Part shown: piece after piece, positions 1-64,000 of the stretch
Layout of the letters: every line of letters starts with the position of its first letter
Numbering within the stretch: position 1 is the first letter of the stretch
Assembly (NCBI GenBank): GCA_023078555.1
Contig: CM041197.1
Coordinates: forward strand, 11,009,257-11,073,256
Direction of reading: 5' to 3'
Source of the DNA: Ulva prolifera
Taxonomy: Eukaryota; Chlorophyta; Ulvophyceae; Ulvales; Ulvaceae
DNA: 64,000 bases
Program-made: the position numbers and the translations under genes
The notes under the pieces: generated by a model
Database searches by the model: none
What the model saw: only the letters and a program-made list of their open reading frames with translations
Told to the model about the DNA's origin: nothing

Positions 1-59
1 TCATAATTCCGCGCATAAGGCCGGTCCCATACTTATGCGCGACCACCCAGTGCGACGTA
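1..59 (-). repeat. Right inverted end of an upstream copy of the large intron element
   Basis: This is the same sequence as 25457-25515, the right end of the block starting at 18096. Its reverse complement matches the left end through the core TGGGTGGTCGCGCATA, and the motif CGCGCATAA occurs in both orientations nearby. The body of the element lies upstream of the window. Confidence 0.6.
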
Positions 60-215
60 TCCCTACTAGTTGTACCCCTGTAGCCCTACAAGTAGTACCC
101 CTGTAGCCCTGCTGGTAGTACCCCTGTAGCCCTACTATTAATATTACAATATTTGTACCGCTGTACCCCTGCTAGTAGTACCCCTGTAGCCCCTCTTGCT
201 GCACAGTGCAGCCCA
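60..215. repeat. Minisatellite with GTACCCCTGTAGCCCT core
   Basis: Roughly 25-bp degenerate repeats of a tagtacccctgtagccctact motif, about five copies. The same motif in the same orientation lies on the other side of the large element (16258-16300, 18050-18094, 41693-41735), so that element seems to have landed inside the minisatellite. Equivalent arrays are at 25516-25671 and 48985-49140. Confidence 0.7.
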
Positions 216-600
216 TGCAGCTTGCTGACCACCAGGCCCGAATCAGCAGTGCTTCCATGCCGTCCAAGGAGCAGTACTAGTGTTGGGCCGCCATGCGGCA
301 TTGTTGGGGCTCCCATCCCATAATTCCACTGAAGCAATCTGAATTGTTCTATGTTATCGGGCCCCATGCCCCAGCACGACGACCACCGTCAGCACTGTAT
401 TGGCTGCTATTTTGACCCGATGCGATATCAGGATTTTGTAGGTGTGGAAGGAGGTCACGCGATGACGGTAGAATGTGCTACCGCCATGACGATAGAATGT
501 GCCCCTCATCCTGTATGCATGGAACCTGGTTAATCACCCACTCCTGGGGCCCACTCCTGGCCAGACAACAAATTGAACAACTTTGGTTGCGTGTATGCAG

Positions 601-829
601 AGTGCCGCGGCGCTCGCATGTCGGGAGCTGGGCTTCGAGGACGGCGTCTTTGCCAACGTCGCGTCGGTCCCGGCCAACATCACGCTGTTGCCTGCCTGGC
701 TTGGTGCCGTGCCCTGCGTTGGGGATGAGGCGACCCTGACAGACTGTGGACCCCTGCAGTTCGGCAACACGGAGATGTGTGGCCTGACGCAGCGCCTCGT
801 CTGCACATCCGGCGCGGAACCAGGCTCAG
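601..829 (+). CDS. Gene 0 exon: C-terminal half of SRCR 6
   Basis: Preceded by TGTATGCAG and followed by GTCTGC; phase 0 to phase 1. It encodes the ACRELGF core, a GDEATLTDC motif and a final LVCTS, the order expected in the second part of an SRCR domain. The N-terminal half is missing here and is supplied by the exon type at 16049-16203 of a preceding unit, whose end is also phase 0. Confidence 0.82.
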
Positions 830-2984
830 GTCTGCCCCTGCCAACTTCATTTGCCGTTTGCCATTAATTTGTGCCGGTTCCCATGACTCCAGCATTATCG
901 ACCGCACTACTGTAACTTGAAAGCACATGCACAAGTGTCGCCAGGTTGAGCGTGGTGAAGTAACCCAGTGCAAATTGTTGGTACACAATTCAGTGTGTGG
1001 CAACAGGCCCTGCGCGCTCCTACATGCACTATGCAATCTCACAGCAACAGCCTTGCAGCGCTCACAGTTGATTGAGACTACTGCATAAGAAAAGAGGTTG
1101 TCTGAATCATCACCTGCTCGAATCAGGCCCCGCCAGTCCTGATGCCTCAGCTCGTACGGCTCGCATGCATTCCCAGCAGGAATCAGATGCTGAGTTTAAT
1201 ATTCCTTGCAGGCCCATCCCGGGGTGAGGCCCGTCTCACCGGCGGCAGCGCCGACCCCGGCGGCGCCTGGGCCTACGGCCGCCTCGAGGTCTCCGATGGG
1301 GAATTCTTCAGCTCCATCCGCGAGCCGAGATTCACCGAGCGGCTCGGCCGGCGCGGCGTGCAAGTCGCCTGCCGCTCCCTCGGCTTCTCTGCCGGCGCAC
1401 AGATCCTGTCCACCAGGCTGTCGGCGCTGCCGGGGCCGTCTGGAGAGGTCGACACGCTCAGCCGCATCGTGTGCCAGGGAGATGAGGCAACGCTGGCAGA
1501 CTGCGAGTTCTTGGGTGACTACTATTTCGACTACGGCCCGACCCTTGACGACGGCGCAGTGGCAATACTCTGCAGCAACCCCTCAGGTGTGCATGTGACA
1601 TGTGTAGTGAACATATCTTATGTGGCGTGACGCCTTCAGTCAAAACGCGCACTCTCGTGGGGGACATGTATTTTGCCCCGTGTCCAGACTGTTGTGTCAG
1701 AGGCATATGATATACGATGCATCGACCAGCTGCACCTAGTGATACTCAAAACTCGTTGTTTGTGCACCCCTCTGGCGGCGTACAAGTCATGCTTCCATGG
1801 ATGTTTTAGGTCCGCACAGACACAACACACGCATCTGCCTTTGGAGCAACATTTCACCGATTCATGTGCTGTGTGTATTACTCCATTCGATCTTGTAGAA
1901 CTGTAATGCTCATTAGTCTTTCGGATGAGCTAACGACGTATCAAAACTTGCAGGGTGCTCCAGCAACGACAGCTCCCCGGCCCAGGGAGATGTCCGCCTT
2001 GTCGACCTCAACGGAGTCACTGCTCAGACCGCCCCCTGCGACGCTGTCCACTTTGGCGGCGTTGAGTTTTTCAACGACGGCCTGTGGGGCCGCATCTGCA
2101 GTGGCCGCTTTGGAAGCTCGGAACAGGACTTCACTATCGATGCGAACGTCGTCTGCAGGCAGCTCGGCTTCCCTTTCGGCAGCCTCATTGACGTCGAGGA
2201 GACCCGAAACAGCACCGGCAACACTGTTGGCGCAGACTATGGTGACTACAATGCGCCGGGGGACATCGCATGGGCGACAGATGTGGTGTGCACGGGCAAG
2301 GAGGAGCGCCTCGACGAGTGCTTTTTCCCTGAGGACTTTGGGGATGCGCCCAGTAACAACGACTTTGGGCCGCCGGTGGCGAATGGCGTGCGCAGGGCGT
2401 CATGCCGGCGCCAAGACGGCGACGTGCTTGCAGTCGCGTGTCGCCAGTTTGAGATTGAAGGTGTGCATCTCTGCTACGCTCTCGTGCCCGGTGTGCATTG
2501 CTTTGGGGCAAAGCAGGTCCCTCGAGGTTGAGGCGCAGTACTGCGTGCCTGCAACTGTATTCGAGCATGCATCGTCCCTCTTACGGCTCTGTTGTGTGCT
2601 TCCCCTAGCGTGGCCTGTGAAATGATGAGATACTTGGAGTTCACATCCCTCGTCTGCAGCATGTTTTGCATACGGGATATCAGCATGACCGATTGCTCCA
2701 GTGCTGGGTCAAGGGGCATCTGGCTGTGCAGAGTCTGATGTCATCAGGCGCCTCTAGTGCCGGCGCATGCAGTAGGCAGTCTGCTGGAAAAGTTTCACCA
2801 CCTGGAACAGGTCTTTGCTCGAGCCCAAGGGTCGTACAAGGCCTCCTTGTCTCAAGCACGGAGCTCTGCATGCAACCCGAGATGCCATGACGCACCACGA
2901 GCGCTCCATGCTGCATGTGGGCGACTTCCTGACTGCCATTTTGTGTTGAAGCGTGCACCGGCGACGTTTCGCCACTGCCAGTAG
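601..2984 (+). CDS. Gene 0: 3' end of a multi-SRCR secreted protein gene
   Basis: Last exons of an SRCR gene whose start lies upstream of the window. Exons: 601-829 (second half of SRCR 6), 1212-1586 (SRCR 7), 1954-2460 (SRCR 8), and a tentative terminal exon 2773-2984. SRCR domains are disulfide-rich extracellular binding modules, and the full-length homologue (gene 1) begins with a signal peptide, so the product should be secreted. Introns begin GTCTGC, GTGTGC, GTGTGC and end in TGCAG. Joins between SRCR exons are phase 1, and the first exon starts in phase 0 without the N-terminal half of its domain, so a 5' exon must lie upstream. Ligand and function cannot be told from sequence. If exon 8 is not spliced, the frame stops at 2531 instead. 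Confidence 0.7.
1212..1586 (+). CDS. Gene 0 exon: complete SRCR 7
   Basis: Acceptor CCTTGCAG, donor GTGTGCATG; phase 1 at both ends, so the exon is a self-contained module. The translation runs from EARLTGG through YGRLEV, VACRSLGF, CQGDEATLADC and ends AILCSNPS, a full SRCR order with Cys in the expected places. Confidence 0.88.
1954..2460 (+). CDS. Gene 0 exon: complete long-type SRCR 8
   Basis: Acceptor AACTTGCAG, donor GTGTGC; phase 1-1. It encodes GDVRLVDLNG, LWGRICSG, NVVCRQLGF, CTGKEERLDEC and VLAVACRQF. A Tyr/Asp-rich loop (ADYGDYNAPGD) lengthens the domain, as in SRCR 4, which makes the two sister long-type domains. There is no in-frame stop, although the exon lacks a Met at its start. 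A 253-residue frame overlaps it at 1864-2625 but has no domain logic. Confidence 0.87.
2773..2984 (+). CDS. Gene 0: tentative terminal exon
   Basis: The acceptor GCATGCAG gives a phase-1 entry compatible with SRCR 8, then about 69 residues (VGSLLEKFHHLEQ..., several Cys and His) to a TAG stop. A TGTAA signal follows about 240 bp downstream. The frame stays open in all three units, and unit 3 shows only substitutions in it. No known domain and no membrane segment. The alternative is that SRCR 8 reads through its donor to a stop at 2531. Confidence 0.35.
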
Positions 2985-3222
2985 AACTGCCATAACTTGT
3001 GTGACAGAAGCTCGCTATGCCATGCAATGGGTGTTGCACGAGCTCTGGTCCCAAACAACACAGCCATTCGCATGTGACACGTCTGATACGGCTGCAGTAC
3101 CGCTGCAGCCGTGGAGTTCGCTGTGGCTTCTCTGCTGCGGATGAACAGGCGCAGTGTAGAAACGGGCTCTCCAGTGCACCTACTCGGGCACAACTTTTTC
3201 TGATATGTCTTACTTGTATCCT

Positions 3223-3227
3223 TGTAA
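3223..3227 (+). terminator. Candidate polyadenylation signal TGTAA
   Basis: TGTAA within TTGTAATTTAGAATAAACA. TGTAA is the common poly(A) signal of chlorophyte algae. It lies about 240 bp past the proposed stop codon. Same element at 28679-28683 and 52146-52150. Confidence 0.4.
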
Positions 3228-3240
3228 TTTAGAATAAACA

Positions 3241-4104
3241 CGGTCGCCGGGCTTGCCATTCATTCAAGCTTGCAACGGGGACACATGGCATGGTGTCATT
3301 ATAGTGTTTCAGGCGTCACGAACCTGAGAAGAACAGCTACCATCCTATGCACTTGCCGGGATGAAAGGGTGCACATGTCCGTTGTGTCCATGTCTGGAGT
3401 GCCTTGGGTGCTTGAGATCAAGCGGGCTTGCGGAGCTAGCTACCACTGTAGCGGTGGTGACGCAGTTGGCGATCCGCATGCTTGCTGCGCAGGCTTGCTT
3501 AAGCTTCATCTAAAGGTGATATTTTAGCTGTGTGCCAATTCAGCTTACTGCACCCGTGGCCACAGGGCACTCCATACAACCGATCTGCCTCATGTGTACG
3601 TGTTGGCTAACTGTACAATTGAAAAGCAATGTACATGTGTCATCATTCATGGATAGATCGACCTGTTCAAATAAGGTGCACAGTCAAGCAGCATCGGAAG
3701 AAGCCAGAGCCTCTGCCCTCTTTGGACCGGGTTGCACTAGCGGCCCACCAGCATGCTCAATGTGCACGTATGCATGGGAGAGCGACGCCCAGAATGATAG
3801 GCGTCAGTATTGCACGAGGGGAGGCGTGGATGGCATAGTTGAATAGATGGCGTTTTCGTGATCACATGATGCATGCACGGGTCATATGCTGCAGTGTGTG
3901 GGCCGGCGTGAATTCTTAAGCGTACACTGCCCTGAGAACAACCGTTATCGCGCAGCCTGTGGCAGGTTTGCGGGCAAGATCTCGGATCCATGATAGCAAT
4001 ATGGTGCTGGAATGGTTTTCGCTTTTGGGCTGTGCGTGCTCTGTTGTCTGTAAAATGGTCAGAAACAAATCAGGCGACCTGTGTAGTTGGGGCTGATTGC
4101 GCAT
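3241..4104. other. Intergenic; nothing recognised
   Basis: Between the candidate 3' end of gene 0 and the palindrome cluster. Small open frames here (for example 3532-3846 on the plus strand) change length by indels between units and look non-coding. I see no promoter or RNA gene. Confidence 0.5.
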
Positions 4105-4536
4105 TTAGTAGGCTTAAGCCTACTAAGATGGGAGCCAATTGAACCCCGAATGGGAGCCAATTGGCTCCCACCCGGGGGTGCAACACTGCAACATTAACAC
4201 TACAAGAATTGTAGGCATGCGGCAATGTACATGCGGGACACATCTTTACCCCGCTACTATATTCGGGGACATTACACGCACATTGCAGGCACATTCCATG
4301 CCTGGCTGGAATGTGTTAGTGAAATGTATGCGGGATGTGTCACCGAAGTGTTCTCGCGGTGTACACCTGTAGCGCACCTCAATGCACGGAATGTACATGC
4401 CGCGACCGCGGTTGGACGCTCCGACAAACAGCACACCATCTGCCGGCAGCATGTCCTCGTCGTGCACACCGTGCCTCCTAGGAGGCGCGGTGTGCACGAC
4501 GATGTGTGTAGCGTCACTACACAATATAGTGTAGTG
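4105..4536. repeat. Cluster of four palindromes
   Basis: Perfect 22-bp palindrome at 4105-4126 (centre GGCTTAAGCC); perfect 20-bp palindrome TGGGAGCCAATTGGCTCCCA at 4151-4170, with another half-copy just upstream; a 46-bp palindrome at 4457-4502 with arms of 23 bp and one mismatch pair (centre CCTAGG); and CACTACAC-aatata-GTGTAGTG at 4515-4536. All could form hairpins or cruciforms. Copies are at about 29573-30004 and 53005-53505; the 46-bp one is rearranged in unit 3. Confidence 0.85.
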
Positions 4537-4746
4537 ATTCTAATTTGACCACTCTGAACCACCTGCGGCACGGGCCAAAGCTGCGCAAAACTCCTTTCCT
4601 TTGGACGCAAGCGGCACAGCCTGCTTTAGAGTCGAAAGCGGCACAGCCTGCTTTATAGATCTATGGGGATGGACTGCCATGCATTCCGCCAGGCCATCTT
4701 TGGGATGGCCTGATGATTCACAGCCTTGCGGAGCACAGTAAAAGTA

Positions 4747-5411
4747 TTACAAAAGAGTGAACGGGAGAAAACAAACACTGAAACCGAATCTCATCCGAAT
4801 CAACTGCAACATACACTCACACACACACACGAACACTACAACCGCACTCACAACTCAGTCCGGCAGGATCGCGTCCTCCAGACCCGTATCATACCGCAAC
4901 CCTTGCTCCCGAGAGATGACAAGCCCAGACTTCCGATACATATCCGCATTGCCGCGCTGCAATGACACCGACAACACCCGCAGCGCCCACTGGACAAACG
5001 CGCCTTTGGAGATGCGCCCACTGGCAGCGGCCACATCCCCCAAGTGACCGACGAACCTCACGGCAGCCTTGCCCATGAAGCCACACGATTCGACCGCAAA
5101 CGGAACAAACCGGAACGCGGCATGGTCAGGCACGTCCCGCCGGAAGCGGTCCCGCTTCCTGTCCTCCGCCCGCTCCGCCGTCGCACCCGTCTCCCGCGCC
5201 GCAGCGGCCACGTATGAGGCCGCCGGCGCATGCGTGACCACGACGTCCACGGCCGCCATCTCCAGGCGCGGCATGACCACGACGACGTCCCCGCGGCGAT
5301 TCAGCTCAACACCCGCGCCCCTCGCGAGGGCACGGTAGAGCGGCTCCAGGGCAGACTGCAGTCCGGCGTAAGAGGCGACCAGGCGCAAGGCACGAGCCAG
5401 GTTATCATGGC
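4747..5411 (-). mobile_element. 5'-truncated non-LTR retrotransposon insertion (665 bp)
   Basis: Flanked by a 14-bp direct repeat GCACAGTAAAAGTA at 4733-4746 and 5412-5425. Unit 3 carries the same site once (53687-53700) with no insert, so this is a real insertion with a target-site duplication. The element lies on the minus strand and contains the C-terminal coding end of a retroelement protein followed by a roughly 100-bp 3' tail with a CA-rich stretch. Target-primed insertion with 5' truncation fits. Confidence 0.8.
4855..5411 (-). pseudogene. C-terminal fragment of a reverse-transcriptase polyprotein
   Basis: About 185 residues ending LEDAILPD-stop. The order VDVVVTHAPA, then a charged helix (ERAEDRKRDRF), then RFVPFAVESCGFMG, AFVQWALRVLSVSLQRGNADMYR resembles the tail found after the RT domain in algal retroelement proteins, possibly a restriction-like endonuclease fold with D...E/K residues. 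The RT domain itself is absent. A longer open frame to 5592 is chimeric, because its first ~60 residues are host flank. Family assignment is from memory of such sequences, not a search. Confidence 0.5.
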
Positions 5412-5412
5412 G

Positions 5413-5487
5413 CACAGTAAAAGTAAATCTTACTTTAGCGAGCCGTATCCTATTGAACATTGACAACTCCGAATTAACGGGACCACA
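5413..5487 (+). repeat. Short interspersed repeat R, copy A
   Basis: Shares AGTAAATC...GAGCCGTATCCTATTG and then CATTGACAACTCCGA...GGGACCACA with copy B at 7849-7922. A shorter inverted copy C is at 21273-21317. Its left part overlaps the duplicated target of the retrotransposon at 4747-5411. Confidence 0.75.
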
Positions 5488-5783
5488 ACGACCCAAGGGG
5501 TACACCACCGGGAAATCCCCCTCAGACGGCGGTACGCAACTCCGAGTCGCGGAGTAGAATGGCCCCATTAGTTTTCCCTGAACGCAGGTCAACGCCTTGT
5601 GCGGATGACCGCCGAGAACAGTTTGTCAAACCCATCCGCACTACACCACCACAACGGCCGTGCACCTGAACCATGTCCGATTGCAGTTGGAGTCCACGTG
5701 TCACATATTGGCCAAGTCATCTCGCGATCGGGAGCTGCCCGATCGGGAGCTGCCCACCGTTTGAATGACAGACCGTTTATGCT

Positions 5784-6130
5784 GAGAAAAGAGTGAACGG
5801 AAGAAGACAAACACCAGAAACGAATATTATCCGAATCAACAGCAACACATACACACACGATCACACCACAATCGCGCCCACACCTCAGTCCGGTAGGATC
5901 GCCTGAAGCTGCATGCATGCGTCTTCAGGACTGCCTGCGCCCGCACTTGACGCAAGTTCACAGAACAGTGCACGGTTTGTGCGGACCAGCTCCATGGTAT
6001 ACGGCATGAAGTACATCGCACAAAGGTCAGCAACCACCCTCTTTTGTAAAGCAGCCACAACACGCGGTGCCCGCAAGGCGTTTGCTGCGTCCACCTGCAG
6101 AGGATCGATCGATCCGAATACACATCCGGA
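5784..6130 (-). mobile_element. Second related retrotransposon 3' end
   Basis: Its tail (5786-5900) matches the tail of the 4747-5411 element by eye: GAGTGAACGG, AACAC..GAAACGAAT, ATCCGAATCAAC, a CA-rich run, then CTCAGTCCGG immediately before the stop. It is present in all three units, so it is older than the 4747 insertion. The 5' limit is uncertain and no target duplication was found. Confidence 0.5.
5885..6094 (-). pseudogene. Coding tail of the second retroelement fragment
   Basis: 69 residues ending in QAILPD-stop, the same terminal AILPD as the 4747-5411 fragment, but the upstream residues (ALRAPRVVAALQKRV...) do not match that fragment. Probably a different member or a rearranged copy. 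Non-functional by length. Confidence 0.35.
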
Positions 6131-7478
6131 AGCTAGTTGCCACAGGTCTACATTCCTGCTCGTGAAAACGGCGATATCCGCTACAATTCAAGCTTTCAGA
6201 ATATTAACTGAGGGCTAGCAGCAGCATTTGGACGCTGAACACTGAGGTGTGCTGGAATGTGGTTTCGCAGTGATGCATTTGATGCTCTCATGTGCGCGCT
6301 CAATCGAATCCACAGGGCATGAGCGTACTAGGTATCGATAAGTGTACAGTTGTGAATGCTTTCAGGTCTTCGTGTAATGATTTTTATCGCACTGCGTAGC
6401 CTGCCAATGCACCGGACGTCGGCACTGTGCTCTGCAGTTGAGGCTTGCTGCGGACATCGTCACTAGTATTTTGATGATTTAAACCATGACTGTCGAAGTC
6501 GAGACGTGCACCTGGGGTTTGCTGGCCTGTTGACGGACTAGCGCGCTTCAGTTGTTGAGCTTCAGCGGACGTGTTTTACAAAGCTTCAGCGGACATGAGT
6601 GCCGACGCTCCTATAATTGACCAAGCCTGACCGACACCTATGAAAGATCACACGGGGGAGAAGCTTTGTCTACAGAAAGTGTAGCAGGCGTCTCCAGCTG
6701 AAAGGAGCGCTTGACGGTCGCGATCGCGATGGCCATGTGCCACAGCAGCAACGATCACCAGTTGCAATTTGCAACTTTCAGACGCATCACAGTTGTATGA
6801 TAACATATTTCAGGGATCATTATACTCGAGAACACAGGCACGGCCCGCTGGAGCAGTGCAGGCACACTGCCAGTACAGTACCGTACCATGACGTCCACTT
6901 CCTGCACTGCAAGTGCCACTGACCCAGCCGCAGTGTAAACGTCCGAAATGATGTGCATGTGCGAGGGCTGACAAGTTTCCTTTCGTCATCATGAACAAAC
7001 TTTCACCTGGTATCTCACAAACTCACACATCGTGGGGTCCTCATGATGGTTGCTGATTACAATGCAGGGCATTACAAGGAACAGAATGACCTGTGAATAT
7101 GCATTTAGAACATGATGCACTTCGTCCAACTCTGACACTGGCGACAAAATGCTGCTGTACAGCTTGAGGTGCTTGGCACACATGTGTGAGCATTGACATC
7201 AGCATCGCGAGATGAATCAGCATCACCCTAGCCGCACTGGTGTAGCCTCACAATCAGACCACCAAGCAAACCATACTCAACACTCCTTCAGGCTGGGCTG
7301 CATGAGGCCACTCCAGGCTCTCCCCCACCCAATCCACGCACGTGCGGCGCAGGCCCCGCGTCCGCGCTTCCGCACCCTGCACCCAGCCCGCATAGCGATG
7401 AGGGCATTTCAAGTACGGTGGATGAACCCGCGCACTGCAGCCGCCGACTTCCCATCACCTGATCAAAGCAGCTGACTA
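6131..7478 (+). promoter_or_regulatory. 5' flank of gene 1, promoter position inferred only
   Basis: No gene is recognised. No convincing TATA box was found. An 87-codon frame (7212-7475) lies in the same frame as exon 1 and ends in TGA one codon before the proposed ATG; it could be an upstream ORF or chance. In unit 3 this flank is interrupted by a hAT-like element. Confidence 0.3.
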
Positions 7479-7794
7479 ATGCACGCCATGCCGCAGATGG
7501 CTGCAAAGCCAAGGTGCTCTGCTGCACACGTGGCTGCGGTGGCTTTCGCGGTGCTCCTCACAGCCGCCCCGGCCTGCGCCGATGTCCCATCCATCAGCTT
7601 GATCTCCGGCGGCGGCCGGGCGCCGGGGCGGCCGGCGCGCCCCTCGCGGCCGGCGCGGCCTTCACGCCCTGGGCGCCCCAATCCGGCCCCGGCGCCTGGT
7701 GGGAGCGATGCCATTGTGCCAGACCCTGCTACACCCGACATTGAGCCGCCCGCAGGCGCAACGCCTGAGGCGCCGCCGACAGACGTGCCAGGAG
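7479..7794 (+). CDS. Gene 1 exon 1: signal peptide and Pro/Arg linker
   Basis: ATG at 7479 follows an in-frame TGA at 7473-7475; later Mets at codons 4 and 7 are possible starts. Residues about 14-34 form a hydrophobic signal peptide (HVAAVAFAVLLTAAPACA, likely cut after ACA). Then come a repeated RPARPSRPARPSRPGRP stretch and a Pro/Ala/Glu-rich linker typical of extracellular spacers. The donor GTGTGAGG leaves phase 1. Unit 3 lacks 9 bp within the repeats, an in-frame change. Confidence 0.75.
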
Positions 7795-10700
7795 GTGTGA
7801 GGCTGCAACCTAGGCTCTCCAGGGTTAGCACATGCATGGTGAGCCATGTAAAGTAAAGTAAATCTAAATTTACTGAGCCGTATCCTATTGGACATTGACA
7901 ACTCCGAGATTACGGGACCACATATGCCGATGTAGCAACGTGCCTGCTACAGCCAGCAGCGGAGATCAGGTCGTGTCTCGCGAGAGACTGTCGGGAGTGC
8001 CCTAATCACCACCATGTACCTGATGTACTGGCGACCGGGGACACCTCAAGGACTGCCTTAATCACCACCGAATGCGTAGCCGAGAGCCAGTGTTAAATCA
8101 GGTGCAGGCCGAGCCGGTGCAGAGCCGTTTGAGTGTTCCTGGGTGCACGGCGGGCTAGGACGCAGTAGCCTGGGCAGTGAAGCTTCAGTCCCGAAACGCC
8201 TAAAGAATGCCACAGATTGCTCATGCATGTGCCCCTGTGCAGTGTGGTGGGGCGTGTCTGCCATTCACAGCAGGCTGATCTGCCATCAATGCATGTGAGT
8301 CCAGGATCCTCTGCCTCTTCCAGGATGTTTTGACGGAGCTCACCGCCGGCATGCATGTACAGAAGAGGGGGACCTGAGGCTGGTGGGGAGGGTCAACATC
8401 AACGGCTTTGCCACGGGAGCGGTCCAGGTCTTCCAAAATGGTGCCTACGGCGCAGTCTGCATTGAAGGTTTTGACGCAGCGGCCGCACATGTCGCGTGCC
8501 GGCAGCTGGGCTTCGTCGGCGGCACCAACATCCCGCTGGCCATCAGGGGTAACTTTATCGGTGGCAGTGGGCAGCGGCGCTCTCGTATCGAGGTCGGCGC
8601 CTCCTCTATGTAAGAATGATGAACTGTCTCACGTCACAGGCAGCGCTATGCCACAGGCTGCTTTGCAGCGTCGCAGTGGTGGCTGGTGGCACGTGTTATG
8701 TTGTATATCTGAGTGCCGTAGACAGTGCCGTTGGCCTGGCTATGTTAATTCATGCAAGTGTGGAAATCATGCATGTGTGCTTGAGCTGGTATTGTGTGAT
8801 TTTTAGTGTGTATGTCAAACAGTATGTCAAACTGCAGCCTGGGCGAATTGGTCGAAGCCCGCCGCTGTAGCTGGCTTAAAAGTTCCGCGTCAGGACAGCC
8901 ACTTGGAATTTGTTTTGTTCGGAAGCTATATATGTGGCATGTTTCCGAAATTTCCAGAATATTTGGCTGCTGCGCCTTTCACCAGCAAGGCTGCGGTGCA
9001 CGACAGCAATGACTGCAAATCATGGTGCCTCCATTGAGACAGTATAGCTGCATGCAGTCCTTCCTGGCTCCCATGGTGCTGGAGAACCTGGCGTGCACGG
9101 GCACTGAGGAGCGCCTCGTGGACTGTCCCGGGTCCCGAGACCCTCTCGACTATGGCTTTGACCCCGACTATGTCTATACATACTACGGCCCCACCAATGG
9201 CTGCGACCCCCTCGCTCCAACGTACGCCTTTGTGGCCTGTGGCACTGAGACTGGTCCAGGTGCGGCACCCTGCTGCTCGAGGTCAAGATGTGCGCACATG
9301 CATTACGCAGCGGCTCCATGCGGGATGTGGCCCAACTGAAGCTGCTCTCTGTCCTAGTGGGTGGGTGCATGGACTCTCTGTCGAGGGTTGAACTCACAAT
9401 GATATCATATCGCAGGGCTTCGGCTCTGTTACATGTGGCTTCAGGTGACCTGAAGATGCGCAGCACACACTGCCAATCTGCCACTGTCTTAAGCTCAATT
9501 GCCACTGTGTATGTATGCAAGCTGTGTATGTACTGGCCGCCACGTTCGATTGCCTGGCGCAGAATAGCTCCGCACACAAGCACATCTTCTGCCGAGTCGT
9601 GTCTGAACGTGAAGGGCTATCACCCCTGCAGCCACAACCATGCATGCGTAAGGGCCATGCGTGGCGCGATGTCATATTGCACCTTGAGATCCGCATGCCA
9701 GAGCAGATCTCTCACGTTGAACTTCGGTGTACACACAAACAAAAATGCAACACCATGTGCGCCTAGCCGAACATACTGTAGTATACTAGTATAGTATACT
9801 AGTATTCAGACAGGGGGTCATGCACTCCCGCAAAAGGGTGGGACCAGTAAGGGCACGCAAAGTCGATCGCGAATTTGACGGAATGGGCAAGCTTTTGACT
9901 ATAGCGTATGTCTATTGAACAAGTTATGAGGTCTACCTCGTTCGATTGCGGAAATCGGCCCGTGTCCGCTGAAAAGGCTTCTTGGTTTGGGGAGAATCGT
10001 CTGTTGGCTGGCGCGGCTCCCCAATCCTCCCCAATCGTTTGGCCGCTTGCCCAATCCTTCCCAACCCACCTCTGTGTAGGCTATGAATACATTTAGGATC
10101 CCTTGGGGGGTCCCGCATATTTCTGTGGCGCCTTCAGGTGCTCCTAGTGTGCCATTTTGACCTGAAGTCCGACCATCATGCCACTATGTCCCGGAACTCA
10201 ATGTGCGTTCACCTGTGTGATACCATATCAAGGCATGAAATACGCAGTTTACTTCAGCATACATTTTGCCCCGTTGAAGCACATCTCAGCTGTGCCGCAC
10301 AGCTGTGCGGCATGCATGGTTTGTTGTCTTTCACCACCGCAGCACTCTGCTCATTCAGGTCGGAGCTCGTTAATTCAGCTACTTGCATTCATAGCTATGA
10401 GTTGCAATTCTGCGGACTGTATGATCGCAACATAGCATCACTATCACTGCCAATGAGGAGCCTGGATGGCAACCATATATCACATGCGGCTGTGTCAAGC
10501 TTACAATGCTGCCAATCGACACTATCTGATATAACGGGAACAATCAACCGCGCCATATGCACGTGTTGGGCGCTTGTATTCTCGAAGGTGTCACATCCAT
10601 TGAGCTGATGCCTCTGTGATCAGGCAGCTGCAGTACATTGTTGCCCAGAGTGGATGTGCACTGGATTCATGGCTGACCGAAGCAGGTTAGCAGACTACCA

Positions 10701-13700
10701 AACTAGCTGTCTCTTCGGTATCCTGTGGATATCAATTGGAAAGAAACGATGGTGGTTCTGAGCACATGCACAGTTGCAATGTGAAGGCCTCCGTGCAGAT
10801 GCAGAGCTGAAAACAATTCGCAGATCGTGCAGCTGATGAGTCAATGCTTACGCCGTTGAATTTCTTGACTGTCTCATCGTTGTATCGTGGGAGGTGGTGA
10901 GCAGACTTGGTGAGTCTCTGGCAACATGTGCATTTTCAGTGTACATGCACTATGTGTGTCCAGTCTTTTGCAAGGGCGCAACATGAAAGTGAAGCATGTT
11001 TCAGCTGATAACTCTCCGGCGAAATGGTGGAATGGTTTTATGTGTCGCAGTTATGTCGCTTTGCAAAATGATCATCGCATTCCGCTCTCACCAATGCGCA
11101 GTACATCAACCCAACCTGCCAACATGCGCTACTAGTAAAACTGCCATATGTTAACGCATGAACCTGTCGCATATTAATCTGGCATTACAATTGCTGGTGC
11201 ATTCGTGCGCAGGCGCTTGGCATCTCACGGGATCACGTTGTTAAGTGGTGTATGCCATACGTTCCGCATACATTCAACACACTATCGTTCAACAGCTTAC
11301 GGCCAGATGACCACTATCCGGCGATGGTGAGACAAGTTCACGGCAGCCCAACGTCAATACACATGGTGAGGGCACCCACACATAACGAGAATTTTCCAAG
11401 CACCAACAGAAGAAACAAAACAGTATCTTGTATGTTTTTTTTTATGCTCTCCGTGCACTGGACATGATGCCGCACGATTGGGGAACAAATAAGCGCGATT
11501 GGGGAGATTCGTGTTTCTCGCTGAAATGGGTCCTCGTGTTGGGGACGCTCCCGAACGCTGGGGTCGTCCTCCTCGAGTGGCCAAACGACAAAGACAACAC
11601 TCGAAAGCTTCCCCAATTTGCCAAATATGCTGTCGATTTGGCGCGCCCTTACTGGTCCCACCCTTCAGCGGGAGTGCATGACCCCCTATTCAGACGCAGA
11701 CACTGTTCGTAGCGACCTACAGTCAGCAACCTACAGTCACCTGTAGCAACGCATCTGCTGCATTTCATATCCCATCCAATCTGGTGATCTTCGTGACCAC
11801 GTTGCAAGCTCAGTGAAGGACAATGAAGGGGGGGAGACAACTCGCATATGTGATGCATGCCTGCGATGCCATCTCGTCGCACGCATGGAGCGTGCCTGCA
11901 AGGTTCCACCAGAAGAAAGTGCAGGGATTGCCGTTGCGGTATCGTCCAGGTACATTCATAGCATGCTTCTAACATCTTGCAGATGCGGGCGACCTGCGGC
12001 TGACCCGAGGCCTGACCTCCGAGGACGGCAACTCGCAGTTTGGGCGGCTTGAGGTCTTCAACGAAGGCGGCTGGGGCACCGTCTGCGACCGCCGCACCGG
12101 CAGAAACTTTGACAGGAATCAGGGTCTCGCAGCGTTCTCTGACGAGTCGGTTGATGTCGCCTGCCAGCAGCTCGGCTTCGCTCAGGGCTCCAAGACCCAG
12201 CTTTCCGTGCGCCCCTGAGCCATTTTCCTGCTGACCATACCTGATTGACAACCAGCCTGTTCAGTGTCTGCTAGCTGAGCCGCGGTGCATGCCCAGGCGC
12301 CCTGTCTGCTCACTCGCGTGCTGCATGCCGTTGGCAGTGTGTGTTGATGGCGGTGGCGCGCATGGCATGCATACACACATACATGGATTCCTAGGAACGG
12401 CCCCCAATACCCGGCCTCTATCCTTTGTAGCTACATATACACAACATTCAGTTACACATGCTTTGTTCGAGTAGACACTCTGCTGGCGCCTGCCAACCAA
12501 ATCGGACAGCGCACCATGCATTGTGAGTGCTAGTAAAAGCACACAATATGCGCATGACTCAGTTCGTAGTCTCAAGAGAAGTGCATATGCAGCTGGCGGA
12601 ATTCCTGTCGCATGCCGCATCTTGCACCTTTTCTGCCTCGTGAATGACACTGTTGTTGCTGAATTCATTTGCTACTTCTGTCACTAGCCGGCCTGACAAG
12701 AGGATGTAGTGATTGAGTGTAGTGAGCATCCGTTGTTATTGACATGCGAAGCTAACTGACTTCACTGCAGCAGCAAGCCACAAGTCGCAACAACTTGATG
12801 CTGCGATACGCGATACCTGGATGAACGTGCAAGTTGTACTCCTGCCGGGATATGATCGTGGAAAAGTTGGTCAACTGCACTCAACGTTGCATTTTTTTCA
12901 AGAGTACTCTCGAAAACACGTGTGCCTGGGTGAGTTTCTTGCTGGGAAGCCTTTCTGTCTCATGCTTTGGGTGGGCATGCAGCAGACGACCATATCGCTG
13001 GACGACAGGCGAGTGCCGACATGGCTCGCCGGCGCGGCCTGTTCCGGCACCGAGGCGTCCCTCACCGACTGCCCAGGCGTTGCCTTCGGTAACAACACCC
13101 AGGCCTGTGGACCTGGTAACTTGCTGGCAATTTCGTGCTTCAACAACGCTAACTCTGGTGGTATGTCGATGTCTCTTCCACTGCTTCACCATCGACTGGG
13201 CTGTTTTTTTTGTCTTTCTTGCTGTCTCAAACAAGTGCCGTATGACAGTGTGGCCCATCCAGATGGGGGCTAAATAAGCCCAGGAATTCTCAAACCAAAC
13301 GGCTTCTGGTCCACAGACTAGTGTGCTGAGGTGTCAGCTCACGTGTTGGCCATGCTGCGATACCTGAGTACTCCTGCGATGGCAACTCCTTTCCTGTGGC
13401 CACAGGGGCATAAACTAAGCGACCTGGATTGTGTTCGACACAGAAGTTCCTGGGGCTGTGCAGGCAGAGACGGCGAGCTGCGCCTTGTGCAAGGTGGCGC
13501 GGGCGCAGGCTATGAGTACGGCCGCCTCGAGATATTCCTGCGGGGCTTCTGGAGCACCATCTGCGACACGGACGGCTTCACCCCGGACTCGGCACAAGTG
13601 GCCTGCAGCATTCTCGGCTTTGACGGCGGCTCGTCCATCCAGTTCAGGCAGCCATATTCCAGCTTCCAGGCTGAGAACCAGGTAGGGAGTTCAGTATCAT

Positions 13701-16700
13701 TGTCTTCCTGATTGTATTTGCATTGTTGCTGTAGACAAGGGCAATTCCGAAGGGTTTGCCTTGCCGTGGTGCCCAAGCATATTGCAGTGCACTGCACCGT
13801 ACTGCTGGCATCTGCGTGTGTTGCTTGGCTGATACAGGTGTAGCGCACTCGATCATGAGAATGTGTCTGCAGGTGCTGGTCGCCAGCCTGCCGGTGGGGC
13901 TGGCCTCGGTGGACTGCAACGGCGCCGAGACGTCCCTCCTGGACTGCACCTCCAGCCAGAACGACCTACAGCAATGCGGCATTCCTGACACCAACCTCAC
14001 AGATGCCACAGTCCTGACCTGCGCAAACACTGCAGACAGTGCGCTCTCCTGCATGTCAGCCCAGAAACCCGGGTAGCCAAGGCTTTCCGACCCCTGCTGC
14101 CTTGTGTTGCGCTACAATCTGTGTCGTGGCATATGCATTTTTTTCCTTGCTGCCCAACACATTTGAACAAACAATGTCTTGGCTTGACTTCAGAGCGCCC
14201 CTGCCAAGAAGACAAAGACCACTCAATGAAGCAGTGGTGTGCGGCATATGCCAAATAGTTGGTCTTAATGCTCCGATCTCCCACGGCTGCAATATGCATG
14301 CTAGGCCGTGGAGTATGCATTCAGGCATGTCTCTGCATAATCAGATCGGCGCTGGGCTCTGGCCTTCCAATTACTCCATTTGTTGTCTTCTCGTGATGTG
14401 AACGAGCTATCCAGGTTGCGACAAGACACCCCCAATGGAGGAGGGCTCGGTCCGCCTGCGCGGCGGCTTCGGCACGCCCTGCGACCCCGTGCACACCGGC
14501 TTCGTCGAGGTCTTCCACTTTGATGAATGGGGCGCCATCTGCGAAGGCGATGACAGAACGGACCGGCTCGCTGCGGATGTCATCTGCCGCCAGCTCGGTT
14601 TCCCCCACGGCACGCTTGTTGACCCCCTGTCCAATCCGGCTGACCGCGAAACCACGCCGAATGAGTACGGCGGTTACGATTACTCGCCATACATTCCCGA
14701 TGAGGAGGAAGCTTCGGAGGATCAGGAGCGCTTCTGGCTTAACCGGGTGCAGTGCCGGGGACCCGAGGAGAGGCTGCTTGAGTGCAACCTCGGCCAGGGC
14801 TTCCGCACAAACAATGGGGGCTGCACAGGGAACAGGGTGGTGCGGCTGACGGTGGCATGCCGCACGTTCCCCGTGACCGAGGCCCTCGAGGACGTCACCA
14901 CCCCGGGAGCAGGTGCGGTGTCGCTATCTCTGCAATGACCTGCGGTTGTCTCAGGCTGCTGCCGAGGTGCCGACCTGCTGCCTCTGTATGTAGTGGGTTG
15001 ACGGTGTAGCAGGGATCCAGACGCGTATACTATATCAGCGTGTGCCCCGCTTGGGATGCCGCCGGTTCCAATTGCCGTAGATGTTCTGGGATTCGGCCGA
15101 GGCTTTGGCATCAGCCTGATATTGTTGATAAGTGATCCACCTAATAGAATGGACAGCCACCCTGCCAGCGTAAACAGCCGAAAATAACATGCCCAACGAA
15201 AAGATTTATGCCCGTCCGCCGTGTCTACGTATACGTATACAAACGTCTACGTATACGTCTACGTATACGTATACAAACGTCTACGTCTACGTATACGTCT
15301 ACAACCAATGTGTGGTGACCACAGTGACTTTGCAGAGGACGGTGACGTAAGGCTAGTCGATGAGGTGTCCGTTTCCAACTGGAAGGTTGGCCGCCTCGAG
15401 GTCTTCTTCGAGGGCTCCTGGAGCCAGGTGTGTGCCCGGGAGTTTGACGGGCCCAATGCAGACGTCGCCTGCCGCCAGCTCGGCTTCGGCGCCGGCTCGG
15501 TCGGACCGAACCGCGCCAACGGCGCTCCGGCAATATCCGACCGCCTGGTCTTCCCGGTGGTGGCACTGACAACGCCTGGCTGTAATGGCACCGAGGACTC
15601 GCTTCTGGACTGTGGCCCCTTCACCGGCTTCATCTCGCGCTTTACTGATCGTGACTGTTTCGGTGACAATAACCCCGGGCTCACGCTGGCCTGCGTCGCC
15701 ACGCCTGAAGAAGGTGTGCAACTTCATCATATGCCTGTGGTCTGGTACTGGACACCTGGAAATGATACGCCTTGTTATTATCTACATTCCATGCATCGTA
15801 CGGGCAGAGATGCCTCCACTGTATGAACCATCTGCTCACAAGTCATGAGGGCTGTGACATCGTCTGTTGGCAACCTGTCTGTTGGCAACCTGTACGGACG
15901 GGTCATCCTCGTATTCTGGGGTATATCAGCGTCTGTTTGTCTGAGTTGCAGCTTACCCCTTCAATGCTAGGCTTTGAAGGGTGAAGCTTCTGAATGATCG
16001 AAAATCAAATGATTTTTGGAGTGTACGAGGCAAAAGCCCTGCCTGCAGGGGAGGAGCGAGCTCTGCGGCTGACGGACGGCGGGGACGGCGGCGCCACCTC
16101 CGAAGGCCGCGGTATCCTCGAGATCTTCCATGCTGGCGCCTGGGGCACCTTCTGCGAGGGCGAGGGCTTTGGGCCGTATGACTACGGCCCAGCTCTGACC
16201 GAGGTGCGTGTGCGCGTGCAGAATCTCTAGCTCTAGCTCAACTATTTGTATCCATGCAGTCCTACTAGTTGTACCCCTGTAGCCCTACTAGTAGTGCCAC
16301 TGTACGTCTAAGTGGGTGGTCGCGCATATTAGAGCCATAATTATGACATGACCGCCACATAAGCCCGCGCATAAATCCGCACTTATCCCCTTACCCATTC
16401 GAGGCATCTTTATGCGCGGGCACCGCGTGTTTATGAGCCCGGGTCGGGGGATCGGCGATACTCTGCTTTGGTAGGTGGGCTGTGTGTACCGTCAAAGACG
16501 CTATTCCCCGCAGTGCATCTCGCACGCTGNGGCTTAACCGGGTGCAGTGCCGGGGACCCGAGGAGAGGCTGCTTGAGTGCAACCTCGGCCAGGGCTTCCG
16601 CACAAACAATGGGGGCTGCACAGGGAACAGGGTGGTGCGGCTGACGGTGGCATGCCGCACGTTCCCCGTGACCGAGGCCCTCGAGGACGTCACCACCCCG

Positions 16701-19700
16701 GGAGCAGGTGCGGTGTCGCTATCTCTGCAATGACCTGCGGTTGTCTCAGGCTGCTGCCGAGGTGCCGACCTGCTGCCTCTGTATGTAGTGGGTTGACGGT
16801 GTAGCAGGGATCCAGACGCGTATACTATATCAGCGTGTGCCCCGCTTGGGATGCCGCCGGTTCCAATTGCCGTAGATGTTCTGGGATTCGGCCGAGGCTT
16901 TGGCATCAGCCTGATATTGTTGATAAGTGATCCACCTAATAGAATGGACAGCCACCCTGCCAGCGTAAACAGCCGAAAATAACATGCCCAACGAAAAGAT
17001 TTATGCCCGTCCGCCGTGTCTACGTATACGTATACAAACGTCTACGTATACGTCTACGTATACGTATACAAACGTCTACGTCTACGTATACGTCTACAAC
17101 CAATGTGTGGTGACCACAGTGACTTTGCAGAGGACGGTGACGTAAGGCTAGTCGATGAGGTGTCCGTTTCCAACTGGAAGGTTGGCCGCCTCGAGGTCTT
17201 CTTCGAGGGCTCCTGGAGCCAGGTGTGTGCCCGGGAGTTTGACGGGCCCAATGCAGACGTCGCCTGCCGCCAGCTCGGCTTCGGCGCCGGCTCGGTCGGA
17301 CCGAACCGCGCCAACGGCGCTCCGGCAATATCCGACCGCCTGGTCTTCCCGGTGGTGGCACTGACAACGCCTGGCTGTAATGGCACCGAGGACTCGCTTC
17401 TGGACTGTGGCCCCTTCACCGGCTTCATCTCGCGCTTTACTGATCGTGACTGTTTCGGTGACAATAACCCCGGGCTCACGCTGGCCTGCGTCGCCACGCC
17501 TGAAGAAGGTGTGCAACTTCATCATATGCCTGTGGTCTGTAGCTGGACACCTGGAAATGATACGCCTTGTTATTAATCTACATTCCATGCATCGTACGGG
17601 CAGAGATGCCTCCACTGTATGAACCATCTGCTCACATCATGAGGGCTGTGACATCGTCTGTTGGCAACCTGTCTGTTGGCAACCTGTACGGACGGGTCAT
17701 CCTCGTATTCTGGGGTATATCAGCGTCTGTTTGTCTGAGTTGCAGCTTACCCCTTCAATGCTAGGCTTTGAAGGGTGAAGCTTCTGAATGATCGAAAATC
17801 AAATGATTTTTGGAGTGTACGAGGCAAAGCCCTGCCTGCAGGGGAGGAGCGAGCTCTGCGGCTGACGGACGGCGGGGACGGCGGCGCCACCTCCGAAGGC
17901 CGCGGTATCCTCGAAGATCTTCCATGCTGGCGCCTGGGGCACCTTCTGCGAGGGCGAGGGCTTTGGGCCGTATGACTACGGCCCAGCTCTGACCGAGGTG
18001 CGTGTGCGCGTGCAGAATCTCTAGCTCTAGCTCAACTATTTGTATCCATGCAGTCCTACTAGTTGTACCCTGTAGCCCTACTAGTAGTGCCACTGTACGT
18101 CTAAGTGGGTGGTCGCGCATATTAGAGCCATAATTATGACATGACCGCCACATAAGCCCGCGCATAAATCCGCACTTATCCCCTTACCCATTCGAGGCAT
18201 CTTTATGCGCGGGCACCGCGTGTTTATGAGCCGGGTCGGGGGATCGGCGATACTCTGCTTTGGTAGGTGGGCTGTGTGTACCGTCAAAGACGCTATTCCC
18301 CGCAGTGCATCTCGCACGCTGTTTCATTGTGTCAACGAGACAGAAGAGTTTGATCTGCGCCGCCGCCGTGACGCAATCTCGTGGCCAGCAGAGCTACACA
18401 GAAGTCGTGCGTTTGCCATGCCCACCAGAATGGCCACTCGTGGCGAATCTGAAGGCGCATGGCAAACGAACGACCTCTGCGTAGCGCTGCTCACGGCACG
18501 TGAGTACGCCTCCGCACAGTGACAGCAGTTTCTTATTCAAACGATGTTAATCGCAGAACATTGACTGGGCTGCCTGCAGTCGCCGGCCATGCAAGCGGCT
18601 GGTACGACCCAGACACAAGCTATGTCGGCATGCAACTTCACAAAGTCAACTTCAAGTGAGTGGCGTCTGTGCAGTTATCAGTGAGTTATGTATAAAGCGA
18701 CTGTGGCTCTTGTTCAGTACAACGTGGGATATCTTAGAGATAAATGCAGCTCGTGCAGTTGTGTGTCTCTTACCTTGCTTCATGAGAAGAGCACCCGATC
18801 TGCAATATTCCAAGACTACGTACTGCACTACAAATCAATAGAAGGCACGCCATGACACAGTAGGGGCCAAGCATAGGTACAGCGTAGCTAGGCGGGTCTG
18901 TTTGCGTGACCTTGTTCAACCGATGGACATCCATCATATTGTCTCGCAGAAACATACAGCGTGCCTGTTGATCCTGCAACATGATGTGTCTTGTTAGGAG
19001 GCATGGCGTGATCACGGCGTACGTTGGTCTGCACGTCCAATCGTTCGGGGATCCCTGTAGCCATGTGACGACAGTACCGCGGGGCCCGCGAAACCCGTGG
19101 CGCACCTGTGGCGACAGGGCACCGCCGCTGCAAGGTGCCGCTAGTACCGCGGGGCCCGCGGAACTCGTGGCACTCTTGTGGCGACAGGGCACCGCCGCTG
19201 CAAGGTGCCGCTAGTACCGCGGGGCCCGCGGAACTCGTGGCACTCTTGTGGCAACAGGGCACCGCCGCTGCAAGGTGTCACTAGTGCCGCGGCGCCCGCG
19301 GAACTCGTAACAGCCCTGTCGCAACATCGAAGGCAGCGCGTGCCTTTCGCCACGAGGCCCCAACACAGTGTTGGAAATCGCAGCTGCATCCACGGTGACG
19401 CAATTCTGGAGCTGCGAAAAAGAAATCGAACATCAAGCATCTAATGTATGGCAAGCGGCAAAGACCATTCAACACACGCACACGGTGACGACATGGACAT
19501 GGCTGAGTATCGCACCATCCCGATCCATCAGAGACTTGAAACACAATTACTGTGGTGTGTGCGCTTTGCCAACGTAGTTTACCGTTGATCATGTCGTCGA
19601 CCTGCGAACCATCGCGTTGTCAACAACGCAAATCGCGGCGCCAGTGCACCGCAACTGCTTTCACTGGATACACTGTACAGCGGATACCTACCACATGTCC

Positions 19701-22700
19701 TTCATATGCGGACGTGGGGTTTTCACGAGCGTCAACAACGATGACATGCCAACAACAGTGCATCGACCTTGCTACTCCGTACACCTGTGTGGCCATGGAG
19801 CTGTTCCAGACAAGCACCATATCATTTGATCTGCTACACTGCATGCTTGTCTAAGTGGTTGCGTTGGAAGGAGAGAGGCTTGGGAAATTGCACTGAATGG
19901 CAACTATGTCGTACGGCAACGTGCTTCTGGCGACCAAGCGCCACTGCTGCGACGGAGCAATCAGCAGCTGATGTAAGGATAACAAATTTCAGCATTTAAC
20001 ATGCAATGCCGCAGAGGCGTCATGTCACACGGACCAGTGTTGAGCGTCGTCAAAACGACAGCCCCTGTATCAGACACCTGTAAACGGCCAAAAGGCCCAC
20101 CACACTGCACTTCAGCTAGAAGAAACCATACCATGAACATAATTTGGAGATCTTAGACTGCCCGCTGGCTGGGCAGCGGTCGGACTTTCTTGTGATTGTG
20201 AGAAGCTAACAAAAGCACGTCGGCCTAAACGGGATGGAATCACAGACTAAATGCCGTAAGCGGTAACCATTACAATCAATGCCATCAGGACAAGTATTCG
20301 TGTCTGCGAAGCGCCCACTTCTGTCGAACATTTGCAGCGAACGTTTCAGTACGCCGCGGGAACATGTGGTGCCTACCGCATTCGCCAGCACCTCATCGCT
20401 CAAGATGGTGGGTCAAGCAATGAAGTATCAACGCGTGTTTCACAACCTTTACTGGCAACAAAGCTAGCGGGCGGTGATCGCGCCTCGCCCAGGCTACTGT
20501 TGCATGGGGACATTCGACGCCACGGCAACATGCATGAGGCCCGCCCGAGCTGGTGGTTTGGACAACCGACAGAACGCAGAACCGGTGCTGCATCCAGACC
20601 ATCGTAGATACTTCAACAGTTCAGTGGAAATATCTTCTGATATTTGCGCAAGGTTGGAACAGGCAATCATGCAGCGTTGCAGGCAACAGTGCACGAGTTC
20701 GAAGCATTGGACTATGCGCCGCTTTCAGACATTGCTAAGTGCATGCGTGATGTGATCGTGTCAACTGTATCGTATGTTCTATGCGCTCGCGTACGGTGTC
20801 TGTGTGGCGTACAGTATGAGTTTCTATTGTTTGAAGACGGGCCTCCCGTCCGTGCATCTTACGCATAATTACGGTGACTGCACGTCGCTGGCTGCATCCA
20901 AGCTTTCTACAGGTACTTTACAGTAGCTCCTATGTAAGGTTATGTCAAAACCGCTTTGCTCGGGGAAAGGCACAAACGGTTTGGTGTGCGTGGCGTGATC
21001 GTAGTGAATGTCATTCCACATGAGCTATAGCCTCACTGTCTCGATGCCAAATTTACAATATGCCTCCTACAGCATGAAAATGGGATCGTGATGATATGTT
21101 GCAGCGGTGCTAGATGACCTCCTACTGTACCTGCCCAAGCGGTGTGTGCAGCTCATTGCAGTGGCATAATTTCTCGTGGATGCTTGCACATTCATTCACA
21201 GTGCACGGCGTCGCCATCTTTGTGTAAGGATTACTGCGTTGGCCGTGGAAACACACGATAACACACCTCAAAGTCCAATAGGATTCGGCTCAGTAAATTT
21301 AGATTTACTTACTTTACACCTCGGCCAACACACAGCTCCGTATAACGAGCAACCAAGCACGATAGACATAATACATGTACAGGGCGAGCTGCCACCTTAA
21401 CTTAAACATGCACGCAGGATCTAGGCTCTCGCAGGATGCAGGAGTCACAGGAGCCTTGATTGCCTGTGAAGCAGGGCATTTATTGGGTGCATGATCAGAC
21501 GTGAAACAAACAGTACAAAGGAATACCATGCCAAGTCCTACTTCGATTAAGCTGCCATTGGGTGCAGCATTGCTCCATTGTATGTAGTCACAGATTGTAT
21601 CCTGGTTTGCATCTGAATTTATATAATCACTTCATGGCAGATGCTGGTATCCGTGATGGCACGCAGCAATACTCATTGTGGGCACATTGCCTAGACATCC
21701 ATACCCAGCCTGCTCTGATCAAGCTGAGAATTGGTGCAGTGCAACTCCAGTATATGCACTCACAGATTGTATCCTGGTTTGCATCTGAATTTATATAATC
21801 ACTTCATGGCAGATGCTGGTATCCGTGATGGCACGCAGCAATACTCATTGTGGGCACATTGCCTAAACATCCACTCCCAGCCTGCTCTGATCAAGCTGAG
21901 AATCGGTGCAGTGCAACTCCAGTATATGCACTCACAGATTGTATCCTGGTGTGCATCTGAATTTAGATAATCACTTCATGGCAGATGCTGGTATCCGTGC
22001 TAGCACGCAGCAATACACATTGTGGCCACATTGCCTAGACATCCACTCCCAGCCTGCTCTGATCAAGCTGAGAATTGGTGCAGTGCAACTCCAGTATATG
22101 CACTCACAGATTGTATCCTGGTTTGCATCTGAATTTAGATAATCACTTCATGGCAGATGCTGGTATCCGTGATGGCACGCAACAATACACATTGTGGGCA
22201 CATTGCCTAGACATCCACTCCCAGCCTGCTCTGATCAAGCTGAGAATTGGTGCAGTGCAACTTCAGTATATGCACTCGCAGATTGTATCCTGGTTTGCAT
22301 CTGAATTTATATAATCACTTCATTGCAGATGCTGGTATCCGTGATGGCACGCAGCAATACTCATTGTGGGCACATTGCCTAGACATCCATACCCAGCCTG
22401 CTCTGATCAAGCTGAGAATTGGTGCAGTGCAACTCCAGTATATGCACTCACATATTGTATCCTGGTTTGCATCTGAATTTATATAATCACTTCATTGCAG
22501 ATGCTGGTATCCGTGATGGCACGCAGCAATACTCATTGTGGGCACATTGCCTAGACATCCATACCCAGCCTGCTCTGATCAAGCTGAGAATTGGTGCAGT
22601 GCAACTCCAGTATATGCACTCACATATTGTATCCTGGTTTGCATCTGAATTTATATAATCACGTCATTGCAGATGCTGGTATCCGTGCTGGCACGCAACA

Positions 22701-25700
22701 ATACACATTGTGGGCACATTGCCTAAACATCCACTCCCAGCCTGCTCTGATCAAGCTGAGAATTGGTGCAGTGCTGCTCCAGTATATGAACTCACAGATT
22801 GTATCCTGGTTTGCATCTGAATTTATATAATCACTTCATGGCAGATGCTGGTATCCGTGATGGCACGCAACAATACACATTGTGGGCACATTGCCTAGAC
22901 ATCCACTCCCAGCCTGCTCTGATCAAGCTGAGAATTGGTGCAGTGCAACTTCAGTATATGCACTCGCAGATTGTATCCTGGTTTGCATCTGAATTTATAT
23001 AATCACTTCATTGCAGATGCTGGTATCCGTGCTGGCACGCAACAATACACATTGTGGGCACATTGCCTAGACATCCACTCCCAGCCTGCTCTGATCAAGC
23101 TGAGAATTGGTGCAGTGCAACTCCAGTATATGCACTCACATATTGTATCCTGGTTTGCACCTGAATTTATATAATCACGTCATTGCAGATGCTGGTATCC
23201 GTGCTGGCACGCAACAATACACATTGTGGGCACATTGCCTAAACATCCACTCCCAGCCTGCTCTGATCAAGCTGAGAATTGGTGCAGTGCTGCTCCAGTA
23301 TATGAACTCACAGATTGTATCCTGGTTTGCATCTGAATTTATATAATCACTTCATGGCAGATGCTGGTATCCGTGATGGCACGCAACAATACACATTGTG
23401 GGCACATTGCCTAGACATCCACTCCCAGCCTGCTCTGATCAAGCTGAGAATTGGTGCAGTGCAACTCCAGTATATGCACTCACATATTGTATCCTGGTTT
23501 GCATCTGAATTTATATAATCACGTCATTGCAGATGCTGGTATCCGTGCTGGCACGCAACAATACACATTGTGGGCACATTGCCTAAACATCCACTCCCAG
23601 CCTGCTCTGATCAAGCTGAGAATTGGTGCAGTGCTACTCCATTCAAGCTAAAGTTCTGCACATTACTGATCCGCAGTGTGCAAATGTGAATGCACAGCAG
23701 CACTTCATGGCAGATGGCGTCACGGTGTGATGGCGCCGAGCATGTCCATACCTTGGCACGCCCCAGATTGGAGCAACAGGCTCGGCACGATACGCGCGAC
23801 TGCCTCGAGATACTACTGCTTGATGCCAGTCACTTAATGCCAATTCATTTGCCGCAGGATGCGGATTGTATCATCGGGTAGGCATGTCAAAATGTTGGTT
23901 GCGAAGCTCGATGGCATGTTTTGAGGATGAACAATCCCAATATTGCATCTCTCCACCATGTAAAGCAACCTTACACGCCTACAAGTATTTATCATTCGTC
24001 CCACCAGTTCGGATGGTTTTGCATACGACTCCGGTATAACTGGAACTTGAGGCACAATGTAGATTTACTCTTGTGTTAGCTTTCCTCAGTCTCAGTCCAC
24101 CTGCACAAGAAAACTGTGTTCGCGCGTGTCTCTCACCAATTGTGATGGATGCAGGTTCTGACCTGATAACCCGATGTATGGTGATCATGGATCAGTACCA
24201 ATCCAAACGGTTGAGAAATTGCCATGAATCAAACATGGCTGGGATGTGACAGTCATGTGATATGATTGACACTTAACTGTGCGTCATGTCAGTCGCAGTT
24301 CATACATGTATTGATTGCAAGTGCGATTCGAGGTAGCTTTGGCATATGGAACTGAAACAACAACGCATGGATGACATACAGAATTTCACCGCATGGGCAC
24401 TTACTTCTCCTCAACAAATATATTAACCGGAAACAGACCTTTGATGGGTTCATCCGAGGCGTACCTGTATCGGGTGCGTTCGTGGTGACGATGGGTTGAC
24501 ACAAAAGCATACAATCAATGCATCAAGGCATTCCTACGGAACCATCTCTCCAAACTGCGGTATCAGAAATGCAGGAGATGTTCATTCTGAGGCGGATCGG
24601 CAGAAGTTGTTGGCGAGAAGGCGGATACGATTTGCATGTGTCCGGTAAATGCAGAACACGATCTGACGATGATACGCTTGAACGTTATGACCATCTCGAT
24701 TTGCATCAGTCTGAAACACTTTGTGACATCTTGGCATGACGGGCACGCAAAGGCCGGACGCCAGGACTGTGAAACCAGCTGACCATCGGGACTGCGCCAC
24801 TTGTTGTCAAGCACGGATCACAGGCGACACTGCACATCGAAAGACGCGAAAAGGTCAGGACAGGTCGATGCATGCCGCCTGTAGAAGCTGATGTCGTAAA
24901 CTGATACCGTATCAAGTTGTAGTCGAGGCGAATCATTGAAGTCAAATCATGATTGCGCCGCGGGTCTGACGGGTGCCCTTCCGGACACTTGACCTGCCGT
25001 CAACGAGCGGGAACAAGATCGACGAAGTCCAGATTGTTTGGAAAACACGAACTGATCAACTTGAAGCCCTTTTTTGTCGTTCTTTGGAGCAGTTTCAGCC
25101 CTCTGGAGAACATGTAAGGCCTGAGCACTGAACAGCTCCCGCAGAAGGCCCATGTGAACAGCCTCTCGTCGCAGCCATAACTGCAATTACAGATCTGTGC
25201 CTTTGTAAGTACTCGTTATCGCTGAATCAAGGAAGCCTGATGTAGGAGCTGTACATTCGTTCGCGTAGGCACTAACGTAGCTGCGCTTGCCCGATCGCTC
25301 CCGGAGTCAACGACCAAGCGTCGCGGAAGTCAAAACTGTGCCGAAATCCAGTATTTACCTCGGCCCAGGATGCGCACGATTGGTTTACGGCGCTGTGCAG
25401 TCATATGGCGACGGTGCTTGCCAGCCTTTTCGAGAAATACATGGTGTGTCGCACGCTCATAATTCCGCGCATAAGGCCGGTCCCATACTTATGCGCGACC
25501 ACCCAGTGCGACGTATCCCTACTAGTTGTACCCCTGTAGCCCTACAAGTAGTACCCCTGTAGCCCTGCTGGTAGTACCCCTGTAGCCCTACTATTAATAT
25601 TACAATATTTGTACCGCTGTACCCCTGCTAGTAGTACCCCTGTAGCCCCTCTTGCTGCACAGTGCAGCCCATGCAGCTTGCTGACCACCAGGCCCGAATC

Positions 25701-28440
25701 AGCAGTGCTTCCATGCCGTCCAAGGAGCAGTACTAGTGTTGGGCCGCCATGCGGCATTGTTGGGGCTCCCATCCCATAATTCCACTGAAGCAATCTGAAT
25801 TGTTCTATGTTATCGGGCCCCATGCCCCAGCACGACGACCACCGTCAGCACTGTATTGGCTGCTATTTTGACCCGATGCGATATCAGGATTTTGTAGGTG
25901 TGGAAGGAGGTCACGCGATGACGGTAGAATGTGCTACCGCCATGACGATAGAATGTGCCCCTCATCCTGTATGCATGGAACCTGGTTAATCACCCACTCC
26001 TGGGGCCCACTCCTGGCCAGACAACAAATTGAACAACTTTGGTTGCGTGTATGCAGAGTGCCGCGGCGCTCGCATGTCGGGAGCTGGGCTTCGAGGACGG
26101 CGTCTTTGCCAACGTCGCGTCGGTCCCGGCCAACATCACGCTGTTGCCTGCCTGGCTTGGTGCCGTGCCCTGCGTTGGGGATGAGGCGACCCTGACAGAC
26201 TGTGGACCCCTGCAGTTCGGCAACACGGAGATGTGTGGCCTGACGCAGCGCCTCGTCTGCACATCCGGCGCGGAACCAGGCTCAGGTCTGCCCCTGCCAA
26301 CTTCATTTACCGTTTGCCATTAATTTGTGCCGGTTCCCATGACTCCAGCATTATCGACCGCACTACTGTAACTTGAAAGCACATGCACAAGTGTCGCCAG
26401 GTTGAGCGTGGTGAAGTAACCCAGTGCAAATTGTTGGTACACAATTCAGTGTGTGGCAACAGGCCCTGCGCGCTCCTACATGCACTATGCAATCTCGCAG
26501 CAACAGCCTTGCAGCGCTCACAGTTGATTGAGACTACTGCATAAGAAAAGAGGTTGTCTGAATCATCACCTGCTCGAATCAGGCCCCGCCAGTCCTGATG
26601 CCTCAGCTCGTACGGCTCGCATTCATGCCCAGCAGGAATCAGATGCTGAGTTTAATATTCCTTGCAGGCCCAAGCCGGGGTGAGGCCCGTCTCACCGGCG
26701 GCAGCGCCGACCCCGGCGGCGCCTGGGCCTACGGCCGCCTCGAGGTCTCCGATGGGGAATTCTTCAGCTCCATCCGCGAGCCGAGATTCACCGAGCGGCT
26801 CGGCCGGCGCGGCGTGCAAGTCGCCTGCCGCTCCCTCGGCTTCTCTGCCGGCGCACAGATCCTGTCCACCAGGCTGTCGGCGCTGCCGGGGCCGTCTGGA
26901 GAGGTCGACACGCTCAGCCGCATCGTGTGCCAGGGAGATGAGGCAACGCTGGCAGACTGCGAGTTCTTGGGTGACTACTATTTCGATTACGGCCCGACCC
27001 TTGACGACGGCGCAGTGGCAATACTCTGCAGCAACCCCTCAGGTGTGCATGTGACATGTGTAGTGAACATATCTTATGTGGCGTGACGCCTTCAGTCAAA
27101 ACGCGCACTCTCGTGGGGGACATGTATTTTGCCCCGTGTCCAGACTGTTGTGTCAGAGGCATATGATATACGATGCATCGACCAGCTGCACCTAGTGATA
27201 CTCAAAACTCGTTGTTTGTGCACCCCTCTGGCGGCGTACAAGTCATGCTTCCATGGATGTTTTAGGTCCACACAGACACAACCCACGCATCTGCCTTTGG
27301 AGCAACAATTCACCGATTCGTGTGCTGTGTGTATTACTCCATTCGATCTTGTAGAACTGTAATGCTCATTAGTCTTTCGGATGAGCTAACGACGTATCAA
27401 AACTTGCAGGGTGCTCCAGCAACGACAGCTCCCCGGCCCAGGGAGATGTCCGCCTTGTCGACCTCAACGGAGTCACTGCTCAGACCGCCCCCTGCGACGC
27501 TGTCCACTTTGGCGGCGTTGAGTTTTTCAACGACGGCCTGTGGGGCCGCATCTGCAGTGGCCGCTTTGGAAGCTCGGAACAGGACTTCACTATCGATGCG
27601 AACGTCGTCTGCAGGCAGCTCGGCTTCCCTTTCGGCAGCCTCATTGACGTCGAGGAGACCCGAAACAGCACCGGCAACACTGTTGGCGCAGACTATGGTG
27701 ACTACAATGCGCCGGGGGACATCGCATGGGCGACAGATGTGGTGTGCACGGGCAAGGAGGAGCGCCTCGACGAGTGCTTTTTCCCTGAGGACTTTGGGGA
27801 TGCGCCCAGTAACAACGACTTTGGGCCGCCGGTGGCGAATGGCGTGCGCAGGGCGTCATGCCGGCGCCAAGACGGCGACGTGCTTGCAGTCGCGTGTCGC
27901 CAGTTTGAGATTGAAGGTGTGCATCTCTGCTACGCTCTCGTGCCCGGTGTGCATTGCTTTGGGGCAAAGCAGGTCCCTCGAGGTTGAGGCGCAGTACTGC
28001 GTGCCTGCAACTGTATTCGAGCATGCATCGTCCCTCTTACGGCTCTGTTGTGTGCTTCCCCTAGCGTGGCCTGTGAAATGATGAGATACTTGGAGTTCAC
28101 ATCCCTCGTCTGCAGCATGTTTTGCATACGGGATATCAGCATGACCGATTGCTCCAGTGCTGGGTCAAGGGGCATCTGGCTGTGCAGAGTCTGATGTCAT
28201 CAGGCGCCTCTAGTGCCGGCGCATGCAGTAGGCAGTCTGCTGGAAAAGTTTCACCACCTGGAACAGGTCTTTGCTCGAGCCCAAGGGTCGTACAAGGCCT
28301 CCTTGTCTCAAGCACGGAGCTCTGCATGCAACCCGAGATGCCATGACGCACCACGAGCGCTCCATGCTGCATGTGGGCGACTTCCTGACTGCCATTTTGT
28401 GTTGAAGCGTGCACCGGCGACGTTTCGCCACTGCCAGTAG
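7479..28440 (+). CDS. Gene 1: secreted protein with eight SRCR domains
   Basis: Model exons: 7479-7794, 8363-8592, 9058-9259, 11983-12206, 12983-13160, 13464-13681, 13873-14038, 14415-14912, 15336-15713, 16049-16203, then across the unit boundary 26057-26285, 26668-27042, 27410-27916 and tentative 28229-28440. The join is open throughout, about 1295 residues: signal peptide, Pro/Arg-rich linker, eight SRCR domains and a short Cys-containing tail. No transmembrane segment is seen, so a secreted or wall-associated product is inferred. SRCR domains usually bind ligands or microbial surfaces; what this one binds is unknown. Phases fit perfectly: each domain is 1-to-1 and inner introns are phase 0. 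The SRCR 6 intron is about 10 kb as assembled and holds a large repeat element. The parts at 16531-17997 duplicate exons by assembly error. No function beyond the domain type is claimed. Confidence 0.65.
7849..7922 (+). repeat. Short interspersed repeat R, copy B
   Basis: Lies in intron 1 of gene 1. Contains the near-palindrome AGTAAATCTAAATTTACT followed by GAGCCGTATCCTATTGGAC and CATTGACAACTCCGAG. Related to 5413-5487 (direct) and 21273-21317 (inverted). Units 2 and 3 have it at about 33317-33390 and 57993-58066. Confidence 0.75.
8363..8592 (+). CDS. Gene 1 exon 2: SRCR 1, N-terminal half
   Basis: Acceptor ATGTACAG; phase 1 in, phase 0 out at GAG|GTCGGC. Encodes GDLRLVG, VQVFQNGAYGAVC, VACRQLGF and a Gly-rich loop. 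A nearer GTAACT donor at 8549 would break the phase with exon 3, so the later donor is preferred. Confidence 0.78.
9058..9259 (+). CDS. Gene 1 exon 3: SRCR 1, C-terminal half
   Basis: Acceptor GCATGCAG, donor GTGCGG; phase 0 to 1. Encodes ENLACTGTEERLVDC, a Tyr/Asp-rich loop, then FVACGTE. The minus-strand 187-residue frame over this exon is a shadow. Confidence 0.82.
9812..11687. mobile_element. hAT-like non-autonomous element (1876 bp), unit 1
   Basis: Flanked by 8-bp direct repeats ATTCAGAC (9804-9811 and 11688-11695). Inverted ends begin AGGGGGTCATGCACTCCCGC and match for about 50 bp, with weaker similarity further in. The motif GATTGGGGA or its complement TCCCCAATC is repeated just inside both ends (about 10015-10070 and 11475-11500), as expected of transposase-binding subterminal repeats. 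No transposase frame is visible. Eight-bp duplication and the ends suggest the hAT superfamily. It lies in the 2.7-kb intron between SRCR 1 and SRCR 2, and an AT-rich palindrome abuts its left end. Confidence 0.85.
11983..12206 (+). CDS. Gene 1 exon 4: SRCR 2, N-terminal half
   Basis: Acceptor CATCTTGCAG, donor TCC|GTGCGC; phase 1 to 0. Encodes GDLRLTRG, FGRLEVFNEGGWGTVCDRR and VACQQLGFAQGS. Without splicing the frame stops at TGA four codons later. Confidence 0.85.
12983..13160 (+). CDS. Gene 1 exon 5: SRCR 2, C-terminal half
   Basis: Acceptor GGGCATGCAG, donor GTATGT (13161; GTGGTA at 13158 is in the same phase). Phase 0 to 1. Encodes CSGTEASLTDCPGVAFGNN and AISCFNN. Unit 3 has several amino-acid changes here and stays open. 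Confidence 0.85.
13464..13681 (+). CDS. Gene 1 exon 6: SRCR 3, N-terminal half
   Basis: Acceptor GCTGTGCAG, donor CAG|GTAGGG; phase 1 to 0. Encodes GELRLVQGG, YGRLEIFLRGFWSTICD and VACSILGFDGG. Confidence 0.87.
13873..14038 (+). CDS. Gene 1 exon 7: SRCR 3, C-terminal half
   Basis: Acceptor TGTCTGCAG, donor GTGCGC; phase 0 to 1. Encodes ASVDCNGAETSLLDC, QQCGIPD and VLTCANT. Confidence 0.83.
14415..14912 (+). CDS. Gene 1 exon 8: complete long-type SRCR 4
   Basis: Acceptor CTATCCAG, donor GTGCGG; phase 1-1. Encodes GSVRLRGG, EWGAICEGD, VICRQLGF, an acidic Tyr-rich insert (EYGGYDYSPYIPDEEEASED), CRGPEERLLEC and LTVACRTF. The insert and overall layout are shared with SRCR 8. Confidence 0.9.
15221..15304. 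repeat. TACG-type microsatellite with 34-bp period
   Basis: Alternating tacgta/ctacgt/acaaacg blocks just upstream of the SRCR 5 exon. Unit 1 has two copies of a 34-bp block (also in the duplicated contig at 17016-17099) and unit 2 one copy (about 40690-40738). Confidence 0.85.
15336..15713 (+). CDS. Gene 1 exon 9: complete SRCR 5
   Basis: Acceptor CTTTGCAG, donor GTGTGC; phase 1-1. Encodes GDVRLVDE, VGRLEVFFEGSWSQVC, VACRQLGFGAGS, CNGTEDSLLDC and LTLACVAT. The open frame that runs upstream through the TACG repeat is an intron artefact. Confidence 0.9.
16049..16203 (+). CDS. Gene 1 exon 10: SRCR 6, N-terminal half
   Basis: Acceptor GCCTGCAG, donor GAG|GTGCGT; phase 1 to 0. Encodes ERALRLTDGG, ILEIFHAGAWGTFCEGEG and stops before the CRQLGF core. 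No second half exists downstream in the same unit. The phase-0 exon at 26057 in the next unit begins SAAALACRELGF and completes the domain. Confidence 0.82.
16530..16530. other. Assembly join (single N)
   Basis: Left sequence ends in GCACGCTG (same as 18314-18321) and right sequence starts in GGCTTAACC (same as 14736). Two contigs with overlapping ends were abutted with one N instead of merged. Confidence 0.9.
16531..18321 (+). other. False duplication: second contig end repeating 14736-16529
   Basis: Repeats part of SRCR 4 (16531-16707), SRCR 5 (17131-17508) and the SRCR 6 first half (17842-17997). Compared with 14736-16529 and unit 2, this copy has single-base run errors: CTCGAAGATC with an extra A that shifts the frame of the SRCR 6 exon, AAAGCC for AAAAGCC, TACCCTG for TACCCCTG, and GAGCCGGG for GAGCCCGGG. 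Unit 2 has no such duplication. These exons should not be counted. Confidence 0.88.
18580..18655 (+). CDS. Possible short exon of an unrecognised element gene
   Basis: Bounded by CCTGCAG and GTGAGT. A matching donor CAC|GTGAGT lies at 18500, with an open frame before it. Joined, the frame reads ...ALLTA + LAGHASGWYDPDTSYVG.... Both splice signals are good but the protein is unknown to me. Present unchanged in unit 2 at about 42221-42296. Confidence 0.3.
19074..19325. repeat. 70-bp GC-rich tandem repeat, ~3.6 copies
   Basis: Units start GTACCGCGGGGCCCGCG and carry GGCACCGCCGCTGCAAGGTG. The core CCGCGGGGCCCGCGG is nearly palindromic. The open frames on both strands here are low-complexity products of the repeat. 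Confidence 0.9.
21273..21317 (-). repeat. Short interspersed repeat R, copy C (inverted)
   Basis: The reverse complement reads GTAAAGTAAGTAAATCTAAA... then GAGCCGAATCCTATTGGAC, matching copy B at 7849. Unit 2 copy at 44914-44958. Confidence 0.7.
21589..23640. repeat. 172-bp satellite array, about 12 copies (unit 1)
   Basis: Period 172 bp, landmarks CACAGATTGTATCCTGG, TTTATATAATCAC, GATGCTGGTATCCGTG, GAATTGGTGCAGTGC. Each unit has a ~79-codon frame that ends at TATATAA; since 172 is not a multiple of three, the array cannot code a continuous repeat protein. Variants (CTAAACATCC or CTAGACATCC; CTGCTCC or CAACTCC) mark individual units. Confidence 0.93.
23641..25456. other. Right part of the large block; degenerate, function unknown
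   Basis: No intact gene. Minus-strand frames at 23834-24188 contain a string resembling part of a PIF1-type helicase (LRLRKANTRVN, then about 55 residues on IVHPQN...ILTCLPDD), broken by stops. This is a weak pattern match only. Confidence 0.2.
26057..26285 (+). CDS. Gene 1 exon 11: SRCR 6, C-terminal half
   Basis: Phase 0 to 1; completes the domain begun at 16049-16203 across the unit boundary (joined reading ...GPALTE + SAAALACRELGF...). Sequence as in the gene 0 copy. Confidence 0.75.
26668..27042 (+). CDS. Gene 1 exon 12: complete SRCR 7
   Basis: Phase 1-1. Differs from the unit 1 and 3 copies by private changes near the acceptor (CCCAAGCCGGGG for CCCATCCCGGGG, still Pro-Ser) and GATTAC for GACTAC, which are synonymous. 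Confidence 0.85.
27410..27916 (+). CDS. Gene 1 exon 13: long-type SRCR 8
   Basis: Phase 1-1; same residues as the unit 1 exon. Last certain exon of gene 1. Confidence 0.85.
28229..28440 (+). CDS. Gene 1: tentative terminal exon
   Basis: Phase-1 entry after GCATGCAG and stop TAG at 28438-28440, then TGTAA at 28679. Same reservations as for 2773-2984. Confidence 0.35.
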
Positions 28441-28678
28441 AACTGCCATAACTTGTGTGACAGAAGCTCGCTATGCCATGCAATGGGTGTTGCACGAGCT
28501 CTGGTCCCAAACAACACAGCCATTCGCATGTGACACGTCTGATACGGCTGCAGTACCGCTGCAGCCGTGGAGTTCGCTGTGGCTTCTCTGCTGCGGATGA
28601 ACAGGCGCAGTGTAGAAACGGGCTCTCCAGTGCACCTACTCGGGCACAACTTTTTCTGATATGTCTTACTTGTATCCT

Positions 28679-28683
28679 TGTAA
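28679..28683 (+). terminator. Candidate poly(A) signal TGTAA of gene 1
   Basis: About 240 bp after the proposed stop; identical context to 3223-3227. Confidence 0.4.
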
Positions 28684-30200
28684 TTTAGAATAAACACGGT
28701 CGCCGGGCTTGCCATTCATTCAAGCTTGCAACGGGGACACATGGCATGGTGTCATTATAGTGTTTCAGGCGTCACGAACCTGAGAAGAACAGCTACCATC
28801 CTATGCACTTGCCGGGATGAAAGCTTTCACCCTAGGGTGCACATGTCCGTTGTGTCCATGTCTGGAGTGCCTTGGGTGCTTGAGATCAAGCGGGCTTGCG
28901 GAGCTAGCTACCACTGTAGCGGTGGTGACGCAGTTGGCGATCCGCATGCTTGCTGCGCAGGCTTGCTTAAGCTTCATCTAAAGGTGATATTTTAGCTGTG
29001 TGCCAATTCAGCTTACTGCACCCGTGGCCACAGGGCACTCCATACAACCGATCTGCCTCATGTGTACGTGTTGGCTAACTGTACAATTGAAAAGCAATGT
29101 ACATGTGTCATCATTCATGGATAGATCGACCTGTTCAAATAAGGTGCACAGTCAAGCAGCATCGGAAGAAGCCAGAGCCTCTGCCCTCTTTGGACCGGGT
29201 TGCACTAGCGGCCCACCAGCATGCTCAATGTGCACGTATGCATGGGAGAGCGACGCCCAGAATGATAGGCGTCAGTATTGCACGAGGGGAGGCGTGGATG
29301 GCATAGTTGAATAGATGGCGTTTTCGTGATCACATGATGCATGCACGGGTCATATGCTGCAGTGTGTGGGCCGGCGTGAATTCTTAAGCGTACACTGCCC
29401 TGAGAACAACCGTTATCGCGCAGCCTGTGGCAGGTTTGCGGGCAAGATCTCGGATCCATGATAGCAATATGGTGCTGGAATGGTTTTCGCTTTTGGGCTG
29501 TGCGTGCTCTGTTGTCTGTAAAATGGTCAGAAACAAATCAGGCGACCTGTGTAGTTGGGGCTGATTGCGCATTTAGTAGGCTTAAGCCTACTAAGATGGG
29601 AGCCAATTGAACCCCGGATGGGAGCCAATTGGCTCCCACCCGGGGGTGCAACACTGCAACATTAACACTACAAGAATTGTAGGCATGCGGCAATGTACAT
29701 GCGGGACACATCTTTACCCCGCTACTATATTCGGGGACATTACACGCACATTGCAGGCACATTCCATGCCTGGCTGGAATGTGTTAGTGAAATGTATGCG
29801 GGATGTGTCACCGAAGTGTTCTCGCGGTGTACACCTGTAGCGCACCTCAATGCACGGAATGTACATGCCGCGACCGCGGTTGGACGCTCCGACAAACAGC
29901 ACACCATCTGCCGGCAGCATGTCCTCGTCGTGCACACCGTGCCTCCTAGGAGGCGCGGTGTGCACGACGATGTGTGTAGCGTCACTACACAATATAGTGT
30001 AGTGATTCTAATTTGACCACTCTGAACCACCTGCGGCACGGGCCAAAGCTGCGCAAAACTCCTTTCCTTTGGACGCAAGCGGCACAGCCTGCTTTAGAGT
30101 CGAAAGCGGCACAGCCTGCTTTATAGATCTATGGGGATGGACTGCCATGCATTCCGCCAGGCCATCTTTGGGATGGCCTGATGATTCACAGCCTTGCGGA
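28684..30200. other. Intergenic between genes 1 and 2, first part
   Basis: Holds the 12-bp unit-2 insertion near 28822-28833 and the palindrome cluster (29573-29594, 29619-29638, 29925-29970, 29983-30004). No gene recognised. Confidence 0.5.
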
Positions 30201-30214
30201 GCACAGTAAAAGTA

Positions 30215-30879
30215 TTACAAAAGAGTGAACGGGAGAAAACAAACACTGAAACCGAATCTCATCCGAATCAACTGCAACATACACTCACACACACACACGA
30301 ACACTACAACCGCACTCACAACTCAGTCCGGCAGGATCGCGTCCTCCAGACCCGTATCATACCGCAACCCTTGCTCCCGAGAGATGACAAGCCCAGACTT
30401 CCGATACATATCCGCATTGCCGCGCTGCAATGACACCGACAACACCCGCAGCGCCCACTGGACAAACGCGCCTTTGGAGATGCGCCCACTGGCAGCGGCC
30501 ACATCCCCCAAGTGACCGACGAACCTCACGGCAGCCTTGCCCATGAAGCCACACGATTCGACCGCAAACGGAACAAACCGGAACGCGGCATGGTCAGGCA
30601 CGTCCCGCCGGAAGCGGTCCCGCTTCCTGTCCTCCGCCCGCTCCGCCGTCGCACCCGTCTCCCGCGCCGCAGCGGCCACGTATGAGGCCGCCGGCGCATG
30701 CGTGACCACGACGTCCACGGCCGCCATCTCCAGGCGCGGCATGACCACGACGACGTCCCCGCGGCGATTCAGCTCAACACCCGCGCCCCTCGCGAGGGCA
30801 CGGTAGAGCGGCTCCAGGGCAGACTGCAGTCCGGCGTAAGAGGCGACCAGGCGCAAGGCACGAGCCAGGTTATCATGGC
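30215..30879 (-). mobile_element. 5'-truncated non-LTR retrotransposon insertion, unit 2 copy
   Basis: Same insertion as 4747-5411 with the same 14-bp target duplication (30201-30214 and 30880-30893). Coding remnant at 30323-30879 on the minus strand. It predates the unit 1/unit 2 duplication. Confidence 0.8.
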
Positions 30880-31251
30880 GCACAGTAAAAGTAAATCTTA
30901 CTTTAGCGAGCCGTATCCTATTGAACATTGACAACTCCGAATTAACGGGACCACAACGGCCCAAGGGGTACACCACCGGGAAATCCCCCTCAGACGGCGG
31001 TACGCAACTCCGAGTCGCGGAGTAGAATGGCCCCATTAGTTTTCCCTGAACGCAGGTCAACGCCTTGTGCGGATGACCGCCGAGAACAGTTTGTCAAACC
31101 CATCCGCACTACACCACCACAACGGCCGTGCACCTGAACCATGTCCGATTGCAGTTGGAGTCCACGTGTCACATATTGGCCAAGTCATCTCGCGATCGGG
31201 AGCTGCCCGATCGGGAGCTGCCCACCGTTTGAATGACAGACCGTTTATGCT

Positions 31252-31598
31252 GAGAAAAGAGTGAACGGAAGAAGACAAACACCAGAAACGAATATTATCC
31301 GAATCAACAGCAACACATACACACACGATCACACCACAATCGCGCCCACACCTCAGTCCGGTAGGATCGCCTGAAGCTGCATGCATGCGTCTTCAGGACT
31401 GCCTGCGCCCGCACTTGACGCAAGTTCACAGAACAGTGCACGGTTTGTGCGGACCAGCTCCATGGTATACGGCATGAAGTACATCGCACAAAGGTCAGCA
31501 ACCACCCTCTTTTGTAAAGCAGCCACAACACGCGGTGCCCGCAAGGCGTTTGCTGCGTCCACCTGCAGAGGATCGATCGATCCGAATACACATCCGGA
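31252..31598 (-). mobile_element. Second related retrotransposon 3' end, unit 2
   Basis: Equivalent of 5784-6130, with the 69-residue tail remnant at 31353-31562 ending AILPD. Confidence 0.5.
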
Positions 31599-32946
31599 AG
31601 CTAGTTGCCACAGGTCTACATTCCTGCTCGTGAAAACGGCGATATCCGCTACAATTCAAGCTTTCAGAATATTAACTGAGGGCTAGCAGCAGCATTTGGA
31701 CGCTGAACACTGAGGTGTGCTGGAATGTGGTTTCGCAGTGATGCATTTGATGCTCTCATGTGCGCGCTCAATCGAATCCACAGGGCATGAGCGTACTAGG
31801 TATCGATAAGTGTACAGTTGTGAATGCTTTCAGGTCTTCGTGTAATGATTTTTATCGCACTGCGTAGCCTGCCAATGCACCGGACGTCGGCACTGTGCTC
31901 TGCAGTTGAGGCTTGCTGCGGACATCGTCACTAGTATTTTGATGATTTAAACCATGACTGTCGAAGTCGAGACGTGCACCTGGGGTTTGCTGGCCTGTTG
32001 ACGGACTAGCGCGCTTCAGTTGTTGAGCTTCAGCGGACGTGTTTTACAAAGCTTCAGCGGACATGAGTGCCGACGCTCCTATAATTGACCAAGCCTGACC
32101 GACACCTATGAAAGATCACACGGGGGAGAAGCTTTGTCTACAGAAAGTGTAGCAGGCGTCTCCAGCTGAAAGGAGCGCTTGACGGTCGCGATCGCGATGG
32201 CCATGTGCCACAGCAGCAACGATCACCAGTTGCAATTTGCAACTTTCAGACGCATCACAGTTGTATGATAACATATTTCAGGGATCATTATACTCGAGAA
32301 CACAGGCACGGCCCGCTGGAGCAGTGCAGGCACACTGCCAGTACAGTACCGTACCATGACGTCCACTTCCTGCACTGCAAGTGCCACTGACCCAGCCGCA
32401 GTGTAAACGTCCGAAATGATGTGCATGTGCGAGGGCTGACAAGTTTCCTTTCGTCATCATGAACAAACTTTCACCTGGTATCTCACAAACTCACACATCG
32501 TGGGGTCCTCATGATGGTTGCTGATTACAATGCAGGGCATTACAAGGAACAGAATGACCTGTGAATATGCATTTAGAACATGATGCACTTCGTCCAACTC
32601 TGACACTGGCGACAAAATGCTGCTGTACAGCTTGAGGTGCTTGGCACACATGTGTGATCATGGACATCAGCATCGCGAGATGAATCAGCATCACCCTAGC
32701 CGCACTGGTGTAGCCTCACAATCAGACCACCAAGCAAACCATACTCAACACTCCTTCAGGCTGGGCTGCATGAGGCCACTCCAGGCTCTCCCCCACCCAA
32801 TCCACGCACGTGCGGCGCAGGCCCCGCGTCCGCGCTTCCGCACCCTGCACCCAGCCCGCATAGCGATGAGGGCATTTCAAGTACGGTGGATGAACCCGCG
32901 CACTGCAGCCGCCGACTTCCCATCACCTGATCAAAGCAGCTGACTA
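31599..32946 (+). promoter_or_regulatory. 5' flank of gene 2
   Basis: Uninterrupted flank as in unit 1. No TATA box or other motif recognised with confidence. Near 32659 GTGTGATCATGG replaces GTGTGAGCATTG of unit 1; the change lengthens the frame lying just before the start codon. Confidence 0.3.
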
Positions 32947-33262
32947 ATGCACGCCATGCCGCAGATGGCTGCAAAGCCAAGGTGCTCTGCTGCACACGTG
33001 GCTGCGGTGGCTTTCGCGGTGCTCCTCACAGCCGCCCCGGCCTGCGCCGATGTCCCATCCATCAGCTTGATCTCCGGCGGCGGCCGGGCGCCGGGGCGGC
33101 CGGCGCGCCCCTCGCGGCCGGCGCGGCCTTCACGCCCTGGGCGCCCCAATCCGGCCCCGGCGCCTGGTGGGAGCGATGCCATTGTGCCAGACCCTGCTAC
33201 ACCCGACATTGAGCCGCCCGCAGGCGCAACGCCTGAGGCGCCGCCGACAGACGTGCCAGGAG
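32947..33262 (+). CDS. Gene 2 exon 1: signal peptide and Pro/Arg linker
   Basis: Identical in layout to 7479-7794, with the full RPARPSRPARPSRPGRP stretch. Confidence 0.75.
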
Positions 33263-36200
33263 GTGTGAGGCTGCAACCTAGGCTCTCCAGGGTTAGCACA
33301 TGCATGGTGAGCCATGTAAAGTAAAGTAAATCTAAATTTACTGAGCCGTATCCTATTGGACATTGACAACTCCGAGATTACGGGACCACATATGCCGATG
33401 TAGCAACGTGCCTGCTACAGCCAGCAGCGGAGATCAGGTCGTGTCTCGCGAGAGACTGTCGGGAGTGCCCTAATCACCACCATGTACCTGATGTACTGGC
33501 GACCGGGGACACCTCAAGGACTGCCTTAATCACCACCGAATGCGTAGCCGAGAGCCAGTGTTAAATCAGGTGCAGGCCGAGCCGGTGCAGAGCCGTTTGA
33601 GTGTTCCTGGGTGCACGGCGGGCTAGGACGCAGTAGCCTGGGCAGTGAAGCTTCAGTCCCGAAACGCCTAAAGAATGCCACAGATTGCTCATGCATGTGC
33701 CCCTGTGCAGTGTGGTGGGGCGTGTCTGCCATTCACAGCAGGCTGATCTGCCATCAATGCATGTGAGTCCAGGATCCTCTGCCTCTTCCAGGATGTTTTG
33801 ACGGAGCTCACCGCCGGCATGCATGTACAGAAGAGGGGGACCTGAGGCTGGTGGGGAGGGTCAACATCAACGGCTTTGCCACGGGAGCGGTCCAGGTCTT
33901 CCAAAATGGTGCCTACGGCGCAGTCTGCATTGAAGGTTTTGACGCAGCGGCCGCACATGTCGCGTGCCGGCAGCTGGGCTTCGTCGGCGGCACCAACATC
34001 CCGCTGGCCATCAGGGGTAACTTTATCGGTGGCAGTGGGCAGCGGCGCTCTCGTATCGAGGTCGGCGCCTCCTCTATGTAAGAATGATGAACTGTCTCAC
34101 GTCACAGGCAGCGCTATGCCACAGGCTGCTTTGCAGCGTCGCAGTGGTGGCTGGTGGCACGTGTTATGTTGTATATCTGAGTGCCGTAGACAGTGCCGTT
34201 GGCCTGGCTATGTTAATTCATGCAAGTGTGGAAATCATGCATGTGTGCTTGAGCTGGTATTGTGTGATTTTTAGTGTGTATGTCAAACAGTATGTCAAAC
34301 TGCAGCCTGGGCGAATTGGTCGAAGCCCGCCGCTGTAGCTGGCTTAAAAGTTCCGCGTCAGGACAGCCACTTGGAATTTGTTTTGTTCGGAAGCTATATA
34401 TGTGGCATGTTTCCGAAATTTCCAGAATATTTGGCTGCTGCGCCTTTCACCAGCAAGGCTGCGGTGCACGACAGCAATGACTGCAAATCATGGTGCCTCC
34501 ATTGAGACAGTATAGCTGCATGCAGTCCTTCCTGGCTCCCATGGTGCTGGAGAACCTGGCGTGCACGGGCACTGAGGAGCGCCTCGTGGACTGTCCCGGG
34601 TCCCGAGACCCTCTCGACTATGGCTTTGACCCCGACTATGTCTATACATACTACGGCCCCACCAATGGCTGCGACCCCCTCGCTCCAACGTACGCCTTTG
34701 TGGCCTGTGGCACTGAGACTGGTCCAGGTGCGGCACCCTGCTGCTCGAGGTCAAGATGTGCGCACATGCATTACGCAGCGGCTCCATGCGGGATGTGGCC
34801 CAACTGAAGCTGCTCTCTGTCCTAGTGGGTGGGTGCATGGACTCTCTGTCGAGGGTTGAACTCACAATGATATCATATCGCAGGGCTTCGGCTCTGTTAC
34901 ATGTGGCTTCAGGTGACCTGAAGATGCGCAGCACACACTGCCAATCAGCCACTGTCTTAAGCTCAATTGCCACTGTGTATGTATGCAAGCTGTGTATGTA
35001 CTGGCCGCCACGTTCGATTGCCTGGCGCAGAATAGCTCCGCACACAAGCACATCTTCTGCCGAGTCGTGTCTGAACGTGAAGGGCTATCACCCCTGCAGC
35101 CACAACCATGCATGCGTAAGGGCCATGCGTGGCGCGATGTCATATTGCACCTTGAGATCCGCATGCCAGAGCAGATCTCTCACGTTGAACTTCGGTGTAC
35201 ACACAAACAAAAATGCAACACCATGTGCGCCTAGCCGAACATACTGTAGTATACTAGTATAGTATACTAGTATTCAGACAGGGGGTCATGCACTCCCGCA
35301 AAAGGGTGGGACCAGTAAGGGCACGCAAAGTCGATCGCGAATTTGACGGAATGGGCAAGCTTTTGACTATAGCGTATGTCTATTGAACAAGTTATGAGGT
35401 CTACCTCGTTCGATTGCGGAAATCGGCCCGTGTCCGCTGAAAAGGCTTCTTGGTTTGGGGAGAATCGTCTGTTGGCTGGCGCGGCTCCCCAATCCTCCCC
35501 AATCGTTTGGCCGCTTGCCCAATCCTTCCCAACCCACCTCTGTGTAGGCTATGAATACATTTAGGATCCCTTGGGGGGTCCCGCATATTTCTGTGGCGCC
35601 TTCAGGTGCTCCTAGTGTGCCATTTTGACCTGAAGTCCGACCATCATGCCACTATGTCCCGGAACTCAATGTGCGTTCACCTGTGTGATACCATATCAAG
35701 GCATGAAATACGCAGTTTACTTCAGCATACATTTTGCCCCGTTGAAGCACATCTCAGCTGTGCCGCACAGCTGTGCGGCATGCATGGTTTGTTGTCTTTC
35801 ACCACCGCAGCACTCTGCTCATTCAGGTCGGAGCTCGTTAATTCAGCTACTTGCATTCATAGCTATGAGTTGCAATTCTGCGGACTGTATGATCGCAACA
35901 TAGCATCACTATCACTGCCAATGAGGAGCCTGGATGGCAACCATATATCACATGCGGCTGTGTCAAGCTTACAATGCTGCCAATCGACACTATCTGATAT
36001 AACGGGAACAATCAACCGCGCCATATGCACGTGTTGGGCGCTTGTATTCTCGAAGGTGTCACATCCATTGAGCTGATGCCTCTGTGATCAGGCAGCTGCA
36101 GTACATTGTTGCCCAGAGTGGATGTGCACTGGATTCATGGCTGACCGAAGCAGGTTAGCAGACTACCAAACTAGCTGTCTCTTCGGTATCCTGTGGATAT

Positions 36201-39200
36201 CAATTGGAAAGAAACGATGGTGGTTCTGAGCACATGCACAGTTGCAATGTGAAGGCCTCCGTGCAGATGCAGAGCTGAAAACAATTCGCAGATCGTGCAG
36301 CTGATGAGTCAATGCTTACGCCGTTGAATTTCTTGACTGTCTCATCGTTGTATCGTGGGAGGTGGTGAGCAGACTTGGTGAGTCTCTGGCAACATGTGCA
36401 TTTTCAGTGTACATGCACTATGTGTGTCCAGTCTTTTGCAAGGGCGCAACATGAAAGTGAAGCATGTTTCAGCTGATAACTCTCCGGCGAAATGGTGGAA
36501 TGGTTTTATGTGTCGCAGTTATGTCGCTTTGCAAAATGATCATCGCATTCCGCTCTCACCAATGCGCAGTACATCAACCCAACCTGCCAACATGCGCTAC
36601 TAGTAAAACTGCCATATGTTAACGCATGAACCTGTCGCATATTAATCTGGCATTACAATTGCTGGTGCATTCGTGCGCAGGCGCTTGGCATCTCACGGGA
36701 TCACGTTGTTAAGTGGTGTATGCCATACGTTCCGCATACATTCAACACACTATCGTTCAACAGCTTACGGCCAGATGACCACTATCCGGCGATGGTGAGA
36801 CAAGTTCACGGCAGCCCAACGTCAATACACATGGTGAGGGCACCCACACATAACGAGAATTTTCCAAGCACCAACAGAAGAAACAAAACAGTATCTTGTA
36901 TGTTTTTTTTTATGCTCTCCGTGCACTGGACATGATGCCGCACGATTGGGGAACAAATAAGCGCGATTGGGGAGATTCGTGTTTCTCGCTGAAATGGGTC
37001 CTCGTGTTGGGGACGCTCCCGAACGCTGGGGTCGTCCTCCTCGAGTGGCCAAACGACAAAGACAACACTCGAAAGCTTCCCCAATTTGCCAAATATGCTG
37101 TCGATTTGGCGCGCCCTTACTGGTCCCACCCTTCAGCGGGAGTGCATGACCCCCTATTCAGACGCAGACACTGTTCGTAGCGACCTACAGTCAGCAACCT
37201 ACAGTCACCTGTAGCAACGCATCTGCTGCATTTCATATCCCATCCAATCTGGTGATCTTCGTGACCACGTTGCAAGCTCAGTGAAGGACAATGAAGGGGG
37301 GGAGACAACTCTCATATGTGATGCATGCCTGCGATGCCATCTCGTCGCACGCATGGAGCGTGCCTGCAAGGTTCCACCAGAAGAAAGTGCAGGGATTGCC
37401 GTTGCGGTATCGTCCAGGTACATTCATAGCATGCTTCTAACATCTTGCAGATGCGGGCGACCTGCGGCTGACCCGAGGCCTGACCTCCGAGGACGGCAAC
37501 TCGCAGTTTGGGCGGCTTGAGGTCTTCAACGAAGGCGGCTGGGGCACCGTCTGCGACCGCCGCACCGGCAGAAACTTTGACAGGAATCAGGGTCTCGCAG
37601 CGTTCTCTGACGAGTCGGTTGATGTCGCCTGCCAGCAGCTCGGCTTCGCTCAGGGCTCCAAGACCCAGCTTTCCGTGCGCCCCTGAGCCATTTTCCTGCT
37701 GACCATACCTGATTGACAACCAGCCTGTTCAGTGTCTGCTAGCTGAGCCGCGGTGCATGCCCAGGCGCCCTGTCTGCTCACTCGCGTGCTGCATGCCGTT
37801 GGCAGTGTGTGTTGATGGCGGTGGCGCGCATGGCATGCATACACACATACATGGATTCCTAGGAACGGCCCCCAATACCCGGCCTCTATCCTTTGTAGCT
37901 ACATATACACAACATTCAGTTACACATGCTTTGTTCGAGTAGACACTCTGCTGGCGCCTGCCAACCAAATCGGACAGTGCACCATGCATTGTGAGTGCTA
38001 GTAAAAGCACACAATATGCGCATGACTCAGTTCGTAGTCTCAAGAGAAGTGCATATGCAGCTGGCGGAATTCCTGTCGCATGCCGCATCTTGCACCTTTT
38101 CTGCCTCGTGAATGACACTGTTGTTGCTGAATTCATTTGCTACTTCTGTCACTAGCCGGCCTGACAAGAGGATGTAGTGATTGAGTGTAGTGAGCATCCG
38201 TTGTTATTGACATGCGAAGCTAACTGACTTCACTGCAGCAGCAAGCCACAAGTCGCAACAACTTGATGCTGCGATACGCGATACCTGGATGAACGTGCAA
38301 GTTGTACTCCTGCCGGGATATGATCGTGGAAAAGTTGGTCAACTGCACTCAACGTTGCATTTTTTTCAAGAGTACTCTCGAAAACACGTGTGCCTGGGTG
38401 AGTTTCTTGCTGGGAAGCCTTTCTGTCTCATGCTTTGGGTGGGCATGCAGCAGACGACCATATCGCTGGACGACAGGCGAGTGCCGACATGGCTCGCCGG
38501 CGCGGCCTGTTCCGGCACCGAGGCGTCCCTCACCGACTGCCCAGGCGTTGCCTTCGGTAACAACACCCAGGCCTGTGGACCTGGTAACTTGCTGGCAATT
38601 TCGTGCTTCAACAACGCTAACTCTGGTGGTATGTCGATGTCTCTTCCACTGCTTCACCATCGACTGGGCTGTTTTTTTTTTCTTTCTTGCTGTCTCAAAC
38701 AAGTGCCGTATGACAGTGTGGCCCATCCAGATGGGGGCTAAATAAGCCCAGGAATTCTCAAACCAAACGGCTTCTGGTCCACAGACTAGTGTGCTGAGGT
38801 GTCAGCTCACGTGTTGGCCATGCTGCGATACCTGAGTACTCCTGCGATGGCAACTCCTTTCCTGTGGCCACAGGGGCATAAACTAAGCGACCTGGATTGT
38901 GTTCGACACAGAAGTTCCTGGGGCTGTGCAGGCAGAGACGGCGAGCTGCGCCTTGTGCAAGGTGGCGCGGGCGCAGGCTATGAGTACGGCCGCCTCGAGA
39001 TATTCCTGCGGGGCTTCTGGAGCACCATCTGCGACACGGACGGCTTCACCCCGGACTCGGCACAAGTGGCCTGCAGCATTCTCGGCTTTGACGGCGGCTC
39101 GTCCATCCAGTTCAGGCAGCCATATTCCAGCTTCCAGGCTGAGAACCAGGTAGGGAGTTCAGTATCATTGTCTTCCTGATTGTATTTGCATTGTTGCTGT

Positions 39201-42200
39201 AGACAAGGGCAATTCCGAAGGGTTTGCCTTGCCGTGGTGCCCAAGCATATTGCAGTGCACTGCACCGTACTGCTGGCATCTGCGTGTGTTGCTTGGCTGA
39301 TACAGGTGTAGCGCACTCGATCATGAGAATGTGTCTGCAGGTGCTGGTCGCCAGCCTGCCGGTGGGGCTGGCCTCGGTGGACTGCAACGGCGCCGAGACG
39401 TCCCTCCTGGACTGCACCTCCAGCCAGAACGACCTACAGCAATGCGGCATTCCTGACACCAACCTCACAGATGCCACAGTCCTGACCTGCGCAAACACTG
39501 CAGACAGTGCGCTCTCCTGCATGTCAGCCCAGAAACCCGGGTAGCCAAGGCTTTCCGACCCCTGCTGCCTTGTGTTGCGCTACAATCTGTGTCGTGGCAT
39601 ATGCATTTTTTTCCTTGCTGCCCAACACATTTGAACAAACAATGTCTTGGCTTGACTTCAGAGCGCCCCTGCCAAGAAGACAAAGACCACTCAATGAAGC
39701 AGTGGTGTGCGGCATATGCCAAATAGTTGGTCTTAATGCTCCGATCTCCCACGGCTGCAATATGCATGCTAGGCCGTGGAGTATGCATTCAGGCATGTCT
39801 CTGCATAATCAGATCGGCGCTGGGCTCTGGCCTTCCAATTACTCCATTTGTTGTCTTCTCGTGATGTGAACGAGCTATCCAGGTTGCGACAAGACACCCC
39901 CAATGGAGGAGGGCTCGGTCCGCCTGCGCGGCGGCTTCGGCACGCCCTGCGACCCCGTGCACACCGGCTTCGTCGAGGTCTTCCACTTTGATGAATGGGG
40001 CGCCATCTGCGAAGGCGATGACAGAACGGACCGGCTCGCTGCGGATGTCATCTGCCGCCAGCTCGGTTTCCCCCACGGCACGCTTGTTGACCCCCTGTCC
40101 AATCCGGCTGACCGCGAAACCACGCCGAATGAGTACGGCGGTTACGATTACTCGCCATACATTCCCGATGAGGAGGAAGCTTCGGAGGATCAGGAGCGCT
40201 TCTGGCTTAACCGGGTGCAGTGCCGGGGACCCGAGGAGAGGCTGCTTGAGTGCAACCTCGGCCAGGGCTTCCGCACAAACAATGGGGGCTGCACAGGGAA
40301 CAGGGTGGTGCGGCTGACGGTGGCATGCCGCACGTTCCCCGTGACCGAGGCCCTCGAGGACGTCACCACCCCGGGAGCAGGTGCGGTGTCGCTATCTCTG
40401 CAATGACCTGCGGTTGTCTCAGGCTGCTGCCGAGGTGCCGACCTGCTGCCTCTGTATGTAGTGGGTTGACGGTGTAGCAGGGATCCAGACGCGTATACTA
40501 TATCAGCGTGTGCCCCGCTTGGGATGCCGCCGGTTCCAATTGCCGTAGATGTTCTGGGATTCGGCCGAGGCTTTGGCATCAGCCTGATATTGTTGATAAG
40601 TGATCCACCTAATAGACTGGACAGCCACCCTGCCAGCGTAAACAGCCGAAAATAACATGCCCAACGAAAAGATTTATGCCCGTCCGCCGTGTCTACGTAT
40701 ACGTATACAAACGTCTACGTCTACGTATACGTCTACAACCAATGTGTGGTGACCACAGTGACTTTGCAGAGGACGGTGACGTAAGGCTAGTCGATGAGGT
40801 GTCCGTTTCCAACTGGAAGGTTGGCCGCCTCGAGGTCTTCTTCGAGGGCTCCTGGAGCCAGGTGTGTGCCCGGGAGTTTGACGGGCCCAATGCAGACGTC
40901 GCCTGCCGCCAGCTCGGCTTCGGCGCCGGCTCGGTCGGACCGAACCGCGCCAACGGCGCTCCGGCAATATCCGACCGCCTGGTCTTCCCGGTGGTGGCAC
41001 TGACAACGCCTGGCTGTAATGGCACCGAGGACTCGCTTCTGGACTGTGGCCCCTTCACCGGCTTCATCTCGCGCTTTACTGATCGTGACTGTTTCGGTGA
41101 CAATAACCCCGGGCTCACGCTGGCCTGCGTCGCCACGCCTGAAGAAGGTGTGCAACTTCATCATATGCCTGTGGTCTGTAGCTGGACACCTGGAAATGAT
41201 ACGCCTTGTTATTAATCTACATTCCATGCATCGTACGGGCAGAGATGCCTCCACTGTATGAACCATCTGCTCACATCATGAGGGCTGTGACATCGTCTGT
41301 TGGCAACCTGTCTGTTGGCAACCTGTACGGACGGGTCATCCTCGTATTCTGGGGTATATCAGCGTCTGTTTGTCTGAGTTGCAGCTTACCCCTTCAATGC
41401 TAGGCTTTGAAGGGTGAAGCTTCTGAATGATCGAAAATCAAATGATTTTTGGAGTGTACGAGGCAAAAGCCCTGCCTGCAGGGGAGGAGCGAGCTCTGCG
41501 GCTGACGGACGGCGGGGACGGCGGCGCCACCTCCGAAGGCCGCGGTATCCTCGAGATCTTCCATGCTGGCGCCTGGGGCACCTTCTGCGAGGGCGAGGGC
41601 TTTGGGCCGTATGACTACGGCCCAGCTCTGACCGAGGTGCGTGTGCGCGTGCAGAATCTCTAGCTCTAGCTCAACTATCTGTATCCATGCAGTCCTACTA
41701 GTTGTACCCCTGTAGCCCTACTAGTAGTGCCACTGTACGTCTAAGTGGGTGGTCGCGCATATTAGAGCCATAATTATGACATGACCGCCACATAAGCCCG
41801 CGCATAAATCCGCACTTATCCCCTTACCCATTCGAGGCATCTTTATGCGCGGGCACCGCGTGTTTATGAGCCCGGGTCGGGGGATCGGCGATACTCTGCT
41901 TTGGTAGGTGGGCTGTGTGTACCGTCAAAGACGCTATTCCCCGCAGTGCATCTCGCACGCTGTTTCATTGTGTCAACGAGACAGAAGAGTTTGATCTGCG
42001 CCGCCGCCGTGACGCAATCTCGTGGCCAGCAGAGCTACACAGAAGTCGTGCGTTTGCCATGCCCACCAGAATGGCCACTCGTGGCGAATCTGAAGGCGCA
42101 TGGCAAACGAACGACCTCTGCGTAGCGCTGCTCACGGCACGTGAGTACGCCTCCGCACAGTGACAGCAGTTTCTTATTCAAACGATGTTAATCGCAGAAC

Positions 42201-45200
42201 ATTGACTGGGCTGCCTGCAGTCGCCGGCCATGCAAGCGGCTGGTACGACCCAGACACAAGCTATGTCGGCATGCAACTTCACAAAGTCAACTTCAAGTGA
42301 GTGGCGTCTGTGCAGTTATCAGTGAGTTATGTATAAAGCGACTGTGGCTCTTGTTCAGTACAACGTGGGATATCTTAGAGATAAATGCAGCTCGTGCAGT
42401 TGTGTGTCTCTTACCTTGCTTCATGAGAAGAGCACCCGATCTGCAATATTCCAAGACTACGTACTGCACTACAAATCAATAGAAGGCACGCCATGACACA
42501 GTAGGGGCCAAGCATAGGTACAGCGTAGCTAGGCGGGTCTGTTTGCGTGACCTTGTTCAACCGATGGACATCCATCATATTGTCTCGCAGAAACATACAG
42601 CGTGCCTGTTGATCCTGCAACATGATGTGTCTTGTTAGGAGGCATGGCGTGATCACGGCGTACGTTGGTCTGCACGTCCAATCGTTCGGGGATCCCTGTA
42701 GCCATGTGACGACAGTACCGCGGGGCCCGCGAAACCCGTGGCGCACCTGTGGCGACAGGGCACCGCCGCTGCAAGGTGCCGCTAGTACCGCGGGGCCCGC
42801 GGAACTCGTGGCACTCTTGTGGCGACAGGGCACCGCCGCTGCAAGGTGCCGCTAGTACCGCGGGGCCCGCGGAACTCGTGGCACTCTTGTGGCAACAGGG
42901 CACCGCCGCTGCAAGGTGTCACTAGTGCCGCGGCGCCCGCGGAACTCGTAACAGCCCTGTCGCAACATCGAAGGCAGCGCGTGCCTTTCGCCACGAGGCC
43001 CCAACACAGTGTTGGAAATCGCAGCTGCATCCACGGTGACGCAATTCTGGAGCTGCGAAAAAGAAATCGAACATCAAGCATCTAATGTATGGCAAGCGGC
43101 AAAGACCATTCAACACACGCACACGGCGACGACATGGACATGGCTGAGTATCGCACCATCCCGATCCATCAGAGACTTGAAACACAATTACTGTGGTGTG
43201 TGCGCTTTGCCAACATAGTTTACCGTTGATCATGTCGTCGACCTGCGAACCATCGCGTTGTCAACAACGCAAATCGCGGCGCCAGTGCACCGCAACTGCT
43301 TTCACTGGATACACTGTACAGCGGATACCTACCACATGTCCTTCATATGCGGACGTGGGGTTTTCACGAGCGTCAACAACGATGACATGCCAACAACAGT
43401 GCATCGACCTTGCTACTCCGTACACCTGTGTGGCCATGGAGCTGTTCCAGACAAGCACCATATCATTTAATCTGCTACACTGCATGCTTGTCTAAGTGGT
43501 TGCGTTGGAAGGAGAGAGGCTTGGGAAATTGCACTGAATGGCAACTATGTCGTACGGCAACGTGCTTCTGGCGACCAAGCGCCACTGCTGCGACGGAGCA
43601 ATCAGCAGCTGATGTAAGGATAACAAATTTCAGCATTTAACTTGCAATGCCGCAGAGGCGTCATGTCACACGGACCAGTGTTGAGCGTCGTCAAAACGAC
43701 AGCCCCTGTATCAGACACCTGTAAACGGCCAAAAGGCCCACCACACTGCACTTCAGCTAGAAGAAACCATACCATGAACATAATTTGGAGATCTTAGACT
43801 GCCCGCTGGCTGGGCAGCGGTCGGACTTTCTTGTGATTGTGAGAAGCTAACAAAAGCACGTCGGCCTAAACGGGATGGAATCACAGACTAAATGCCGTAA
43901 GCGGTAACCATTACAATCAATGCCATCAGGACAAGTATTCGTGTCTGCGAAGCGCCCACTTCTGTCGAACATTTGCAGCGAACGTTTCAGTACGCCGCGG
44001 GAACATGTGGTGCCTACCGCATTCGCCAGCACCTCATCGCTCAAGATGGTGGGTCAAGCAATGAAGTATCAACGCGTGTTTCACAACCTTTACTGGCAAC
44101 AAAGCTAGCGGGCGGTGATCGCGCCTCGCCCAGGCTACTGTTGCATGGGGACATTCGACGCCACGGCAACATGCATGAGGCCCGCCCGAGCTGGTGGTTT
44201 GGACAACCGACAGAACGCAGAACCGGTGCTGCATCCAGACCATCGTAGATACTTCAACAGTTCAGTGGAAATATCTTCTGATATTTGCGCAAGGTTGGAA
44301 CAGGCAATCATGCAGCGTTGCAGGCAACAGTGCACGAGTTCGAAGCATTGGACTATGCGCCGCTTTCAGACATTGCTAAGTGCATGCGTGATGTGATCGT
44401 GTCAACTGTATCGTATGTTCTATGCGCTCGCGTACGGTGTCTGTGTGGCGTACAGTATGAGTTTCTATTGTTTGAAGACGGGCCTCCCGTCCGTGCATCT
44501 TACGCATAATTACGGTGACTGCACGTCGCTGGCTGCATCCAAGCTTTCTACAGGTACTTTACAGTAGCTCCTATGTAAGGTTATGTCAAAACCGCTTTGC
44601 TCGGGGAAAGGCACAAACGGTTTGGTGTGCGTGGCGTGATCGTAGTGAATGTCATTCCACATGAGCTATAGCCTCACTGTCTCGATGCCAAATTTACAAT
44701 ATGCCTCCTACAGCATGAAAATGGGATCGTGATGATATGTTGCAGCGGTGCTAGATGACCTCCTACTGTACCTGCCCAAGCGGTGTGTGCAGCTCATTGC
44801 AGTGGCATAATTTCTCGTGGATGCTTGCACATTCATTCACAGTGCACGGCGTCGCCATCTTTGTGTAAGGATTACTGCGTTGGCCGTGGAAACACACGAT
44901 AACACACCTCAAAGTCCAATAGGATTCGGCTCAGTAAATTTAGATTTACTTACTTTACACCTCGGCCAACACACAGCTCCGTATAACGAGCAACCAAGCA
45001 CGATAGACATAATACATGTACAGGGCGAGCTGCCACCTTAACTTAAACATGCACGCAGGATCTAGGCTCTCGCAGGATGCAGGAGTCACAGGAGCCTTGA
45101 TTGCCTGTGAAGCAGGGCATTTATTGGGTGCATGATCAGACGTGAAACAAACAGTACAAAGGAATACCATGCCAAGTCCTACTTCGATTAAGCTGCCATT

Positions 45201-48200
45201 GGGTGCAGCATTGCTCCATTGTATGTAGTCACAGATTGTATCCTGGTTTGCATCTGAATTTATATAATCACTTCATGGCAGATGCTGGTATCCGTGATGG
45301 CACGCAGCAATACTCATTGTGGGCACATTGCCTAGACATCCATACCCAGCCTGCTCTGATCAAGCTGAGAATTGGTGCAGTGCAACTCCAGTATATGCAC
45401 TCACAGATTGTATCCTGGTTTGCATCTGAATTTATATAATCACTTCATGGCAGATGCTGGTATCCGTGATGGCACGCAGCAATACTCATTGTGGGCACAT
45501 TGCCTAAACATCCACTCCCAGCCTGCTCTGATCAAGCTGAGAATCGGTGCAGTGCAACTCCAGTATATGCACTCACAGATTGTATCCTGGTGTGCATCTG
45601 AATTTAGATAATCACTTCATGGCAGATGCTGGTATCCGTGCTAGCACGCAGCAATACTCATTGTGGCCACATTGCCTAGACATCCACTCCCAGCCTGCTC
45701 TGATCAAGCTGAGAATTGGTGCAGTGCAACTCCAGTATATGCACTCACAGATTGTATCCTGGTTTGCATCTGAATTTAGATAATCACTTCATGGCAGATG
45801 CTGGTATCCGTGATGGCACGCAACAATACACATTGTGGGCACATTGCCTAGACATCCACTCCCAGCCTGCTCTGATCAAGCTGAGAATTGGTGCAGTGCA
45901 ACTTCAGTATATGCACTCGCAGATTGTATCCTGGTTTGCATCTGAATTTATATAATCACTTCATTGCAGATGCTGGTATCCGTGATGGCACGCAGCAATA
46001 CTCATTGTGGGCACATTGCCTAGACATCCATACCCAGCCTGCTCTGATCAAGCTGAGAATTGGTGCAGTGCAACTCCAGTATATGCACTCACATATTGTA
46101 TCCTGGTTTGCATCTGAATTTATATAATCACTTCATTGCAGATGCTGGTATCCGTGATGGCACGCAGCAATACTCATTGTGGGCACATTGCCTAGACATC
46201 CATACCCAGCCTGCTCTGATCAAGCTGAGAATTGGTGCAGTGCAACTCCAGTATATGCACTCACATATTGTATCCTGGTTTGCATCTGAATTTATATAAT
46301 CACGTCATTGCAGATGCTGGTATCCGTGCTGGCACGCAACAATACACATTGTGGGCACATTGCCTAGACATCCACTCCCAGCCTGCTCTGATCAAGCTGA
46401 GAATTGGTGCAGTGCAACTTCAGTATATGCACTCGCAGATTGTATCCTGGTTTGCATCTGAATTTATATAATCACTTCATTGCAGATGCTGGTATCCGTG
46501 CTGGCACGCAACAATACACATTGTGGGCACATTGCCTAGACATCCACTCCCAGCCTGCTCTGATCAAGCTGAGAATTGGTGCAGTGCAACTCCAGTATAT
46601 GCACTCACATATTGTATCCTGGTTTGCACCTGAATTTATATAATCACGTCATTGCAGATGCTGGTATCCGTGCTGGCACGCAACAATACACATTGTGGGC
46701 ACATTGCCTAAACATCCACTCCCAGCCTGCTCTGATCAAGCTGAGAATTGGTGCAGTGCTGCTCCAGTATATGAACTCACAGATTGTATCCTGGTTTGCA
46801 TCTGAATTTATATAATCACTTCATGGCAGATGCTGGTATCCGTGATGGCACGCAACAATACACATTGTGGGCACATTGCCTAGACATCCACTCCCAGCCT
46901 GCTCTGATCAAGCTGAGAATTGGTGCAGTGCAACTCCAGTATATGCACTCACATATTGTATCCTGGTTTGCATCTGAATTTATATAATCACGTCATTGCA
47001 GATGCTGGTATCCGTGCTGGCACGCAACAATACACATTGTGGGCACATTGCCTAAACATCCACTCCCAGCCTGCTCTGATCAAGCTGAGAATTGGTGCAG
47101 TGCTACTCCATTCAAGCTAAAGTTCTGCACATTACTGATCCGCAGTGTGCAAATGTGAATGCACAGCAGCACTTCATGGCAGATGGCGTCACGGTGTGAT
47201 GGCGCCGAGCATGTCCATACCTTGGCACGCCCCAGATTGGAGCAACAGGCTCGGCACGATACGCGCGACTGCCTCGAGATACTACTGCTTGATGCCAGTC
47301 ACTTAATGCCAATTCATTTGCCGCAGGATGCGGATTGTATCATCGGGTAGGCATGTCAAAATGTTGGTTGCGAAGCTCGATGGCATGTTTTGAGGATGAA
47401 CAATCCCAATATTGCATCTCTCCACCATGTAAAGCAACCTTACACGCCTACAAGTATTTATCATTCGTCCCACCAGTTCGGATGGTTTTGCATACGACTC
47501 CGGTATAACTGGAACTTGAGGCACAATGTAGATTTACTCTTGTGTTAGCTTTCCTCAGTCTCAGTCCACCTGCACAAGAAAACTGTGTTCGCGCGTGTCT
47601 CTCACCAATTGTGATGGATGCAGGTTCTGACCTGATAACCCGATGTATGGTGATCATGGATCAGTACCAATCCAAACGGTTGAGAAATTGCCATGAATCA
47701 AACATGGCTGGGATGTGACAGTCATGTGATATGATTGACACTTAACTGTGCGTCATGTCAGTCGCAGTTCATACATGTATTGATTGCAAGTGCGATTCGA
47801 GGTAGCTTTGGCATATGGAACTGAAACAACAACGCATGGATGACATACAGAATTTCACCGCATGGGCACTTACTTCTCCTCAACAAATATATTAACCGGA
47901 AACAGACCTTTGATGGGTTCATCCGAGGCGTACCTGTATCGGGTGCGTTCGTGGTGACGATGGGTTGACACAAAAGCATACAATCAATGCATCAAGGCAT
48001 TCCTACGGAACCATCTCTCCAAACTGCGGTATCAGAAATGCAGGAGATGTTCATTCTGAGGCGGATCGGCAGAAGTTGTTGGCGAGAAGGCGGATACGAT
48101 TTGCATGTGTCCGGTAAATGCAGAACACGATCTGACGATGATACGCTTGAACGTTATGACCATCTCGATTTGCATCAGTCTGAAACACTTTGTGACATCT

Positions 48201-51200
48201 TGGCATGACGGGCACGCAAAGGCCGGACGCCAGGACTGTGAAACCAGCTGACCATCGGGACTGCGCCACTTGTTGTCAAGCACGGATCACAGGCGACACT
48301 GCACATCGAAAGACGCGAAAAGGTCAGGACAGGTCGATGCATGCCGCCTGTAGAAGCTGATGTCGTAAACTGATACCGTATCAAGTTGTAGTCGAGGCGA
48401 ATCATTGAAGTCAAATCATGATTGCGCCGCGGGTCTGACGGGTGCCCTTCCGGACACTTGACCTGCCGTCAACGAGCGGGAACAAGATCGACGAAGTCCA
48501 GATTGTTTGGAAAACACGAACTGATCAACTTGAAGCCCTTTTTTGTCGTTCTTTGGAGCAGTTTCAGCCCTCTGGAGAACATGTAAGGCCTGAGCACTGA
48601 ACAGCTCCCGCAGAAGGCCCATGTGAACAGCCTCTCGTCGCAGCCATAACTGCAATTACAGATCTGTGCCTTTGTAAGTACTCGTTATCGCTGAATCAAG
48701 GAAGCCTGATGTAGGAGCTGTACATTCGTTCGCGTAGGCACTAACGTAGCTGCGCTTGCCCGATCGCTCCCGGAGTCAACGACCAAGCGTCGCGGAAGTC
48801 AAAACTGTGCCGAAATCCAGTATTTACCTCGGCCCAGGATGCGCACGATTGGTTTACGGCGCTGTGCAGTCATATGGCGACGGTGCTTGCCAGCCTTTTC
48901 GAGAAATACATGGTGTGTCGCACGCTCATAATTCCGCGCATAAGGCCGGTCCCATACTTATGCGCGACCACCCAGTGCGACGTATCCCTACTAGTTGTAC
49001 CCCTGTAGCCCTACAAGTAGTACCCCTGTAGCCCTGCTGGTAGTACCCCTGTAGCCCTACTATTAATATTACAATATTTGTACCGCTGTACCCCTGCTAG
49101 TAGTACCCCTGTAGCCCCTCTTGCTGCACAGTGCAGCCCATGCAGCTTGCTGACCACCAGGCCCGAATCAGCAGTGCTTCCATGCCGTCCAAGGAGCAGT
49201 ACTAGTGTTGGGCCGCCATGCGGCATTGTTGGGGCTCCCATCCCATAATTCCACTGAAGCAATCTGAATTGTTCTATGTTATCGGGCCCCATGCCCCAGC
49301 ACGACGACCACCGTCAGCACTGTATTGGCTGCTATTTTGACCCGATGCGATATCAGGATTTTGTAGGTGTGGAAGGAGGTCACGCGATGACGGTAGAATG
49401 TGCTACCGCCATGACGATAGAATGTGCCCCTCATCCTGTATGCATGGAACCTGGTTAATCACCCACTCCTGGGGCCCACTCCTGGCCAGACAACAAATTG
49501 AACAACTTTGGTTGCGTGTATGCAGAGTGCCGCGGCGCTCGCATGTCGGGAGCTGGGCTTCGAGGACGGCGTCTTTGCCAACGTCGCGTCGGTCCCGGCC
49601 AACATCACGCTGTTGCCTGCCTGGCTTGGTGCCGTGCCCTGCGTTGGGGATGAGGCGACCCTGACAGACTGTGGACCCCTGCAGTTCGGCAACACGGAGA
49701 TGTGTGGCCTGACGCAGCGCCTCGTCTGCACATCCGGCGCGGAACCAGGCTCAGGTCTGCCCCTGCCAACTTCATTTACCGTTTGCCATTAATTTGTGCC
49801 GGTTCCCATGACTCCAGCATTATCGACCGCACTACTGTAACTTGAAAGCACATGCACAAGTGTCGCCAGGTTGAGCGTGGTGAAGTAACCCAGTGCAAAT
49901 TGTTGGTACACAATTCAGTGTGTGGCAACAGGCCCTGCGCGCTCCTACATGCACTATGCAATCTCACAGCAACAGCCTTGCAGCGCTCACAGTTGATTGA
50001 GACTACTGCATAAGAAAAGAGGTTGTCTGAATCATCACCTGCTCGAATCAGGCCCCGCCAGTCCTGATGCCTCAGCTCGTACGGCTCGCATGCATTCCCA
50101 GCAGGAATCAGATGCTGAGTTTAATATTCCTTGCAGGCCCATCCCGGGGTGAGGCCCGTCTCACCGGCGGCAGCGCCGACCCCGGCGGCGCCTGGGCCTA
50201 CGGCCGCCTCGAGGTCTCCGATGGGGAATTCTTCAGCTCCATCCGCGAGCCGAGATTCACCGAGCGGCTCGGCCGGCGCGGCGTGCAAGTCGCCTGCCGC
50301 TCCCTCGGCTTCTCTGCCGGCGCACAGATCCTGTCCACCAGGCTGTCGGCGCTGCCGGGGCCGTCTGGAGAGGTCGACACGCTCAGCCGCATCGTGTGCC
50401 AGGGAGATGAGGCAACGCTGGCAGACTGCGAGTTCTTGGGTGACTACTATTTCGACTACGGCCCGACCCTTGACGACGGCGCAGTGGCAATACTCTGCAG
50501 CAACCCCTCAGGTGTGCATGTGACATGTGTAGTGAACATATCTTATGTGGCGTGACGCCTTCAGTCAAAACGCGCACTCTCGTGGGGGACATGTATTTTG
50601 CCCCGTGTCCAGACTGTTGTGTCAGAGGCATATGATATACGATGCATCGACCAGCTGCACCTAGTGATACTCAAAACTCGTTGTTTGTGCACCCCTCTGG
50701 CGGCGTACAAGTCATGCTTCCATGGATCTTTTAGGTCCGCACAGACACAACACACGCATCTGCCTTTGGAGCAACATTTCACCGATTCATGTGCTGTGTG
50801 TATTACTCCATTCGATCTTGTAGAACTGTAATGCTCATTAGTCTTTCGGATGAGCTAACGGCGTATCAAAACTTGCAGGATGCTCCAGCAACGACAGCTC
50901 CCCGGCCCAGGGAGATGTCCGCCTTGTCGACCTCAACGGAGTCACCGCTCAGACCGCCCCCTGCGACGCTGTCCACTTTGGCGGCGTCGAGTTTTTCAAC
51001 GACGGCCTGTGGGGCCGCATCTGCAGTGGCCGCTTTGGAAGCTCGGAACAGGACTTCACTATCGATGCGAACGTCGTCTGCCGGCAGCTCGGCTTCCCTT
51101 TCGGCAGCCTCATTGACGTCGAGGAGACCCGAAACAGCACCGGCAACACTGTTGGCGCAGACTATGGTGACTACAATGCGCCGGGGGACATCGCATGGGC

Positions 51201-51907
51201 GACAGATGTGGTGTGCACGGGCAAGGAGGAGCGCCTCGACGAGTGCTTTTTCCCTGAGGACTTTGGGGATGCGCCCAGTAACAACGACTTTGGGCCGCCG
51301 GTGGCGAATGGCGTGCGCAGGGCGTCATGCCGGCGCCAAGACGGCGACGTGCTTGCAGTCGCGTGTCGCCAGTTTGAGATTGAAGGTGTGCATCTCTGCT
51401 ACGCTCTCGTGCCCGGTGTGCATTGCTTTGGGGCAAAGCAGGTCCCTCGAGGTTGAGGCGCAGTACTGCGTGCCTGCAACTGGATTCGAGCATGCATCGC
51501 CTCGTACGGCTCTGTTGTGTGCTTCTCCTAGCGTGGCCTGTGAAATGATGAGATACTTGGAGTTCACATCCCTCGTCTGCAGCATGTTTTGCATACGGGA
51601 TATCAGCATGACCGATTGCTCCGGTGCTGGGTCAAGGGGCATCTGGCTGTGCAGAGTCTGATGTCATCAGGCGCCTCTAGTGCCGGCGCATGCAGTAGGC
51701 AGTCTGCTGGAAAAGTTTCACCACCTGGAACAGGTCTTTGCTCGAGCCCAAGGGTCGTACAAGGCCTCCTTGTCTCAAGCACGGAGCTCTGCATGCAACC
51801 CGAGATGCCATGACGCACCACGAGCGCTCCATGCTGCATGTGGGCGACTTCCCGACTGCCATATTGTGTTGAAGCGTGCACCGGCGATGTTTCGCCACTG
51901 TCAGTAG
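32947..51907 (+). CDS. Gene 2: secreted protein with eight SRCR domains
   Basis: Same model as gene 1. Exons: 32947-33262, 33831-34060, 34526-34727, 37451-37674, 38451-38628, 38932-39149, 39341-39506, 39883-40380, 40770-41147, 41482-41636, then in unit 3 49526-49754, 50137-50511, 50879-51385 and tentative 51696-51907. No artefactual duplication here, so this is the cleanest copy to use as reference. The reading frame stays open through all SRCR exons, and exon lengths and phases equal those of gene 1. The 5' portion is near-identical to gene 1; the last exons come from the more diverged unit 3. Confidence 0.68.
33831..34727 (+). CDS. Gene 2 exons 2-3: SRCR 1
   Basis: Exons 33831-34060 and 34526-34727 joined by a phase-0 intron. 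Motifs VACRQLGF and CTGTEERLVDC. Confidence 0.8.
35280..37155. mobile_element. hAT-like non-autonomous element, unit 2 copy
   Basis: Same insertion as 9812-11687; 8-bp duplication ATTCAGAC at 35272-35279 and 37156-37163. Confidence 0.85.
37451..38628 (+). CDS. Gene 2 exons 4-5: SRCR 2
   Basis: Exons 37451-37674 and 38451-38628, phase-0 inner intron. Residues as in gene 1. Confidence 0.84.
38932..39506 (+). CDS. Gene 2 exons 6-7: SRCR 3
   Basis: Exons 38932-39149 and 39341-39506, joined at CAG|GTAGGG ... TCTGCAG. Motifs VACSILGF and CNGAETSLLDC. Confidence 0.85.
39883..40380 (+). CDS. Gene 2 exon 8: long-type SRCR 4
   Basis: Single-exon domain, phase 1-1, with the acidic Tyr-rich insert. 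Confidence 0.9.
40770..41147 (+). CDS. Gene 2 exon 9: SRCR 5
   Basis: Single-exon domain, phase 1-1. The preceding TACG repeat is one 34-bp block shorter than in unit 1. Confidence 0.9.
41482..41636 (+). CDS. Gene 2 exon 10: SRCR 6, N-terminal half
   Basis: 155 bp, phase 1 to 0, frame intact (no extra A). It supports the reading at 16049-16203 over the one at 17842-17997. Confidence 0.83.
42715..42966. repeat. 70-bp GC-rich tandem repeat, unit 2
   Basis: Same four partial or complete copies as 19074-19325. Confidence 0.9.
45230..47109. repeat. 172-bp satellite array, about 11 copies (unit 2)
   Basis: Lacks one copy relative to unit 1. The copy beginning near 46300 starts like the unit 1 copy near 22665 and ends like the next one, the mark of a single-unit contraction. 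Confidence 0.92.
49526..49754 (+). CDS. Gene 2 exon 11: SRCR 6, C-terminal half
   Basis: Phase 0 to 1; completes the domain begun at 41482-41636. Confidence 0.75.
50137..50511 (+). CDS. Gene 2 exon 12: SRCR 7
   Basis: Phase 1-1. Matches the unit 1 copy rather than unit 2 at the variable sites. Confidence 0.86.
50879..51385 (+). CDS. Gene 2 exon 13: long-type SRCR 8
   Basis: Phase 1-1. Substitutions relative to unit 1 (for example GATGCTCC at the start, GTCACCGCT for GTCACTGCT) leave the frame intact. Confidence 0.86.
51696..51907 (+). CDS. Gene 2: tentative terminal exon
   Basis: Open to TAG with a few substitutions (HFV to HIV, ATF to AMF) and no indel, while sequence just upstream (about 51500) has a 2-bp indel. 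That contrast mildly favours coding. Confidence 0.38.
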
Positions 51908-52145
51908 TCATGCCATAGCTTGTGTGCCAGAAGCTCGCTATGCCATGCAATGGGTGTTGCACGAGCTCTGGTCCCGAACAACACAGCCATTCGCATGTGA
52001 CACGTCTGATACGGCTGCAGTACCGCTGCAGCCGTTGAGTTCGCTGCGGCTTCTCTGCTGCGGATGAACAGGCGCAGTGTAGAAACGGGCTCTCCAGTGC
52101 ACCTAGTCGGGCACAACTTTTTCTGATATGTCTTACTTGTATCCT

Positions 52146-52150
52146 TGTAA
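52146..52150 (+). terminator. Candidate poly(A) signal TGTAA of gene 2
   Basis: Same context as 3223-3227, conserved in the diverged unit. Confidence 0.4.
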
Positions 52151-53340
52151 TTTAGAATAAACACGGTCGCCGGGCTTGCCATTCATTCAAGCTTGCAACG
52201 GGGACACATGGCATGGTGTCATTATAGTGTTTCAGGCGTCACGAACCTGAGAAGAACAGCTACCATCCTATGCACTTGCCGGGATGAAAGGGTGCACATG
52301 TCCGTTGTGTCCATGTCTGGAGTGCCTTGGGTGCTTGAGATCAAGCGGCCATGCGGAGCTAGCTACCACTGTAGCGGTGGTGACGCAGTTGGCGATCCGC
52401 AGGCTTGCTTAAGCTTCATCTAAAGGTGATATTTTAGCTGTGTGCCAATTCAGCTTACTGCACCCGTGGCCACAGGGCACTCCATACAACCGATCTGCCT
52501 CATGTGTACGTGTTGGCTAACTGTACAATTGAAAAGCAATGTACATGTGTCATCATTCATGGATAGATCGACCTGTTCAAATAAGGTGCACAGTCAAGCA
52601 GCAACCAAAGAAGCCAGAGCCTCTGGACCGGGTTGCACTAGCGGCCCACCAGCACGCTCAATATGCACGTATGCATGGGAGAGCGACGCCCAGAACGATA
52701 GGCGTCAGTAGTGCACGAGGGGAGGTGTGGATGGCATAGTTGAATAGATGGCGTTTTCGTGATCACACGATGCATGCACGGGTCATATGCTGCAGTGTGT
52801 GGGCCGGCGTGAATTCTTAAGCGTACACTGCCCTGAGAACAACCGTTATCGCGCAGCCTGTGGCAGGTTTGCGGGCAAGATCTCGGATCCATGATAGCAA
52901 TATGGTGCTGGAATGGCTTTCGCTTTTGGGCTGTGCGTGCTCTGTTGTCTGTAAAATGGTCAGAAACAAATCAGGCGACCTGTGTAGTTGGGGCTGATTG
53001 CGCACTTAGTAGGCTTAAGCCTACTAAGATGGGAGCCAATTGACCCCCGGATGGGAGCCAATTGGCTCCCATCCGGGAGTGCAACACTGCAACATTAACA
53101 CTACAAGAATTGTAGGCATGCGGCAATGTACATGCGGGACACATCTTTACCCCGCTACTATATTCGGGGACATTACACGCACATTGCAGGCACATTCCAT
53201 GCCTGGCTGGAATGTGTTAGTGAAATGTATGCGGGATGTGTCACCGAAGTGTTCTCGCGGTGTACACCTGCATCGCACCTCAATGCACGGAATGTACATG
53301 CCGCGACCGCGGTTGGACGCTCCGACAAACAGCACACCAT

Positions 53341-53505
53341 CTGCCGGCAGCATGTCCTCGTCGTGCACACCGTGCCTCCTCGGCCACCAGGAGGCGCGTG
53401 CCTCATCAGCCACTAGGAGGCGCGTGCCTCATCAGCCACTAGGAGGCGCGGTGGGCACGACGAGGTGTGTAGCGTCATGATCACTACACAATATAGTGTA
53501 GTGAT
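53341..53505. repeat. Rearranged palindrome with 26-bp tandem insert
   Basis: The 46-bp palindrome of units 1 and 2 is opened in its centre and carries two copies of a block containing AGGAGGCGCGTGCCTCATCA; the outer arms remain (CGTCGTGCACACCG on the left, GCGGTGGGCACGACGA on the right). The CACTACAC/GTGTAGTG palindrome follows at about 53483-53504. Confidence 0.8.
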
Positions 53506-53686
53506 TCTAATTAGACCACTCTGAACCACCTGCGGCACGGGCCAAAGCTGCGCAAAACTCCTTTCCTTTGGACGCAAGCGGCACAGCCTGCTTTAGAGTC
53601 TATGGGGATGGATCCGGACTGCCATGCATTCCGCCAGGCCATCTGTGGGATATCATCGATGGCCTGATGATTCACAGCCTTGCGGA

Positions 53687-53700
53687 GCACAGTAAAAGTA
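53687..53700. other. Empty target site of the retrotransposon
   Basis: A single GCACAGTAAAAGTA followed directly by AATCTTACTTTAGCG, i.e. the pre-insertion state of 4733-5425. Confidence 0.85.
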
Positions 53701-54058
53701 AATCTTACTTTAGCGAGCCGTATCCTATTGAACATTGACAACTCCGAGTTAACGGGACCACAACGGCCCAAGGGGTACACCACCTGGGAATCCCCCTCAG
53801 ACGGCGGTACGCAACTCCGAGTCGCGGAGTAGAATGGCCCCATTAGTTTTCCCTGAACGCAGGTCAACGCCTTGTGCGGATGACCGCCGAGAACAGTTTG
53901 TCAAACCCATCCGCACTACACCACCACAACGGCCGTGCACCTGAACCATGTCCGATTGCAGTTGGAGTCCACGTGTCACATATTGGCCAAGTCATCTCGC
54001 GATCGGGAGCTGCCCGATCGGGAGCTGCCCACCGTTTGAATGACAGACCGTTTATGCT

Positions 54059-54405
54059 GAGAAAAGAGTGAACGGAAGAAGACAAACACCAGAAACGAAT
54101 ATTATCCGAATCAACAGCAACACATACACACACGATCACACCACAATCGCGCCCACACCTCAGTCCGGTAGGATCGCCTGAAGCTGCATGCATGCGTCTT
54201 CAGGACTGCCTGCGCCCGCACTTGACGCAAGTTCACAGAACAGTGCACGGTTTGTGCGGACCAGCTCCATGGTATACGGCATGAAGTACATCGCACAAAG
54301 GTCAGCAGCCACCCTCTTTTGTAAAGCAGCCACAACACGCGGTGCCCGCAAGGCGTTTGCTGCGTCCACCTGCAGAGGATCGATCGATCCGAATACACAT
54401 CCGGA
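54059..54405 (-). mobile_element. Second related retrotransposon 3' end, unit 3
   Basis: Equivalent of 5784-6130, tail remnant 54160-54369 with one substitution. Confidence 0.5.
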
Positions 54406-55311
54406 AGCTAGTTGCCACAGGTCTACATTCCTGCTCGTGAAAACGGCGATATCCGCTACAATTCAAGCTTTCCGAATATTAACTGAGGGCTAGCAGCAGC
54501 ATTTGGACGCTGAACACTGAGGTGTGCTGGAATGTGGTTTCGCAGTGATGCATTTGATGCTCTCATGTGCGCGCTCAATCGAATCCACAGGGCATGAGCG
54601 TACTAGGTATCGATAAGTGTACAGTTGTGAATGCTTTCAGGTCTTCGTGTAATGATTTTTATCGCACTGCGTAGCCTGCCAATGCACCGGACGTCGGCAC
54701 TGTGCTCTGCAGTAGAGGCTTGCTGCGGACATCGTCACTAGTATTTTGATGATTTAAACCATGACTGTCGAAGTCGAGACGTGCACCTGGGGTTTGCTGG
54801 CCTGTTGACGGACTAGCGCGCTTCAGTTGTTGAGCTTCAGCGGACGAGTTTTACAAAGCTTCAGCGGACATGAGTGCCGACGCTCCTATAATTGACCAAG
54901 CCTGACCGACACCTATGAAAGATCACACGGGGGAGAAGCTTTGTCTACAGAAAGTGTAGCAGGCGTCTCCAGCTGAAAGGAGCGCTTGATGGTCGCGATC
55001 GCGATGGCCATGTGCCACAGCAGCAACGATCACCAGTTGCAATTTGCAACTTTCAGACGCATCACAGTTGTATGATAACATATTTCAGGGATCATTATAC
55101 TTGAGAACACAGGCACGGCCCGCTGGAGCAGTGCAGGCACACTGCCAGTACAGTACCGTACCATGACGTCCACTTCCTGCATTGCAAGTGCCACTGACCC
55201 AGCCGCAGTGTAAACGTCCGAAATGATGTGCATGTGCGAGGGCTGACAACTTTCCTTTCGTAATCATGAACAAACTTTCACCTGGTATCTCACAAACTTA
55301 CACATCGTGGG

Positions 55312-57181
55312 AGGGGGGTCTGCACTCTGGCCATGCACACGTCCACCGGGAACGCGAGCAACTCAGACATCGCCCAGGGCCCTGGGCGGTGTCTATAGAC
55401 TCACAGTAAGATACTGAATGCACACAGGCGGTCCCTGGGCTAAACGTAGAAAAGTTCCCAGGGAAAGGCCTGTTTTCGGCCATAATGCCGTTTTCGCCCA
55501 TGGACGCGGATTTGGCGCCCAGCGCACGCCCAGTGAGCACAGTGGGTCGATAACACCCGAAAAACACTATAATATGTCTCATAGATGTTCAGCGACCTGT
55601 CAACCGGTGTCGTGCGGGTATGTCCGGCCTGTATGTGATGCTGCCATGGAGAGTGGACACCACGCCGGCCTAGACCGGCTTAGCTACCACAGATTTAATC
55701 ATTGATTGAAATTAAGTAACAGATGGCATTGCTGTTTGTTTCTGCCGGAACTTGCGTGCAGTTTCTTCACATCGTGAGCTTGCAAACAACGCAACACAGC
55801 ATTCTAATGGGCCACAGCAGATACATACACATACCAGAAGCACCAAACTCACATCACTAAAAATCAGTCATACATGTGGATTGGGCAGAAGCGTTCTTCC
55901 GTCACAGAGACTGAAAGTACGCTGCCGTACACCGGCTCATCGAAGCCACGGCAAGAATGATCCCTGCGCGGTCTACAAATTACAGTCGACATGTTGTGTC
56001 ATGATGAATATCTCATATCGTCTTCGTTTTTAAGGGCACGGAGGTGCTGCGAATCTGGCTGTCACGGCCGCGACAGCATTTTCGTTCACGCAAAAAAAAT
56101 CAGCACTGCCGACTACGCAATGAACCATCGCTGTTCAACCAGCACCACTTGACGTGAGTGATTCGTGACAATCAGGATGTTTTCATTGGGCGTGATGTGG
56201 CAGATCACAGAGCCAAGCACACAACGAGGCTGTGTGTGCAAGTCATTCTGGCTTTGCTACACCTCTGATGCAGTGCAGATTCCCATGACAGTGACGCAGA
56301 GCGCATGCTGAGTTCGTCTCGCGTACAAATTTATTGCATTGTTCTTCACAGAAGAATACAGTCAACTGCATCGGTTCTCTGTCTCGTGCAAAATGCCACC
56401 AAGCAATCAGCATACAACCTGACTGGCAGTCAGTGTGTCATCGATTGCAATACAGTCTAGATGCAACTACATGATACTATAATTTACGACAAACATGTCA
56501 GCTTTATCAACCAGGCTAGCTGCATCCACATGGTGTTGATACAATGACCTCCATCAACTGCCGTGCGATCAGCCTCGATCACAGTTGTTAGCATCATCAA
56601 AGGTATCCCAACTGTGCCATAATTTAAGCATTCACGCCTATTGGAGCCTGTTGTTTTTTGCTCATGCCATACACTGGACAAGCCAGAATGCAATGGGGAC
56701 AGAGCCGCTGGAGCATTCAACCACAGAGCGACAAACCAACCCATCCCCAGGAGTGAACAACACTTGCATTGGTTCTTGATAGCGCTCCAATCGTGCAGAG
56801 CAGCTTCCCAACAGCCTACAGGTGACAGTACATGACCCCACAAGTCACAACGGCTAGGACGCCTGCCACAGCAATCGATGACATCAAAGTGAACGTCCCA
56901 ACACTGAATATATACATAATAAGGGTGTCATAGGCTCACTGGGCGTGCGCTGGGCACGCATTGGGCGCTGTAGGCACTCCCTGGGCGAAATGGGTCATTC
57001 CGCCCAGGCATGCATACGTTTTTCGACAAAAGGGCCGCTTTCGCCCAGTGACTCAAGACGACCGCCTGTGTGCATTCAGTATGTTATTGTGAGTCTGTAG
57101 ACACCGCCCAGGGCCCTGGGCGATGTCTGAGTTGCTCGCGTTCCCGGTGGACGTGTGCATGTCCCGAGTGCAGGCCCCCCT
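55312..57181. mobile_element. Unit-3-specific hAT-like element (1870 bp)
   Basis: 8-bp direct repeats ATCGTGGG at 55304-55311 and 57182-57189; units 1 and 2 hold the single site (CACATCGTGGGGTCC at about 7028-7042 and 32496-32510). Inverted ends begin AGGGGGG and match over about 120 bp, including GTCCACCGGGAACGCGAGCA and the palindrome CGCCCAGGGCCCTGGGCG. GCCCAG/CTGGGC motifs are repeated inside both ends. No transposase frame; short frames only, so non-autonomous. It lies about 450 bp upstream of the gene 3 ATG. Confidence 0.88.
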
Positions 57182-57631
57182 ATCGTGGGGTCCTCATGAT
57201 GGTTGCTGATTACAATGCAGGGCATTACAAGGAACAGAATGACCTGTGAATATGCATTTAGAACATGATGCACTTCGTCCAACTCTGACACTGGCGACAA
57301 AATGCTGCTGTACAGCTTGAGGTGCTTGTGACACATGTGTGATCATTGACATCAGCATCGCGAGATGAATCAGCATCACCCTAGCCGCACTGGTGTAGCC
57401 TCACAATCAGACCACCAAGCAAACCATACTCAACACTCCTTCAGGCTGGGCTGCATGAGGCCACTCCAGGGTCTCCCCCACCCAATCCACGCACGTGCGG
57501 CGCAGGCCCCGCGTCCGCGCTTCCGCACCCTGCACCCAGCCCGCACAGCGATGAGGGCATTTCAAGTACGGTGGATGAACCCGCGCACTGCAGCCGCCGA
57601 CTTCCCATCACCTGATCAAAGCAGCTGACTA

Positions 57632-57938
57632 ATGCACGCCATGCCGCAGATGGCTGCAAAGCCAAGGTGCTCTGCTGCACACGTGGCTGCGGTGGCTTTC
57701 GCGGTGCTCCTCACAGCCGCCCCGGCCTGCGCCGATGTCCCATCCATCAGCTTGATCTCCGGCGGCGGCCGGGCGCCGGGGCGGCCGGCGCGCCCCTCGC
57801 GCCCTTCACGCCCTGGGCGCCCCAATCCGGCCCCGGCGCCTGGTGGGAGCGATGCCATTGTGCCAGACCCTGCTACACCCGACATTGAGCCGCCCGCAGG
57901 CGCAACGCCTGAGGCGCCGCCGACAGACGTGCCAGGAG
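57632..57938 (+). CDS. Gene 3 exon 1: signal peptide and shortened Pro/Arg linker
   Basis: Same start as gene 1; one RPA block is missing (GRPARPSRPSRPGRP). Confidence 0.75.
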
Positions 57939-60900
57939 GTGTGAGGCTGCAACCTAGGCTCTCCAGGGTTAGCACATGCATGGTGAGCCATGTAAAGTAA
58001 AGTAAATCTAAATTTACTGAGCCGTATCCTATTGGACATTGACAACTCCGAGATTACGGGACCACATATGCCGATGTAGCAACGTGCCTGCTACAGCCAG
58101 CAGCGGAGATCAGGTCGTGTCTCGCGAGAGACTGTCGGGAGTGCCCTAATCACCACCATGTAGCTGATGTACTGGCGACCGGGGACACCTCAAGGACTGC
58201 CTTAATCACCACCGAATGCGTAGCCGAGAGCCAGTGTTAAATCAGGTGCAGGCCGAGCCGGTGCAGAGCCGTTTGAGTGTTCCTGGGTGCACGGCGGGCT
58301 AGGACGCAGTAGCCTGGGCAGTGAAGCTTCAGTCCCGAAACGCCTAAAGAAGGCCACAGATTGCTCATGCATGTGCCCCTGTGCAGTGTGGTGGGGCGTG
58401 TCTGCCATTCACAGCAGGCTGATCTGCCATCAATGCATGTGAGTCCAGGATCCTCTGCCTCTTCCAGGATGTTTTGACGGAGCTCACCGCCGGCATGCAT
58501 GTACAGAAGAGGGGGACCTGAGGCTGGTGGGGAGGGTCAACATCAACGGCTTTGCCACGGGAGCGGTCCAGGTCTTCCGAAATGGTGCCTACGGCGCAGT
58601 CTGCATTGAAGGTTTTGACGCAGCGGCCGCACATGTCGCGTGCCGGCAGCTGGGCTTCGTCGGCGGCACCAACATCCCGCTGGCCATCAGGGGTAACTTT
58701 ATCGGTGGCAGTGGGCAGCGGCGCTCTCGTATCGAGGTCGGCGCCTCCTCTATGTAAGAAGTATGAACTGTCTCACGTCACAGGCAGCGCTATGCCACAG
58801 GCTGCTTTGCAGCGTCGCAGTGGTGGCTGGTGGCACGTGTTATGTTGTATATCTGAGTGCCGTAGACAGTGCCGTTGGCCTGGCTGTGTTAATTCATGCA
58901 AGTGTGGAAATCATGCATGTGTGCTTGAGCTGGTATTGTGTGATTTTTAGTGTGTATGTCAAACAGTATGTCAAACTGCAGCCTGGGGGAATTGGTCGAA
59001 GCCCGCCGCTGTAGCTGGCTTAAAAGTTTTGCGTCAGGACAGCCACTTGGAATTTGTTTTGTTCGCAAGCTATATATGTGGCATGTTTCCGAAATTTCCA
59101 GAATATTTGGCTGCTGCGCCTTTCACCAGCAAGGCTGCGGTGCACGACAGCAATGACTGCAAATCATGGTGCCTCCATTGAGACAGTATAGCTGCATGCA
59201 GTCCTTCCTGGCTCCCATGGTGCTGGAGAACCTGGCGTGCACGGGCACTGAGGAGCGCCTCGTGGACTGTCCCGGGTCCCGAGACCCTCTCGACTATGGC
59301 TTTGACCCCGACTATGTCTATACATACTACGGCCCCACCAATGGCTGCGACCCCCTCGCTCCAACGTACGCCTTTGTGGCCTGTGGCACTGAGACTGGTC
59401 CAGGTGCGGCACCCTGCTGCTCGAGGTCAAGATGTGCGCACATGCATTACGCAGCGGCTCCATGCGGGATGTGGCCCAACTGGAGCTGCTCTCTGTCCTA
59501 GTGGGTGGGTGCATGGACTCTCTGTCGAGGTTTGAACTCACAATGATATCATATCGCAGGGCTTCGGCTCTGTTACATGTGGCTTCAGGTGACCTGAAGA
59601 TGCGCAGCACACACTGCCAATCTGCCACTGTCTTAAGCTCAATTGCCACTGTGTATGTATGCAAGCTGTATATGTACTGTCCGCCACGTTCGATTGCCTG
59701 GCGCAGAATAGCTCCGCACACAAGCACATCTTCCGCCGAGTCGTGTCTGAACGTGAAGGGCTATCACCCCTGCAGCCACAACCATGCATGCGTAAGGGCC
59801 ATGCGTGGCGCGATGTCATATTGCACCTTGAGATCCGCATGCCAGAGCAGATCTCTCACGTTGAACTTCGGTGTACACACAAACAAAAATGCAACACCAT
59901 GTGCGCCTAGCTGAACATACTATAGTATACTAGTATAGTATACTAGTATTCAGACAGGGGGTCATGCACTCCCGCAGAAGGGTGGGACCAGTAAGGGCAC
60001 GCAAAGTCGATCGCGAATTTGACGGAATGGGCAAGCTTTTGACTATAGCGTATGTCTATTGAGCAAGTTATGATGTCTACCTCGTTCGATTGCGGAAATC
60101 AGCCCGTGTCCGCTGAAAAGGCTTCTTGGTTTGGGGAGAATCGTCTGTTGGCTGGCGCGGCTCCCCAATCCTCCCCAATCGTTTGGCCGCTTGCCCAATC
60201 CTTCCCAACGTTGGGTACCCACCTCTGTGTAGGCTATGAATACATTTAGGATCCCTTGGGGGGTCCCGCATATTTCTGTGGCGCCTCTAGGCGCTCCTAG
60301 TGTGCCATTTTGACCTGAAGTCCGACCATCATGCCACTATGTCCCGGAACTCAATGTGCGTTCACCTGTGTGATACCATATCAAGGCATGAAATACGCAG
60401 TTTACTTCAGCATACATTTTGCCGTTGAAGCACATCTCAGCTGTGCCGCACAGCTGTGCGGCATGCATGGTTTGTTGCCTTTCACCACCGCAGCACTCTG
60501 CTCATTCAGGTCGGAGCTCGTTAATTCAGCTACTTGCATTCATAGCTATGAGTTGCAATTCTGCGGACTGTATGATCGCAACATAGCATCACTATCACTG
60601 CCAATGAGCAGCCTGGATGGCAACCATATTTCATATGCGGCTGTGTCAAGCTTACAATGCTGCCGATCGATCGATCGACACTATCTGATATAACGGGAAC
60701 AATCAACCGCGCCATATGCACGTGTTGGGCGCTTGTATTCTCGAAGGTGTCACATCCATTGAGCTGATGCCTCTGTGATCAGGCAGCTGCAGTACATTGT
60801 TGCCCAGAGTGGATGTGCACTGGATTCATGGCTGACCGAAGCAGGTTAGCAGACTACCAAACTAGCTGTCTCTTCGGTATCCTGTGGATATCAATTGGAA

Positions 60901-63900
60901 ATAAACGATGGTGGTTCTGAGCACATGCACAGTTGCAATGTGAAGGCCTCCGTGCAGATGCAGAGCTGAAAACAATTCGCAGATCGTGCAGCTGATGAGT
61001 CAATGCTTACGCCGTTGAATTTCTTGACTGTCTCATCGTTGTATCGTGGGAGGTGGTGAGCAGACTTGGTGAGTCTCTGGCAACATGTGCATTTTCAGTG
61101 TACATGCACTATGTGTGTCCAGTCTTTTGCAAGGGCGCAACATGAAGGTGAAGCATGTTTCAGCTGATAACTCTCCGGCGAAATGGTGGAATGGTTTTAT
61201 GTGTCGCAGTTATGTCGCTTTGTAAAATGATCATCGCATTCCGCTCTCACCAATGCGCAGTACATCAACCCAACCTGCCAACACGCGCTACTAGTAAAAC
61301 TGCCATATGTTAACGCATGAACCTGTCGCATATTAATCTGGCATTACAATTGCTGGTGCATTCGTGCGCAGGCGCTTGGCATCTCACGGGATCACGTTGT
61401 TAAGTGGTGTATGCCATACGTTCCGCATACATTCAACACACTATCGTTCAACAGCTTACGGCCAGATGACCACTATCCGGCGATGGTGAGACAAGTTCAC
61501 GGCAGCCCAACGTCAATACACATGGTGAGGGCACCCACACATAACGAGAATGTTCCAAGCACCAACAGAAGAAACAAAACAGTATCTTGTATGTTATTTT
61601 TTATGCTCTCCGTGCACTGGACATGATGCCGCGCGATTGGGGAACAAATAAGCGTGATTGGGGAGATTCGTGTTTCTCGCTGAAATGGGTCCTCGTGTTG
61701 GGGACGCTCCCGAACGCTGGGGTCGTCCTCCCAGAGTGGCCAAACGACAAAGACAACACTCGAAAGCTTCCCCAATTTGCCAAATATGCTGTCGATTTGG
61801 CGCGCCCTTACTGGTCCCACCCTTCATCGGGAGTGCATGACCCCCTATTCAGACGCAGACACTGTTCGTAGCGACCTACAGTCAGCAACCTACAGTCACC
61901 TGTAGCAACGCATCTGCTGCATTTCATATCCCATCCAATCTGGTGATCTTCGTGACCACGTTGCAAGCTCAGTGAAGGACAATGAAGGGGGTGAGACAAC
62001 TCTCATATGTGATGCATGCCTGCGATGCCATCTCGTCGCACGCATGGAGCGTGCCCGCAAGGTTCCACCAGAAGAAACTGCAGGGATCGCCGTTGCGGTA
62101 TAGTCCAGGTACATTCATAGCATGCTTCTAACATCTTGCAGGTGCGGGCGACCTGCGGCTGACCCGAGGCCTGACCTCCGAGGACGGTACCTCGCAGTTT
62201 GGGCGGCTTGAGGTCTTCAACGAAGGCGGCTGGGGCACCGTCTGCGACCGCCGCACCGGCAGAAACTTTGACAGGAACCGGGGTCTCGCAGAGTTCTCTG
62301 ACAAGTCGGTGGAAGTCGCTTGCCAGCAGCTGGGCTTCGCTCAGGGCTCCAAGACCCAGCTGTCCGTGCGCCCCTGAGCCACTTTCCTGTTGACCATACC
62401 TGATTGACAACCAGCATGTCCACTGTCTGCTAGCTGAGCCGGGGTGCATGCCCAGGCGCCCTGTCCGCGTACTCATGGTACCCGCCATCGTGCTGCATGC
62501 CGTTGGCAGTGTGTGTCGATGGCGGTGGCGGCCATGGCATGCATACACAGAAACATATTCCGAAAGGGCTGTGGCAAGCGCTCGTGTCCGGCCTAGTGCC
62601 ATGAATGAGCAAGTGGCTTTGCAAGTGGATTCCTAGGAACGGCCCGATACCCGGCCTCTGTCCTTTGTAGCTACATATACACAACACTCAGTTGCACATG
62701 CGCCATTAGAGTAGACACTCTGCCGGCGCCTGCCAACCATAGCGGACAATGCACTATGCATTGTGAGTTATATTAAAAGCACAGGATATGCGCATGACTG
62801 AGTTCGTAGTCTCAAGAGAAGTGCATATGCAGCTGGCGGAAATCCTGTCGCATGGCACATCTTGCACCTTAGCTAACTCGCGAATCACACTGTTGTTGCT
62901 GAATTCATTCGCTACTTCTGTCACTAGCCGGCCTGAGAAGAGGATGTAGTGATTCGCCGAGCTTCCGTTGTTATTGACATGCGTAGCTAACTGACTTCAC
63001 CACAGCAGCAATCCATAAGTCGCAGTCTACTTGATGCTGAAATACACGATTCCTGGCTGAACGTGCAAGTTGCACTCCTGCCGGGAATTCAATGTGTCAA
63101 AATTGTTCAACTGCACTCAGCGTTGAATATTTTGCAAGATTGTGCCTGGGTGAGTTTCTTCCTGCGAAACCTTTCTGTCTCATGTTTCGGATGGGCATGC
63201 AGCAGACGACCATATCGCTGGATGACAGGCGCGTGCCGACGTGGCTTGCCGGCGCGACCTGTGACGGCACCGAGGCGGCCCTCACTGACTGCCCAGGCGT
63301 TGCCTTCGGTAACAACACCCAGGCCTGTAGACCTGATAACGTGCTGGTAATTTTTTGCTTCAACAACGTTGACTCTGGTGGTATGTCTCTTTCACTGCCT
63401 GACCATCGTCCGGGCGGTTTTTTGCGTTCTTTCTTGCTGTCTCAAACAAGTGCCGCATGATAGTAGGGCTCATCCAGATGGGGGCAAAATAAGCCCAGGA
63501 ATAATATATACTCAAACCAGACAGCGTCTGGTCCACAGACTAGTGCGCTGAGATCTGTGCTCACATGTTGGCCATGCTGCGATACCTGAGTATTCCTGGC
63601 GATGATGACTCCTTGCCACAGGGGCATGAACTAAGCGTCCTGGACGGTATTCGACACAGACGCTCCTGAGGCTGTGCAGGCAGAGACGGCGAACTGCGCC
63701 TCGTGCAAGGTGGCGCGGGCGCAGGCTACGAGTACGGCCGTCTTGAGATCTTCCTGCGGGGCTTCTGGAGCACCATCTGCGACACAGACGGCTTCACCCC
63801 GGACTCGGCACAAGTGGCCTGCAGCATTCTCGGCTTTGACGGCGGCTCCTCTATCCAGTTCAGGCAGCCATACTCCAACTTGCAGGCTGAGAACCAGGTA

Positions 63901-64000
63901 GGGACTTTAGTATCATTGTCTTGCTGATTGCATTTGCAGTGAAGCTGTAGACAAGGGCAATTCCGAAGGGTTTGCCTTGCCGTAGTGTCCGAGCATACTG
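57632..64000 (+). CDS. Gene 3: 5' part of a third eight-SRCR gene (runs off window)
   Basis: Exons seen: 57632-57938, 58507-58736, 59202-59403, 62142-62365, 63203-63380, 63680-63897, i.e. signal peptide, SRCR 1, SRCR 2 and the first half of SRCR 3; the rest is outside. The phases equal those of genes 1 and 2. Exon 1 is 9 bp shorter, in frame. SRCR 2 carries several amino-acid changes (for example GLAEFSDKSVEVACQQ for GLAAFSDESVDVACQQ, and ATCDGTEAALTDC for AACSGTEASLTDC) with no stop, which supports a real coding paralogue. A hAT-like insertion upstream may have altered its promoter. Confidence 0.65.
58507..59403 (+). CDS. Gene 3 exons 2-3: SRCR 1
   Basis: Exons 58507-58736 and 59202-59403. 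One residue change (VFRNG for VFQNG). Confidence 0.8.
59956..61846. mobile_element. hAT-like non-autonomous element, unit 3 copy
   Basis: Same insertion as 9812-11687 with ATTCAGAC at 59948-59955 and 61847-61854; small indels only. Confidence 0.85.
62142..63380 (+). CDS. Gene 3 exons 4-5: diverged SRCR 2
   Basis: Exons 62142-62365 and 63203-63380; phase-0 inner intron and splice signals kept. The intron between them has large indels relative to units 1 and 2 (for example at about 62555-62635). Confidence 0.83.
63680..63897 (+). CDS. Gene 3 exon 6: SRCR 3, N-terminal half
   Basis: 218 bp, phase 1 to 0, donor CAG|GTAGGG. The second half is expected just past the window end. Confidence 0.85.

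Follow-up and report, generated by a model that had tools for sequence, protein, structure and literature searches.

The 64-kb window analysed here (C2:11009257-11073256, the whole stretch of DNA under study) contains two adjacent copies of the same 1.8-kb sequence separated by a single N, and this tandem copy is very probably (we put the probability at about 0.94) an assembly artefact rather than a real feature of the locus. Copy 1 (14736..16529), taken as the end of a left contig, comprises the latter part of SRCR exon 4, exons 5 and 6, and 225 bases of a dispersed element. Copy 2 (16531..18321), taken as the start of a right contig, repeats that stretch with four private single-base indels. 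Positions without a prefix are those of the window; features written with two dots are on the plus strand, and the N (16530..16530), the apparent scaffold join, has no strand. The tandem copy is judged false because the N lies at the junction, no difference between the copies is common to sister units of the surrounding gene array, units U1, U2 and U4 of that array contain the stretch once, removal of one copy restores the unit length, and private indels are in excess in the overlap. The sequence-only reading had proposed an unmerged contig overlap that creates a false tandem duplication, and the position of the N, the single copy in the sister units, the restored length and the excess of private indels all support it, with two refinements: both copies carry errors, and one and the same locus is the likeliest, not the sole, source of the two contig ends.

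Copy 1 is 1,794 bases long, and copy 2 is 1,791 bases long. In a BLAST comparison of the two, 1788 of 1797 columns are identical, with 0 substitutions and 9 gap columns (E 0.0). The bases before the N match the bases after it end to end, and the N at 16530 sits exactly at the junction; the boundaries first read from the letters, 14736-16529 and 16531-18321 with the N at the join, proved exact when both contig ends were aligned. A 600-base query spanning the left edge (14736) matches U1-U4 in full and copy 2 by its last 100 bases only, so the start of copy 2 is abrupt and falls within an exon. The N, the sole one of the 64-kb window, most likely represents a scaffold gap. Where contigs overlap, a scaffolder may insert a single N. 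Masking was also considered as the source of this N and was rejected, as a lone N at a duplication junction is unlike the runs of 7,500 and 62,000 Ns that adjoin the region and that, by their round lengths, look like withheld sequence. A further single-N join, which would have pointed to a habit of this assembly, turned up neither in the other readable bases of the 244-kb piece that contains the window (~174.5 kb readable) nor in three further 10-kb samples.

Self-comparison of the 244-kb piece placed the ~24-kb units U1 to U5 at C2:10961498, 10985167, 11009305, 11034761 and 11058230, respectively. U3 is the unit that contains the N, U5 was visible over 15,027 bases, and a partial relative, U0, precedes U1. 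In the three other complete units, U1 and U2 (both outside the window) and U4, the stretch is single-copy and N-free. The counterpart in U4, the next unit, occupies 40204..41962, which accords with the earlier remark that unit 2 has the stretch once; the same is true of U1 and U2. U1 is 23,669 bases long, whereas U3 consists of 16,481 + 8,974 bases; without copy 2, U3 would measure 23,664 bases and without copy 1, 23,661 bases, so that removing either copy brings it to within 5-8 bases of the length of U1. Both copies carry the markers of U1 (a 34-base block and one substitution), which are missing from U2 and U4.

These comparisons make highly improbable a real 1.8-kb tandem duplication in which an ambiguous base or short gap fell at the junction by chance. 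Tandem repeats are common in this region, including the 24-kb units themselves and a 172-base minisatellite, which lends such a duplication some prior plausibility, but its junction would have to coincide exactly with the only N of the window, it is absent from U1, U2 and U4, its second copy starts mid-exon, and private indels are concentrated in both copies. A real duplication would be recognizable by a junction of continuous sequence; here the N interrupts the junction, which is not found in U1, U2 or U4.

The two copies were further compared in a six-row alignment with U1, U2, U4 and the partial unit U0a. All seven sites at which the copies differ are private to one copy, with U1, U2 and U4 agreeing each time with the other copy and U0a agreeing with these units at the six sites that it reaches. 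The private changes of copy 1, at 15745-15747, 15779 and 15841-15842, all fall in the stretch that separates two inferred exons; BLAST renders the first of them as two gaps, the six-row alignment as three substitutions. Those of copy 2 are the four single-base indels, at ~17825, 17914, 18067 and 18230. The overlap, with 3,586 bases in the two copies, holds 6 private indels of 1-3 bases, versus 2 in 87,835 other unit bases (Fisher p = 9.5e-8). This count leaves out the 15745-15747 change of copy 1 as well as private gaps of greater length, one of 6 bases in U1 and one of 7 in U2; it also drops the events of the U2 transposon block, although the bases of this block stayed in the 87,835. U1, U2 and U4 have no private 1-3-base indels inside the overlap. 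Counting against the artefact, the private changes lie away from the extreme contig ends, 688-785 bases before the N in copy 1 and ~1,295-1,700 bases after it in copy 2. Single-base run errors had been attributed to the second copy; the four private indels there agree with this assignment, but copy 1 has three private sites as well.

The differences between the copies thus look like sequencing errors rather than allelic variants, as in a homotype false duplication. Another very improbable explanation is a heterotype false duplication, in which the two copies would be the parental haplotypes of one place set side by side. This possibility gains some weight from the abstract of PMC9516828, which sets heterotype duplications against sequencing errors and calls the latter a minor source; it is opposed by the differing sites themselves, none of which is common to a sister unit and six of which are plain 1-2-base indels.

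Under the artefact explanation, the left contig (to 16529) and the right contig (from 16531) would overlap by ~1.79 kb within a 24-kb SRCR-gene unit, and scaffolding would have set them side by side with one N instead of merging the overlap. The left contig stops after the first 225 bases (16305..16529) of a dispersed element that is present in full in the right contig (18098..25512; 7,415 bases, bounded by inverted repeats and containing a 172-base minisatellite). A second complete element, at 41738-48981, is 7,244 bases long. About 905 bases of the element were compared with the genome. Outside the array they have four matches at 98-99% and a fifth that covers 353 bases; inside it they match four places in addition to the stub in copy 1. 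The element ends share an inverted repeat as judged by eye, and U0 offers, near C2:10961509, a site without the 7.4-kb element. The minisatellite inside the elements at 18098-25512 and 41738-48981 has 12 or 11 copies, and the longest stop-to-stop frame over 18098-25512, among the frames listed, is 146 aa. It is plausible that the left contig running into this element caused the break: the assembly would have stopped on entering a 7.4-kb element with 98-99% copies elsewhere, within an array of near-identical units. The private indels may reflect thin or ambiguous read support, and the real gene would have exons 4-5-6 once in U3.

Both contig ends probably derive from the same unit, although this goes beyond what sequence can show because the units are so alike. 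In a variant of the same explanation, which we consider rather unlikely, the ends would come from different A-type units and the N would hide at least one whole unit, the tandem copy being false all the same. The assembled units alternate A-B-A-B, and the markers found at both contig ends are those of the A type (U1, U3), not of the B type (U2, U4). Furthermore, U1 and copy 2 differ by 0 substitutions across the whole overlap; therefore, an apparent overlap like this one would arise with any A-type unit. There is, however, no positive sign of missing units, and the unit length is kept to within 5-8 bases across the N, though whole missing units would keep the length too. If the ends did come from different units, an array with the overlap merged would be falsely short.

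The SRCR unit array, as covered here, spans at least positions 49-62556 of the window and C2:10961498-11009304 to its left, with the units in A-B-A-B order and the dimers differing at ~0.01-0.03% of aligned sites. U1 and U3 differ at 5 of 19,356 sites and U2 and U4 at 2 of 19,197, compared with 13-17 differences per 19,184-19,185 sites in A-B pairs, where all of these counts were made outside the overlap and the U2 block and beyond the initial 1,850 bases of the unit; each pair also shows 1-4 gap runs besides the substitutions. Against U5, U3 has 2 differences within the first 1,823 unit bases and 24 within the ~1.7 kb that follow; against U1, the corresponding figures are 17 and 0. U3 thus switches from U5-like, up to unit position 1823, to U1-like, from 1895 onwards (window ~1864-1936). 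Unequal exchange between U1-like and U5-like units, perhaps yielding a 48-kb duplication, would be expected to leave such a pattern.

A broader reading, to which we give only tentative credence, is that the N marks the point where the assembler lost count in a copy-number-variable SRCR array, that the A-B-A-B order reflects a very young 48-kb duplication by unequal exchange, and that there may in truth be more units than were assembled, perhaps with differences in number from one individual of this seaweed to another. The same pattern could also arise if the assembler looped through the array and assembled the same DNA twice. Against one molecule assembled twice stands a 1,256-base element that is present in U2 and missing from U4, if both units were assembled rightly. 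The copies of the 48-kb repeat could possibly be haplotypes instead. Claims on copy number in the SRCR array need long-read support. The U2 element itself (C2:10991380-10992635, left of the window) is dispersed and has inverted-repeat ends; one other copy is identical to it base for base and several are near-identical. At the corresponding place, U1, U3 and U4 hold ~640 bases of other sequence.

The artefact would affect the annotation of the SRCR gene, for which exon edges were inferred from AG/GT and exon numbers are those of the sequence-only reading. SRCR identity was assigned with PF00530, with three of ten frames above the cut-off and one below it; exon 6 was assigned by the look of its translation. 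The SRCR match at 14492-14842 straddles position 14736, which places the start of copy 2 inside exon 4. Exon 5 of copy 1 (15336..15713; 378 bases, splice edges inferred from AG/GT) has a counterpart of equal length (378 bases) and identical translation in the false second copy (17131..17508). The SRCR-like exon 6 of copy 1 (16049..16203; 155 bases) has an intact frame that appears, from its translation, to encode a partial domain, whereas its counterpart in the false copy (17842..17997) is 156 bases long and frameshifted. In U4, exon 5 (40770-41147) and exon 6 (41482-41636, 155 bases) have the same translations as in copy 1. The frameshift reported for an SRCR exon of copy 2 is therefore confirmed: with 156 bases against 155 in copy 1 and U4, the SRCR frame is lost part way. 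As had been anticipated, counting copy 2 would invent exons, adding one full, one truncated and one frameshifted SRCR exon, and it would suggest an exon duplication or decay that very probably never happened.

A plastocyanin exon of this genome matches PDB entry 7pcy, the protein from Enteromorpha (Ulva) prolifera, at all 44 of 44 aligned residues, so that U. prolifera or a very close relative is the probable host. Genome-wide (88.9 Mb, 44 contigs), there are at least 151 SRCR matches, one of which, at 17178-17408 (profile positions 7-79 of 100), belongs to the false copy, which would thus add one extra match to the genome tally. Most of the matches listed are held by clusters on C1 (0.56-0.90 Mb), C2 (0.65-0.71 and 10.6-11.2 Mb) and C4 (0.1 and 0.45 Mb). 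Among the open-licence papers searched, no description of SRCR clusters in Ulva came up, nor anything relevant on single-N gaps at contig overlaps or on the Ulva prolifera assembly. The available text of PMC6733440 and PMC11428574 was of no help.

The case fits an already known assembly error, the homotype false duplication at an overlapping contig boundary. An Extended Data figure legend of PMC8081667 describes homotype false duplication from overlapping sequences at contig boundaries, with the overlap compared with read length; a break on entering a repeat, followed by scaffolding without a merge, as proposed here, would be of that type. According to the available part of PMC9516828, the signs by which false duplications are known include erroneous sequence and a gap that separates the copies, and a legend in that paper shows three ALDH2 exons put into ACAD10 by false duplication. 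Here, the tandem copies are on one scaffold with an apparent assembly gap, the N at 16530, between them. Unlike the type in the PMC8081667 legend, the present case has a gap of one N and a break within a gene array of high identity, which leaves the overlap ambiguous among units; the tandem copies, the gap between them, the position at a contig boundary and the unequal consensus quality are shared with it. The examples in the available part of PMC9516828 were checked with reads, whereas the present one is known from sequence alone, but it resembles the false gene gains described there both in its false exons and in the gap between the copies.
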